Shown here: in pieces, positions 1 to 64,000 of the stretch
Layout: the number at the start of each line of letters is the position of its first letter
Position numbering within the stretch: position 1 is the first letter of the stretch
The notes under the pieces: model-generated
The model's database searches: none
What the model saw: the letters and a program-made list of their open reading frames with translations, nothing else
Told to the model about the DNA's origin: nothing
Assembly: GCA_034231615.1 (NCBI GenBank)
Contig: CM067307.1
Location: 5,874,513 to 5,938,512 of the forward strand
Length of the DNA stretch: 64,000 nucleotides
Source: Meghimatium bilineatum
Lineage: Eukaryota > Mollusca > Gastropoda > Stylommatophora > Philomycidae
Direction: 5' to 3'
Translations under genes and position numbers: made by a program

Positions 1-199
1 CACGGTGTATCCATGAAAATTCCTAGAAAAAGCACTGGTAAATAGTTAGAGGGTAACACATCAATAACAGATGATACCTGTCTAATATCAAAGATCCCCC
101 ACATTTCTAAAACACATGATTACGTCAGTAAAACATCATAGTGAAGCACAAAATCTTTTCCTCAAAGCAAATTAAAAAAAGACAAAAAAGACAGAAATT

Positions 200-960
200 A
201 AGCATATCAACAGAAATGAAAGCACAGCTAAAATATTCATTGAAATAGAGCAGCTAGAAAATGTCAGCAACATAGAATGTTTCTGGTCGGCCACAAGACC
301 ACAGGAGATTGCTCAGAAGAGATCAGAGAAGAGATTAGCAATGGTCCAACAAAAAAACATCACAGAAAAAAATATATGGCAAGGAGCAAATAGAACAACA
401 AAGTTTTACGACGCCATATTTTGTCTGTGACGACATATAGTTGTGAGACGTGGGCACTGAAACCTGCAATGGAAAAGAAAATAATCACATTCGAAGTGAA
501 ATATTATCATATGTGCCTAAGAATATCAAGGACACAAAGACGAACCAAAGCAGTCGTCATGGGCCAGAACATAGAAGAAGATTGGTTTCTTAAAACAATC
601 AAAAAAACGTAATTTAACATAGTTCGGACATAGAATGGTTTAGAAAGATTAATCTAGGATAAAATTCCAGGTGAGAGAACAAGAGGCAGACCAAGAATAC
701 TATGGATAAAAGTAAAGTAACCCATAACATTTATTAGTGCCGTAGGGGTGTGAGATGTTAGCTACCTCACATTTCAGAGGCTATGCAAATGAGGGCGGTA
801 GCCATCTCCTCTCCCTCGCAGTCTTTACTTCCCGGATCTGAAAAACATTTACGCCTCAACTGGGGAATGAACCAAGGACCACTCATATGCGAAGCCAGTG
901 CGCTAACCACGAACTACGCTGGTTGCAGGATATTGAAGACCTTCTGAACATTACAATGTT
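200..960 (+). pseudogene. LINE reverse transcriptase 3' remnant, split by a SINE
   Basis: Degenerate 3' part of a non-LTR retrotransposon polymerase. An open stretch at 421-612 includes SCETWAL, the thumb-region signature (Y-x-CE-x-W) that follows the RT palm in many LINEs. Beyond several stops, translation near 660-705 gives GERTRGRPRILWI, the usual basic LINE C-terminus (GRP-R-x-W). A SINE (711-927) interrupts it, and LINE-like sequence (DIEDLLNI) resumes after about 930. Weak RT-like sequence begins near 230. It is heavily decayed and non-functional. The LINE clade cannot be fixed from this fragment. Confidence 0.6.
711..927 (-). mobile_element. tRNA-derived SINE, family A, copy 1
   Basis: Minus-strand SINE. 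The tRNA-like head is at the right end (A-box-like GGTTAGCGCACTGGCTTCGC read on the minus strand, near 890-912) and the tail is at 711-730. The body around 780-840 (AAATGAGGGCGGTAGCCATC on the plus strand) is shared with copies at 14052, 22125 and 48114. It sits inside a LINE tail. Confidence 0.75.
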
Positions 961-1779
961 AAGAGACTGTGCAGCTAGCACATAATCGAAGGACTTACAG
1001 AGTGCCAGTGGTGGTAACGTTCTGTAAAGGATACGTCACATAGATAGCGCATCAATTATCGGTTGATACAAGAAATTCATCAAATAAACAATAAGTGACA
1101 GATCTACATAAAATGGTTGCCGACCCATTTTTACCACACTAAAGAGCGCAATTTTCATTTAATCTGCACGTTATCTTTCACCATCCACAGGCAGACGAGC
1201 AATGTGTCGTTAAATTGTCGTGGACTGATAGTATGTCGCTAAACTGTCGCTAAGAGAATATTCAGACATGAACAATGGTTGGAAGGGAGACGCTAAACAT
1301 CTGATAAAGGAACAAGGAAGAGACGATGAACAAAGGCATAATAACAAATTAGCGGATTGCTGAAAAAGGGTGAATCTGAGATTAGATGGCAAGACAAAAT
1401 TGAGAATTTGAACAGACATCGGTAAAACTCACCACATGCTCTCCATATTTTTAAAATATTAGTGAACTGTGTTGCTGGAGCCCAAAATGGGAGTGAATAA
1501 TAGTGACATAAATATATATATATATATAGTAAGAAGTGACTAAGAAGGCGTTGGGGTGGAATTGGCTGTTCGATTCCAAAGACGGTCAAAATGACCAAAC
1601 ATGCAAGCTGAAGTAGGATGTGTCATCATGAAAGGCGCATATATCGCATCTAAGATGTAAATTATAACATAACGTATTCTGTTATGCGGACTAAATCCTG
1701 CTAATCTGCTTGACCTTCAGCTGCCTGACCAGTCGATTTCCTAATCAAAGGACGGGCTTACACATCGAGAGGCAGGCAG
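961..1779. other. No recognisable feature
   Basis: AT-rich intergenic or intronic sequence. A short TA run lies near 1512-1527. Small open frames on the minus strand at 1210-1598 show no family resemblance. Confidence 0.5.
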
Positions 1780-1945
1780 TCAGGACGGACGGACAGACAG
1801 ACAGACAGAAAGAGGGACAGACAGATAGATGGACAGAAAGAGGGACAACCAGACAGACAGACGGACGGTCGGACGGAAAAACAGACATACAGACAGAGAG
1901 ATAAACAGACAGAGAGACAAACAGACAGACAGACAGATAGATAAA
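1780..1945. repeat. CAGA/GACA tetranucleotide microsatellite, imperfect
   Basis: Runs of ACAGACAGACAG alternating with GGACGGAC and GAGGGACA variants. The open frame across it reads only as repeat-encoded Arg/Thr/Asp/Gln. Confidence 0.85.
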
Positions 1946-2063
1946 ATAGTATATTAGTTACTGTTAGAGATACTGTGAAGACAATAAAGAAATTGAAACA
2001 ACACTATTAGCAGAAGGTGTTAAGTAATGACAGAGCATGGGAGAACACCTTTATTGTACTCAC

Positions 2064-2262
2064 TTATCGTAATCATATTTGCAGTAGAGTTTCCTATCCC
2101 TGGAGTAGCAGGAACCGGTAAGGGGCACACGACAGAGCGCACACTGAAGACATGATTCGTGCCAGGAATCATTCATGACCCGCAGGAGGTATCTATCCTC
2201 GATGGGAGTCTGGCAACCTGTGCAGAGTTCTTTAGGACCCATTGTCTGTGTAGGCATTACGT
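2064..2262 (-). CDS. LMX1-type LIM-homeodomain transcription factor, exon with first LIM domain
   Basis: A 199-bp internal exon on the minus strand. It is preceded by a T-rich tract ending in ACAG (acceptor, AG at 2263-2264) and followed by GTGAGT (2063-2058). The open frame codes a complete first LIM zinc finger: C-x2-C in [10 protein letters not shown], then SWHESCLQC (H and the C-x2-C pair), and [16 protein letters not shown] for the second half. The spacing and the strings RYLLRV, SWH-x-x-CLQC and RDRKLYCK-x-DY match the LIM1 of LMX1A/LMX1B proteins, which are developmental transcription factors with two LIM domains and a homeodomain. In vertebrate LMX1 genes LIM1 also lies on an early exon of its own. 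The second LIM domain and the homeodomain are not in this window, so the remaining exons must lie outside, with long introns. LHX relatives are less likely. An exon-initial ATG at 2257 is possible but not needed. Confidence 0.85.
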
Positions 2263-2378
2263 CTGTAAAAAAAAAAAGAGTTTTAAAAAATTCATAGAAG
2301 CATTACCTTTGAAATTTAGTTACTTTCCTATTCATTTCAAAACTTCTGCAGATTGGAAAGATTCTGCTCAGACTATAT

Positions 2379-2434
2379 GGCGGCGTAGTACAATGTGCGT
2401 TGTGACAGCTAAGCTTCCGGGTTCCAATCCCGCC
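2379..2434 (+). mobile_element. tRNA-like SINE head, family C
   Basis: Contains GGCGGCGTAGTACAATGTGC followed by a B-box-like GGGTTCCAATCCC (2419-2431). A related copy lies on the minus strand near 55332-55412. There is no body sequence I can define. An AGT microsatellite follows directly. Confidence 0.45.
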
Positions 2435-2490
2435 ATTATGGTAGTAGTAGTTGGAGTAGCATTATTAGTAGTAATAGCAGTAGAGGGGAT

Positions 2491-2751
2491 GGGAAAGAAT
2501 GCATTATTGATAATATAACAAAAAGACAGTCAACATTTCTTGGGCACATAATGAGAAGAGGAGGCATTGACAATATAGTGACAACAAGAAAGATAGAAGG
2601 GAAAAGATCAAGGGGAAGACCCAGAGAAAAGATATTGGACAGTTTGACTAAATGGCTTCGATTGACGACACCAACAGAGATGATGACATATATGAGAGAT
2701 CGATGTACATGAAGAAATATGATCGCCAACGCCACTCGGCACGGCACATGA
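2491..2751 (+). pseudogene. LINE ORF2 C-terminal tail
   Basis: A plus-strand frame reads as the extreme C-terminus of a LINE polymerase: RQSTFLGHIMRRGG, then GKRSRGRPREKILDSLTKWL, then NMIANATRHGT and a stop. The block FLGH-x-MRR / G-R-P-R / RHGT-stop is the standard end of one widespread invertebrate LINE family. An in-frame TGA at 2710-2712 replaces an expected Trp codon, so it is dead. It is 5'-truncated, ends in TGATGATGA repeats, and is flanked on both sides by AGT-type microsatellite. Confidence 0.75.
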
Positions 2752-2907
2752 TGATAATGATGATGATGATGATGATGAATAGCATTACTACTAATAGTAG
2801 TAAGAGTAGTAGTAGCGATAGTAAAAGCAACAGCATCAGCAGTAGAAGTATTAGTATTTCTTGTAGCGGCAATATTAGTAGTAAAAGCAGCAGTAGTAAT
2901 AAAAGTG

Positions 2908-2976
<69 letters not shown>

Positions 2977-3242
2977 ATAGCAGTAATAGTAACCATAGTT
3001 GTAGTAACAACAGTAGTAGTAATAGTAGCAGTTGTAGTAGTAGTAGAATTGGTAATATTAAGAGTAGTTGCATTAGTAGCAATAGTAGTAGTAATAGTAG
3101 TAATAATAAGAGTAGTATTAGTAGTATTTACAATAGTAGTAGTACTGGTAGTAGTCGTAGACGTAGTAGTAGTAATGTTAATAGTACAAGTTGTAGTAGT
3201 AGTAGTAGTAACAGTAGTAATAGAAATAGTAGTAGTAGTATG
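2752..3242. repeat. ATG then AGT trinucleotide microsatellite
   Basis: (ATG)n at about 2755-2776 runs into a long impure (AGT)n array. The purest part is about 2908-2972. All poly-Ser, poly-Val, poly-Leu and poly-Thr frames here are repeat artefacts. Confidence 0.95.
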
Positions 3243-3414
3243 AGTAATTTCTTTAGGAATCCTATTGCAGGCATTTGTGCGACCGAGCAGTTCAGAGAGT
3301 AATGCAAAACTACTGAACATATGTATATTGCCTAGAAAATCACTACAGCCAAACATGCCGGGTTAATTGCTACATCCTGAAATGCTACCAATTTTAGTTT
3401 GAAGACGAACTGGT

Positions 3415-4070
3415 TTTGTCAGATATTTGGTAATAATTACCTCGCTAAGGACGGGTTAGAGGAATTTGGTAACAATTACCTGGCTAAGGAAGGGTTAGAG
3501 GAATTGGTAACAATCACCTGGCTAAGGAAGGGTTAGAGGAATTGGTAACAATCACCTGGCTAAGGAAGGGTTAGAGGAATTGGTAACAATCACCTGGCTA
3601 AGGAAGGGTTAGAGGAATTGGTAACAATCACCTGGCTACGGAAGGGTTAGAGGAATTTGGTAACAATCACCTGGCTAAGGAAGGGTTAGAGGAATTTGGT
3701 AACAATTACCTGGCTAAGGAAGGGTTAGAGGAATTTGGTAACAATCACCTGGCTAAGGAAGGGTTAGAGGAATTGGTAACAATTACCTGGCTAAGGAATG
3801 GTTAGAGGAATTTGGTAACAATTACCTGGCTAAGGAAGGGTTAGAGGAATTTGGTAACAATCACCTGGCTAAGGAAGGGTTAGAGGAATTTGGTAACAAT
3901 TACCTGGCTAAGGAAGGGTTAGAGGAATTTGGTAACAATCACCTGGCTAAGGAAGGGTTAGAGGAATTTGGTAACAATTACCTGGCTAAGGAAGGGTTAG
4001 AGGAATTTGGTAACAATCACCTGGCTAAGGAAGGGTTAGAGGAATTGGTAACAATCACCTCGTTAAATTA
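3415..4070. repeat. 38/39-bp minisatellite, about 16 copies
   Basis: The unit runs GGTAACAATCACCTGGCTAA then GGAAGGGTTAGAGGAATT, with one optional extra T. Many units carry ATTACC instead of ATCACC, which makes GGTAACAATTACC, a perfect 5-bp inverted repeat around CAA. Spread of the variants suggests unit-level conversion. Confidence 0.95.
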
Positions 4071-4111
4071 GCTATAAGTTTTTTTATCTCTTGCAGACCT
4101 TGACTTTCACC

Positions 4112-4200
4112 ATTTCTACTTCTTTGTTCGTTCTCAAACCCCTGCAGATTAGCAGGAAATAGACCGGAAAACCTAATACGCTACGCCATAGTTTGAGTCT
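4112..4200 (-). repeat. Interspersed repeat family D, copy 1
   Basis: The string CTGCAGATTAGCAGGA with its flanks recurs near 25075, 42850 and (broken) 60690. The plus-strand left end is T/C rich (TTCTTCTTC in other copies), so the element probably runs on the minus strand with a GAA-rich tail. It is degenerate. Confidence 0.55.
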
Positions 4201-4920
4201 TGGCACTATTCTGTTGATTTATTGTCCAAGATTCGCATCTATAGTTTAGAATCGGTAATATGTAGATCTGAAGAATTCTTTTCCTCACTTCTAATGCCAT
4301 TGACATAGCGTGTTCTTCATTCTTAGTAATGCTGCCTTCGTATAACTTCTAAACAGACTAAGCTCAACAAAACCACATTATTTATTTCACATTTTTAGAA
4401 ATATGTATCAAATTCAATATAATTAGTATATAAAAATAGTATTGTTGACGTCAACTTTGTCAAATTTATCAAGAACTGTTAAGCTGTTTTAGATTCATAC
4501 CACGCCCTAATTATTGACTAAATGTATGGCTCCCTCCTTTATTTACAAGCTTGATATGCACTACTCTACAGGAGTTATCAGGGATTTGGGCTGGTTTATC
4601 TCTCATGATAAGGTAACATTGTGTCCAATCTTACCATTCTTCCATATCGCATTTATTCATTCATAAACTTGTATTAAGTCTGGTTTTTCCAGGAACTTAA
4701 TTCCATTCAATGTGAACGTCACACATATCGCGCGTGCTCAGAAATGCCTTGAGGTTTGCATTAGACAACCAAGTTCTTCTAGCAGCCAACATTTATCATA
4801 TGTTCCTAATCTGCAGTGTAACATTCAATTTCTCTTCACCATGGCATGTTTCGTAACATGCTTTAATCTCTTCTTCCTAACATCGTCACACTTTGCTTTC
4901 TTCTCTTTATTACATTGCTT
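4201..4920. other. No recognisable feature
   Basis: AT-rich sequence with no coding match. A small open frame at 4712-4993 has no family resemblance and overlaps the CGAAACGTCG element. Confidence 0.5.
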
Positions 4921-4929
4921 GTTGTTTTT

Positions 4930-4996
4930 CGCCCTGATGAAGGTTGATAGTCGAAACGTCGTATGTCCCTATGTCATTTTTACATTTGAATAAAGA
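4930..4996 (+). repeat. Element end with CTGATGA...CGAAACGTCG motif
   Basis: CTGATGA at 4934-4940, CGAAACGTCG at 4952-4961 and GTC at 4965-4967, followed by AATAAA (4989-4994). The same motif occurs in the fold-back element at 43863-44206 and near 44658. The order CUGAUGA / GAAAC / GUC resembles a hammerhead ribozyme core (see findings). Confidence 0.5.
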
Positions 4997-5367
4997 TTGC
5001 GTGTATTTTTCTTGAGTAACTTTCTGTGCTTCAATTTCTATAATTGGTTAATAAGGAAAATATATTTATATGGGACTTTCATCCTATGCGGCGTTCTTAA
5101 GTTGTATAGAAGTTCCAGTTGTCATTTAAAAAAACAAAACACCCGTATACTGGGATCGTGATGACAGGTAGGGCTGCAGGTACGCTTCAGTAAAAGAAGG
5201 GAGATGGGGGTTAAATAAAGAGAAAAGTTATTACTATAACTTTCGTGTATAATTGTTACTTTTTAATGGCTATTTCATTGACCCTATTCTGGATAATTGT
5301 TAAAAAGAGGGGGTTTGGGACGAAGCTGTTTTATTAACAGCTTTGTCGCTAAATTTGGCCTACTAAA

Positions 5368-5452
5368 AGTCATGTACTGATTTCCAGGAGGGATTTGAAC
5401 AACCCCTTCCCCTGATTTCCAGGAGGGATTTCAACACCCCCTACCCCTGTTT
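5368..5452. repeat. Direct duplication, about 37 bp
   Basis: CTGATTTCCAGGAGGGATTT occurs twice in tandem, each copy followed by an AACACCCC-type C-rich tail. Confidence 0.8.
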
Positions 5453-5512
5453 TTCCGACGGGCTTGGTGACTGGAATCACTTGAACAACGACCTTATTTC
5501 CCCCCCCCCCCA

Positions 5513-5725
5513 CTATTTTTGTATCCAAATTGGAATACCGTCTTCTGTTGAAAGCTTTGATGTATCGAAATTGGAATACCGTCTTCTGTTGAAAGCTTTG
5601 ATGTATCGAAATTGGAATACCGTCTTCTGTTGAAAGCTTTGATGTATCGAAATTGGAATACCGTCTTCTGTTGAAAGCTTTGATGTATCGAAATTGGAAT
5701 ACCGTCTTCTGTTGAAAGTCCTGTA
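5513..5725. repeat. 41-bp minisatellite, about 5 copies
   Basis: The unit begins ATTGGAATACCGTCTTCTGT and continues TGAAAGCTTTGATGTATCGA. The period is 41, not a multiple of 3, so the overlapping minus-strand frames cycle through three peptide phases. This confirms they are not a gene. Confidence 0.95.
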
Positions 5726-6042
5726 TCTGACTATAAGAGTCACGTTTTACTAAATCACTTACAATCTGAACATTAAAAAAATCGGAATATTCTATAAACG
5801 TTCGATACTTGTACAAGCTGAAAGTATCAGCAGCAGAACACTTCTATAGTAGCCCCTCCAGTCGCGATGTTGAAAAACTCGAAATATTAGCGTACCAATT
5901 TTCTGTTGCGAGAGTAGAAAATCGTATTGCCAGGTTTGGAGGTGCCAAAAACACAATAGGGGAACCACAACCGAAATGAAGTTAGTTTCTGTAGGATTGG
6001 AGCAAGGCCGTCAGCAGTACATATTAATTAGTTTCCTTTTTA
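5726..6042. other. No recognisable feature
   Basis: Unique-looking AT-rich spacer between the 41-bp array and the MITE. Confidence 0.5.
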
Positions 6043-6155
6043 TAATTTTCGTGATTTTGGTTGATCACTATTTATATACTTGGAGCCGCATGGCAAAAGT
6101 AGACAAGGTAACTCCAAGCATATAAATAGTGATAAACGAAAATCACGACAATTAT
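6043..6155. mobile_element. Hairpin MITE-like element, copy 1
   Basis: A near-palindrome of about 110 bp. The left arm TTTCGTGATTTTGGTTGATC plus ACTATTTATATACTTGGA pairs with the right arm TCCAAGCATATAAATAGTGA plus TAAACGAAAATCACGAC. The inner loop is GCCGCATGGCAAAAGTAG. Related copies lie at 25389, 29248 and 60361. Confidence 0.75.
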
Positions 6156-6238
6156 CTTAAGTGAGGCGTGGTTAAAAAGGTTGGGAAACATTATGCTATT
6201 CTGCTGAAGGGTGTTTGGGTCATCTATACGTCCACTAA

Positions 6239-6512
<274 letters not shown>

Positions 6513-7574
6513 TGTATAGCTGACGTTACGATAGCTGTACATAGTTTATGTTTGGATAATTGTATTGGTAACACTAATAACTATTATTATCAATTAGTAT
6601 TACTATAGAACAAACAAATATTCTATAGGGAACTTGATGGTAGTGTGCACGTGATGCATACAGCACGTGACCCGTGGCAACAATCTTCCACCAGACGGAA
6701 GTCAATACAATATGTCACCCAGATTCTAACACTACCCTCAGAATTAATACCTCAGATTATTATTACAGCAATATGTCGTAGCGAGTACTTACGGCCGTGC
6801 GGTCTTCTTCGAGAGAACGGTATTGTGGACATGTGCGTGAGTGCATTGTCCAAATATTTTATGACACAAGCCAGAAACGAAACACGTGTTGTGGATAGAT
6901 AGTGCAATATTAGACGCGCTGCAGCGCATGTTTCACAATGAGATCTATAATGATCGTGTCATTAGTTGTAGTAATGGCTTCGCTCAGTTGAACAGAACAC
7001 GGCCCAGTTTTATTTGTTTATTTTGTCCGGCATGACAAAGGCACTGAAGCGTGATTCAGAATACATCGTTGTCTAGTCCAACAAATACTTAATTAGAGAT
7101 GTGAGCTCTAAGAGTGAAGGAACAGATTGAAGGGGCCGACAAAAAATAATTAAGATAATATTGCAACAGCGGAATAATATATTACATTCTGACGTCCTGC
7201 TTGCATTAAATACAATATCTTCAGGTAAATTATAGGTGTGTTTTTTCTTTGAATCGGCATTAGTGTCTTTTCTTGCCACATGGGTTTAGAAAATGTCTGT
7301 CTATAGTGGCATTAAAACAATCCCAGTTTAGTGTTATGTTTCCGTGTTATTCATTCAATCATCCCTGCTTCGGTGTCATTCACTTAATTCTGTTATGGTG
7401 TCATTTCTTTGAATTCGCCAATAATGTTTTTTCCTTTAATTCCGAGGACCGTTATTTTCTTAATTCCTCCTTGCACGACTCTCTTTATCTCTTTCAAATT
7501 TGAGCATTAATCATGAGAGTATCGTTCAATTGTAAGGGGAAGGGGGGGGGTGATGGGGAATCATTATTTCCTCA
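6513..7574. other. No recognisable feature
   Basis: AT-rich sequence with only short open frames and no family resemblance. A poly-G run lies near 7544-7550. Confidence 0.5.
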
Positions 7575-8150
7575 AGTTATAGGTGCCACAAGATATCTGT
7601 GCCACAAGACATCTGTGCCACAAGACATCTGTGCCACAAGATATCTGTGCCACAAGACATCAGTGCCACAAGACATCAGTTCCACCAGATGTCAGTGCCA
7701 CCAGACATCAGTGCCACAAGACATCAGTGCCACAAGGCATCAGTGCCACAAGACATCAGTTCCACCAGATATCAGTGCCACCAGACATTAGTGCCACCAT
7801 ACATCCGTTCTAGAAAACATTGGTACCACAAGACGCCACTACGGCAAGATAGTGCCACAAGACATCTGTGCCACAAGATATCTGTGCCACAAGACATCAG
7901 TGCCACAAGACATCAGTTCCACCAGATGTCAGTGCCACCAGACATCAGTGCCACAAGACATCAGTGCCAGAAGGCGTTAGTGCCACAAGACATCAGTTCC
8001 ACCAGACATCAGTGCCACCAGACATCAGTGCTACACAACATTAGTGTCACAGGAATGTATCACAAGACATCAATCCCACATAACATCGGTGCCACAAGAC
8101 ATCAGTGCCACAAGACTTCAGCCCCACAAAACATCAGCACAAAGTCCCTA
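7575..8150. repeat. 16-bp minisatellite with higher-order duplication
   Basis: The unit is GTGCCACAAGACATCA, with CACCAGA, TTCCACC and GATATC variants. The block around 7600-7800 reappears at about 7855-8035 with the same order of variants (ACAAGATATC, ACAAGACATC, TTCCACCAGATG), separated by a diverged linker near 7800-7850. The period of 16 cycles through all frames, which explains the long CHKTSVPQD-type open frames. Confidence 0.95.
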
Positions 8151-8659
8151 ATTTTTTCAAGACATCAATACACAGTCCCTAATTTCTTCAAGACATCAGT
8201 ATCCCAAAATCCACTTACAATAAACACAAAAAACAACATAAAACACCATATCCACCTTCTCATCTTTCTCTGTCACATAAACAATACTTTTTTTAAATCT
8301 ACAAACACACACTCAACATTACTTATAATTGCATAATTATCTTTCAAATAAATCTCTCACAGATTGCATTGAGATACTCAGAGTAATTATTCAGAAATGT
8401 CCGTTCACATCCAATCTGGTAACAGCCCGTGTAGATCATTAGTACCTAGTAATAACATAAAATATGATAAAATGTATCATATTTGTTCCGCAAGTATCAT
8501 ATTTTAGCATAGTTATACTTTTTTATGATTAATTTCTTGTATACTTAATACTTTCCCCGTATGTTCAATGTCCAATGAACTGTCATTTTGAGAATTCTAT
8601 AGACGAGTGTCTGTAGAAACTGTTACCGAAACATACTACTAATGTGTTTATTAACACAC

Positions 8660-8911
8660 AAAAGTTCACAAGTCGTAGAGGATTGACTTCACTGTACTCG
8701 GTTTCCCATATGTACTCCATCACTCTCAGCGAATCGGCACGCCGTCTGCTGAGATTACCACTCATAGCACGTAACTACGTAGCTTCAAGCGATGATCCAC
8801 AGGGATCTCCGAAAAAATCCAACTTGTAAACAAGATGGCACGAGCCGGATTCAAACCCTTGACACCTTCAACACAAGGTGAACAGTTTAACCACTACGCT
8901 AGGGAGATCCC
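8660..8911 (-). mobile_element. tRNA-derived SINE, family B, copy 1
   Basis: The minus-strand head at the right end has an A-box complement (AACCACTACGCTAGGGAGAT, with A/T differences) and a B-box complement (GGATTCAAACCC). The body (AAGTCGTAGAGGATTGACTT, CACTCATAGCACGTAACT) is about 85-90% identical by eye to a second copy at 45505-45754. Confidence 0.8.
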
Positions 8912-9067
8912 CATACGTTTATGCATGAAAAAAAAATAGTGTAGTAGCGGTTCAGCAAGAACGAATGTTTACTTTTGTGTTAACATCATGTTCAGATACA
9001 ATTGTGAAACTACTTAAACTGCAATGGTACCTGCACCTGATACCTTGGTAACAAGAGCACTTCAAGG

Positions 9068-9202
9068 TACGGTGGAGGGTGGAAGAAGAGAGGGAGGATG
9101 AAGAAGACTTGGCTAGATAATATCAAGGAATGGACAGGGTGTGAAGTTTCCAAACTCAACAGGATGGTACAGGGTAGAGATGCGTGGACAACGCTTACAT
9201 AA
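9068..9202 (+). pseudogene. LINE ORF2 C-terminal tail
   Basis: A 45-codon frame ends at TAA (9200-9202). It reads KKRGRMKKTWLDNIKEWTG, then RDAWTTLT and a stop. The W-x-DNI-x-EWTG block with a downstream R-x-x-W is the C-terminal signature of a LINE family also seen on the minus strand at 18516-18715. It is a 5'-truncated copy. Confidence 0.7.
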
Positions 9203-9246
9203 TCATGAATAAGTAGACACCATACATAGGGAAAGAGACGTCGATG

Positions 9247-9312
9247 ACTACGTGGTTAGCGCGCTGGATTTCTAGGTGAATGGTCCAGATTCGATTTTCC
9301 AATTCAACTCTA
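9247..9312 (+). mobile_element. tRNA-like SINE head, degenerate
   Basis: A-box-like TGGTTAGCGCGCTGG (9253-9267) and B-box-like AGATTCGATTTTCC about 25 bp later. It is probably related to SINE family A. No folding tRNA is supported. Confidence 0.4.
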
Positions 9313-9477
9313 AAAATGTTGATATCACAGGTAGACGACGCTAATCAAAGCTGTTTCTGGTCGACCACTGACTAGGCTGCTCACCACTTACTGTTCAGGC
9401 TGTTTCTGGTCAACAATTGACTAGGGTGTTTCTGGTCAACAACTGACTAGGTTCATCAACACGTACGGTCAGCTGTG

Positions 9478-9498
9478 TACTGTTAGTTAGTTAGTTAG
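9478..9498. repeat. TTAG microsatellite, LINE tail
   Basis: A short (TTAG)n run directly after (on the minus strand) the stop codon of the RNase H LINE remnant. Confidence 0.8.
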
Positions 9499-9590
9499 TC
9501 GTCGGATCATCATCACTGCAAACTGGACACGTCCATAGTTGTTCCGATCTCTCCTTGAGTGTATCCGACATTACACTTCTTAAGTAAGAT
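9484..9590 (-). pseudogene. RNase H LINE, C-terminal zinc-knuckle end
   Basis: The minus-strand frame reads LKERSEQLWTCPVCSDDD and then a stop inside (CTAA)n. LW-T-CPVC is the terminal motif after the RNase H domain of I/Nimb-like LINEs, from memory of that family. It belongs with the RNase H piece at 9727-9970 and is separated from it by a 136-bp insertion. Confidence 0.65.
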
Positions 9591-9726
9591 AATGACATGT
9601 GAGATGAAATGCTTGAGGAAAGTATTATGTAGAGAAATAGATGAAAGGATCATTCAAGAGATGGGTTCATATATAACTGAAGAATGTCAAATGTAAAATA
9701 TATGTACATATAATTTACATTGGAAT
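9591..9726 (+). repeat. 136-bp repeat, copy 1, inserted in a LINE
   Basis: Begins GATAATGACATGTGAGATGA and ends TTTACATTGGAATG. It is nearly identical to 11559-11694, with only a few substitutions seen by eye. The plus-strand translation TCEMKCLRKVLC resembles a degenerate LINE RT thumb (E-M-x-C-LRR). It splits a minus-strand LINE. Confidence 0.8.
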
Positions 9727-9970
9727 GGTTGACCATCATTCTTCAGCGCCCTCCAAAATGTTCACTTCTAACAACACCGCATTTCAATCCCTGATCTTTA
9801 ATCCTAGCCATTGAATAGGAATCCTCATGCACATTAGTCTCACTCTCGCGTATTATATCTCTTAAGGAGTTCAAAACGTCAGCGCGATCCATTGCCCCAT
9901 CGCCCTGTGCCACAATCGCGCATGATGCCAGTTGATCCGCTCTTTTATTGCCTCGAACGCCCACTATGTG
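9727..9970 (-). pseudogene. LINE RNase H domain fragment
   Basis: The minus-strand frame begins GVRGNKRADQLAS, the C-terminal RNase H motif (H-x-G-x-x-GN-x-x-AD) of RNase H-bearing non-LTR retrotransposons. It continues through AMDRADVLNSLRD and GVVRSEHFGG. RNase H removes the RNA strand of the cDNA hybrid during target-primed reverse transcription. Upstream palm domains are missing, so the copy is 5'-truncated. Reading stops shortly before the 136-bp repeat, beyond which the C-terminus (9484-9590) resumes. The family is probably I/Nimb-like. Confidence 0.75.
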
Positions 9971-10984
9971 TATTATGATGGTATTTCATGAATTACATTA
10001 TCTTGACCTGTTAATTGTCTTCTTATCGTTGTTTAGTTTCGTAAATTGCTGCTGTGATGTGAACGCATGTTTGATATTTTGTCAGCTCAGAAACTAACAC
10101 AAGTACAGTTTTCCTTATTTTCAAACGATTTCTTTTTTCCACGCATTTTCCTTTCTTATTACGCATTTTCATTTCTTCACGCATTTTCCTTTTATGTCAT
10201 AATCAGGGACGCTTATCTCAGCATCTGTCCTGTTGCCTTTATTTTCCCAGAAGAAGTGGTACCCATTTTTCTTAGGCTCGGTTGACCTTCCAGGTAATAG
10301 AATAATTACTGTAGTAATTTAAAAATTACCTACTTATATTTCCACTAACTGAAAAATATACCTTTAGAAATGCATGTAATATGTATAAATCAATCTGTTG
10401 GCTGGTGACCTAATGTCTTGGCGTGCCGGGTTTCGCCCTCGTGTCGCATATTTCCTATTCCTGTTCTATGTACAAAATCGAAATCTAAAGTCTTCAAATC
10501 TTTGTCAGTATGCCTGTCGTTCGTCAAAGTTTCTGGACATGTAGATGAGATTACAATGAGATGACAGGCACTCTATATAATGCGTTGTCCCTTGACTGAC
10601 TTGAAGAGGTGAGCGGATACCATTGCGAGGGTGAGTACGACTCGGCTAGGCAACAGGTGTACACGAGTTCAATGAAAAGTGCCTGGGGCTATCAGTGGGT
10701 GATGTGAAGTGTGCACAGATGAACGTGAGTGATAACACATACGTGATAATACTATCCCCCAGGTGTGCTATTATTAAGGTAGGGATGGTGGAGGAGTTAA
10801 GATATTGCTTTCCGGTAAAGCATGTTTTTGGTGATAGAGAGTAGATAGATAGATGGATGATTTAATGGGTGGATAAGTGATAGTTGTATAGATGGATGCA
10901 TGGATAACTGCACCATAGATAAACTCATAATAGAAAAATGGTAGTCTTTATTATAATGGTTGGATTTAGCTATCTGTGAATTAT
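9971..10984. other. No recognisable gene
   Basis: AT-rich sequence. A short pyrimidine repeat (ACGCATTTTC x3) lies at 10140-10190, and diverged GATA/GATG runs at about 10845-10915. Confidence 0.5.
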
Positions 10985-11430
10985 TTCATTACAAAGATAG
11001 AAGAATGGGTGAACTGATGGTGGTAATAGAGAAATGAATGAATGGACAGTAGTTTGTAGAGAAATGGGTGAATGGACAGTTGTTTGTAGAGAAATGGGTT
11101 AATGGACAGTGTTTGTACAGAAATGGGTAAATGGACAGTGTTTGTAGAGAAATGGGTAAATGGGCAGTGTTTGTAGAGAAATGGGTAAATGGGCAGTGTT
11201 TGTAGAGAAATGGGTTAATGAACATTTGTTTGTAGAGAAATGAATTAATTGACATTTGTTTGTAGAGAAATGGATGAATGGACAGTGGTTTGCAAAGAGA
11301 TTCATGAATGGACGGTGGTTTGTAGAGAGATTGATGAATGGACAGTGGGTTATGGAAAAATGGATGAAGTAAGAGTGGAGTATAGAGAAATGGATTAATG
11401 GACAGTGGTTTTCAGAGAAATTAATGATTA
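10985..11430. repeat. About 29-bp minisatellite, about 15 copies
   Basis: The unit is TTTGTAGAGAAATGGGTGAA then TGGACAGTG. Copies drift towards the right end (TTCATGAATGG, TTAATGATTAG). Minus-strand frames rich in HFSTNTCPF-type peptides are by-products. Confidence 0.92.
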
Positions 11431-11558
11431 GACAAAATAAGGACACATTAATGTTACTATTTTAATACATTAAGTAATGTTTTACAGTATATTCATACCA
11501 ACACTGTGTTACCAGTGCTAAACCTGGTCTCTCTCATCTTCACATTACAGAAAGATAG

Positions 11559-11694
11559 TGACATGTGAGATGAAATGCTTGAGGAAAGTATTATGTAGAG
11601 AAATAGATGAAAGGATCATTCAAGAGATGGGTTCATATATAACTGAAGAATGTCAAATGTAAAATATATGTACACATAATTTACATTGGAATGA
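11559..11694 (+). repeat. 136-bp repeat, copy 2
   Basis: Near-identical to 9591-9726, including GAGGAAAGTATTATGTAGAG and the AATG end. Flanks differ, so this is a dispersed duplication and not part of a longer segmental copy. Confidence 0.85.
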
Positions 11695-12295
11695 TTTATG
11701 AAATGACGAATATATCTGCGAGGAACGAACACAAGAATAGAAGAATAAATTATTCAATCCCTCATTAGTGTTTGGATAAGTCATGAATATATTCGTAATG
11801 AATATAATGATTTGTGGATGACTGGATAGATGGATGCATTCGCAAATGGATAAGATGAATAAATGGATGGATATATGGAAATATAGATGGATAATATAGA
11901 GCTTGAAAAGATTGTTTGAAATATCGCTATAAATTTCTATGAAAAGAATATATTATTTCTACAGAAGTTCGGATCAAATAAATACATTTTGGTTTTTACT
12001 TTGGATTGGAAGAGAGATTCAGTCTGCTGGAAGTTGTACAAGTCTGCATGAACAAAATTTTTGATGTACCGAAAAAACATTGGTAAACATTGCACAGCTA
12101 AGTAAACTTATTATGATAATTATTTTACAATAATGTCATTGTGGTTGTCGTCAAACGTGTTATAAATGTATTGTCTATTGTCTTTCCCCAGGTGGTTTGT
12201 AATCCACTCTTGCCGTTAAGTTAAGCTTAGGGGTGATTGGAGCTCGAGCTTGCGTTCTAACGCCAGATGTGTGGCCTCGGCTGTGATATGACCGT
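11695..12295. other. No recognisable gene
   Basis: Diverged ATGGATGGATA-type runs at 11815-11890, then unique AT-rich sequence. Confidence 0.5.
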
Positions 12296-12309
12296 GTTTG
12301 TTCAGGATG

Positions 12310-12745
12310 TCCCTGAATCAGTAGGCGAAACAATCAGTAGATGAAGTTATCAGTAGGTGAAGTAATCAATAGGTGCAGAAATCAATAGGTGGAGAAATCA
12401 GTAGGTGGAGAAATCAGTAGGTGGAGAAATAAGTAGGTGGAGAAATCAGTAGGTGGAGAAATCAGTAGGTGGAGAAATCAGTAGGTGAAGAAATCAGTAG
12501 GTGGAGAAATCAGTAGGTGGAGAAATCAGTAGGTGGAGAAATCAGTAGGTGGAGAAATCAGTAGGTGGAGAAATCAGTAGGTGGAGAAATCAGTAGGTGA
12601 AGAAATCAGTAGGTGGAGAAATCAGTAGGTGAAGCAATTAGTAGGTGAAGGAATGAGTAAGTTAAGGAAACATTAGGCGAAACAATCAGCAGATGAAGCA
12701 ATCAGTAGATGAAGCAATCAGTAGATGAAGCAATCAGTAGGTGAA
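12310..12745. repeat. 16-bp minisatellite, about 27 copies
   Basis: The unit is AATCAGTAGGTGGAGA. The centre is homogeneous (12390-12620) and the edges diverge (ATCAGTAGATGAAGCA). Confidence 0.95.
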
Positions 12746-12789
12746 AACCGGAATCACGAACATATAGACAATTAGATTGAAAGTCGAAC

Positions 12790-13239
<450 letters not shown>

Positions 13240-13250
<11 letters not shown>

Positions 13251-13672
13251 TGGTACTTAAGCATAGGATCATCATATTTGTTCCGGACATATCCATTGGT
13301 GCTCCTATCACAAACAACACATTAGTCCACATCATTATGACTATCTCCATACAACAACGACACCAAAGCCTTTTTTGTGCTCTGTTTTATAGTAGACCCT
13401 CCGAGTGTTAAATCAATTCTCTCGTTGTCTCTGTTGTCATTAATCTGTGATCGTTCAGATAGATACCCAAACTCCCCCTGGGGGTTTTCATTCAACGGCA
13501 ACCCTGAAAGCGACCTCACAGTGATGACGATGCGACAGTCTGTCCTGACAACACGTGCCGTTTTTATGTGGCCTGTATATCTCTTCATATCTGTACAATC
13601 TATAAAAAGATGAAGAACAATTTGAAGGCCTAGTGCATGCTCGTTTGACCTTCCCGTAAGTTTACCTGGCAC
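13240..13672 (-). pseudogene. Probable LINE C-terminal remnant with TTAG tail
   Basis: The minus strand holds a 116-codon open frame (13322-13672) containing HLFIDCT. Past its stop, another frame gives CVVCDRSTN and DDP, then TN and a stop within (CTAA)n. The ending resembles the better preserved RNase H LINE end at 9484-9590 (CPVCSDDDPTTN). I infer a diverged relative. The central part has no motif I recognise. Confidence 0.45.
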
Positions 13673-14051
13673 AGCGTTTCAAACAAATGCATGCATGAGT
13701 GAGTACGTCAATTTCTGTGCACAGCCCTCCCTCCCTCTCTCCTACTCAACCACAACAAGACCCACAAGTTCACTATTGATAGTGAATGTTTTCTTGTGAC
13801 AGACCCCGCACGTGCACATATATATAATACATACTTCTTATTGTGATCTTGGTTTATGTGATCAGGTAAGACAACTTGAGTAAGATCACAATTTATCATT
13901 TTACGTACATCAAATTGTGCTTATTGCGGTGACGAGAGATGAGTGTTTTTATATACGTCTTATTCCGTGTTGTTTAACTATGTCGTCCAGTCACAATGGC
14001 GAAGAATAACAGACGTGTTTTTGTTTTGTTTACCGATAAGCCAAGTTTAAG
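13673..14051. other. No recognisable feature
   Basis: A spacer with a short TA run near 13820 and no coding match. Confidence 0.45.
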
Positions 14052-14312
14052 AGCCACGTAGCGCAGTGGTTAGCGCACTGGCTTCGCATATGAGTGGTCC
14101 TTGGTTTATTCCCCTATTGAGGCGGAAATGTTTTTCAGACCGCAACGGATCCCAGGTCGAGCAAGCCTAAAATGGGTATCGGATTAATCCGGGAAGTAAA
14201 AAATGCGAGGGAGAGGAGATGGCTACCGCCCTCATTTGCAGAGCTTCTGAAATGTGAGATCGCTAACATCTCAAACCACTACGGCCTTAATAAATGTTGT
14301 GGGTTACTTTAC
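14052..14312 (+). mobile_element. tRNA-derived SINE, family A, copy 2
   Basis: Full-length plus-strand copy. The head reads CACGTAGCGCAGTGGTTAGC GCACTGGCTTCGC (A box), then GGTTTATTCCCC at the B-box position. The body is GAGGAGATGGCTACCGCCCT, and the 3' part TAATAAATG and GGGTTACTTTAC is shared with the other family A copies. Confidence 0.85.
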
Positions 14313-14412
14313 GTTTTTTTAAAGCCAAGTTTCGGAGAGGATTTGGACGCCAATGAGTAATAATTCTGTGCACAGAAATGCTTCATGGCAGTGTCGGCAC
14401 AAATGAATGATA

Positions 14413-14540
14413 AGTATACTTTTATACGGATGTGAATGCACAAAACTCGATGCAGACATTAAAAGAAAGGTTCAAGCTTTTGAACACAAGGGCTACAGAC
14501 ATTTGTTAAGAATTAGCTATATAGAACATATAACAAATAT
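14413..14540 (+). pseudogene. LINE reverse transcriptase thumb fragment
   Basis: The frame SILLYGCECTKLDADIKRKV followed by QAFEHKGYRHLLRISY is the classic post-palm LINE block (LYGCE-x-W-T ... AFE-x-KC-R-LL-IS). It is 5'- and 3'-truncated and directly follows a SINE A copy. Confidence 0.7.
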
Positions 14541-14573
14541 AATCGTGCATATAATGGTTACATAGTAAATGAA

Positions 14574-14879
14574 GGGCGTGGTAGGCTAGTTGATAGTGAG
14601 CTTGTTTGCTATCTACCGGATACAGCGTGTCAGGTTCGAAACCACGTCCGGATTAAAAAAATCTGGGTTGTGATTTCTCGCTTGACACGGCTACTCCTCC
14701 ATTCGACTCAGGTGTAAATTAGTACCTGACGCATGAGTAACAGGATGTAAAAACAGCACGGAAGGGAATTGACCCCACCCCTCACAGTTCCTGCCCCCGT
14801 TTAGTACATGAAGAATAATATTCCTCCCCGACATCAGGTTACTGCCATGTGACCTACCTTTACTTTTACATAACAGATC
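14574..14879 (+). mobile_element. tRNA-derived SINE, family E
   Basis: The head has a D-arm-like TAGGCTAGTTGATAGTGAGC and a perfect B box GGTTCGAAACC (14632-14642), with flanking GGGCGTGG / CCACGTCC able to pair like an acceptor stem. The body includes GACTCAGGTGTAAATTAGTA CCTG. It ends at a 22-bp tandem array. Its length beyond the tRNA fold and its insert make a functional tRNA gene unlikely. Confidence 0.65.
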
Positions 14880-14980
14880 CAATTTATGTGATAAATCTAT
14901 CCAATTTATGTGATAAATCTATCCAATTTATGTGATAAATCTATCCAATTTATGTGATAAATCTATCCAATTTATGTGTT
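14876..14980. repeat. 22-bp tandem repeat, 4-5 copies
   Basis: The unit is ATCCAATTTATGTGATAAATCT minus the last two bases in the final copy. It forms the tail of SINE E. Confidence 0.9.
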
Positions 14981-16080
14981 TTATTTAAAAGCTTGAGACT
15001 CGAACACTTTAATTTGGATGTTTGTCTCTGTTGGTCAGGACTGAGTCTACATCTGGTTTAGTACCGACTCCCCCAATATAAATAAGCTAAATTCATATCG
15101 GCTGTTGTGCCCTTGAGGATGTGTTTGGCTTCCCAAGCAGACCAACTGCCCGGAGTCTAGTTTCTGGCCTACGTGCGTACATACCCGACGCACAAACACA
15201 CTATATAATTACTTGTATTGAACCAGTGAACCAGGATATTATTCTGAAACTCTTCTCACTTACTCTCTTTGTCATCTACTCTATTATCTCTCTCTCTCTT
15301 TCTCTCTCTCTCCCTTGCTGCAGCGCACGGACACAATTCCAACCACTGTATAAATTGTTATGATCCAATTAAATGAAACAAAGCATCGCTCAACTTCTCA
15401 CGTCTTTGATGCTTCCATCTCACAAAATGATCTTTCAGATAGATATGAATAGGCAATAATTTGTATTTACTTAAGAGTTCTCCTGCGTCCTTCTGTCTCT
15501 TTCCTGTTTCATTTTCCAATGCTTTGACCTCATTTAACCCCAGCCACCATGTCTATAGTCTCTACGACAAAGCGCATGTTGCCACAACTAAAGGATGTTT
15601 GCCGTACCTAGAAACTGATTTGGAAGTTTCGATACAGCCGTATGTGTTTACAGACTTTCAATAAAAAAATACAGGCCGAGCAAAGATATGAAACAAAACA
15701 GAAGAAATGATAATGTTTAGTTGCAGATAGGAGCACCTGCTCGACAGGCGACAAAATGACGACTATCTAAAGTAAAAATTATGAATAATACATTGTGGGT
15801 GCAGCCTACCTCAAGATTGAAAGTGTTTGAGACAATATAAACCATTGTACCGATCACACACAGCTTACAGACCGATCACACACAGCTTACAGGACAAAAC
15901 AACAGTTCGAGACTTGAAATGAAGACATGGTATTTGCTAAATTAATTATCGGCCATTTATATAAATCTTTTACAAAGTTTGCTTGCCCTTCAAAACAAAA
16001 ATGGATACCCGTTTCAAACAGGTAACCTCAATTGAAAAAGAGTTCGTGAATTTTGTAGTTTTAATAAATTTCCGTCTTTA
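14981..16080. other. No recognisable gene
   Basis: CT-rich run near 15285-15312, and a 22-bp duplication (ACCGATCACACACAGCTTAC) at 15849-15893. Open frames at 15121 and 15461 have no family match. Confidence 0.5.
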
Positions 16081-16082
16081 TT

Positions 16083-16818
16083 GATTATTTCGTATATGTG
16101 AACTATTGTTAGTTGTTTCGTATATGTGAACTATTGTTAGTTGTTTCGTATATGTGAACTATTGTTAGTTGTTTCGTATATGTGAACTATTGTTAGTTGT
16201 TTCGTATATGTGAACTATTGTTAGTTGTTTCGTATATGTGAACTATTGTTAGTTGTTTCGTATATGTGAACTATTGTTAGTTGTTTCGTATATGTGAACT
16301 ATTGTTAGTTGTTTCGTGTATGTGAACTATTGTTAGTTGTTTCGTATATGTGAACTATTGTTAGTTGTTTCGTATATGTGAACTATTGTTAGTTGTTTCG
16401 TATATGTGAACTATTGTTAGTTGTTTCGTATATGTGAACTATTGTTAGTTGTTTCGTATATGTGAACTATTGTTAGTTGTTTCGTATATGTGAACTATTG
16501 TTAGTTGTTTCGTATATGTGAACTATTGTTAGTTGTTTCGTGTATGTGAACTATTGTTAGTTGTTTCGTATATGTGAACTATTGTTAGTTGTTTCGTATA
16601 TGTGAACTATTGTTAGTTGTTTCGTATATGTGAACTATTGTTAGTTGTTTCGTGTATGTGAACTATTGTTGTTTCGTATATGTGAACTATTGTTAGTTGT
16701 TTCGTATATGTGAACTATTGTTAGTTGTTTCGTATATGTGAACTATTGTTAGTTGTTTCGTGTATGTGAACTATTGTTGTTTCGTATATGTGAACTATTG
16801 TTAGTTGTTTCGTAAATG
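16083..16818. repeat. 28-bp minisatellite, about 26 copies, with higher-order pattern
   Basis: The unit is TTGTTTCGTATATGTGAACT then ATTGTTAG. It is extremely homogeneous. GTGTATG variants begin at 16315, 16539, 16651 and 16759. The last two units lack 4 bp (TTAG). Confidence 0.97.
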
Positions 16819-17029
16819 GGCACTATAATAATTGTTCTACTTAATATATATATATATATATTCAGGATATCAGAATTGACATCTTGTTTTCAATCTTGTA
16901 TACTCTAAAACATGTCTACCTTCTCTCGTTTCTAATTCATGTCGTTTACCATTCGTCCATCTTGTCAATTGTTGAGAAATGTAGAATTTCCAGAAACTCT
17001 GGTCTAGTACTCATATCAGTCCACGTGTG

Positions 17030-17575
17030 GTACCATTCTTGATGGTAGCCCTCGCATGCCCACATTTTTTCATAGATTACTCATCGTCACCAGGTGCCAT
17101 GCCGGCTGGCGTAGGCGGTCATGGTTCTCCACAGCTCTCTGTCCACAGTATTATGTATCAAAGTCGTTGTATTTTCTCACGTTGTCGCCCTCTATCTTTG
17201 GTGCCTTCAATCTTGCCTGTTGTGACTATGTTCTCTAAACCTGCCTGTCTCATGAAGTGGCCAAAAAAAAAAAGAAGATTGCCTTTTTCTTATATTGTTG
17301 ATTAAGGTCCGTTTCGCATTTGACTATTTCAACACCTCTACATTAGTTTTTTATGGCAGTCCATGGTACTCTCAGCATTCTTCTGTAGAACCACATCTCT
17401 GTTGCCTCTAATTTTCCACTTTCCAGTTTGTTTATTGCCCAAGACTTGCACCCATATGTTAATATAGGGGTTATATAGCACTGCAGAACTCTCTTTCTCA
17501 CCTCTAATGGCAAGATCATATTACACAGTATATTTTTCATTTTTTCTGAATGTTGTTTTTGCATGTCCTATTCTG
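17030..17575 (-). pseudogene. LINE reverse transcriptase 3' fragment
   Basis: The minus-strand frame at 17343-17564 reads VLQCYITPILTYGCKSWAIN, then LEATEMWFYRRMLRVPW, the thumb block of LINE RTs. Further on, DRELWRTMTAYASRHGTW and a stop (near 17090-17145) gives the C-terminus. The two frames differ and stops intervene, so it is dead. It is one of the better preserved 3' LINE fragments in the window. Confidence 0.8.
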
Positions 17576-18510
17576 CTTCTTGGAGATTACTAATTATAAA
17601 TATTTTATGCTATTCTGTCCAACTGTTCCATTCTTTGCCAAGCAGTGGGTAAATAATTTGGGAACAGCTCTATAAACCCGAAACAGCTGATGTAGGATTA
17701 CGCAACATGCGTATAGTCTATATCTCCGAATGAGCTTTCCTGCGCTGCTGTAATGAAATTAGAAGTAACTACAACAATTAATGCGGTTTTTTTTCACTTA
17801 TCGGCAGAAGGATCTGCTTAGCTTCCTGTTTATCAGTATGCTTGGAAATAAGGAGTTAATATAGATAAAAGGACATTCTTATAATTTTCATTAAATTTAT
17901 ATATGTGGACAAGTCAATCAATTCTGTGAATTTACATAGTAGACATATTTCTCTGATATTTTACATTTACATTTATATAGTAGACATATTTCTCTGATAT
18001 GATATATTTGACACACTTCTCTAAATCTATATATTTAACTAGTTTCTCTGATTTTATACAATTGACGAGTTTCTTCGAATGTATATATTCACCACTTTCT
18101 CTGAATTCATGTAAACAATCAATTTATAGGACATGCCCGTAGATAATGAGGAGGGTACTCAAAGCCCATATTACACCCCCCCCCACTTCCCCCTCCCACC
18201 CGATAAGAATATGAATTTTAGCACTTGGAATTTAACCGCAAGGTCGGTAAAAACTGTCCCTTCGTGTGTATTTTTTGTTTTTGTTTTGTATACAAAAATC
18301 TTCCCGTCACATAGTGATATTTACACACGGAAACGAAAGGATAAAATTTTGTTACTGACCTGTTATCGTGATATATTTGAGCAATCTTCATGTACGAATA
18401 TTAAAAAGTATATTTAAAGTTATCACAGAGTAAGATATATGACGAGGTGAAGATCTTCTGATTCATGCAAAAAACTACCATAATCTAAGATATCTATCTA
18501 TAAATCTGTA
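17576..18510. other. No recognisable gene; diverged AT-rich repeats
   Basis: From about 17935 to 18110 an imperfect 30-40 bp repeat carries TTTCTCTGAT. A C-run lies at 18175-18185. There is nothing else I can support. Confidence 0.5.
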
Positions 18511-18515
18511 ACCCT

Positions 18516-18715
18516 TCAGAGACGTAGGGGTACCACATTGGATGCTTCAGCACACACCGTCCTACAGCGAATTATATCTTCAGCGATACGGATGAATATG
18601 GAAATATCTTGTCCTGTCCATTCCTTGATGTTGTCTGTCCATATCGTTATTTTCCCTCCTCTGCTTCTTCCTCCTTCGACAGGTCTCTGCTGTATTGTTT
18701 TTGACAAGGAATCAT
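18516..18715 (-). pseudogene. LINE ORF2 C-terminal tail
   Basis: The minus-strand frame reads IWTDNIKEWTGQDISIF, then AEDIIRCRTV, then NVVPLRL and a stop. It is the same W-T-DNI-x-EWTG family as 9068-9202, in opposite orientation. Confidence 0.7.
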
Positions 18716-18804
18716 GAATATAAGATATATGGCGAGTTGAAGATCATTAAAGAATTAATGATTTACACAAAAACCACGGGCCCACTGAAAGCGAAGAGAA
18801 TCAG

Positions 18805-18890
18805 ATGCAGGGTCGCCAGGTGGTTGAAACTGTTTATGGCCAAATTGTTGGTAAAATGCCCAAAAAATGGCCAAAATTCTAAATAATGTA
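18805..18890 (+). repeat. Dispersed repeat, copy 1 of 2
   Basis: GCCAGGTGGTTGAAACTGTT then TATGGCCAAATTGTTGGTAA. A second copy lies at 19217-19290 (GCCAGGTGGTTGAACATGTT). The element is unknown. Confidence 0.7.
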
Positions 18891-19216
18891 TGTTCAAGTA
18901 TGAAGCGTGAGGTTAAATGTAAAATTCTTAAGACGGATGAGAAATGAACCAGCTCTGTTTTATCGTCACCGAATTGCCTCGCAACTCAAGTAAACGAATT
19001 TTCTCGTACTTGACTAACCAAACCCCAACTGGTTCATTTCTGACTCGTTCTCAGTGTTTTCAGTACACAGTTTAAATTTCTTGACAAAATCACATCTTTT
19101 TTTTGTGGATGTTGTTAGTCAAGTACCGAAAAACCCGCCTAGACCAAACCTGGTTCAATCCCCATCAGTCGTAAGAATTAAATATTATATAAACTACTAA
19201 AACATGCTTTACATAG

Positions 19217-19290
19217 CTGCCAGGTGGTTGAACATGTTTATGGCTAAATTGTTGGTAAAAAGACCCAAAAATGGCAAAATTTATAAATAT
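19217..19290 (+). repeat. Dispersed repeat, copy 2 of 2
   Basis: Matches 18805-18890. Between the copies, TTCTCGTACTTGACTAAC near 19000 has an inverted partner GTTAGTCAAGTACCGAAAAA near 19106, so the copies flank a small imperfect inverted repeat. Confidence 0.65.
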
Positions 19291-19474
19291 TGCTTACAAT
19301 AAGAAAATGATACATATTCAAGAATAATACCTGTCTCAAAATATGTATTTTGTATATTATCATAAATATGTATTCGACTGTTATCAGAAGTACATATATA
19401 AGGTCATTGATGTCATAAAGTATAGAATTTCTCATAATGTGAGAACTTCCCAGTAGATCCCTAAAGCTTTCCAG

Positions 19475-20010
19475 GTGTCTATTGTTACAGGCGCATCTAT
19501 TGTTATTGGCGTGTTTATTGTTACATACGTGTCTATTGTTACATACGTGTCTATTGTTACAGGCGCATCTATTGTTATTGGCGTGTTTATTGTTACATAC
19601 GTGTCTATTGTTACATGCGTGTCTATTGTTACAGGCTCATCTATTGTTATTGGCGTGTTTATTGTTACATACGTGTTTATTGTTCCATACGTGTCTATTG
19701 TTACAGGCTCATCTATTGTTATTGGCGTGTTTATTGTTACATACGTGTCTATTGTTATTGGCGTGTTTATTGTTACATACGTGTCTATTGTTACATACGT
19801 GTCTATTGTTACATACGTGTCTATTGTTACATACGTGTCTATTGTTACATACGTGTCTATTGTTACAGGCGCATCTATTGTTATTGGCGTGTTTATTGTT
19901 ACATACGTGTCTATTGTTATTGGCGTGTTTATTGTTACATACGTGTCTATTGTTACATGGATATATATTGTCACCGGCGTGTCTATGGTTACAGACTCGT
20001 CTGTTATTAC
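19475..20010. repeat. 18-bp minisatellite with three unit types
   Basis: Units all share the TCTATTGTTA / TTTATTGTTA core and end ACATACGTG, TTGGCGTGT or CAGGCGCAT. Because 18 is a multiple of 3, four frames stay open for 145-204 codons. The hydrophobic 'proteins' are repeat-encoded. Confidence 0.95.
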
Positions 20011-20079
20011 AGGCGTGTTCTATTTTATTCTTTTATCAAAATGTGTCTATAGAATGTTGACGGTTGTCTTATGTCAGTG

Positions 20080-20267
20080 CTCTGGATAGAATATTAGAGG
20101 AAGAAACAGAGGTAGACCAAGAGGTAGATCAAGAGAGAGACCAAGAGGAAGACCACGAGAAGACCAACGGGAAGATAACAGGCTAAGAGGAAGACCAAGA
20201 GGAATATATATGAAAAACGTAGAGGAAGACATACGAAAACTGGAAAAAGAACTAGCACGGCTGTAGA
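20080..20267 (+). pseudogene. Probable LINE tail with expanded Arg-rich repeat
   Basis: The plus frame reads NIRGRNRGRPRGRSRERPRG, then GRPRGIYMKNVEEDIRKLEK and ELARL before a stop. GRPR-x-x-Y is typical of LINE C-termini. The GAGGAAGACCAAGA repeat has expanded the Arg block. Confidence 0.45.
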
Positions 20268-20361
20268 TACAGCATTGATTTTTTAAAATTGGTGGAGGGG
20301 GGGGGTCGATTTAGAAAATAAAACATAACTATAATTATTAATGATCATATTTCGGGGATAA

Positions 20362-20436
20362 TCTATTGGTGGTGGGTGGGAGTGGATGTCTTACCCGCTA
20401 TTGGTGGTGGGTGGGAGTGGATGTCTTACCCGCTTC
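20362..20436. repeat. 37-bp direct duplication
   Basis: TATTGGTGGTGGGTGGGAGT then GGATGTCTTACCCGC, two copies in tandem. Confidence 0.9.
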
Positions 20437-20989
20437 TTTGGATGGTTTTCCATTACTAAATCTCATTATACGGTTTCCTAAAAACAGTTGGCGATGGGGA
20501 TAAACTAGCATGCATGAAGTGTTGTTAGTGATAATTTACTTACTAGCAACTACAACATAAACAACTACCTACCAGGAGTCATGTATGATACGTGACAGTC
20601 TGAGATACGTTCTGTTTTCACGAGTATGCTATTGTCCATACAAACTGCTCCAGCAAAGAAAAGACTTTGAAAATTGAAGTTGTCGTGATGAGATCTTTTA
20701 TGGCATATTTCTTGTCCAGCATCTGTATGCAAAACGTCGAATCTTTTTTATTTAGATTACACATATTTTATATATATATATATGTTATATTTGTGATGGT
20801 ACTGTGACGGGTAAAATCACGGAACAACAGATGCTAAACATAAAAATACATGGAGAGATGACTCTACAATTAGATTATTAAACAGTATCTCGGATACATA
20901 ATGGAATCAATAACGGCAGATGAGAAACAGAAGTCATTAGAAGAATGGCTAAAATATTTCCAATAACAGCTTTTCACATTCCTATTTTA
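20437..20989. other. No clear gene; possible LINE scrap
   Basis: Near 20887 a frame gives KQYLGYIMES, loosely like the YLGS block of LINE RTs. It is too short to call. Confidence 0.35.
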
Positions 20990-21490
20990 TTTCTAACTCA
21001 ATCAATGTAATTTTTACATAAACCAATCAATGTAATTTTTACATAAACCAATCATTGTAATTTTTACATAAACCAATCAATGTAATTTTTACATAAACCA
21101 ATCAATGTAATTTTTACATAAACCAATCAATGTAATTTTTACATAAACCAATCATTGTAATTTTTACATAAACCAATCAATGTATTTTTACATAAGCCAA
21201 TCAATGTGATTGTTACATAAACCAATCAATAAATTGTTACATAAACCAATCAATGTAATTTTTACATAAACCAATCAATGTAATTTTTACATATACCAAT
21301 CAATAAATTGTTACATAAACCAATCAATGTAATTTTTACATAAACCAATCAATGTAATTGTTACATAAACCAATCATTTTGATAGCTACATAAATCAATC
21401 AATGTAATTATTACATAAATCAATAAATGTAATTGCTACGTAAAGTAATCAATGTAATTGTTACATAAATCAATCAGTGTGATTTTTGCA
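20990..21490. repeat. 25-bp minisatellite, about 19 copies
   Basis: The unit is ACCAATCAATGTAATTTTTA CATAA. It is homogeneous on the left and degrades rightwards. Confidence 0.95.
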
Positions 21491-22124
21491 TAAATAAATA
21501 ATTGTTATATAAAATCACTATTGTTGACGTCTCGACACCTCTCCCATAACCTTATCAACAATTGCCAAATTTATTCAGACATTCCTTCCCCCCCCCCCCC
21601 AATTGTTGACAATATATGGACAATCTTAGCCGTCCCTTGCTACACGCATAGTTTCAGTGTTGCTCTTACCTTCTCCCTTATCAGACCCCAGCAACACACG
21701 GTACGGAACAAACACGCACATATCACTTGTTGTTCTTGCATGGAACAGCTGTGCGTAACACTAGTGCACAAATCTAGGATTTCTATGAAGTTGTCACTTC
21801 ACTAGGATAAGCAATCCGTACAGAGTATTCTTCTCCTGGTGTCACTTCACGTGACGCTGACATGTTGCTAGTAATTTATGTTCGTTCATTGAATTGTGCT
21901 CATCTGAGCATGTTTCTTAGCTCTATTTTGTGAGAAGATCTGCTTTCAAATCATGTCTCTATATAGTTATGTTTATGTATTCGAACTGGTTAGAAATTAT
22001 TGTTTTGGATGAGGAGTTCATTGTGTCCATGTCAATATATGTCAGGACCGTAGGCAGGGCAGTAAATACGTTTTCTGTAAGGAATTGGATTTACCTATTT
22101 AAAAATGAAAGGCCATTCATCCGT
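21491..22124. other. No recognisable gene
   Basis: Contains a poly-C run (21588-21600). An open frame at 21521-21805 shows no family. Confidence 0.5.
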
Positions 22125-22258
22125 TTACGTAAAGACTGCGAGGGAGAGGAGATGGCTACCGCCCTCATTTGCAGAGGCTCTTAAATGTGAGATCACTAAC
22201 ATTTCACACCGATACGGCATTAATAAATGATATGGGTTACTTTACTTTTATGTAAAGT
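22125..22258 (+). mobile_element. SINE family A, copy 3, 5'-truncated
   Basis: The 3' half only: GAGGAGATGGCTACCGCCCT, then TAATAAATG and GGGTTACTTTAC. The tRNA head is missing. Confidence 0.8.
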
Positions 22259-22344
22259 TATACAATTAAAAAAAACTAAATTTAATTTCGGAATCCAATA
22301 ACATAATGTGTTTATACATAGATTATGAGAATTCTTAGCAAATC

Positions 22345-22650
22345 ATTGAATACCACTGATACTTTCAGTCTTCTGAGTATGAATACCGCTGATACTTTCA
22401 GTCTTCTGAGTATGAATACCGCTGATACTTTCAGTCTTCTGAGTATGAATACCACTGATACTTTCAGTTTTCTGAGTATGAATACCGCTGATACTTTCAG
22501 TCTTCTGAGTATGAATACCGCTGATAATTTCAGTCTTCCGAGTATGAATACCGCTGATACTTTCAGTCTTCTGAGTATGAATACCGCTGATAATTTCAGT
22601 CTTCTGAGTATGAATACCGCTGATAATTTCAGTCTTCTGAATATAAAAGA
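22345..22650. repeat. 33-bp minisatellite, 9 copies
   Basis: The unit is TTTCAGTCTTCTGAGTATGA ATACCGCTGATAC. The period is 11 codons, so both strands stay open (TADTFSLLSMN plus, TQKTESISGIH minus). No start context or flanking coding supports a gene. Confidence 0.95.
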
Positions 22651-22845
22651 AAGGGATGAACACCCCCATTTCCCCTAGTATGAAAAAAAAAAGAGATGGG
22701 TGAACTAAACCATTTCTCCGAGATTTTCCAAGAAGCAGTACTCCAATAATTGTTTAGAAATGGACGAACGGCTTTCTTTACGTAATTCCTTCCCCCTCCA
22801 CCTCCACTTAAAGAAGACAAAAATGTTGATGGGTTATGGGTTTTA

Positions 22846-22882
<37 letters not shown>
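22846..22882. repeat. ATT trinucleotide microsatellite
   Basis: About 12 copies of ATT. Confidence 0.95.
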
Positions 22883-22884
<2 letters not shown>

Positions 22885-23289
22885 GAAACAAAATAACAGC
22901 TTACAAACACATGCATATATCAGATACTGGTAATGTCATTTGGTGAAAGGTCATGAACTTCATGGACAGCTGTATAATCAACGACCAACTAACCAATCAA
23001 TGTTTGTTTGGTTGAAACAATTGTATTTGAAATGAAGAAATGTGTAATCAAGCAAAATTAAGAATGTGATGTTAGGAAACATGAAGATACGGACACGGTT
23101 ACTCGATATTCTGCATACAGCACAACAATTACTGTGAAAGATTAAGCAGCTATGGCTCTGCCCAGAATCTGATGACGCCGGCTCAAAACAGAAACAATGT
23201 TTGTAGATAAAAACAAACAAGTAAACAAAGAAGAAATAAACCAGGATTAATAGTGGTGTTTACTATCTTATTCAGTATGTCAAATTCGC
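22883..23289. other. No recognisable feature
   Basis: AT-rich spacer. Confidence 0.45.
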
Positions 23290-23510
23290 ACAAATCATCA
23301 TCAAGCGCTGTCTTGGAATCGAAGCTTGACTGCATAAGGACTCCAACATCCTGCCTCTTGCCCTGGGGGTGTACTCAGGCGCATTAAATCCTGCTCGTGT
23401 CCATATGATTCCCTTCATTTGTATCTCTACCTACCTCTTGCTTCACGTCCCCTCTTCTATATCCTCAAGTACAGTCTTTAGCAAGGTATCGTGTCTTTTT
23501 TATGTCCCAA
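23290..23510 (-). pseudogene. LINE 3' tail, minus strand
   Basis: Begins with ATCATCATCA (the LINE TGATGA tail on the opposite strand), then CTCCAACATCCTGCCTCTTG. This is collinear with the better preserved copy at 26080-26290, whose translation ends WRSVAANLRYGDGT. No long frame survives. Confidence 0.5.
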
Positions 23511-23611
23511 ATATTTAATTTTAATATGATTTCTATTAATAATAGTTCAGTTTTTTTTTCATACGCGGTTCTGTCAGAGCCTTTTCTATTTGTTTCTCTC
23601 TCTTTCTATCA

Positions 23612-23725
23612 TCATCATCAAGTGCTGTGCCGAATGGCGTTGGCGGTCATATCTCTCCATGTACATCGATCTCCCATATATGTCATCATCTCTGTTTACT
23701 GTTGGTGTCGTTAATCGAAACTATA
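23612..23725 (-). pseudogene. LINE 3' tail, minus strand
   Basis: ATCATCATCATCAAGTGCTG, then GCCGAATGGCGTTGGCGGTC. Its reverse complement is collinear with the 3' end of the plus-strand LINE at 2640-2760, including ATGTACATCGATCTC. It is a second copy of that family, severely 5'-truncated. Confidence 0.65.
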
Positions 23726-24029
23726 CTCTTTCTATACATTAACCCTATTGTTTTCCTCTCTTTTTATACATTAATCCTATTATTTTTGTATACACACATT
23801 TCAATTTCATCAATTGTGACAGAAAAGTAACCCCGTAGGCAAGTGGTAGCTTGGGTGTCAAATGCCCAACCCCCAAAAAGTCACAAAAAACGATAGTACT
23901 AGGCATACCCCCCCCCCCCCCCCCGCTTGTTATCAAAAATAAAAGGTCACCAAAAATTCTGCGAAGCTAGAATGCAAGAGTACATTTAGGTAAACAAGAT
24001 TAATTGAATGATTGATTGATTGATTTATT

Positions 24030-25040
24030 GATTGAAGATTACATAAATCCTACAATGAAACTAACTCAAAAACAAAGTAACTTGACACAGAGCAGAACAA
24101 TGACACTCTTAACTTCCACAATAAATTCTTCCACAAATTCCAGACTTGTCCCTTAAATATTGTCATTAGGACGAGCCTTTCTCCGGTTATACAACCATGT
24201 GGACTCTTCACTGATCATCCATCACAGGTGAGGCCATCAGAATATTTTCCGCTATTTTCATAGGTCACTTTCTGTATCGTTTACGTCGACAGCCAATGAA
24301 AATTCCGAGGAAAGTCAGATAGAAATAATGTACCGCGATGAGTCCACGAGACAGTATATCTAACGAGAGACTTGCACAGACTAAACCAATCATTATAATT
24401 GTAAATATAATGATAATGAGAGAAGTAATTAACTGCGTGAGAGTGGGACATTGATGGCTGGATTATCTCCTGCTGCGCCCACAGAGAAACCTCTACAGAC
24501 CGACTGCATGGATAATATAACATAAGCCAAACATGAAAGAATAACTGTACAGGTGAGTTTGTTATACCTGTTATATCTGATCCATGGAAAAGAAGCGATT
24601 TTAAAAAATACTTTCTCCACATATCTGTACTAAATATTGAAAACCCAATAAAGAAGGTTAAATAGATTTTTTACATTGAACAATACACGGAATTGAAGTT
24701 TCGACCAAAAAGTCTTGATTAAGAAAGGAACGAAGAAACACAGAATAGAGCCACAAAATTCAAACTGAGACTATATGCTAAAGCAATGCGACATCGTATA
24801 ATAAGTTACAAGAAATATATCTACATGTTTTACAGTGAAACAGGGAGCAGAATCTTGTGAAAAGAGGAGAAATGAAGCGGTAGCGGGGACTAGCTAGAAA
24901 GTTACCGGCATATCAGAAACCATATATAATGGCAACCTCATGTCTGAACTGCCCAAGGACATTTGTGATCAGAGTAGGACCTATCAACCATCTACAAGCT
25001 CGTAGTCAAGGGCATAACTCTCACTGAATATCAAAAGTAG
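24030..25040. other. No recognisable gene
   Basis: ATTGATTG run at 24007-24035. A minus-strand open frame at 24281-24622 (113 codons) lacks any motif I recognise. A poly-C run lies at 23910-23925 just upstream. Confidence 0.45.
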
Positions 25041-25045
25041 ATATA

Positions 25046-25190
25046 ACAAATTCTTCTTCTTCGTTCTCAAACTCCTGTAGATTAGCAGGATGTAGTCCAA
25101 AGAATGGAATGCATTGTCATGATTTACAGCAATGCTGCGATATCTGCGCATTTTCATGTTGACCCAGATAGAACAAATGGTTATCATCAT
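25046..25190 (-). repeat. Interspersed repeat family D, copy 2
   Basis: TTCTTCTTCGTTCTCAAACT, CTGTAGATTAGCAGGATGTA, GAATGGAATGCATTGTCATG and the CAATGCTGCGATATCTGCGC block, shared with 42822-43105. Confidence 0.7.
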
Positions 25191-25388
25191 CATCATCATG
25201 TGATTGACGAACACGTGATTGACAACAATATAATATGACGAATGACGCGACAGAGGATTTGGGATGCCAAACCTGAGACATGAACCCAAACATCCCTTCA
25301 AACATCTCTACCGTGACCTTCGACATGTACTTATAACAACTCCGCACATAATTAATTAGGACTTCATTCGCTACGTTTTAAAAAAAAA

Positions 25389-25495
25389 TATTGTCGTGTT
25401 TTGGTTAGTCTCTATATATTTGCGGTCGCCTTACTATTTTTAGGCATGCAACTCTAAGTATATAAATAGTGATCAAACACAACACGACAATAATT
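25389..25495. mobile_element. Hairpin MITE-like element, copy 2
   Basis: Left terminus ATTGTCGTGTTTTGGTTAGT, right terminus CAAACACAACACGACAAT. The AAGTATATAAATAGTGATCA core is shared with the other copies. The left arm is more diverged than the right. Confidence 0.75.
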
Positions 25496-25709
25496 TAAAA
25501 AAAGTAATGAATGATGACCTAATTAAGTCAGTGTAGAGGTCTTAAAAAATGATGGTCATACCCTCAGCTGTTCGGAGACGTGTAGAAAAATAACGATACA
25601 GTATACCGGACAAACAAAGAGTAGAAAACAACGAATATAGACGTCGTTCTGTCTCTCAATCCCTAGCTTGAGACAACCTGACTGATTAGAGGTATGAGAT
25701 TTAGTGTAT

Positions 25710-25930
25710 GTAGAACACTCCCCATCGAGACCAGCACCTTGCAGAGGTGATGGGGCTTAGTCCAGCCATCAGGGGCTGGAAACTAAGACTGGTTGGGCAG
25801 TCCCACTCGAGCAGGACCATAGTCCTGCCCAAGTAAGCAGAGTGCTGAAACGGAGGCATCCAGCCAAAAGGCGCACAGATAATCAGGATGCCACGCACAA
25901 AACACATATATAGACATGTTTCAAGTGAAC
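25710..25930 (+). repeat. Possible SINE-like repeat with GAAGAAGAA tail
   Basis: GC-richer than its surroundings (CCAGCACCTTGCAGAGGTGA, AGCAGGACCATAGTCCTGCC, the latter a small hairpin) and ending GAAAGAAGAAGAATG. AGCAGGACCAT-x-GTCCT also occurs in family D copy 4 near 60708. There is no tRNA-like promoter I can support. Confidence 0.4.
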
Positions 25931-26079
25931 GAAAGAAGAAGAATGTAGGACACTATGCCAGCGTTGTTTACATGCTTATGCCTTTAATTTCTTCGAATTT
26001 CCAACATTCATGAAAATTATGGAATAAAATGACCATTATTGGATTGTGTAAGAGTCATATACAAAGATTATCATCCTCA

Positions 26080-26290
26080 TCAAGTACCGTCTCCGTAGCG
26101 AAGGTTAGCTGCAACAGATCTCCAACATCCTCTGTCTTTTGTTTTGGTGGTGCACCTTGATAGACCGTAACATGTCCATCTTGTGATGTTGCTCTCCTTC
26201 TCGTATCTCTGCTTACCTCTTCGACTTTACCACCAAGTAAGGTCTTTAACAAGGTGTCGTGTCTTTTAATGTGTCAAAAATATTTTATTT
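26080..26290 (-). pseudogene. LINE ORF2 C-terminal tail
   Basis: One minus frame gives DTLLKTLLGGKVEEVSRDTR. A second gives CWRSVAANLRYGDGT and a stop in TGATGA-type repeats. These two blocks are adjacent parts of one LINE C-terminus, now in different frames (frameshifted pseudogene). Confidence 0.7.
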
Positions 26291-26469
26291 GTTTTATCTT
26301 TAGTTCCTTTAATAATTCTTTCTTCATATTATATGTTGTTAGAACATCTTGTTAGAACATCTTGTTAGAACGCTTGTTTTCTTCTTTTTCCATGATGTTC
26401 TCCCTATTATTGTATATATTCAAATCTCAAAGGCATCAATTCTGCTTTCTATTAAGATAATATATAATT

Positions 26470-26675
26470 CTATACAAAGATAAGAGAGTGTTAATGGACG
26501 GGATGATAGAAGGCAACAGGGGAAAAGGCCGACCAAGACGCCGTTGGACAAAAACCATTCAAGAATGCCTGCGCATGTCACTGGAAGATGCAGGGCAACT
26601 TGCTCAAGACCGCGGAGAATTCAAGAGATACATGGGAAAGACTACGTTCTGGGAAGAATATGTCACATGATGATG
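26470..26675 (+). pseudogene. LINE ORF2 C-terminal tail
   Basis: The frame reads VLMDGMIEGNRGKGRPRRRW, then TKTIQECLRMSLEDAGQLAQ DRGEFKRYM, ending at TGATGATGATGAT. G-K-GRPR-x-RW with a following DR is the usual LINE C-terminus. It has an intact stop and is heavily 5'-truncated. Confidence 0.8.
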
Positions 26676-26809
26676 ATGATACAAAGATAGTGAATGTACA
26701 GTTAGAACAAGTGCAGGACTTACAAACTGGTTTTAGTAACATCCGGTGTTGGAGAGGGGTGTGTCTTATATCCATTACTGGGGTTTTTTTTATATGGTAA
26801 TATTACCAT

Positions 26810-27400
26810 AGCAGTAAAAATACCACTGGATTATTTCACTCAAAATGATCTAACTGAACTACTCTTTGCTGACGATCAGTGCCTACTCCATAGTTCAAGT
26901 GAAGAGATAAAAGATCACATAAACCTACTTAACTAAATCTACTTCAATCGTGACATAACATCAATATAGACAGCAACATAAATAGAAGCAATGTCTATAG
27001 GCAGAAAATAAAATACAATCAATATAAAGAATAATAATCAATTACTGAAACAAGTGCAAGAATGTAAATATCTTGGAAGCATGTATAACAGAAGGAGGAA
27101 AGGACAGAGAGATCAAAGACAAGAATTTAAAAAGAAAATTATGTAAATTATGAACTTAATCAATTGTGAAACGCAAATCTGTCACAATGGAAACCAAAGT
27201 ATAAAGTATAAATTCCATCTTCATTAGAACATTTTGTTATCAATGTCAGAGATGGACACTAACTAAAGAACAAGAGAGAAAGCTTACTACGAGTGTTATG
27301 GTCTAAGAAAAGCAGTACACAAGAAGAGATTATGTGAGGAATGAAGAGATTACAAGAAATGTTGAAACAACATCTGTGGTCAAATATATAAGCAATCATT
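26810..27400 (+). pseudogene. LINE reverse transcriptase palm fragment (FADD box)
   Basis: At about 26828-26935 the frame reads DLTELLFADDQCLLHSS, the RT catalytic box (F/Y-x-DD) with its usual surroundings. Downstream, CKYLGSMY (near 27060) is the next conserved LINE block. Several stops and frame changes lie between. This is the only clear RT catalytic motif in the window. Confidence 0.75.
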
Positions 27401-27719
27401 TAAAACGCAATAAAAGCATGAACTATTTTCACACTTGAATTATTTATTTCAGTCAGCCATTTTCAAACCACGTGAATCTGTACCGGTTAACTTTAATGTT
27501 TCCACGTTTCATTGTCGTTGTACTGTTTTATTCCAATTTTGTGTGCTTCACGTGCAAAACATCACATTGTTGACCCCTGGCCATATTACTAGTCGAAACA
27601 AGTTGAAATTTGGCATGCACATTAGTAAAGTCACACAGCCGGATACCACGTCTAACTAGAAGCTGTAATATCGGAGCTAACATATATAGTTTGGAACAAT
27701 AGATAAAACCGTTTAAGAA

Positions 27720-28310
27720 CCAGGTGACAGAATTCACATACCTAGGAAGTAATATAACAACAGACTGCAAGAGCAGAAAAGAAATACACAATAGATGTTG
27801 TAAAGCATACCAAGCCTTATGGCTAATGACACCAATCTTCAGAAATAAAATGTAGATTTAAACACAAAAATAACACAATTCACAACAATTATTATGCCAA
27901 AGCTGTGCTACCAACGCGAAACATGGACAACGACAGCACAAGACAAACGTACATTTGTAACAGATGAAATGGCATACTTACGTAGGATTCTAGGAATATC
28001 GCTAAGAGAGACGGAGTGAGAAATGAGGACATTAGATACAGGACCGGCACCGCCCAAATCTTGGAACATAATAAGAGACAACAGATGAAATGGTTTGCAC
28101 ACATCAACAGACTACCATCAGACAGTATACCACAGCAAGATATGCTACACAGAATAGTGAAGGCAGACCTAGAAGCCAACCACGAAAAAGATGGATCACT
28201 GAAATTAAAATGGCGACAAATTTCACAATATACTCAGCACACAAGTGGGCCGTCTCCCGAAAGCTCTTCTACCCCTGACGCTGAAAGCCAACAAAGGGTT
28301 TAGCGAATAG
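27720..28310 (+). pseudogene. LINE RT thumb and C-terminus, second copy
   Basis: Begins VTEFTYLGSNITTDCKSRKE, then ETWTTTAQDKR and RRILGISLRE (thumb). After a frame change it continues GTAQILEHNKRQQMKWFAHI NRLPSD, which corresponds to the W-x-GH-x-x-R block. A GATA run follows at 28308-28330. It is a multiply frameshifted relic. Confidence 0.75.
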
Positions 28311-28399
28311 ATCGATAGATAGATAGATGGAAAGACATTCCCCGAACACCTGATCTACTCAATCACACTGTACCGTTACCACTGCCATAGTGAAGACGT

Positions 28400-28665
28400 G
28401 CGGGGGGGGGGTGGTGTTCTAGTTCTATGAACTTAGTCAAAAAAGTGTGTAAACCCCCCCTCCCCCTCCCACACCCTTAAACTGTTCCCTGTAAAACAAA
28501 TCTAATCAATAATCTAATAGAAAAGAGCGAATTATTAAAAACAATGAAAATATGCGAATGACCTTTTATTCTTTAGTGAAAACCCTTCCCTCTTATTGAA
28601 GATGTTTGTGCGGTCCTGCATATTACAGCTCATTATCCTAGATCATTACAGTACCTTGTTAGATC
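28400..28665. other. No recognisable feature
   Basis: G-run and C-run patches at 28402-28410 and 28456-28475, otherwise AT-rich. Confidence 0.45.
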
Positions 28666-28669
28666 TTAG

Positions 28670-29140
28670 CAGCTGGTGTTTACTGAAGAATGCTACTAGC
28701 AGCTGGGGTTTACTGAAGAATGCTACTAGCAGCAGTGGTTTACTGAAGAATGGTACTACCAGCTGGTGTTTACTGAAGAATGCTACTAGCAGCTGGGGTT
28801 TACTGTAGAATGCTGCTAGCACCTGGGGTTTACTGAAGAATGCTACTAGCAGCAGTGGTTTACTGAAGAATGCTACTAGCAGCTGGGGTTTACTGAAGAA
28901 TGCTACTAGCAGCTGGGGTATACTGAAGAATGGTACTAGCAGCTGGGGTTTACTGAAGAATGGTACTAGCAGCTGGGGTTTACTGAAGAATGGTACTAGC
29001 AGCTGGGGTTTACTGAAGAATGGTACTAGCAGCTGGGGTTTACTGAAGAATGCTACTAGCAGCTGGGGTTTACTGTAGAATGCTGCTAGCACCTGGGGTT
29101 TACTGTAGAATGCTGCTAGCAGCTGGGGTTTACTGTACAC
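28670..29140. repeat. 30-bp minisatellite, about 15 copies
   Basis: The unit is AGCAGCTGGGGTTTACTGAA GAATGCTACT. A period of 10 codons keeps a 169-codon minus frame open (SKPQLLVAFF repeats). There is no sign of a real gene. Confidence 0.95.
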
Positions 29141-29247
29141 ACGACTTCCGTACATACCAAAACAGATAGTGGGGAACTACCCATGACCGTCTCTAATATA
29201 GAAGACCTGTGCACAGAAAACATAAACATGACCTGAAATGCCCATTT

Positions 29248-29345
29248 TGATTATTTCCATGCAATTCGTTGGTTTGCCACAGCTATTTTTGTCATGCGAA
29301 TCCAAGAATATAAATAATGACCAATGAAAACACGACAATATTAAA
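29248..29345. mobile_element. Hairpin MITE-like element, copy 3
   Basis: The right arm is well kept (GAATATAAATAATGACCAAT, then GAAAACACGACAAT). The left arm is diverged (TTCGTTGGTTTGCCAC). It ends 56 bp before the palindrome. Confidence 0.6.
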
Positions 29346-29394
29346 AACGTAACTAATAAAGTCATAATTTATTCGGTACATAGGGCTTATGGAT

Positions 29395-29400
29395 GATGTC
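29395..29400. other. Left target-site duplication of the palindrome
   Basis: GATGTC, repeated at 42320-42325. The match extends to TGATGTCA (29394-29401 and 42319-42326). A 6-bp duplication is the Polinton/Maverick norm. With that reading the element starts AG and ends CT. Confidence 0.75.
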
Positions 29401-30674
29401 AGTAGTATATAAGGTGCATTTGGATGTGTATTTTCCTGGCACCAATGACAAAGAAGGAAAAACCTGGCACCAAAGACAAAGAAGAATTAATTCCAAGGAT
29501 AACAAGGCTTAGCTGAGTTTTTCTGGGGGTTTCTGGGGTTTTCGTGAGGTATTTTAAAAAAAATAAAAAATTTTGAAATATTTTATTTTGAGCTTAGTTT
29601 ATTGTTAATTTTATTTATTGTCTAGAGTTTTCGTGTATTGTTTCTTTTTGAGATTTTCCAATGTTTACTATTTAATGTAGTACCGTAGGATGTCTCCGGC
29701 CTTTACTTGTTGTTATTGTTGTGATATCGTGCTATATAAATAAACTGTCAAAAGGGTAAGGGCGAGTCGTCTCTACATACACAAATGATTCTCAAAAACC
29801 GTCTACCTCTTCTGTAATGTAGGTGTTGGTAGAATACACATGTCGGTTATTGCCAGGTCGGGTGTTACATGTGATAAGTCTCCTTGGTATTATATATAAA
29901 AGGGGAATACATAATGGTCACATATATACAAACAACCATAGATAAAACATGAAGCTTTCTGAGTTGTGTTGAATAGGTTTTTTTATTCAGGTTTCCATTG
30001 TTTTAAATGAACATACATATATAATTAGCATGAAAAGTGGCTTTATGTATACTTTATTTGTAACATACATTCATATAGGCATAACACTCGTTAGTAGTCA
30101 CATAGTTCAGGGAAATACCCGTTGTTTACATATATACATACAAAGCTTAGATAAAACATGAAGATTTGAATAGTTTATTTCATGTTATGACAGGGTCGTC
30201 CACCTAAGTTAACATAAAAAACGCTTTGATGGTAGTCATAAATTTCAGGGAAATATATAATTTATACATATATACAGACAAACATAGTACCCTTTTAGTC
30301 ATCTATTCGTCGTTTTACACAAATATACAAAAAGTTAATATGCAAATTGTGCTTATGTAGGTTTTATTAGTAGCATACATTCATATATACATGAAATAAC
30401 ACCAGTTGGTAGGCACATAACTTAGGGAAATTCATTATGCTTACACATATACATTAAAAACATAGATAAAATATGAAGAGTTTGAGTGGTGTAATTCATA
30501 TTTTCGTCTTGGGACGGAGTCCCATAGCATGAAAATATGTTTTATTAATAATAGAGTGGTGGTTTAAATAGATAAAAAGGGCTTACAGAGGTTGGCCATG
30601 CCTCATATAATGCTATATATGTTATTATATACATGAAATAAGGATTAATAACTGTCGTAGAATTAGATTTTGTG
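29401..30674. repeat. Left outer noncoding terminal region of the palindrome
   Basis: 1.27 kb of AT-rich sequence without open frames. Near the tip lies a 28-bp direct repeat (CCTGGCACCAATGACAAAGA at 29435 and CCTGGCACCAAAGACAAAGA at 29463). From 29890 to 30500, diverged repeats share AGATAAAACATGAAG (29940, 30149, and AGATAAAATATGAAG at 30464) and CAGGGAAAT-type anchors. The mirror copy is 41046-42319. It is a candidate for a terminal inverted repeat with replication signals (inference). Confidence 0.7.
30497..30539. promoter_or_regulatory. Stem-loop just beyond the polymerase 3' end (left arm)
   Basis: CATATTTTC (30497-30505) pairs with GAAAATATG (30531-30539). Inside, GGGAC pairs with GTCCC around GGA. 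It lies 136 bp past the polymerase stop in the direction of transcription. It could act in RNA 3'-end formation or in replication. The function is unknown. The mirror copy is 41181-41223. Confidence 0.55.
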
Positions 30675-32282
30675 TCAGATGTTCAGGGGAATAGTCGAGA
30701 TGTCATCGGTCTGTACCTGTCGTTTTATGTAGAAATAGGACAGGGCGGCTCTATCTTGTTCGTATGTGTAAATGGCTGACTTGTGAACTTTGAAACCTAC
30801 ATTTTTACCGCCGTGTGCCTTTTGTGTGCTTAAAACAGCTAAAAATATGTTTCTGTCAAATGTGTTATGTTGATGACTCAACCCTTTAGTCGATATCTTA
30901 TTATAGCCACCAAAGCAAAAATAAGTTTTACTACAAAGAGCTATAATGCCCTTTCCTGAATATTCGAGTTTGAATAAGCCTGGACATCGTTTATCACAGA
31001 CTCTAGCTTCGATGCAATGTGGACACTCTTTCGGAGGACTGAGGCGCCTTTCTGTATGCATCTGGCAGCATTCTCGGGGAAACCACTGGTCATAAACTCG
31101 GAGAAATTCAGCTTTCATGTCTGGTTTAATGACATCGTGGAGATTGAGAGCTGATAAGGCTAAATACAAGGAATCAGTATGTGTCTTCGTTAATTCAAAG
31201 TCAGCCCTAGCGACAAATCTGTCCAGGATATCGTAGTAAAATTCCAACATTCTCATCTTGGCATACTGGTAGACGAAAAACCCTATCTGTAATGGGAGGT
31301 CCCAATTAATTTTCTTTTTACTCATCTCTACTTCAAAAATGTCGTCAGCGATCGCCGTCATGTTTTTAAATCGTGGGGAATTTATTAATTTTGATGTTTC
31401 ATCACCTCTAACATAGGATACATCTGCGTGTCTGGCCTTATTAGTCAAAGTTTTCCCATATGCCGAATTGCCCAACAACTTCATAGTGTCACTCGTGATT
31501 GAATCGCCGGGTGAAAGGTCACCATTACGTCTAGCTGCTGTGACAGTATCTCCAAACTGTTTGAAACAAGCTACAGGTTGATACTCAATCACTTGATAAA
31601 TTTCGGTTACCACCAAACCATGATTAAGATACCATTTTAACAATGGTGTAGCTAGTAGAATTTTTTTACCGAAATAGCTACCGATCAATGTACGCCTAGG
31701 CGTCGTTAATAGATTATGCTCTTCTGCATATCTCTGCATTAGAGGGTCAATGTCTGCTCTAGTAACATCTATATTTTTGAATATAGGTGTCATTTCAACA
31801 AAGTGAGCCTTCAGGTGTTCTGGTACGTGGATATCGCACTCGACTAATCCAAATAAGGTCTCGTCAGTGACAGAAACCAGAATCTGCTGAACCGATAACG
31901 GGTATTTTCTTTTGGCGTAAGATGGTTTTTGGCGAGGGAAGGTGTCGCTCAGAAAATGGGTGATCGCTAGGTCATCTCGTTTTAGTTTCTGCCATGTGCA
32001 TTCCCACATCACCACCAAATTTACTTGGTAATTCTTAATTAGGTAGTCACTAATCTCAGTAGTTTTTTCATACAAGTTGGTCAGTGATTTCTGTCTGACT
32101 GGGCTTATATCACGACCTCTGGTGATTGGGCATTCTAGATGTCCGTGGAACAGACAGCCATGAAACTGGTAAGCTGTTCGAGTTTCACTATCCCAACCAT
32201 CGACTCTAATATGTCTACGACCCAAAACAATTTCTTTCCCGTTGAACTGAGTCCTCAGGTGTACATTATTTGTATGGGCCAC
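30675..32282 (-). pseudogene. Polinton-type DNA polymerase B, C-terminal part (left arm)
   Basis: 535 codons after an in-frame TGA, in the same frame as 32283-32981. Going along it: an endonuclease-like insert with HGCLFHGH (residues 41-48) and MWECTW (92-97), typical of Polinton-like polymerases; palm motif B KLLGNSAYGK (268-277); motif C HTDS (368-371), where family B normally has DTDS; then a Cys-rich knot (C420, C423, C429, C433) and GLFKLEYSGKG. The enzyme would copy the element's DNA using a protein primer (family knowledge). The Asp-to-His change in motif C suggests loss of activity. There is no ATG at the front, so this is the continuation of one long coding region, not a separate gene. 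It ends at TGA (30675-30677). Confidence 0.85.
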
Positions 32283-32981
32283 TCAAGTCAACCATTCCCG
32301 ACATTGAATAGTGTATTTATTGAGTTTGTGCTGCTTGAATCCATCCTCTTTATACCTTCTTACTGGAAAATCTGTGGGCATATTCTGCATCAGGGCCCAT
32401 AAATATAGAGCGTTGGCCTCATAACCCTTGATGGTCTGCACAACTTTACCCTTCCTAATATGCGTATGACCGGCTTCATGGTGTCTATGAAAAATTATCG
32501 AAGGACCTCCGACAATATTGTCTCTAATCAGCTTATGTAAATCCTTCTCGCGTTTGGAGCATAAGGAAAAATGGATATTCAGTGGAAGGGTGCTGAATAT
32601 GTATTTTAAGGTGACACCTGGGACTGATATCGCATCTTTAAACATGTCTACCTTGAGGTTCGCATAGAACGATACCTGTTTCTCTAGGGCATCTAACATA
32701 GGTCTGACATCTCTTATGTTGTACCAGATCAGGAAATCGCGTAAAGTTTTCATTTTATGCTCTCTCCAAATCGTCTGACAGTAAGCATACTCCTCAGTGG
32801 AAATATTACAATTTTTCAGTTTCGAGTGAAAGGCCGCGTGTGGTGGTAAGCAATTGGCGTGTAACTTAACGGGATCTGTTATGTACTCATAACAGAAAAA
32901 ACCCTGTGTCTCCTTGACATTATAGGCAGCCAGATACTTACTGTATGAGAAACCTGGTGCTAGAAAATTCAGGACATCCAA
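32283..32981 (-). pseudogene. DNA polymerase B, Exo III to motif A part (left arm)
   Basis: 232 codons between in-frame stops TAA (32988-32990) and TGA (32283-32285), in one continuous frame with its neighbours. Residues 87-91 YNIRD match Exo III (Y-x3-D) of the proofreading domain. GGPSIIFHR (158-166) precedes motif A, GYEANALYLW (186-195). In family B polymerases motif A carries a catalytic Asp (D-x-x-x-LY). Here the position is Glu. Everything else is well conserved, so the reading frame was under selection until recently. Confidence 0.85.
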
Positions 32982-32987
32982 AAATTT

Positions 32988-33710
32988 TTAGTTTGGGGTA
33001 GATATACACATAAAATCGGAGCCTCTTTTCACTATAAAATTGAAACCTCGCTTTTCGTTCTCTTCTTGGTCACCGACGAAATACTTAATAAAGCAACCTC
33101 TAAGTACATTAAGATCATACGAACTCGAATTGAATCCTATTACTGGTAGTTCCTGTAAATATGCATCTAACCTAGTCACAAGACCTGACAAATCACCCAT
33201 CTGTGTATATACATTGGCAAATCGTTTCCGTAGCAACGTATAAGCAACCTTTGAGATTCGAGTTAGGTGATCGAGCATCCTATTCACCAACTCCTGGGGG
33301 TCGCCTGTGGTGATGAAGCAAACTGGTTCCTCCATTCCAGGAACATTAGAGGCTACAGAACACGAGAGCGGGACGTGTCTTGCTGAAAATGTAGTTACAG
33401 TTCCCCCAACTGGTAAATTGGTCTGATCGAAGTAACACTCGTAATCATAGGTTGCACGATACGGGTATACAAACTGTGTGTCCACCTCTATCCCATGGGC
33501 TGCAATAGAGTCCCAAATGGTTTCCTGAGGCCGATAAACCCCACCCTTGAAGCTTTCTATTGTCATGTCACCGTTACATGTTTTTTCGTGTCGATCTAAG
33601 TCACGTAAAACTTTCCAAAGTTTTCCACATTTAGAACATGAGAAAGCCTGGCATACTGCATTGATATCCGTGATATACATAAAATGATCATTAAAATATA
33701 AAAGTCGCAT
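32988..33710 (-). pseudogene. DNA polymerase B, exonuclease domain (left arm)
   Basis: 240 codons ending at TAA. A Cys/His finger (C25, C28, H41, C45) is followed by Exo I YDYECYF (D89, E91) and Exo II FNSSSYD (N194, D199). Both are intact motifs of the 3'-5' proofreading nuclease of protein-primed family-B polymerases. The open frame continues upstream of the first ATG to about 33791, where a TAA closes it. The preceding 394-codon frame is in another phase, so a frame change or lost junction lies near 33772-33800, in a run of A/T. Confidence 0.85.
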
Positions 33711-33771
33711 TGTGTCGTTGTAATTTGTAGTACCTCTGAGTTTTGGGGTAAGAACATGGGCTTCATCAAAC

Positions 33772-34956
33772 TCAAAGACATCTATATTTAATTAAAAAAA
33801 AACATTGCTCCAAGGCTGGAATCTGCGCTAAAGTTACACCAGCAAACTTTTTTGTAAAGACTAGGGACTGATCTTCGCACCACTGTTTTAGAAGTCGATA
33901 AACAGATTTGATTAGGGCTGTGATGGAAGCGCCTCTGTATAAGGCAAAGCAACAAAATAAACACAAATTATCGGTGTAATCTTGGTTAGTATTCAAGTTT
34001 CTTTGTAAAATGTGAACATATTTGTTATATTTAATGTGGTCTGGGGTATTACTTAAACAGCAGCCTATGGGGTAGTCTTTAATATGATAAAAGTAGAAGG
34101 AGGTGGCTGGAATTGTTTCAACAACGTACTTTGTATTTGGGCGGTTATGGTGGATGTGACTAAGTGGATCACTATCATGTAACTTAGAGATAAACGACTC
34201 ATAATCTGCTATATTATTAATAAGTACCGGCATGTCCAAGACACAAGCGTTATTGATAGAGGCATGAAAAAATCTAAACTTATTTGTTTCCCTATATCGT
34301 AAAATAGCATGATGACTGTAATTTATTTTAAATCTCTTGTTTTGCTTTACAAAAAGCGGGGTCAATAAAGACCTCCAATCTATATACGGGTCACTCTCTG
34401 GGTTATGAAAAAATGTATATGACGACAGATAGCTGTTCACGTTGTTATGTGTTCGAATAGCTGACCAATTATCTCTATATAACGGCTCTACTTCAGCTGG
34501 TAATGTGTTTATACTGTCATATTCTGAGCTCACTCTGGGTAGTTTGTTAGAACCGGGGGTGGTGTTCATGTTTGGTCGTTTGTCTAGGGTTGATGATATT
34601 GAATAGTTTGTCTTGGAGGTCTCTGAGGATCTTGAAATTGTCGTTTGAGTTGAATCTCCTGGTGTCAGTGAAGTCGACGTCTGTGGTGTGTCTGCTGTAT
34701 CTGTCATAGCACAAGATGCGTGAGCTGCTGAAAGCTTAGTCGTTGGTGAATTTGAGGTCGAGGGTTGTGTGTATGTTATGGATATATCACGCACAGTATC
34801 ATAATCAGTGCCATGTTCGTTCTGGATGTGCTGTTTCAAATTACCAATTCTGGTAAACACCCTCAGGCAGAGTGAACATTCGTTCTTGTGTCCCCTATGT
34901 GCGCTATCCATGTGTTGCGTGAGAGAAACAACACGAAAACGATAGAAAATAAACAA
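33772..34956 (-). pseudogene. N-terminal zinc-finger domain protein of the polymerase (left arm)
   Basis: 394 codons. A C2H2 finger lies at residues 27-48 (C27, C30, H43, H48). Just before it, QHMDSAH looks like the end of another finger whose Cys pair is missing, so the true 5' end is lost or lies across a splice junction. Residues 50-150 are Ser/Thr-rich linker. Residues 160-390 (WSAIRTH, FKINYSHHAILRYRE, FRFFHASINN, RPNTKYVVE) match a domain I associate with the N-terminal part of Polinton-like polymerases and related ORFs in invertebrate genomes. The frame opens without an ATG. The first ATG is at residue 16. It overlaps nothing else and runs into the exonuclease frame after a phase change. 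Confidence 0.7.
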
Positions 34957-35852
34957 AATTAACTATAAAACTAAGATTAAAATAAAGAATTTTTAATGGA
35001 ACCGCGTTAAAAGGGTTTATCTAGTTGTGAAAAGTATTAGCATGTGAGGAAACACATCTAAAACACTTCAAATGTTTATATGAGAACCAGGCTTGTAGAC
35101 AGAGAGAGATTGCTCCTCATCACGACAATTTGGTTTATAGCAAGACATGACAGCACGTAATAAACACAGAATTTAGGTACTTGTAACAGCAAAATAGAAG
35201 ATGTAGAGAACTTTCGTTGTAGGCGGAGAGTGCCCCTCATTACATATGACAATTCACTTATTTAACAAGACATCACAACCCAAAATAAACACAGAATTTA
35301 GGCGCATGTAGCAATATAAGAAAAGATATATAGGGATTTTGAGAACAATTGTTGTTGGCGGCCTTTCATGACAACAAACTTATATAACAGAACGCAAAGA
35401 ACGGAGACACCAGATTAAACAAACATTAAACAAACACAAAACAATCAAAAATATGACAATGGTAGACACGTCACTCTTAACCACAACCTATGGTTAAAAG
35501 GTAACATACACCAGTATAAATAAATAATATCTGTAATTAACATTACAGACATTAATTAAACATCTTTTATTTCACTAGTAGTAGCCAACAGCAAAGTTAT
35601 AAATCCGGTTCAACTCATTTAGTAGGACATAATAAGATCGATATTTTGTATTATATTAAGAAGACCATCGAATTATATTATAGTAGATCTTGTAGAGAAA
35701 TATACCCTGTATACAAAACACGCATTTAAGTCAGTAAATAAATATAAAGGAAATTGATTTATGTCATATGCCCGTGAAGTTGGTGAAAAATGTTATTATT
35801 TCCCTTTACTCGCACTACTTATATTTTTTTGTGCAAGGGGATATAATCACAT
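34957..35852. repeat. Inner noncoding region of the palindrome, left arm
   Basis: 896 bp of AT-rich sequence with no open frame. It contains degenerate tandem units of about 125 bp (AACACAGAATTTAGG at about 35164 and 35290). The stretch at about 34920-34990 is an inverted, diverged match to the outer region at 29560-29660 (shared ATAGTTAATTTTGTTTATT-like and TTTTCGTGT strings). It may hold the promoter of the polymerase gene (inference). Confidence 0.6.
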
Positions 35853-35869
35853 TATGGTTCACAACAAAA
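35853..35869. other. Central loop of the palindrome
   Basis: 17 unpaired bases, TATGGTTCACAACAAAA, between arm ends ATCACAT and ATGTGAT. It is the only non-palindromic part of the element and gives the two arms their polarity. Confidence 0.9.
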
Positions 35870-36763
35870 ATGTGATTATATCCCCTTGCACAAAAATATA
35901 AGTAGTGCGAGTAAAGGGAAATAATAACATTTTTCACCAACTTCACGGGCATATGACATAAATCAATTTCCTTTATATTTATTTACTGACTTAAATGCGT
36001 GTTTTGTATACAGGGTATATTTCTCTACAAGATCTACTATAATATAATTCGATGGTCTTCTTAATATAATACAAAATATCGATCTTATTATGTCCTACTA
36101 AATGAGTTGAACCGGATTTATAACTTTGCTGTTGGCTACTACTAGTGAAATAAAAGATGTTTAATTAATGTCTGTAATGTTAATTACAGATATTATTTAT
36201 TTATACTGGTGTATGTTACCTTTTAACCATAGGTTGTGGTTAAGAGTGACGTGTCTACCATTGTCATATTTTTGATTGTTTTGTGTTTGTTTAATGTTTG
36301 TTTAATCTTGTGTCTCCGTTCTTTGCGTTCTGTTATATAAGTTTGTTGTCATGAAAGGCCGCCAACAACAATTGTTCTCAAAATCCCTATATATCTTTTC
36401 TTATATTGCTACATGCGCCTAAATTCTGTGTTTATTTTGGGTTGTGATGTCTTGTTAAATAAGTGAATTGTCATATGTAATGAGGGGCACTCTCCGCCTA
36501 CAACGAAAGTTCTCTACATCTTCTATTTTGCTGTTACAAGTACCTAAATTCTGTGTTTATTACGTGCTGTCATGTCTTGCTATAAACCAAATTGTCGTGA
36601 TGAGGAGCAATCTCTCTCTGTCTACAAGCCTGGTTCTCATATAAACATTTGAAGTGTTTTAGATGTGTTTCCTCACATGCTAATACTTTTCACAACTAGA
36701 TAAACCCTTTTAACGCGGTTCCATTAAAAATTCTTTATTTTAATCTTAGTTTTATAGTTAATT
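35870..36763. repeat. Inner noncoding region of the palindrome, right arm
   Basis: Mirror of 34957-35852. TTCTGTGTTTATT anchors of the 125-bp degenerate repeat are at about 36424 and 36549. It differs from the left arm only by the T-run length and by T at 36309. Confidence 0.6.
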
Positions 36764-37948
36764 TTGTTTATTTTCTATCGTTTTCGTGTTGTTTCTCTCA
36801 CGCAACACATGGATAGCGCACATAGGGGACACAAGAACGAATGTTCACTCTGCCTGAGGGTGTTTACCAGAATTGGTAATTTGAAACAGCACATCCAGAA
36901 CGAACATGGCACTGATTATGATACTGTGCGTGATATATCCATAACATACACACAACCCTCGACCTCAAATTCACCAACGACTAAGCTTTCAGCAGCTCAC
37001 GCATCTTGTGCTATGACAGATACAGCAGACACACCACAGACGTCGACTTCACTGACACCAGGAGATTCAACTCAAACGACAATTTCAAGATCCTCAGAGA
37101 CCTCCAAGACAAACTATTCAATATCATCAACCCTAGACAAACGACCAAACATGAACACCACCCCCGGTTCTAACAAACTACCCAGAGTGAGCTCAGAATA
37201 TGACAGTATAAACACATTACCAGCTGAAGTAGAGCCGTTATATAGAGATAATTGGTCAGCTATTCGAACACATAACAACGTGAACAGCTATCTGTCGTCA
37301 TATACATTTTTTCATAACCCAGAGAGTGACCCGTATATAGATTGGAGGTCTTTATTGACCCCGCTTTTTGTAAAGCAAAACAAGAGATTTAAAATAAATT
37401 ACAGTCATCATGCTATTTTACGATATAGGGAAACAAATAAGTTTAGATTTTTTCATGCCTCTATCAATAACGCTTGTGTCTTGGACATGCCGGTACTTAT
37501 TAATAATATAGCAGATTATGAGTCGTTTATCTCTAAGTTACATGATAGTGATCCACTTAGTCACATCCACCATAACCGCCCAAATACAAAGTACGTTGTT
37601 GAAACAATTCCAGCCACCTCCTTCTACTTTTATCATATTAAAGACTACCCCATAGGCTGCTGTTTAAGTAATACCCCAGACCACATTAAATATAACAAAT
37701 ATGTTCACATTTTACAAAGAAACTTGAATACTAACCAAGATTACACCGATAATTTGTGTTTATTTTGTTGCTTTGCCTTATACAGAGGCGCTTCCATCAC
37801 AGCCCTAATCAAATCTGTTTATCGACTTCTAAAACAGTGGTGCGAAGATCAGTCCCTAGTCTTTACAAAAAAGTTTGCTGGTGTAACTTTAGCGCAGATT
37901 CCAGCCTTGGAGCAATGTTTTTTTTTAATTAAATATAGATGTCTTTGA
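36764..37948 (+). pseudogene. N-terminal zinc-finger domain protein of the polymerase (right arm)
   Basis: Identical at protein level to 33772-34956: C2H2 finger C27/C30/H43/H48, Ser/Thr-rich linker, and the WSAIRTH to RPNTKYVVE domain. The upstream sequence lacks the Cys pair of the preceding half-finger. The frame ends just past a T9 run (37918-37926) next to AATTAAATATAG, where phase is lost relative to the next coding block. Confidence 0.7.
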
Positions 37949-38009
37949 GTTTGATGAAGCCCATGTTCTTACCCCAAAACTCAGAGGTACTACAAATTAC
38001 AACGACACA

Positions 38010-38732
38010 ATGCGACTTTTATATTTTAATGATCATTTTATGTATATCACGGATATCAATGCAGTATGCCAGGCTTTCTCATGTTCTAAATGTGGAAAAC
38101 TTTGGAAAGTTTTACGTGACTTAGATCGACACGAAAAAACATGTAACGGTGACATGACAATAGAAAGCTTCAAGGGTGGGGTTTATCGGCCTCAGGAAAC
38201 CATTTGGGACTCTATTGCAGCCCATGGGATAGAGGTGGACACACAGTTTGTATACCCGTATCGTGCAACCTATGATTACGAGTGTTACTTCGATCAGACC
38301 AATTTACCAGTTGGGGGAACTGTAACTACATTTTCAGCAAGACACGTCCCGCTCTCGTGTTCTGTAGCCTCTAATGTTCCTGGAATGGAGGAACCAGTTT
38401 GCTTCATCACCACAGGCGACCCCCAGGAGTTGGTGAATAGGATGCTCGATCACCTAACTCGAATCTCAAAGGTTGCTTATACGTTGCTACGGAAACGATT
38501 TGCCAATGTATATACACAGATGGGTGATTTGTCAGGTCTTGTGACTAGGTTAGATGCATATTTACAGGAACTACCAGTAATAGGATTCAATTCGAGTTCG
38601 TATGATCTTAATGTACTTAGAGGTTGCTTTATTAAGTATTTCGTCGGTGACCAAGAAGAGAACGAAAAGCGAGGTTTCAATTTTATAGTGAAAAGAGGCT
38701 CCGATTTTATGTGTATATCTACCCCAAACTAA
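38010..38732 (+). pseudogene. DNA polymerase B, exonuclease domain (right arm)
   Basis: Protein-identical to 32988-33710. Exo I (YDYECYF) and Exo II (FNSSSYD) are intact. It ends at TAA (38730-38732), and the next block continues in the same frame two codons later. Confidence 0.85.
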
Positions 38733-38738
38733 AAATTT

Positions 38739-39437
38739 TTGGATGTCCTGAATTTTCTAGCACCAGGTTTCTCATACAGTAAGTATCTGGCTGCCTATAA
38801 TGTCAAGGAGACACAGGGTTTTTTCTGTTATGAGTACATAACAGATCCCGTTAAGTTACACGCCAATTGCTTACCACCACACGCGGCCTTTCACTCGAAA
38901 CTGAAAAATTGTAATATTTCCACTGAGGAGTATGCTTACTGTCAGACGATTTGGAGAGAGCATAAAATGAAAACTTTACGCGATTTCCTGATCTGGTACA
39001 ACATAAGAGATGTCAGACCTATGTTAGATGCCCTAGAGAAACAGGTATCGTTCTATGCGAACCTCAAGGTAGACATGTTTAAAGATGCGATATCAGTCCC
39101 AGGTGTCACCTTAAAATACATATTCAGCACCCTTCCACTGAATATCCATTTTTCCTTATGCTCCAAACGCGAGAAGGATTTACATAAGCTGATTAGAGAC
39201 AATATTGTCGGAGGTCCTTCGATAATTTTTCATAGACACCATGAAGCCGGTCATACGCATATTAGGAAGGGTAAAGTTGTGCAGACCATCAAGGGTTATG
39301 AGGCCAACGCTCTATATTTATGGGCCCTGATGCAGAATATGCCCACAGATTTTCCAGTAAGAAGGTATAAAGAGGATGGATTCAAGCAGCACAAACTCAA
39401 TAAATACACTATTCAATGTCGGGAATGGTTGACTTGA
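38739..39437 (+). pseudogene. DNA polymerase B, Exo III to motif A part (right arm)
   Basis: Protein-identical to 32283-32981. Exo III YNIRD, GGPSIIFHR, and motif A with Glu for the usual Asp. It ends at TGA (39435-39437), and the following block continues in frame without an ATG. Confidence 0.85.
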
Positions 39438-41045
39438 GTGGCCCATACAAATAATGTACACCTGAGGACTCAGTTCAACGGGAAAGAAATTGTTTTGGGT
39501 CGTAGACATATTAGAGTCGATGGTTGGGATAGTGAAACTCGAACAGCTTACCAGTTTCATGGCTGTCTGTTCCACGGACATCTAGAATGCCCAATCACCA
39601 GAGGTCGTGATATAAGCCCAGTCAGACAGAAATCACTGACCAACTTGTATGAAAAAACTACTGAGATTAGTGACTACCTAATTAAGAATTACCAAGTAAA
39701 TTTGGTGGTGATGTGGGAATGCACATGGCAGAAACTAAAACGAGATGACCTAGCGATCACCCATTTTCTGAGCGACACCTTCCCTCGCCAAAAACCATCT
39801 TACGCCAAAAGAAAATACCCGTTATCGGTTCAGCAGATTCTGGTTTCTGTCACTGACGAGACCTTATTTGGATTAGTCGAGTGCGATATCCACGTACCAG
39901 AACACCTGAAGGCTCACTTTGTTGAAATGACACCTATATTCAAAAATATAGATGTTACTAGAGCAGACATTGACCCTCTAATGCAGAGATATGCAGAAGA
40001 GCATAATCTATTAACGACGCCTAGGCGTACATTGATCGGTAGCTATTTCGGTAAAAAAATTCTACTAGCTACACCATTGTTAAAATGGTATCTTAATCAT
40101 GGTTTGGTGGTAACCGAAATTTATCAAGTGATTGAGTATCAACCTGTAGCTTGTTTCAAACAGTTTGGAGATACTGTCACAGCAGCTAGACGTAATGGTG
40201 ACCTTTCACCCGGCGATTCAATCACGAGTGACACTATGAAGTTGTTGGGCAATTCGGCATATGGGAAAACTTTGACTAATAAGGCCAGACACGCAGATGT
40301 ATCCTATGTTAGAGGTGATGAAACATCAAAATTAATAAATTCCCCACGATTTAAAAACATGACGGCGATCGCTGACGACATTTTTGAAGTAGAGATGAGT
40401 AAAAAGAAAATTAATTGGGACCTCCCATTACAGATAGGGTTTTTCGTCTACCAGTATGCCAAGATGAGAATGTTGGAATTTTACTACGATATCCTGGACA
40501 GATTTGTCGCTAGGGCTGACTTTGAATTAACGAAGACACATACTGATTCCTTGTATTTAGCCTTATCAGCTCTCAATCTCCACGATGTCATTAAACCAGA
40601 CATGAAAGCTGAATTTCTCCGAGTTTATGACCAGTGGTTTCCCCGAGAATGCTGCCAGATGCATACAGAAAGGCGCCTCAGTCCTCCGAAAGAGTGTCCA
40701 CATTGCATCGAAGCTAGAGTCTGTGATAAACGATGTCCAGGCTTATTCAAACTCGAATATTCAGGAAAGGGCATTATAGCTCTTTGTAGTAAAACTTATT
40801 TTTGCTTTGGTGGCTATAATAAGATATCGACTAAAGGGTTGAGTCATCAACATAACACATTTGACAGAAACATATTTTTAGCTGTTTTAAGCACACAAAA
40901 GGCACACGGCGGTAAAAATGTAGGTTTCAAAGTTCACAAGTCAGCCATTTACACATACGAACAAGATAGAGCCGCCCTGTCCTATTTCTACATAAAACGA
41001 CAGGTACAGACCGATGACATCTCGACTATTCCCCTGAACATCTGA
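39438..41045 (+). pseudogene. DNA polymerase B, C-terminal part (right arm)
   Basis: Protein-identical to 30675-32282. Endonuclease-like HGCLFHGH and MWECTW, motif B KLLGNSAYGK, motif C as HTDS, and a Cys-rich knot near the end. It stops at TGA (41043-41045). Together the arms hold two copies of the same interrupted polymerase, transcribed away from the central loop. Confidence 0.85.
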
Positions 41046-42319
41046 CACAAAATCTAATTCTACGACAGTTATTAATCCTTATTTCATGTATATAATAACA
41101 TATATAGCATTATATGAGGCATGGCCAACCTCTGTAAGCCCTTTTTATCTATTTAAACCACCACTCTATTATTAATAAAACATATTTTCATGCTATGGGA
41201 CTCCGTCCCAAGACGAAAATATGAATTACACCACTCAAACTCTTCATATTTTATCTATGTTTTTAATGTATATGTGTAAGCATAATGAATTTCCCTAAGT
41301 TATGTGCCTACCAACTGGTGTTATTTCATGTATATATGAATGTATGCTACTAATAAAACCTACATAAGCACAATTTGCATATTAACTTTTTGTATATTTG
41401 TGTAAAACGACGAATAGATGACTAAAAGGGTACTATGTTTGTCTGTATATATGTATAAATTATATATTTCCCTGAAATTTATGACTACCATCAAAGCGTT
41501 TTTTATGTTAACTTAGGTGGACGACCCTGTCATAACATGAAATAAACTATTCAAATCTTCATGTTTTATCTAAGCTTTGTATGTATATATGTAAACAACG
41601 GGTATTTCCCTGAACTATGTGACTACTAACGAGTGTTATGCCTATATGAATGTATGTTACAAATAAAGTATACATAAAGCCACTTTTCATGCTAATTATA
41701 TATGTATGTTCATTTAAAACAATGGAAACCTGAATAAAAAAACCTATTCAACACAACTCAGAAAGCTTCATGTTTTATCTATGGTTGTTTGTATATATGT
41801 GACCATTATGTATTCCCCTTTTATATATAATACCAAGGAGACTTATCACATGTAACACCCGACCTGGCAATAACCGACATGTGTATTCTACCAACACCTA
41901 CATTACAGAAGAGGTAGACGGTTTTTGAGAATCATTTGTGTATGTAGAGACGACTCGCCCTTACCCTTTTGACAGTTTATTTATATAGCACGATATCACA
42001 ACAATAACAACAAGTAAAGGCCGGAGACATCCTACGGTACTACATTAAATAGTAAACATTGGAAAATCTCAAAAAGAAACAATACACGAAAACTCTAGAC
42101 AATAAATAAAATTAACAATAAACTAAGCTCAAAATAAAATATTTCAAAATTTTTTATTTTTTTTAAAATACCTCACGAAAACCCCAGAAACCCCCAGAAA
42201 AACTCAGCTAAGCCTTGTTATCCTTGGAATTAATTCTTCTTTGTCTTTGGTGCCAGGTTTTTCCTTCTTTGTCATTGGTGCCAGGAAAATACACATCCAA
42301 ATGCACCTTATATACTACT
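41046..42319. repeat. Right outer noncoding terminal region of the palindrome
   Basis: Mirror of 29401-30674. I compared the noncoding arms line by line and found no mismatch in this part. It ends CCTTATATACTACT. Confidence 0.7.
41181..41223. promoter_or_regulatory. Stem-loop just beyond the polymerase 3' end (right arm)
   Basis: Mirror of 30497-30539, located 136 bp after the polymerase stop. Confidence 0.55.
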
Positions 42320-42325
42320 GATGTC
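42320..42325. other. Right target-site duplication of the palindrome
   Basis: GATGTC, matching 29395-29400. The following AAAGGTCACAGG is unlike the inverse of the left flank. Confidence 0.75.
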
Positions 42326-42454
42326 AAAGGTCACAGGTTATCTAATACATAAAGAAGCTAATTTCTTCATTTTTCTTGATTTATGATACAATTTTCACAA
42401 AAAATGGAAACTATGAAAATATGCATACAACGTGCCCACTAAACATACAGAAAA

Positions 42455-42515
42455 ACAGCATAGGAGTAAAACAAGTATCGGAGTTAAAATACATCGGTAG
42501 TATTATCACAGGGGG
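42455..42515 (+). pseudogene. LINE RT scrap (YIGS block)
   Basis: The frame GVKQVSELKYIGSIITG matches the conserved post-palm LINE block (F-x-YLGS-x-IT). Surrounding sequence is too decayed to extend. Confidence 0.6.
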
Positions 42516-42821
42516 GAGAGTTGATCTACTTTTATGGGAGAGTTGATCTACTTTCTTTCTTGTCGCCTAGTATTAAGTTTGATGTTCTGTTTTCATAGGG
42601 GGTGAGGTGAGAATGAGAGTTGCACGCTACATGTTCATCCTTTGTCTATATGCTTGTATAAGATGAACTTTTCTATCTGAACAAACATGTCAGCTGAACG
42701 ATATGAAATGTTGACCACATTCTGAACATCCTTTTAAGACAAGTTCTGAACATCTTCATACGAGAATTTCTTCTGAATATCCTAATACAACAAATTCTTC
42801 TAAACTTTCACATAAAACAAG

Positions 42822-43105
42822 TTCTTCTTCTTCTGTGTTCGTTCTCAAACTGCTGCAGATTAGCAGGATGTAGTCCGGAGAACGGAATGCGTTGTGTCAT
42901 GGTTTACAGCATTCCTGCAATATCTGCGCCTTTCGGCATGACACATTCGACATCAGCATGGCTTTGGGTCAATGACCCTCTATGGGATGGGACAGCCACT
43001 CCATCCCATAACCTTCTTAGTCGCCTTTGACGATATGCGTGGAAGGTAAACAGTGTTGCTATTCTTTGCTCCCCTTTCGGGCCCTGACAACGCACGGGCA
43101 TGCAA
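42822..43105 (-). repeat. Interspersed repeat family D, copy 3 (longest)
   Basis: TTCTTCTTCTGTGTTCGTTC, CTGCAGATTAGCAGGATGTA, GAACGGAATGCGTTGTGTCA, then a GC-richer 3' part with a small hairpin (CTATGGGATGGGACAGCC / CCATCCCATAA) and CCCTTTCGGGCCCTGACAAC. It is probably a SINE or LINE end on the minus strand. No coding or tRNA-like head is identified. Confidence 0.65.
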
Positions 43106-43149
43106 ACAAGTTCTAAACATCCACATAGACAAGTGCTTCTAAACTTTCA

Positions 43150-43462
43150 CATACGACAAGTTCTTCTAAACATCCATATACGTACTTCTAAACATCCATA
43201 TACGTACTTCTAAACATCCATATACGTACTTCTAAACATCCATATACGTACTTCTAAACATCTACATAGGACAAGCTCTAAACATCCACATAGGAAAAGT
43301 TCTTCTAAACATCCATATACGTACTTCTAAACATCCATATACGTACTTCTAAACATCCATATACGTACTTCTAAACATCCATATACGTACTTCTAAACAT
43401 CCATATACGTACTTCTAAACATCCATATACGTACTTCTAAACATCCACATAGGACAAGTTCT
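43150..43462. repeat. 22-bp minisatellite
   Basis: The unit is CTTCTAAACATCCATATACG TA. The array is split by a short AACATCTACATAGGACAAGC variant segment near 43260-43305. Confidence 0.95.
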
Positions 43463-43862
43463 TCTAAACATCATCATAAGACACGTTCTTCTGCACATCT
43501 TATCATTGATGTTTTAACTATCTAAAATAAACAAAGAAATTAATGCCACAAAATTCCCCCTCTCTTGTCCACCTCTTTAACTATCGGTCAGTAAGTATTA
43601 CCTTCTCCTTGTATTTACTTGCATTCCTTCACATTTACCTTGCCAATAGCGTGGTTGATTTACTATCCTAGCAGATGTTACACAACTATTTATTGAGTTT
43701 GTAATAGCCATCTTTGTTGACAGATTGATGTCGCAGAAGCGTAGTTGTAGTGAAATATTGTGAAACAACAGCACTGATGTGATAAACACTTGTTCACAAG
43801 AGACACCACGATACTGGAAAAACGAGGGCTTGAATAACACAAGGAAAATATCAACATAAACG

Positions 43863-44206
43863 AAAATAGGTATATGTACTATCCATATTTATAAACAAAA
43901 CATACTAGCAACGAGGCACAGTGACAGACGACGTTTCGACAAAAATGGCTTCATGTGAACGAAAGACAACAGGCCATTAATATATGTTTACATAAGAACG
44001 TCCATATGGTGTACGATAGTAGAAGGATGACACTAACGTCACACCATATTATCTCTCTTCTATAGAATATATTGTTTGTTTATCTGTTGTCTTTCATCCT
44101 GATGATGATGTGTTCGTCGAAACGTCGTCTGTCGCTGTAACTCGTTGTTAGTATCATTTTTGTTTATAAAATTCGGTACCACATATGCCTATTTCCGCTG
44201 TGCATG
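43863..44206. mobile_element. Fold-back element with CGAAACGTCG in both arms
   Basis: The left arm starts AAAATAGGTATATGTACTAT and holds CGACGTTTCG (43929-43938). The right arm ends CATATGCCTATTTCC and holds CGAAACGTCG (44118-44127). ATTTATAAACAAAACATACT and its counterpart TATCATTTTTGTTTATAAAA align. GAAAGACAACAG (43960s) pairs with CTGTTGTCTTTC (44085-44096). The arms are about 110 bp at roughly 80% identity by eye. Confidence 0.75.
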
Positions 44207-44639
44207 AAACAACAGTGTAGGATGGACAATTTCATCGTGACCATTGATGTATAAGGTTCATGTGCACATTAGAATATCATTTTTGTAAAGTGACGGATTT
44301 AACTCTTCCCCTAACTTTCATTGGATGTCCAGACACGCACTATAAACAGAGTAACCAATGTAATCAAGGGAGCAATTTTTATGCGTCACATTACGGTTGA
44401 TAACTGAGGATCCAGTAGAACTGTATAACTGACGAAAGACACGGTTTTCCTGTACAATCTATTCAAATGCAATTTATAGAAGATAGTACTGCTAGTAGAA
44501 CATAATTGAAAATAATACTCACGTGAAAGACAGGTAATGGAGTTCTACTGGATAAAGACTGACACACTATCACTGACTGATGTCTACATGAATTAAAATG
44601 GTATACACAAGAAAACACAAAATATAATCATACAAATGA
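44207..44639. other. No recognisable feature
   Basis: AT-rich spacer. Confidence 0.45.
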
Positions 44640-44730
44640 CAATACACAGGACATAATCGACGTTTCGGACCACAAGGCCTTTTTCAAGATACGCACATAA
44701 CATACACACATACAAATACCACAGGTAGAA
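44640..44730 (-). repeat. Another CGAAACGTCG-type element end
   Basis: The minus strand reads AAAAAGGCCTTGTGGTCC then GAAACGTCGATTATGTCC. The core is at 44658-44667. It is related to the motif at 4952 and to the fold-back element. Confidence 0.55.
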
Positions 44731-44861
44731 ATGAATACACCACAACAAGCGTGTCCGAGTGAAATATGGTAGTGAGATACCGGAAGGATATGAACAGGAA
44801 GTACACAAAGACGATAATATAGGTAGAACAAGAGGAACAAAACGATTTGAAGAGAAAACTA

Positions 44862-44945
44862 TATCTCTGATTTGAACAGAAAACTATTTCTATGATTTGA
44901 ACAGAAAACTATTTCTATGATTTGAACAGAAAACTATTTGGATAA
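44862..44945. repeat. 25-bp minisatellite, 3-4 copies (locus 1)
   Basis: The unit is GATTTGAACAGAAAACTATT TCTAT. A sister array with nearly the same unit lies at 47465-47595. Confidence 0.9.
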
Positions 44946-45413
44946 GTTGCTAATACTGAAAGTCATGCCCCTTTTTGTTAAAACGTGGGGTGGGTGGCGT
45001 TAACACCCCAAACCCCCGCAACCACCTTATCTATGGGCCTGGGTACTTCACATAACCAAAAAATAAAGTAAAATAATACAAGTAAATTCATCAACATGGA
45101 GCTGGAAGGGGAACTTTATCATTTGGAGTAAGGAATAAGAGTGACATACTTAGACTGTCTTGCAGGATAGCAAACAGCTACAACAGTATGATATATGGTT
45201 CATTGTGTGACATAGTTATTCTCTGTTCCTATCGTTATACAATGTCTCTTACCTCTGCCTCTCTCTCTCTCTCACTCACAGACTCTGTCTTAATATTTCT
45301 CACATCATTCTGTCAATCTATTTTATCTTCATCTATTTATCTATTTGTTTATCTATCTATTTTTCTTTCAAGTCAAACAAGCAAGTCAGAGAAGAAAGAC
45401 ACAAACAGCAATG

Positions 45414-45504
45414 TATCCAAGACAACAACAAGAAGTAAACACTTATATCGGACATGTACTTAGAATGAATGGAAAACTGCCACAAAAAGCATTAAAATGG
45501 GTTC
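45414..45504 (+). pseudogene. LINE C-terminal scrap cut by a SINE
   Basis: The frame EVNTYIGHVLRMNGKLPQKA LKW is the LINE block (YIGHVLRM-x-x-x-RLP). It is directly followed by SINE B. Confidence 0.65.
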
Positions 45505-45754
45505 AAAGGTTCAAAAGTCGTAGAGGATTGACTTCACTGTACTCGGTTTCCCATATGTACTCCGTCACTCTCAACGAAGCGGCACGAAGCCTGCCGAGAG
45601 TACCACTCATAGCACGTAACTCCGTAGCTTCAAGTGATAATCCAGAGGGATTTCCGAAAAAATCCACTTTGTAAACAAGACGACACGAGCCGGATTCGAA
45701 CTCATGACCTCTTGAACACAAGGCGAATAACTTAACCACTACGCTAGGGAGATC
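45505..45754 (-). mobile_element. tRNA-derived SINE, family B, copy 2
   Basis: The minus-strand head is at the right (complement of A box in AACCACTACGCTAGGGAGAT; B-box complement GGATTCGAACTC). The body matches 8660-8911. It interrupts a LINE fragment. Confidence 0.85.
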
Positions 45755-46555
45755 CACTAAAATTGGTACCGGATGACAAAAGAAACAGAGAGACTCTTTC
45801 CAGAACAATCATCAAATAACATATGACTATGGGACTCAACAACATACAAGAATTACACACAGTAGCATTAAATTGCTCGAACTGGAGAGCTCTGGTTTCT
45901 GTCCTATGCAGCGTATTCGGCGCCGAAGTAACATAGATATATCCATCAACCTTTTCATCTATGTATCGTTATCTAACTCATGTCTTCAAATGAGTCAGTA
46001 TATCTGCCAGAAGAGAGATAGGTCACCTCATGTGGGAGGGGGGGGGGGTTTAAGAGTTAGATCAGCGATGGGTGGGGAAAAGGGAAGTTCAGCCAACATT
46101 GAACCCCTCATGAGACACATACAAGATGACAGGTACACATGAGACACATACAAGATGACACCCACTTGTTATTATATAAGTACATGGAGGAAGGTAAGTA
46201 CTTAGTTTCCTATCTATCTATCTATACACATACGCATGCGGTTGAGTCTGTGGGTCTCACCAATGACCCACTAGACAAACCACCCATGCAACAGAAAATC
46301 TTAGTATATGACATGCCGTTATATTGAGGTTTTGTTATGGAAGCTTTGTAGCATGTCATCTATACAATTATAGAACCCCTCTGAGTATCAGACTCCTTCA
46401 ATAGACATTACCCTAAGCTGAAGTCTCCAGGTTATGAAAGAAAGCTCAGAAAAAACAACCCCACTGCACATAGGAAGTAAGAGCTAGTCGCTCGCAATTC
46501 TTTTGGTTCTCAACCAAACAAACAATCTATGCACATTTTAGATTCCTGCAGAATA
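45755..46555. other. No recognisable gene
   Basis: G-run (46027-46040), a 24-bp duplication (GAGACACATACAAGATGACA at about 46111 and 46140) and a TATC run near 46212. Confidence 0.5.
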
Positions 46556-46564
46556 TAGATCCTT

Positions 46565-46935
46565 AGCAAACCACATCCATCATGTCCTATCTTTATCTAT
46601 TCGTCAGCAAACCACCTCCATCATGTCCTATCTTTATCTATTGCTTAGCAAACCACCTCCATCATGTCCTATCTTTATGTATTCCTGAGCAAACCACATC
46701 CATCATGTCCTATCTTTATCTATTGCTTAGCAAACCACCTCCATCATGTCCTATCTTTATCTATTGCTTAACAAACCACCTCCATCATGTCCTATCTGCA
46801 TCTATTGCTTAGCAAACCATCTCCATCATTTCCTATCTTTATCTATTGCTTAGCAAACCATCTCCATCATGTCCTTTTTTATCTATTCCTGAGCAAACCA
46901 TCTCCACCATGTCCTATCTTTATCTATTGCTACCA
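46565..46935. repeat. 41-bp minisatellite, about 9 copies
   Basis: The unit is AGCAAACCACCTCCATCATG then TCCTATCTTTATCTATTGCT T. Confidence 0.95.
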
Positions 46936-47144
46936 GCTCTTTCCATATACTTCCAAGCTTTTGTGTCTATGCATCTAATTTGGTCTTCCTATTTTCCTCC
47001 GACCCGTACATTTCATAACAATTGATGACCTACAAGGCTTTACTTTGCTATTCTGAACGTATATCCTATCAATCTTCAGCGCCGATTTCTTAACTCTTCA
47101 TCCACTTGAGTTTATTTAATTCTTTACGTTGATTTCTCGTTTGG

Positions 47145-47272
47145 TGGTCTTCTCATAACATTTCACATTAGTGGTCTTCTCATAACATTTCTCATTGGTG
47201 GTCTACTCATAACATTTCATATTGGTGGTCTTCTCATAACATTTCACATTGGTGGTCTTATACCATTTCAAA
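47145..47272. repeat. 28-bp tandem repeat, 4-5 copies
   Basis: The unit is TGGTGGTCTTCTCATAACAT TTCACATT. A short AAAACATACAAC repeat follows at 47365-47395. Confidence 0.9.
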
Positions 47273-47464
47273 ACTTTAATTTTATGCAGGCATCCAGTGG
47301 TGAATGTTTGTATTTTTTTTACTTATTCCTTACATTGTACTCAATGTATCTAAACAATACAACATAAAACATACAACATAAAACATACAACATGCAACAT
47401 AATTGCTTTAATAATTAAGTTACATATACTTGGATTATTTCTACGCATGTACAAAATCAGTCCC

Positions 47465-47595
47465 GAGATTCTGATTGGAACAGAAAACTATTTCTCTAAT
47501 TGGAACAGAAAACTATTTCTCTGATTGGAACAGACAACTATTTCTCTGATTGGAACAGAAAACTATTTCTCTGATTGGAACATAAAACTATTTGT
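47465..47595. repeat. 26-bp minisatellite (locus 2)
   Basis: The unit is TCTGATTGGAACAGAAAACT ATTTCTC, clearly related to 44862-44945. Confidence 0.92.
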
Positions 47596-47784
47596 CAACA
47601 TTTGTTTTGGATTATTTACCCCATATACCCCCCCACCCACCTACTACGCCACCAACTGTGGACTTATGGCAAACATTTCACGCCATCCCTCGCACATAAA
47701 AAATGTCCCTGAAATGCACGACAAAAAAATAATAATGGGGTGGGGATTATATATAATCTTTGGCTTTGACTACAAATAGGAGAG

Positions 47785-47910
47785 TAACATCGCGAGATGG
47801 ACAGGTTACAGTCTAGCCGAGTGCACCACCAAGACAAGAGGGGATGTTGGAGGTCTGTTGCAGTGAACCTTTATTGCGGTGACGACACAGCATGATGATG
47901 ATAATCTAAT
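47785..47910 (+). pseudogene. LINE 3' tail
   Basis: Reads CWRSVAVNLYCGDDT in one frame and ends in TGATGATGAT. It is homologous to 26080-26290 (WRSVAANLRYGDGT), opposite strand. Confidence 0.6.
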
Positions 47911-48103
47911 AAACTCGAAAAGGAGACGTTTGAATTATTATATATCATTGAAAAGGAGCGGTTGCCTATAAAAATTGTACGAAACTGGGCTTTATCTATA
48001 TAGTAGTAGATGGAAAAAGTAGATAGTAGTTTTTTATATATATATTATTTACACAATGGCACTTGTCAATATAATATATACGAAACAAGAATTTGTGTAT
48101 GCA

Positions 48104-48113
48104 ATATATACGG
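48104..48113. other. Target-site duplication of SINE A copy 4 (left)
   Basis: ATATATACGG, repeated at 48366-48375 immediately after the SINE head. Confidence 0.75.
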
Positions 48114-48365
48114 TACGCAAAGTAAAGTAACCCCAAGCAATTATTAATTGCCGTAGGGGTGTGAGATGTTAGCGATCTCACATTTCAGAGGCTCTGCAAA
48201 TGAGGGCGGTAGCTATTTCCTCTGTCTCGCAGTCTTTACTTCCCGGATTCAAGGCTGGGTCGACCTGGGAGCCGTTGCGATCTGAAAAACATTTCCGGGG
48301 AATGAGCCCAGGACCACTCACATGCGAAACCAGTACGCTAACCACTGCGCTACGCGGCTCCCGTC
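48114..48365 (-). mobile_element. tRNA-derived SINE, family A, copy 4, full length
   Basis: The minus-strand head is complete at the right end (GGGAGCCGCGTAGCGCAGTG when read on minus). The body and AAAGTAACCCC tail are as in the other copies. The 10-bp target duplication indicates a relatively recent insertion. Confidence 0.9.
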
Positions 48366-48432
48366 ATATATACGGCAGGAGGCTTTGAATATATACAAGA
48401 GTAAGCGACAAGACAAAGTTGGAAATAGTAAA

Positions 48433-48775
48433 GTATGTACGGAATGGAAATCAACATAGAAAAGAACAAGGTCTTGGTTAACAGCAGAGACACAGAAGAA
48501 CAGAACAACATCATGATGAATGAATATAAACTTGAGGAGGTGAATACTTTCAAATATCTCGGATTTAGCATAATCAGAGATGAGAAATGCAAAACAGAAT
48601 GAAAGATACGGCTGGAGATGGCGTGTATGTCTAAGCTAAACTTAATTTGGGAACGCAAAATCAGTGTTGGAGTGAAAATCAAACTGTATAACTCACTGGT
48701 ACTATCTGTTGTGTTGTATGGTTGTGAGAATTGGACACTCACGGCGGACATGGAAAGTCGACTACAAGGGATAAA
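48433..48775 (+). pseudogene. LINE reverse transcriptase, palm end to thumb
   Basis: An almost continuous frame: YGMEINIEKNKVLVNSRD, VNTFKYLGFSIIRDEKCKTE, then an in-frame TGA near 48599, then LEMACMSKLNLIWERKISVG and LYNSLVLSVVLYGCENWTLT. These are the consecutive conserved blocks after the RT catalytic box. It is the best preserved palm-to-thumb piece in the window. Only one stop breaks it. It lacks the 5' RT core. Confidence 0.85.
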
Positions 48776-49068
48776 TCTTCCAGTTTAGGGTAACAACCCC
48801 AAACAGGAAGTAGGTGGCTGAGGTAACACTGGGCAAAATGTGCTGGATGTCTGTGAGCAGAAAGGAAGTCTTTACAATTTCTCCAGTGACATTTGAAAAG
48901 GTTCTTCCATCTGAAATAATTATGTATACGTGATAAGCTGTGTGGACTGGAGAGTCGACGTACATGGTTCTGACCTACGGCAAATGTGTTTGTTGAGTAC
49001 ATTACACTTAACTCGAGTCTGGTTGCATATTCCGATATGGGAGCAACGAATTGAAAAACTGTGACCTT

Positions 49069-49208
49069 CCATGCATGTAGTAAGTAAAATTTAAGTAACC
49101 CATAGTATTCATTAACGCACACGGTGAGGTGTGAGATGAACCCAGGACCACTCATATGCGAAGCCAGTGCGCTAACCACTGCACTACGCGACTCCCATGC
49201 ATGTAGTA
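49069..49208 (-). mobile_element. SINE family A, copy 5, internally deleted, with 14-bp TSD
   Basis: Direct repeats CCATGCATGTAGTA at 49069-49082 and 49195-49208 enclose a 112-bp minus-strand SINE. It has the tail and head but lacks most of the body (the AAATGAGGGCGGTAGC block is absent). Confidence 0.9.
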
Positions 49209-49365
49209 CGAGGTAACTAATAAGGTTTGTGACTGGAGTTTGCTGTGACACCCATGGTTTGTGAATGGAGTTTGCTGTGAAACCCTTGGTTTGTGAGTGG
49301 AGTTAGCTGTGAAACCTATTGCGTGTGAGTGGAGTTCGCTGTGAAGCCTTTGGTTTGTGAGAACT
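49205..49365. repeat. About 30-bp tandem repeat, 4-5 copies
   Basis: The unit is GTTTGTGAGTGGAGTTTGCT GTGAAACC, imperfect. Confidence 0.85.
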
Positions 49366-49439
49366 TGATCTACGTGTAATGTACGTCTCTGAGTCATAGG
49401 TGTATACACTTCTTAGTGTTGCAACTCTGTCCATGTATG

Positions 49440-49650
49440 TCTAGATATGTCAGCAATAAGATTATTGCCCAAGTTTGTTCCAGATATGTCATCAATAAGA
49501 TTATTGACAAGTTTGTTCTAGATTTGTCAGCAATAAGATTATTGACAAGTTTGTTCTAGATTTGTCAGCAATAAGATTATTGCTCAAGTTTGTTCTAGAT
49601 ATGTCAGCAATAAGATTATTGACCAAGTTATTAACTTGGTCCCGTGGATG
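49440..49650. repeat. 38-39 bp tandem repeat, about 5 copies
   Basis: The unit is TCTAGATATGTCAGCAATAA GATTATTGACAAGTTTGT. AATAAGATTATT is itself an imperfect palindrome. Confidence 0.9.
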
Positions 49651-50940
49651 TACTAGATATGTCAGAAACAAGATTATAGACTGTTTAAGTTTGTAACTCT
49701 GTCCGTATATGGTCTAGATCTCTCAACAAAACGTTTGGAGGCAGGGTCGGGGGGTGGTTATATTTTGTTCATACTCGTTTCTTAATACTAAATGTCATTT
49801 TATGTCTTCTAACTCTCAGCCCCCACCCCTCCCTCCATTTCTACCAGCTTGCTATCTCTGTATTTTCCTTTTATACCCTTACCTTTATTTTATTAGCCCG
49901 CATCTTAATAAAGAAAAACTTGATCGAAAGGTTGACTATGTTTATCAAACTATTTCATCTCACCGAGTGCACACGTCTTCAACAAAAACCTCTACATATG
50001 CGTTTTATAACTATCTGCCCCTGATGCTGCACCGTCCAGATCTTTCCATTTCGTATCCTTTATTCTCATTTTCCAGTTCTGTTGAAACAATACTTGTTTA
50101 TACTCTCTTGTAAATCTGAATATTTGCTTGTTTCTTAGTTTTTGTTGTTGTGAGGACATGATATCTATTCGTGTTGTGTGAAGCCATAGTTGCTGGTGCG
50201 TCTCGTGGTCTCGTATCTCCGACTTCATCATTCGTGCTTGCTTGGGCAGGATTGCGGACTTCGCGATGTAAGAGATGGCCAGTTCAATATTAGTTTCTAA
50301 CCACTGTGGCTGAACTAACCAACATCCCCACTTCAAGGGATTGACTTCGATCAGGTGTTTTTTGTTTGTCTATTTGTATGTTAGTCTGACTGTTTGTTTG
50401 TTTGTTTAAATGTTTGTTTTGATCTAAATGAATTACTTACCATAGAGCTCTTTATACACCGATGCAGATGGCAACGTTTATTCGGACCTTCATTTCATAC
50501 ACAGAATGTTCCTACTCTCAACTGAGTGCAATGTTTTTAGAAGACGTATTCTCTCCTGATTCTTGATTAGAAACCCTCAAGATGACACCACACAGGACAT
50601 TCTCATCAGAGCTCAGATCTCTATTCCAGTAGCCATTCAAAAGTATGCAGACTCGAAGAATCAATCAGATGTTGATTATGTGATCATCAGATATTTCCAT
50701 ACATTAAACACTTTCTCCTCTCTTGATTCTTGATTAGAACCCAGTGTCATGGCACATGCGACTCTCCCAAAAGCGTTCCGCGTGCATACTCGAAGTCCAA
50801 GTCAGATAATAATTATTTGATTTGGGTATCTTTCCAGAGAGGCAACACTTTTCCTCTTGCCCCTTGTCATCCCCATTTCTGTAATTCTTTGTATGTACAT
50901 GCTATCACCTCCAGTGTCGTCCTTTTGATTCTGTAGTAAA
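49651..50940. other. No recognisable gene
   Basis: Contains a diverged direct repeat (TTCTCTCCTGATTCTTGATTAGA near 50549 and TCCTCTCTTGATTCTTGATT near 50713). Open frames at 49754, 49992 and 50730 have no family match. Confidence 0.5.
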
Positions 50941-50944
50941 TCAA

Positions 50945-51112
50945 TGATTGCCATTATTTGATCAGCCTTATCTATTTTCATTACTGCGCCATCTACAACA
51001 ACATTATTTGATCATCCTTATCTATTTTCATTACTGCGCCATCTACAACAACCTTATTTGGTCAGCCTTATCTATTTTCATTACTGTGCCATCTACAACA
51101 ACATTATTCGCA
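50945..51112. repeat. About 54-bp tandem repeat, 3 copies
   Basis: The unit includes CCTTATCTATTTTCATTACT GCGCCATCTACAACAAC. Confidence 0.92.
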
Positions 51113-51134
51113 CATGAGTCTGCTCTTTCGTTGC

Positions 51135-51445
51135 CTGTGACCCCTCCATGACCAGGGAAGTGCCTCTGACCCATCCATGGCAAGGGCAGTGACTCTGACC
51201 ATCCATGACCAGGGCAGTGCTTCTGACTAACTCATGTTCAGGGCAGTGCCTCTGACTAACTCATGTCCAGGGCAGTGCCTCTGACCACCCATGATCAGGG
51301 CAGAGTTTTTGACACATCCATGATCAGGGCAGTGCCTCTGACCACCCATGACCAGGGCAGAGTTTTTGACACATCCATGATCAGGGCAGAGTTTTTGACA
51401 CATCCATGATCAGGGCAGTGCCTTTAACTCACCCATGACCAGTAC
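51135..51445. repeat. About 29-bp tandem repeat, 10-11 copies
   Basis: The unit is TGACCACCCATGACCAGGGC AGTGCCTC, alternating with AGAGTTTTTGACACATCC variants. Confidence 0.9.
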
Positions 51446-51985
51446 TGTATATCCATGTAACACTTTGGAAACCAGATTTTTCAGTAGTTTGACACAACCC
51501 TTTCTTAACATGCACTTTCTGTCTTACGTAACATGCCCTTTCCTGACATCCTTTATATGTGTATGTAGCCTCCTACTCATAGGGGTAGACATGCACATAA
51601 AATAGTGTAGATTTTAAAATAATTAAGCATTTACTTTTTGTGTGTGTGAATATTTTGTTCTTTTCTACAAGTCTGTAGCTGTTGCTGCATCCGAGCATCA
51701 GATGAGAACTATGAGAAAAAAACATCTATCAGTTAATGTGCCCTGCGTTCTGACGTGACCATTGGTTGCTTTTATGAAGGAGGCTGTTCAAGTAAGCACA
51801 TATCTCCCTCCATACAACTTGTGTGTGCGTATGGTTGTTCTTCATCCATCGCTAGTGATAATAACCATTTGTTACATCCAATTATTAAATTTATAGGTAT
51901 GCCCTTGACTATGAGTTCATAGATGACTAAGAAACCTTATTTTGGTCCAAATGTCTTTGGATAGTTTGGGCAAATGATGACCACT
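51446..51985. other. No recognisable feature
   Basis: AT-rich spacer. Confidence 0.45.
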
Positions 51986-52440
51986 GCAGATGGTCTTTCG
52001 TATATCTGTGACTTGCTAATTACTCTCCGCTGTTGAGCTGCTGCATTTCTCCTCTTTTCCAAAGATGCTGTGCCCTCTTTGACTGAAGATTGCCAAGCAG
52101 CTATATTTTGTACAACTTCCTCCCATGTATTTTAGTCTATTTCAAAGACATTTAGTGTTTCTTTTCAACGAGTCGTTGTAGTACTTCTTTTGGCCCCCTT
52201 GAGGACGTATGCCCTTTTGCAAATTACTAACAGATATATTGTGGTCACGTACAGTGTCTTTGTTGAAAAAACTGCAGCTTCTCCGTGCGCTTTATGCGTG
52301 CTCATGTTTGAGATCACGAAACTCCACAACTCAAGGTGTTCTACAAATTTCCGTTGCCAACTATGGTCACCTCTATCTTTCTATCGCAGAATGCAAAGCT
52401 GCCAAGTAGCTTCTCCCTCGTATCTCATATTCGTATTTTA
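51986..52440 (-). pseudogene. LINE C-terminus, second copy of the 59.4-kb family
   Basis: One minus frame reads GIRPQGGQKKYYNDSLKRN (near 52150-52215). After a frameshift, WEEVVQNIAAWQSSVKEGTA and SLEKRRNAAAQQRR follow. It is collinear with the better copy at 59405-60223 (GGQKKRFKDTLKSSLK ... WESLAQDRTAWR). The zinc finger at the end is not preserved. Confidence 0.7.
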
Positions 52441-53224
52441 AAAAAAAAATTATTTTGTTAATTAATGCCCATGGATAACAAAGAGATGAAAAACAGTGGA
52501 TAGTGCACCACTATCCTATAGTGGCAGATGCCTAGGTGGTGGTAATATTATATTTACCATCAATGCAAATGTCAGCACAGAAGAACGATAAAATATTTCA
52601 TAGTTGACCACGCAGTATGTTCATCGTTTTTTAGTAGGAGGTGACCGAAACGGAATACTTATGCTCTGCAGTGCCTCCCTCTGAGGACCAAAACATGTAT
52701 CCGACCACCCCCCCCCCCCCAACACAACCCTACCTTTGACAAAATTAGCTCATTGTTAGAAAAGTTATGGCTACCAAAAGCTGCCTTTATTCAGATAAAC
52801 CTGCATTCAGATACACCTGCATTCTACCTGCATACTACCCCTGGATTCAGATAAACGACTTCATTCAAGAAATGTTTCTTTTGTGACTGTGTTGTTTGTT
52901 TGTTTGTTTCGACCCACATGTGCTGAGCTATGAAGCTCTTGCTTCCTATGTGCAGTAGTGCAGTAAGCCCACCAGCTTACTTTCATACTCAGAAGATTCC
53001 AAATCTCAGCGGTAAGAAATACTTTATGAAGTCTTTTACTCTGAGGAAATCTGTGCGTATATGTTGAAGATTTTACCCTGAGAAAATATGTGTGTATATA
53101 TGTTGAAGACATTTTGTCACCATTTTGTATGCAGACATACAATAAACGAATTATTTCGATCACTTGGTGGTATCGATGTTGGCAAATTTTGACCACACAA
53201 CACACATGACTCATAATTACGATA
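52441..53224. other. No recognisable gene
   Basis: Poly-A (52440-52449) and poly-C (52710-52720) runs. A minus frame at 52861-53214 shows no family. Confidence 0.5.
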
Positions 53225-53495
53225 CTTTCATTCTTTTGCTATATACTGAGACTTGGGGGTTTCATATTGTGTGTCAAAGTAAGATTATGATACGGTCTTT
53301 CTGTTGCTGTATACTCAGACTTGGGGGTTTCATATTGTGTGTCAAAGTAAGATTATGATACGGTCTTTCTGTTGCTGTATACTCAGACTTGGGGGTTTCA
53401 TATTGTGTGTCAAAGTAAGATTATGATACGGTCTTTCTGTTGCTATACACTCAGACTTGTGGGCTTTATATTGCGTGTCAGAGAAAGATTATGAC
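53225..53495. repeat. About 68-bp tandem repeat, nearly 4 copies
   Basis: The unit includes GATTATGATACGGTCTTTCT, ACTCAGACTTGGGGGTTTCA and TATTGTGTGTCAAAGTAA. Confidence 0.92.
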
Positions 53496-55331
53496 AGTTT
53501 CATGTAACTTTATTTCTTGTCGTAAATTATCACAATGAAAACCTACCTGTCAAAGTACTATCACATGATCCTGAAAAAGCAAATCTTGAATTTATGTAAT
53601 CCCTAGGAGCTTTTTCCAGCTGGACAGTGATACACAACAAAAGTTCAGTAATATGCCTTGTCAGAAGTATACGATCTGTTGTTTATTAGTTCGTCAAATT
53701 TTTGTTCTAAATTTGAATTTGATAAACAAATTACACTTTATTCAGTTCAAAGAATTGCACAAAGTCCATTTTCATTTGAATAATTCACAAATGTTTATTT
53801 TGAGAAAGTTTAAGGAAACATAAATATTACATCTGACTTGAAATACTCTATCCAATACTCCACTTCAAAGTCGCTCGTCTAATTCGACTCTCTAGACATT
53901 AATTTTTTTAAAATATATATGTCTGTGAGTTATTGTACTCCCAAACCCACAAAAATTATAATTATTCGAACTGAAATAGTAGCAATATTAGGATCCATGT
54001 TTCCATTTCAAACTCATTTTATTTATTTGTATAATTCTGAATGACACGTTTTCTAATCTCAAATCACACCTAGTTTGTTTGTACAATATATTATACGCAC
54101 AGTATACACAAACTCGAACTAACTCACATATGTACCGAAGTCACTAGAACGTGTTTCTTACAAGTAAACAACTTTCAAATATATGGCTAGAAATTTCCGA
54201 GTTTCCCATTCAACCGTAAAAGTTCGATCAGTGAATTTACACTAATTTTTTTTTTCTTTTAGAGAAACCAAACCTATTCTTTGAGCTAGCGATGTTCAAA
54301 TGTCAACAAATTAGTAGGGCTTGTATATAAAAATAATAATAATACCGTTAGCGGTTGTACAATGTTCGCCCAAGATGTGAACTTGCACCTAATACCAAGA
54401 TAGTGATATCTTCAAACACTGACTTTTCTCAAAGTTAGTCCTCCCACTGTCTGTTCATCCAGGTTTAAGTTGACACCTTCTTGAAAAATTTGTCACAGTG
54501 CACTCTCCCCTGCGGTGTTTCTATTCACTGATATTGCCTTAAGAACGTGTCAATCTGAAAGATGTCTCCGCCTACTTATTTTTTTGGTGACGGGTTCTCA
54601 TTGGTTAGTGTGATGCGTCAACGTATTGACTTTTCAAACCAAGTTTCATGTTGAGATTTGTGAATGGTTGTCATGAACTGAAGGTGTCGATTGGTCACGC
54701 CCTTGTTTTCATTGATCTGTTTTAGTGATAAGCTGGAAGACGAGACACTGAGTGACCAGATACGACATGGAACAGAAGGAACTGCACAACTTCTCAGATT
54801 TGAACAGCTGTGGTGTCAAAGTGGAACAAGACAAGAACTCGCTCGTCCCAAGAAATATAGATTAGAGCAATATGCTCAACGTAGTTGCTAAACAGAATTT
54901 CTGCCTGTGAAATGAGATGCCACAGATGATTTTTTAAAAATACTTTGGATAACGAAAAATGAGCATAGAAATGATAAAAAGAGTAAACATCGATTATGAG
55001 GGTTGGATAAAGCAAAATATTCACAGGACAGATTACAGTAAAAATATTCAACTGCCAGACGTAATTCCAACCAGATATCTACGGAAGACATCCCAATCTT
55101 GATACCAAAAAAATAGAGCACACTTATTAACACAATCAATTGTAAAAACAGAAGATTTTCCATTTTGATACAATTTGAGGCGTATTGTGGATTATGGCGT
55201 GTTCAAATATATTTGCTATCTGTAGCATGTTCGGGGCGTAGCCATCAACCATTTATTGGCTGTAGTGATTTTCTAGGCAATATAAATACGTTCGGTGGTT
55301 TACCTTCCCTTTTTGCACGACCCATGTTCAT
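53496..55331. other. No recognisable gene
   Basis: 1.8 kb of AT-rich sequence without repeats or coding motifs I can support. It is the longest repeat-poor stretch in the window. Confidence 0.5.
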
Positions 55332-55412
55332 AATTGCATGAAACTGGATGTAAACCCGGTACCTTGACTGTGACAGACGCACACTGTGCCGCCCCACCAC
55401 AGAGACGGACCT
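55332..55412 (-). mobile_element. tRNA-like SINE head, family C, copy 2
   Basis: The minus strand reads TGGTGGGGCGGCACAGTGTG then CGGGTTTACATCC (B-box-like). It resembles 2379-2434 in order and spacing. Confidence 0.45.
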
Positions 55413-55534
55413 ATATGGTATTATGCCTATATTTTATTTTCATTCACTAACATATCAAAGCACCACACTTTAACTTTCTCAAGAGACCTCACATTCATTT
55501 CCTTGTATTGGCACTAACCAATTATTTTCTAGTG

Positions 55535-55900
55535 AAGTTTTCACTAGAGTCAATATTCCAAGCATTCATACAATACTGAAGTCTTCACTAGATCCAACAT
55601 TCCAAGCATTCATACAATACTGAAGTCGTACCTAGATCCAACGTTCCAAGCATTCATACAATACTGAAGTTTTCACTAGATCCAACATTCCAAGCATTCA
55701 TACAATACTGAAGTCTTCACTAGATCCAACATTCCAAGCATTCATACAATACTGAAGTCGTACCTAGATCAGAGATTCCAAGCATTCATACAATACTGAA
55801 GTCTTCACTAGATCCAACATTCCAAGCATTCATACAATACTGAAGTCTTCACAAGAGCCAACATTCCAAGCATTCATACAATACTGAAGTCTTCCCTAGA
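55535..55900. repeat. 45-bp tandem repeat, about 8 copies
   Basis: The unit is CATTCCAAGCATTCATACAA TACTGAAGTCTTCACTAGAT CCAA. Some units carry GTCGTACCTAGA instead. Confidence 0.95.
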
Positions 55901-55904
55901 CACC

Positions 55905-56275
55905 ACTGCTACAAGAGAGATCCAATGGGAGCTTGAGAATGTCCTGCTACAAGAGAGATCTAGTGGGAGTTTCAGAATGTCCTGCTACAAGAGAGATCCA
56001 GTGGGAGTTTCAGAATGTCCTGCTACAAGAGAGATCTAGTGGGAGCTTGAGAATGTCTTGCTACAAGAGAGATCTAGTGGGAGCTTGAGAATGTTCTGCT
56101 ACAAGAGAGATCCAGTGGGAGCTTGAGAATGTTCTGCTACAAGAGAGATCCAGTGGGAGCTTGAGAATGTTCTGCTACAAGAGAGATCCAGTGGGAGCTT
56201 GAGAATGTTCTGCTACAAGAGAGATCCAGTGGGAGCTTGAGAATGTCCTGCTGCAAGAGAGATCCAGCTGGAGCA
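55905..56275. repeat. 38-bp tandem repeat, about 10 copies
   Basis: The unit is CTGCTACAAGAGAGATCCAG TGGGAGCTTGAGAATGTT. Confidence 0.95.
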
Positions 56276-56299
56276 AAGTCGCGATGTCACGATGTTTCC

Positions 56300-56880
56300 T
56301 TCCTTTCATTTAAGCAATTTATCTCTTTTTTCTTTGTTGGTATTTCACTCTCCATATTTCATTCTTTATATTTCTCTCATATTTCACTCTCCATATTTCA
56401 TTTTCTATATTTCTCTCATATTTCACTCTCCATATGGCTCTATTTATAAATATTCCTTTTTTCAGATTTCAATCTCCATATTTCACTCTCCATTTTTCGA
56501 ATACTTCCCCCATACTTTTTCTCCATGTTTCTATTCTCTCTTTACATTTCTCTCTTATTTATAAATATTTCTTTTTTTTCATATTTCTCCCTCATTTTTC
56601 TCTCCCAATATTTCTATCTTCTTATTTCTCGCTCCGTATTTCTCTATACATTTCCTCTATATATTTCTCTCTACATATTTCTCTGTCCATATTTCTCTCT
56701 CCATATTTCTCTCTGTATTTCTTTCTTATTATTTCTGTCAACTTATTTCTCTCTCCGTTTGTCTCTTTCCATATTTCTGTACCTATATTTCTCCCTCCAC
56801 ATATCTCTCTCATTATTTCTCTCTCTGCTTCTCTCTACCTTTCTCTGTCGATATCTTTCACTCCATATCTTTTTCTCTCT
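56300..56880. repeat. Pyrimidine-rich TTTCTCTC / CATATTTC low-complexity tract
   Basis: Strand-asymmetric C/T sequence with CATATTTCTCTCTC units. Open frames full of Ile/Ser/Phe/Leu across it (to 57222) are composition artefacts. Confidence 0.9.
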
Positions 56881-57595
56881 TTATTCTCCCACACTATTTT
56901 ACGTTTTGTTTCTATCCTTATACATCCATTACTTCCTTCATTGCTCTTTCATTTTATTTTCTCTCTTTATTTCTTTATATTACTTATCTTGATTTGTGTG
57001 TTTGTGTGTGTGTTTCTATATTTCTCTCTCGTTCTCTATCATAATTATTTTCTACATTCACCCTTTCTTTTCCTGTTATCCCTTATTCCTCCCTTCATTC
57101 ATTCCCCAAACACGTCATTAGCATCTCTATTCCTGAAACTCCGTTTGTTTTTCAAACATCCCCAAACATTGTTGCACCATGTGCCGATATCCCCAACGAA
57201 CACACTCCTTGTATTTTCTTAGCAAATATGCAAATTTGACACCGCTTTCTCCCATTGAATTATGGTCACGTGGTATTTAATTAGTTAACAAATTATAAAA
57301 TATCCAACCAGTTCGCTCCTTCTCATTTTCTTCTTCAAGAAATGTTGACACAATATTGTTTCGTTGACTTGACCGCGATTTTAAAATAATTTTAAGGTTG
57401 TTTTTAATTTGCCGACGTCTGTTTTGGATGTTACTATAACTAGTTCTTTGAAACTATTAACTGTTATGTAAAATACAGCCATATCTGCCAATACTATCAT
57501 CTTCCCTTCCAACTGTGTTCCGCAAAGTTCATTTGGTTTGTCACGATTGTAGGTAATCCATCGAAAGCCCATATATTCTCAAGAATAGGTCTTGC
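56881..57595. other. No recognisable gene
   Basis: Continuing T-rich sequence, then unique sequence with no motif. Confidence 0.45.
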
Positions 57596-57599
57596 CTTG

Positions 57600-58460
57600 T
57601 TCTATCCGTGTGTGCCACTGGGCGTCCTGGGGAACTGCAGTCTTCTTTCTTTAGCTAACTGTGATGCCGCTGCCATAGTGCAGCCTTGGTGTTCTAGTAT
57701 TTCTCAGATGTCATCTATCCATCTTTGGATGGATCTATCCATCATCCATGTTTCTCTTTTCAGATGATCTTTTATTGAAGGCTATCGATGGAATGCGATC
57801 AGGTTCCATTCTGATTAAGTGGCCTAAACATTAGATCTTTTCTGTGTCTTTGTATTCTTTGGAGATCCGTTGCAGCCAACTTTCGTTGCAGTTATATTGG
57901 AGATCCGTTGCAGCCAACTTTCGTTGCGGAGACGACACTTGATGATGATGATCGATGGAATTCGATCCGGTTCCATTCTGATTAATTGTCCTAAACATTT
58001 GATCTTTTCTGTGTGTATGTATTCCTTGCACGATATTGTTTTCACCAGATTTCTTATTGTGTCATTGTTTATTCTGTCTATTTTTGTTACACCCAATGCA
58101 GTTTTCAGTCACTTCATGTCGCATACAGCGAGTTTGTGGTTATGTTTCTCTGTCAGGGTCCAGGTATGGCATTGGTAACACCGTGTTAGTATGAACACTG
58201 TGTTTATTAACGTTCTTTTGGAGATTATGTCAATGTTCTGGTGTTTCAGCAGTGGTGCTAATTGATATAAAACTGCGTTTGCTTTCTGACATCTTGTCTC
58301 TATTTCTCTATCTAGTCTCCCATCTTCTGAGAACACGCTGCTTAAATACTTAAATTACTTTACTTGGTTAAGTTTTGTGCTGTCTATGTAGATTTCTAGT
58401 GTGATTGATTTCTTCATATCACAGCACTTCTGATTTTGGTTTCTCAGTTCACATTTGATA
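57600..58460 (-). pseudogene. LINE RT thumb and tail, with internal duplication
   Basis: From the right, the minus strand reads KLNQVK, then FKYLSSVFSEDGRLDREIET RCQKANAV, then CHTWTLTEKHNHKLAV and CLGQLIRMEPDRIPS. These are YLGS, thumb and W-x-GH-type LINE blocks in order. The end segment occurs twice: GATCAGGTTCCATTCTGATTAA near 57797 and GATCCGGTTCCATTCTGATTAA near 57965. Between them is a plus-strand LINE end (57860-57945). All are decayed. Confidence 0.7.
57860..57945 (+). pseudogene. LINE 3' tail, duplicated, plus strand
   Basis: TGGAGATCCGTTGCAGCCAA CTTTCGTTGC occurs twice in tandem (period about 41). The second copy codes WRSVAANFRCGDDT and a stop in TGATGATGAT. It has the same ending as 26080-26290 and 47785-47910. 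Confidence 0.7.
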
Positions 58461-58624
58461 TTCCATACGTGGAGCAAGAAAAGGCGGTCCATCAAAAGAC
58501 AATATTTTCTCAAGAATGCTGTAAACATGCCCACTCCCTCCCCCTCCTGCTGCAATGATTCTTTCACAAATACAAGCCTATATTTTGTAAATAATATGTG
58601 AAAATCCTTTCGCTACAATAATAT

Positions 58625-58745
58625 TTCCATCAAATATGATAATGATAATAAGGATGTGGTGATGATGGTGATGATGTGGTGGTGGTAATGTTGACGATTA
58701 TGATTATGATGATGCGGTGGTAATGGTGGTGGTGGTGATGATAAA
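58625..58745. repeat. GATGATGGTG-type impure trinucleotide repeat
   Basis: Mixed GAT/GGT/AAT triplets, low complexity. Confidence 0.85.
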
Positions 58746-59114
58746 GTAATTCCTTTAGCTGCGAACAGGTAGCTCTTGACGGTCAATAGCCCTCCTGGCA
58801 AATGCACAGGACCTCTTCAGTTGAGTAACCGAGGTGACACCGGAACTTGTTGAAGACATATTGTCAGACAGGCATGGCTGTGTTTGGGGGGAGTGGGATA
58901 TACGAATTCATGTTTGGTTCCAGAAGTTAGGCAACGCAGTCTGGCAGTATCCCAGGATCACCAGGTCGTGCCAGGAGGATAGCATACACCTCTGAATCAA
59001 CTATTTCATAATCCTTCTCACAGACTTGTTGACCCATCTGCAGCGATAACACGTCTAGCATTTCCGTCCCCTATGAGTTTGCTATGAAAGGACACATGTG
59101 TAATTTCCTCTCGA

Positions 59115-59295
59115 TACATCGTTTAGTTCTCTATTGGAGTTATCAAGTTCTCTATTGGAGTTATCAAGTTCTCTATTGGAGTTATCAAGTTCTCTATTGG
59201 AGTTATCAAGTTTTCTATTGGAGTTATCAATTTCTCTATTGGAGTTATCAAGTTCTCTATTGGAGTTGTCAAGCTCACTACTGGAGTTATCTGAT
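59115..59295. repeat. 21-bp tandem repeat, about 8 copies
   Basis: The unit is TTCTCTATTGGAGTTATCAA G. A period of 7 codons keeps several frames open on both strands (for example LLELSSS, NSNRELD). Confidence 0.95.
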
Positions 59296-59404
59296 GGACG
59301 ACAACAGAAAGAAACAAAGACAAGATGATGTTCGTCCGTCGTGATCGACGATGACCAAAAACTCAACCATAATAATAATAACAATAAATAATAAAATAAT
59401 AAAG

Positions 59405-60223
59405 TTAATAGTGCGTTTTTAAATGACTAGCAAGTCCAATGCGCGCACAAAATGTTCTTTTACAGAATTGACAACAATAGAAGGTATCTGTGTGAGGTTG
59501 AGATGTTTTTTCTTTTCTACGTGTCCGCTTCTGTCTTGCAGTTTCTTGTCTGAATTCTTCTGCCGCTAGTGCTCCCGTTCTAATGCTGTAACGCCATGCT
59601 GTTCTATCCTGGGCGAGGCTCTCCCAAGCGCCTACGTCAATGTTAAGATGTTTCAAGGATGACTTGAGCGTGTCTTTGAAACGCTTTTTCTGTCCACCAG
59701 CTTTTCGAAATCTTGCCTTGAGTTCTCCATAATATATTTGTTTTGGCAAACGCGAGTTCTCCATACGCACAAGATGGCCTGCCCAGCGTGCCTGCGCCTT
59801 CATAAGTATTGTGTGGATGCTTATTGAGGTTGATTTTTCCAAGACCTCGTAGTCTGGTACTTTGTCCCACCAATGGATGTTTAGTAATTTACGTAGGCAG
59901 GTAAGATGGAAATGATTTAACTTTCTTGCATGTCTAGCATACACTGTCCACGTTTCGCAGGCGTATAGTAAGGTTGGTATAACAGCAGCATGATATACTT
60001 GTAGTTTGGTGGTTGTTCTTATACCTCTTCTGTCCCATACATTTTTGCGTAATCTGCCAAATACAGCACTAGCTTTTGCCAGTCTATTGTTAATTTCCAC
60101 ATCAATGTTGACATCGCGAGAGAGAGTGCTTCCAAGGTAAGTAAAATTGTCGACTACCTGCAGTTTTGCCTGATTGACGATGATGGAAGTAGCAGTATGT
60201 AAAGACAAGATATGGAATAACAC
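59405..60223 (-). pseudogene. LINE reverse transcriptase C-terminal third with terminal zinc finger
   Basis: An intact 272-codon minus frame without internal stops. It runs VDNFTYLGSTLSRDVNID, the thumb with LLYACETWTVYARHARKL, CLRKLL and DKVPD, then RWAGHLVRMENSRLPK, GGQKKRFKDTLKSSLK, WESLAQDRTAWR and a basic stretch (RQKRTRRKEK). It ends with one C2H2 finger, CCQFCKRTFCARIGLASHLK THY. This is the C-terminal region of a non-LTR retrotransposon polymerase family that is common in aquatic invertebrates and fish and often mis-annotated as a host gene. The RT palm and endonuclease are missing, so it is a 5'-truncated copy, recent enough to have kept its frame. Confidence 0.88.
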
Positions 60224-60360
60224 GTAGACATGATCCTTGAACCCTGAACTTGAACATTTAAGCTCCTCTTGCTATACGGTTGACAGCCTATCCACGGCCG
60301 ACGGTAGTATAGAAGACATGTTTGCAGAATTAATTACGCCGTCATTCGTTCATTTTCTTT

Positions 60361-60475
60361 ATTATCTCGTGTTTTCCGTTGGCCACTATATTTATACTTG
60401 GAATCGCATGTCAAAAGTAGCAATTGTGCTTCAAGTATATAAATAGTTACCAACGGAAATGACGACAATAATAAA
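60361..60475. mobile_element. Hairpin MITE-like element, copy 4
   Basis: CGTGTTTTCCGTTGGCCACT and ATATTTATACTTGGAATCGC pair with TCAAGTATATAAATAGTTAC plus CAACGGAAATGACG. It carries a compensated CCGTTGG/CCAACGG pair not present in the other copies. Confidence 0.8.
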
Positions 60476-60661
60476 AAAAACGTTACAAATGAATTATTTA
60501 TGTTGAAATGTTTTTATTTGAGAAGGTCGTGTCCATCCTCCAATTGTCATTAATCACCATCTGCGACATGCCTGAAAAGAAGGCAGCGACTCTATTTTTT
60601 GCCTCCAGGCAAATAAGTATGTACCCTGACGTTCCTGCTCATCTGTGCGCGTTGTCACTTT

Positions 60662-60850
60662 TTCTTCTTCAGCGGTTAATTCTCAAACTCCTGCTGAATT
60701 CTCTTGTAGCAGGACCATTGTCCTACTAGATTTCAAGCAGGATGTAGTCCAGAGAATGGAAATGCGTTGTTTCGCAGTTTTATTTGCGTCAATGGCCCGA
60801 CACATCCGTCTTCCGTGGAGTGCGCGTTGTCACTTGATATGTATATTCTT
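60662..60850 (-). repeat. Interspersed repeat family D, copy 4, with insertion
   Basis: TTCTTCTTCAGCGGTTAATT CTCAAACTCCTGC, then an insert-like GTAGCAGGACCATTGTCCTA, then GCAGGATGTAGTCCAGAGAA and CCGACACATCCGTC. Confidence 0.6.
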
Positions 60851-60919
60851 TGTTTGCTAAACAAAAGAATTATGTGATTTCTAGAAGAAAATTAAATCCG
60901 GCTTAATCAACAGGCTGGC

Positions 60920-61105
60920 TTCAGAAAGTGTAGATCAGCTGAAGACAAGATCACACTAATTTCCCAGGAAGTGTAGATCAGCTGAAGACAAGATCACACT
61001 AATTTCCCAGGAAGTGTAGATCAGCTGAAGACAAGATCACACTAATTTCCCAGGAAGTGTAGATCAGCTGAAGACAAGATCACACTAATTTCCCAGGAAG
61101 TGGAT
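60920..61105. repeat. 43-bp tandem repeat, 4 copies
   Basis: The unit is TAGATCAGCTGAAGACAAGA TCACACTAATTTCCCAGGAA GTG. Copies are near identical. Confidence 0.95.
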
Positions 61106-61424
61106 GTTGCATTACAAGAAAACATAGAATTGTGGTGGGGATAAGTATGGAAAACGTCTTTGATTGTGTGTGAAAAGAAGGACTCCGTAAATTACAGCAA
61201 AACAAAGTGGGTGGGTGCATGTACTCCTGGATAAATCATTGCCTGTACAAACGTAAGACAGCAGTGAAACTTGAAATGAAGCACAGCAGAGAGAAACTCT
61301 TCAAACATGGAACCATAGGAAGATTTGATCTATTTCCTACTTTACTCCTTATATTCATGAACAATGAACAAATCCTCTGAAATGCTGAAATGTATGCAGA
61401 AGATCTGGAAATATGGTGCAGTGA

Positions 61425-62405
61425 AGAGAGTGTGGTAATATGGTGCAGTGAATAGTTTGGCAATGTGGTGCAGTGAAGAGAGTGGGGCAGTATGGTGCAA
61501 TGAAGAGAGTGTGGTAGTATGGTGCAGTGAAGAGAGTGTGGTAATATGGTGCAGTGATTAGAGTGTGGGAATATGGTGCAGTGAAGAGAGAGTCACAATA
61601 TGGTGCAGTGAAGACAGTGTGGCAATATGGTGCAGTGAAAAGAATGTGACAATATGGTGCAGTTAAGAGAGTGTGATAATATGGTGCAATGAAGAGAGTG
61701 GGGCAGTATGGTGCATTGAAGAGAGTGTGGTAATATGGTGCAGCGAAGAGAGTGTGACAACATGGTGCAATGAAGAGAGTGGGGCAGTATGGTGCAGTGA
61801 AGAGAGTGTGGTAGTATGGTGCAGTGAAGAGAGTGTGGTAGTATGGTGCAGCGAAGAGAGTGTGGTAGTATGATGCAATGAAGAGAGTGTGACAATATTG
61901 TGCCGTGAAGAGAGTGTGACAATATGGTGCAGTGGAGAGAGTGTGACAATATGGTGCAGTGAAGAGAGTGTGACAATATGGTTCCGTGAAGATAGTGTGA
62001 CAATATGGTGCAGTGAAGAGAGTGTGACAATATGGTGCAGTGGAGAGAGTGTGACAATATGGTGCAGTGGAGAGAGTGTGACAATATGGTGCAGTGAAGA
62101 GAGTGTGACAATATTGTGCCGTGAAGAGAGTGTGACAATATGGTGCAGTGAAGAGAGTGTGACAATATGGTGCAGTGAAGAGAGTGTGACAATATGGTGC
62201 AGTGGAGAGAGTGTGACAATATGGTGCAGTGGAGAGAGTGTGACAATATGGTGCAGTGAAGAGAGTGTGACAATATGGTGCAGTGAAGAGAGTGTGACAA
62301 TATGGTGCAGTGAAGAGAGTGTGACAATATTGTGCCGTGAAGAGAGTGTGACAATATGGTGCAGTGAAGAGAGTATGGCAATATGGTGCTGTGAAGACAG
62401 TGTGG
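61425..62405. repeat. 27-bp minisatellite, about 36 copies
   Basis: The unit is GTGTGACAATATGGTGCAGT GAAGAGA. The right half (61890-62400) is homogeneous with TTGTGCCGTG variant units recurring (about 61897, 62113, 62332). The left half is more varied. A period of 9 codons keeps frames of 256-376 codons open on both strands. Confidence 0.97.
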
Positions 62406-62635
62406 ACACAACGAAAAATAAAGTTGCAAAAAACCACACAAGTGCACATACAAGAAATCATACATGTGCACATACAAGTGCACATACAAATTGGCCATGT
62501 CTATCAATGCCAAAAGAATACTACATAAACCATCTTTATCATGTCCACCAAACAAACAAGACGATTATTATGTTTCCTGGCTGTCTCTTCATACCCTTGC
62601 TTCCAGTGTTAAATATTTATTTCATATTGTTATCA

Positions 62636-63050
62636 CAACATAGAACAATTATAACATAGTACAATTATAACATAGTACAATTATAACATAGTACAATTAT
62701 AACATAGTACAATTATAACATAGTACAATTATATCATAGTACAATTACATTATAGTACAATCACATCATAGTACAATCATATCATAGTACAATCACATCA
62801 TAGTACAATCACACCATAGTACAATTACATTATAGTACAATCACATCATAGTACAATCATATCATAGTACAATCATAATCACATCATAGTACAATCATAT
62901 AGTACAATCACATCATAGTACAATCATATCTTAGTACAATCATAACATAGTACAATCACATCATAGTACAATCATATCATAGTATAATCACATCATAGTA
63001 CAATCATATAGTACAATCATATCATAGTACAATCATAACATAGTACAATA
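62636..63050. repeat. 16-bp minisatellite, about 26 copies
   Basis: The unit is CATAGTACAATTATAA, drifting to CATAGTACAATCACAT and CATATCATAGTACAAT. Confidence 0.95.
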
Positions 63051-63805
63051 AATTCGCTATAATATTGAGTAACCTCCTATCTACAACTAATTTATTATAT
63101 CGAATTGATGAATTTCACAATTTTTGACAAATAGCCAATGCCGAAATCATTTCTTGTTCCGGAATCTTCAAGTCGCTTCCATCACTTCACACGCAGGCAG
63201 CTTTGTGTTCAAACGATGAAGCATTGGATACCGTCCCGCTACCTCCCCACTGGCTATTTACACGGCACGCGCACAGCACGTGAGCACAAACATTCGGGAA
63301 ACATTGACACGGGCCAAGGGATTAAACTCTAGCTGTCTGCTCCTGGTTTTCCTCAGGGTGGTGTCACTTCACACAACGGATATTGCTTGCGATTCTAGGG
63401 CTCTTCGGCTGTTTCCGTCCAAGTTCGAGCAATTGTTTAATAACAAGGGATGTTCTGTGACCCTTCATCGGAGACACGGATCGGGTGAAACGTTAGACAC
63501 CCAAAGGTGACAATTAACTCGTCTGGGAGTGTTTAGAAGGTAGCAAGGCGAAGAAACAGAAGACAGACTAAATGATTAAACAACGGTCACTAAGGGGAAA
63601 ACAGATGAGTACGGATTTTGATGTGTCCATTAGAATAATCTTCATGGAACATGCATGGCTATCTTCATCCACATAATCATAAATGATGGTAGATGTGAAA
63701 CAAAAAGTTAAAAGAAGGGTAGGAATTGGTACAAATAATTTCAATGACTCGTGGAAAATATTGCATGCTTATTTAACACAGTTAACAACAGAGCTAAGCG
63801 GCAAA
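63051..63805. other. No recognisable gene
   Basis: Slightly GC-richer than its surroundings at 63160-63500. Open frames at 63138 and 63280 show no family. Confidence 0.5.
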
Positions 63806-63811
63806 CGGTAG

Positions 63812-63945
63812 CTGGACAGTAAACAAAATAGCTCAAGATAAGCTGGAAAATAAACAAAATAGCTCAAGATAAGCTGGAAAATAAACAAAATAGCTCAAGA
63901 TAAGCTGGAAAATAAACAAAATAGCTCAAGATAAGCTAAAGGCAA
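63812..63945. repeat. 31-bp tandem repeat, 4 copies
   Basis: The unit is AAACAAAATAGCTCAAGATA AGCTGGAAAAT. Confidence 0.95.
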
Positions 63946-64000
63946 CTCAGATGCAGTTTTTGAGAAGATGGATGAAAATTCCATGAACACTCAAGAAAAA

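What the first reader, a model, noticed from the sequence alone, without database searches (positions are those of the whole stretch)
29401..42319. A 12.9-kb near-perfect palindrome carrying two head-to-head Polinton-type polymerases, flanked by a target-site duplication
The sequence shows directly: arms of 6452 and 6450 bp, a 17-nt loop, one substitution and one T-run difference found by eye, GATGTC (up to TGATGTCA) on both sides, and unrelated outer flanks. Polintons are known for 6-bp duplications, terminal inverted repeats and protein-primed PolB. They are not known as whole-element palindromes with only PolB. I infer either an inverted-dimer (snap-back) replication product that was integrated, or a PolB-only mobile unit with 6-kb terminal repeats. 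Protein-primed or hairpin replication readily makes such dimers, so this could be a captured replication intermediate or a distinct element type.
Basis: partly seen in the sequence, partly recalled or inferred. Interest (0 to 1): 0.93.

Follow-up and report, generated by a model that had tools for sequence, protein, structure and literature searches.

The report
Mobile DNA that is one palindrome
A 12.9-kb stretch that reads the same on both strands is one copy of a family of virus-like jumping elements in this genome, each built as two mirror-image copies of a DNA-polymerase gene, which suggests that they copy themselves through a giant hairpin.

Summary
In detail: window 29401-42319 is a 12,919-bp inverted dimer whose arms differ by one substitution, a 2-nt T run and a 15-nt centre, flanked by GATGTC duplications. 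It is one of a family, not a lone captured intermediate or an artefact. 24 of 25 copies whose two ends I read have perfect 6-bp duplications; 31 of 43 copies examined show a palindrome centre. The polymerase is 66% identical to the PolB of Polintons in the same genome that also carry integrase, protease and ATPase genes. The window's PolB frames are broken in both arms; 7 of 17 PolB pairs have open ~1450-codon frames in both arms, and dN/dS between palindromic lineages is 0.147-0.188. Arms evolve together. No integrase hit lies inside 36 such elements, so insertion is probably done in trans. I read it as a PolB-only, Polinton-derived satellite whose genome is a hairpin-forming palindrome. The architecture and the arm-to-arm copying are shown; the replication cycle, helper and any packaging are inferred.

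The parts
29395..29400 (.). left copy of the 6-bp target-site duplication GATGTC
   Evidence: 24 of 25 copies with both ends read have a perfect 6-bp duplication
29401..35853 (+). left arm of the inverted dimer, outer terminus AGTAGTATATAAGG
   Evidence: its outer 2 kb gave 41 match rows in the genome, 36 of them in 18 inward pairs
35854..35868 (.). unpaired centre (15 nt), same in copies C20a, C16a and C4a, different in C20b and C1
35869..42319 (-). right arm, mirror image of the left arm
42320..42325 (.). right copy of the duplication GATGTC
30675..32282 (-). PolB C-terminal piece, 535 aa (motifs B and C by recall; motif C altered in this copy)
32283..32987 (-). PolB piece, 234 aa (motif A region; private D-to-E change present in both arms)
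32988..33791 (-). PolB piece, 267 aa (exonuclease-type motif YDYECYF, named by recall)
33772..34962 (-). PolB N-terminal piece, 396 aa, zinc-finger-like start, in another frame
36758..37948 (+). mirror copy of the N-terminal PolB piece
37929..38732 (+). mirror copy of the 267-aa piece
38733..39437 (+). mirror copy of the 234-aa piece
39438..41045 (+). mirror copy of the 535-aa C-terminal piece
29301..29400 (+). left flank: part of a dispersed host repeat interrupted by the insertion
   Evidence: 19 of 40 non-self match rows run 5-14 nt past the join of the two flanks

Best explanation
The window holds one decayed copy of a Polinton-derived mobile element whose whole genome is an inverted dimer: terminus - PolB - centre - PolB - terminus, with the two PolB genes pointing outward from the centre. 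Shown: it inserts with 6-bp duplications and AGTAGT ends; in the arms scanned PolB is the only long gene; many copies share the form; the arms of one copy stay alike while lineages diverge; PolB is under purifying selection. Inferred: PolB starts protein-primed copying at either terminus. The displaced strand, self-complementary over its whole length, folds into a 6-7-kb hairpin that restores a double-stranded origin. Copying round the hairpin, or repairing mismatches in it, rebuilds the dimer and makes the arms alike. New centres arise when a strand folds back on a few complementary bases, or by small central deletions. Insertion is done in trans by the rve integrase of complete Polintons. 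The family began as a snap-back (defective-type) genome of a Polinton that kept PolB.
For: Family and insertion: 24 of 25 perfect 6-bp duplications; 38 exact 23-nt termini form 18 inward pairs plus 2 singletons, control 0. Palindrome centres in 31 of 43 copies. PolB hits of 81% identity or more: 34 of 39 in divergent pairs; 65-66% hits: 0 of 42 (81 of 849 candidates scored). In 16 of 22 arms scanned for frames of 100 codons or more, the only one outside PolB sequence is a 105-codon frame antisense to PolB. 0 of 113 integrase hits inside 36 elements. Arm copying: copies differ but arms agree at 126 of 147 (A plus C24a) and 87 of 131 (B) variable sites; a motif-A change private to the window copy among six family-A copies is in both its arms; a ~3-kb internal deletion is in every unit read of C24c, C11 and C15. 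Within-copy arm distance is similar to or below that between copies of one burst (2.7 against 3.0 in A, 10.7 against 17.8 in B), which fits arms that are equal at insertion. Selection: dN/dS 0.147-0.188 in 11 comparisons. Relatives with Polinton genes; 40 of 42 of the 65-66% PolB hits have an integrase within 12 kb. Polinton-family loci that are mirror-symmetric by coordinates: C8:59635423-59647347 and C25:77850718-77864403.
Against: Nothing shows protein priming, a hairpin intermediate or free DNA. No AGTAGT-bounded element with an integrase was found; the left terminus that I infer for the Polintons read (AGAAAAGCTTAGACC) differs from AGTAGTATATAAGG, so the helper is not identified. Twelve of 43 copies show no palindrome centre; two of these (C9a, C3) were read whole and are not palindromes. 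Within family A alone the arms agree at only 1 of 14 variable sites, so the young copies show little homogenising. Four family-A copies share one asymmetric centre and T-run, so whole palindromes are often copied without being re-formed, and the window's motif-A change reached both arms without re-forming the centre. The two centre junctions that I could read against a through-sequence fit a central deletion with microhomology as well as snap-back priming. The A-to-C24a comparison has dN/dS 0.32, as expected if A is decaying.
Confidence: 0.6

Rival explanations
1. The palindrome formed once by accident, now moves like any element with long inverted ends, and its arms are kept alike in the chromosome by gene conversion between arms.
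For: Long inverted repeats are known to convert (general knowledge). The window's private change is in both arms while the asymmetric centre was kept, as conversion tracts would do. Indels are fixed in both arms in 10 of 24 (A plus C24a) and 16 of 30 (B) patterns.
Against: Within a burst, arms of one copy are not much more alike than arms of different copies, so little homogenising happens after insertion. Lineages have centres at different places, though central deletions could do that too.
Confidence: 0.22
2. Each palindrome is an independent snap-back by-product of a complete Polinton, inserted once and dead on arrival.
For: The Polinton family itself has loci that are mirror-symmetric by coordinates at its PolB end (C8:59635423-59647347) and at its integrase end (C25:77850718-77864403).
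Against: The AGTAGT palindromes form their own PolB lineages, 66% from the Polinton ones, with dN/dS below 0.19 and multi-copy groups with one centre.
Confidence: 0.1
3. Assembly artefact: a read or contig folded back on itself.
For: Inverted duplications are a known long-read artefact (general knowledge).
Against: Arms stop exactly at a terminus with different flanks and a 6-bp duplication in 24 of 25 copies; arms carry private differences; paralogous matches run across the joined flanks.
Confidence: 0.02

Closest known systems
Polinton/Maverick elements (polintoviruses)
   Same: PolB homologous to that of Polintons in this genome; 6-bp duplication; (AGT)2 ends as reported for vertebrate Mavericks (PMC8097293, passages)
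   Different: No integrase, capsid, ATPase or protease gene found in it; the whole genome is an inverted dimer; the arms act as 6-7-kb terminal repeats
Snapback genomes of adeno-associated virus (PMC8235507, start of abstract and passages)
   Same: Self-complementary subgenomes of left-end and right-end types
   Different: Those are subgenomic molecules in virus stocks of a Rep-dependent parvovirus; here it is an inserted, multi-copy, selected lineage with its own polymerase
Symmetric inverted-duplication adenovirus genomes (recalled, not read)
   Same: Protein-primed replicon turned into a palindrome of one end
   Different: Laboratory by-products, not a chromosomal element family
Foldback-type transposons (recalled)
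   Same: Very long inverted ends
   Different: Different enzymes; no PolB

Membership tests
Polinton/Maverick | 6-bp target-site duplication | tested here: met
   24 of 25 copies
Polinton/Maverick | AG-type terminal motif and inverted ends | tested here: met
   AGTAGT on both ends; motif in PMC8097293
Polinton/Maverick | family-B DNA polymerase of Polinton type | tested here: met
   66% identity over 535 aa to the PolB of elements with rve+chromo integrase, adenain-type protease and packaging ATPase. Pfam alone is weak on the window piece and silent on a relative's piece
Polinton/Maverick | protein-primed initiation | not testable with these tools
   inferred from family and end motif
Polinton/Maverick | rve integrase in the element | tested here: not met
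   0 of 113 integrase hits lie inside 36 AGTAGT-bounded elements; only the 113 best of 644 candidates were scored, so a distant integrase could be missed
Polinton/Maverick | capsid, ATPase and protease genes | tested here: not met
   apart from a 105-codon frame antisense to PolB, no frame of 100 codons or more outside PolB sequence in the 16 arms scanned
Polinton/Maverick | single linear gene order rather than an inverted dimer | tested here: not met
Snapback (defective-type) viral genome | self-complementary genome | tested here: met
Snapback (defective-type) viral genome | keeps one end of an identifiable parent | tested here: inconclusive
   PolB has a Polinton relative, but no parent with the same terminus was found
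Snapback (defective-type) viral genome | depends on a helper | tested here: inconclusive
   no integrase in cis; helper not identified

The most novel reading that the evidence does not exclude
A new class of virus satellite living in a eukaryote's chromosomes: self-complementary PolB replicons that replicate through a full-length hairpin and are inserted, and perhaps packaged, by complete Polintons. The size data hint at packaging: 23 of 36 two-ended copies are 12.8-14.6 kb, and copies that lost most of PolB reach that size by other routes, four 3.5-kb units (14.09 kb) or a 217-bp satellite array (13.72 kb; array read in one arm of one copy). Many of the 23 are burst siblings, so the independent number is smaller, and 13 of 36 lie outside that range (6.4 to 21.2 kb).
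Probability: 0.25. Interest if true: 0.93.

Novelty: new variant of a known kind. Interest (0 to 1): 0.83.

Why it matters
Inverted-dimer genomes are known as by-products of virus replication. Here such dimers look like a lasting, selected, mobile lineage, beside a likely helper in the same genome. It makes questions testable: how Polintons replicate, whether they throw snap-back genomes, whether these act as satellites, and how a genome tolerates many near-perfect 13-kb palindromes.

Tried and rejected
Assembly artefact: rejected (different flanks, duplications, private differences), though no raw reads were on hand. A complete Polinton with the palindrome's termini: not found among the inward pairs, of which only part were read inside. 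Relatives in viral contigs: 3 stretches matched a pattern, none confirmed. Phages: two weak local matches to an endonuclease-like stretch. PDB by sequence: nothing; by profile: one chance-level hit. PHROGs weak. A fixed loop shared by all copies: rejected. Rfam on the window: no match. Literature: searches listed no paper on palindromic Polintons by title or start of abstract; subscription journals, Repbase and most preprints were not searched. Passages were also seen of PMC4028283 and PMC6431247. The right ends of the Polintons read were not determined. C1:70016538-70026513 may be an unequal left-end dimer; only coordinates were seen. The convergent integrase pairs at C23:68764197 and C2:21324095 were seen by coordinates only; C25:38229233/38249987 looks like two adjacent Polintons.
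Full report
LABELS. C10, C24 and so on are contigs of the host assembly; small letters tell copies apart (C24a = C24:69192174-69206754, C24c = C24:42708792-42722885, C11 = C11:56317076-56324011, C15 = C15:2150419-2171635). Family A: the window copy, C20a, C20b, C16a, C4a, C1. Family B: C24b, C24c, C2, C12 (and C16b by size and centre). k: copies whose PolB C-terminal piece is 85-89% identical to the window's.

OBSERVATION. Window 29401-42319 is an inverted dimer. The arms differ by one substitution at 35411, a 2-nt T run at 35824-35825 and a 15-nt centre at 35854-35868. The ends are AGTAGTATATAAGG and its complement, and GATGTC is repeated at 29395-29400 and 42320-42325. The left flank belongs to a dispersed host repeat. 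With the two flanks joined around one GATGTC, 19 of 40 non-self match rows run 5-14 nt past the join, at 79-85% identity (42 rows, two of them the locus itself; 40 scored of 1430 candidates). This looks like empty sites among paralogues, but the paralogues were not read.

GENOME CONTEXT. The window is G000:C10:5874513-5938512 of a 1.61-Gb assembly in 32 contigs. I did not identify the organism. The outer 2 kb gave 41 match rows (40 scored of 519 candidates, so a lower bound), 36 of them in 18 inward pairs. The exact 23-nt terminus occurs 38 times (control 0): 18 inward pairs and 2 singletons. The core with 15 fixed bases occurs 95 times against 4 for the control.

INSERTION. Copies with both ends read: 10 of 11 perfect 6-bp duplications, 9 of 9, 2 of 2 (seven further copies tried there did not yield both ends) and 3 of 3, in all 24 of 25. 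The exception, C24a, has a similar hexamer a few bases off. Vertebrate Mavericks have (AGT)2//(ACT)2 ends and 6-bp duplications (PMC8097293, passages).

PALINDROMES. A centre of symmetry was seen in 31 of 43 copies: the window and ten copies, C11, 14 of 17 midpoints, 4 of 11 midpoints and one longer stretch. Of the 12 without, C9a and C3 were read in full and are not palindromes; they share the ends, and C9a has no frame above 129 codons. For the other ten only 201-401 nt at the midpoint were read. Three of these midpoints fall inside arm sequence and three (C8c, C23a, C15cg) look by eye like the 217-bp array, so unequal arms are likely but not shown.

FAMILIES. Family A (six copies, 12.9 kb) has 1-4 substitutions between left arms; C24a is 131-137 away and has about 840 nt more. 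Family B (14.09 kb): in C24c the arm is a tandem of two units lacking most of PolB, window-arm positions 1-2508 and 5526-6453, then 28-2508 and 5526-6328; the unit junction is the same in the four B copies read and twice in C15. C11 (6.94 kb) has one unit per arm. C15 (21.2 kb) shows three units in the arm read. In a 13.72-kb copy the part of the arm read (5 kb) holds the inner end and an 18-copy array of a 217-bp unit, with no frame above 82 codons; four more copies of that size have the same kind of centre.

POLYMERASE. The C-terminal 535 aa gave 81 scored hits of 849 candidates. Of 39 hits at 81% or more, 34 form 17 divergent pairs; of 42 hits at 65-66%, none does. Two of the latter were read, without reaching their right ends: PolB, then PC4-type, adenain-type protease (Peptidase_C5 5.5e-5), rve+chromo integrase (3.7e-15, 1.8e-7) and ATPase (Adeno_IVa2 3.8e-5) genes (Pfam was run on one of the two). 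Two further frames and the PolB piece had no Pfam hit. 40 of the 42 have an integrase within 12 kb, and no integrase hit lies in any of 36 AGTAGT-bounded elements. The window's PolB is broken by in-frame stops and a frame change and altered in motifs A and C (motif names recalled). The family-A arms listed, one per copy, are all broken; in 7 of the 17 pairs both arms have open frames of 1449-1453 codons. dN/dS over 535 codons is 0.147-0.188 in 11 comparisons between lineages, which are not independent; A against C24a it is 0.32.

ARMS EVOLVE TOGETHER. At 126 of 147 variable sites (A plus C24a) and 87 of 131 (B) the arms agree within every copy; within family A alone only at 1 of 14 (gap columns and the last 60 nt dropped). 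That one site is a change private to the window copy, D to E in motif A, present in both arms. Within bursts, mean arm-to-arm distances are similar to or below between-copy distances: 2.7/3.0, 10.7/17.8, 3/4, 1/4.3, 2/6. This fits arms that are equal at insertion and then drift, with at most modest conversion afterwards.

CENTRES DIFFER. Near-identical family-A arms have three different centres. Two k copies (C25, C4) turn around about 101 nt before a third (C22), though the shared 97-99 nt are 100% identical. Family B turns about 125 nt before family A. In both cases the loop continues the through-sequence up to a short inverted match (ATTTA/TAAAT in copy C2, other B copies one base different; AG/CT in the k copies) and then reverses. 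Snap-back priming predicts this; a central deletion with microhomology predicts it equally. Pairs of copies with the same centre in opposite orientation (three pairs) show that whole palindromes also move unchanged.

THE POLINTON FAMILY ALSO HAS MIRROR LOCI. C8:59635423-59647347 has two inferred Polinton ends and two PolB hits about one axis (59641385.0 and 59641384.5). C25:77850718-77864403 has two integrases and two ATPase-side pieces about one axis within 2.5 nt. Their sequence was not read. They resemble the left-end and right-end snapback genomes of adeno-associated virus (PMC8235507, passages).

MECHANISM. Shown: mobile, palindromic, PolB as the only long gene, selected, arm-copying. Inferred: protein-primed start at the ends, hairpin made of the displaced strand, integrase in trans. 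Open: helper identity, packaging. Size clustering (23 of 36 at 12.8-14.6 kb) is a hint only.

VERDICT. A Polinton derivative that fails the gene-content tests for a Polinton and works like a snapback satellite genome that became a chromosomal family: a new variant of a known kind.

Noticed in passing
G000:C4:28151947-28176898: Regular array of element termini (+ strand matches repeating every 1.94 kb, then - strand matches about 2.14-2.15 kb apart): termini seem to have become part of a satellite-like array.
   Followed up: no
G000:C22:51861466-52200916: Seven broken integrase copies on one strand about 53-59 kb apart: probably a long tandem segmental duplication.
   Followed up: no
G000:C7:69996080 and C7:70240365: Two 17.06-kb AGTAGT-bounded copies 244 kb apart with the same internal layout, probably a segmental duplication.
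   Followed up: no
L049 (C9a) and L052 (C3): Non-palindromic elements with the same termini and shared outer sequence at 77-85%; C9a has no frame above 129 codons.
   Followed up: partly
window 31980-32231 (-): PolB residues 18-101 hold weak tblastn matches to hypothetical protein 121 of Salicola phage SCTP-2 (36.7%, E 6e-4) and to an uncultured phage (28.8%, E 5e-4): a stretch shared with phages.
   Followed up: no
window 1-64000: The window is crowded with minisatellites (27 rows with score 300 or more); several give long spurious frames.
   Followed up: no
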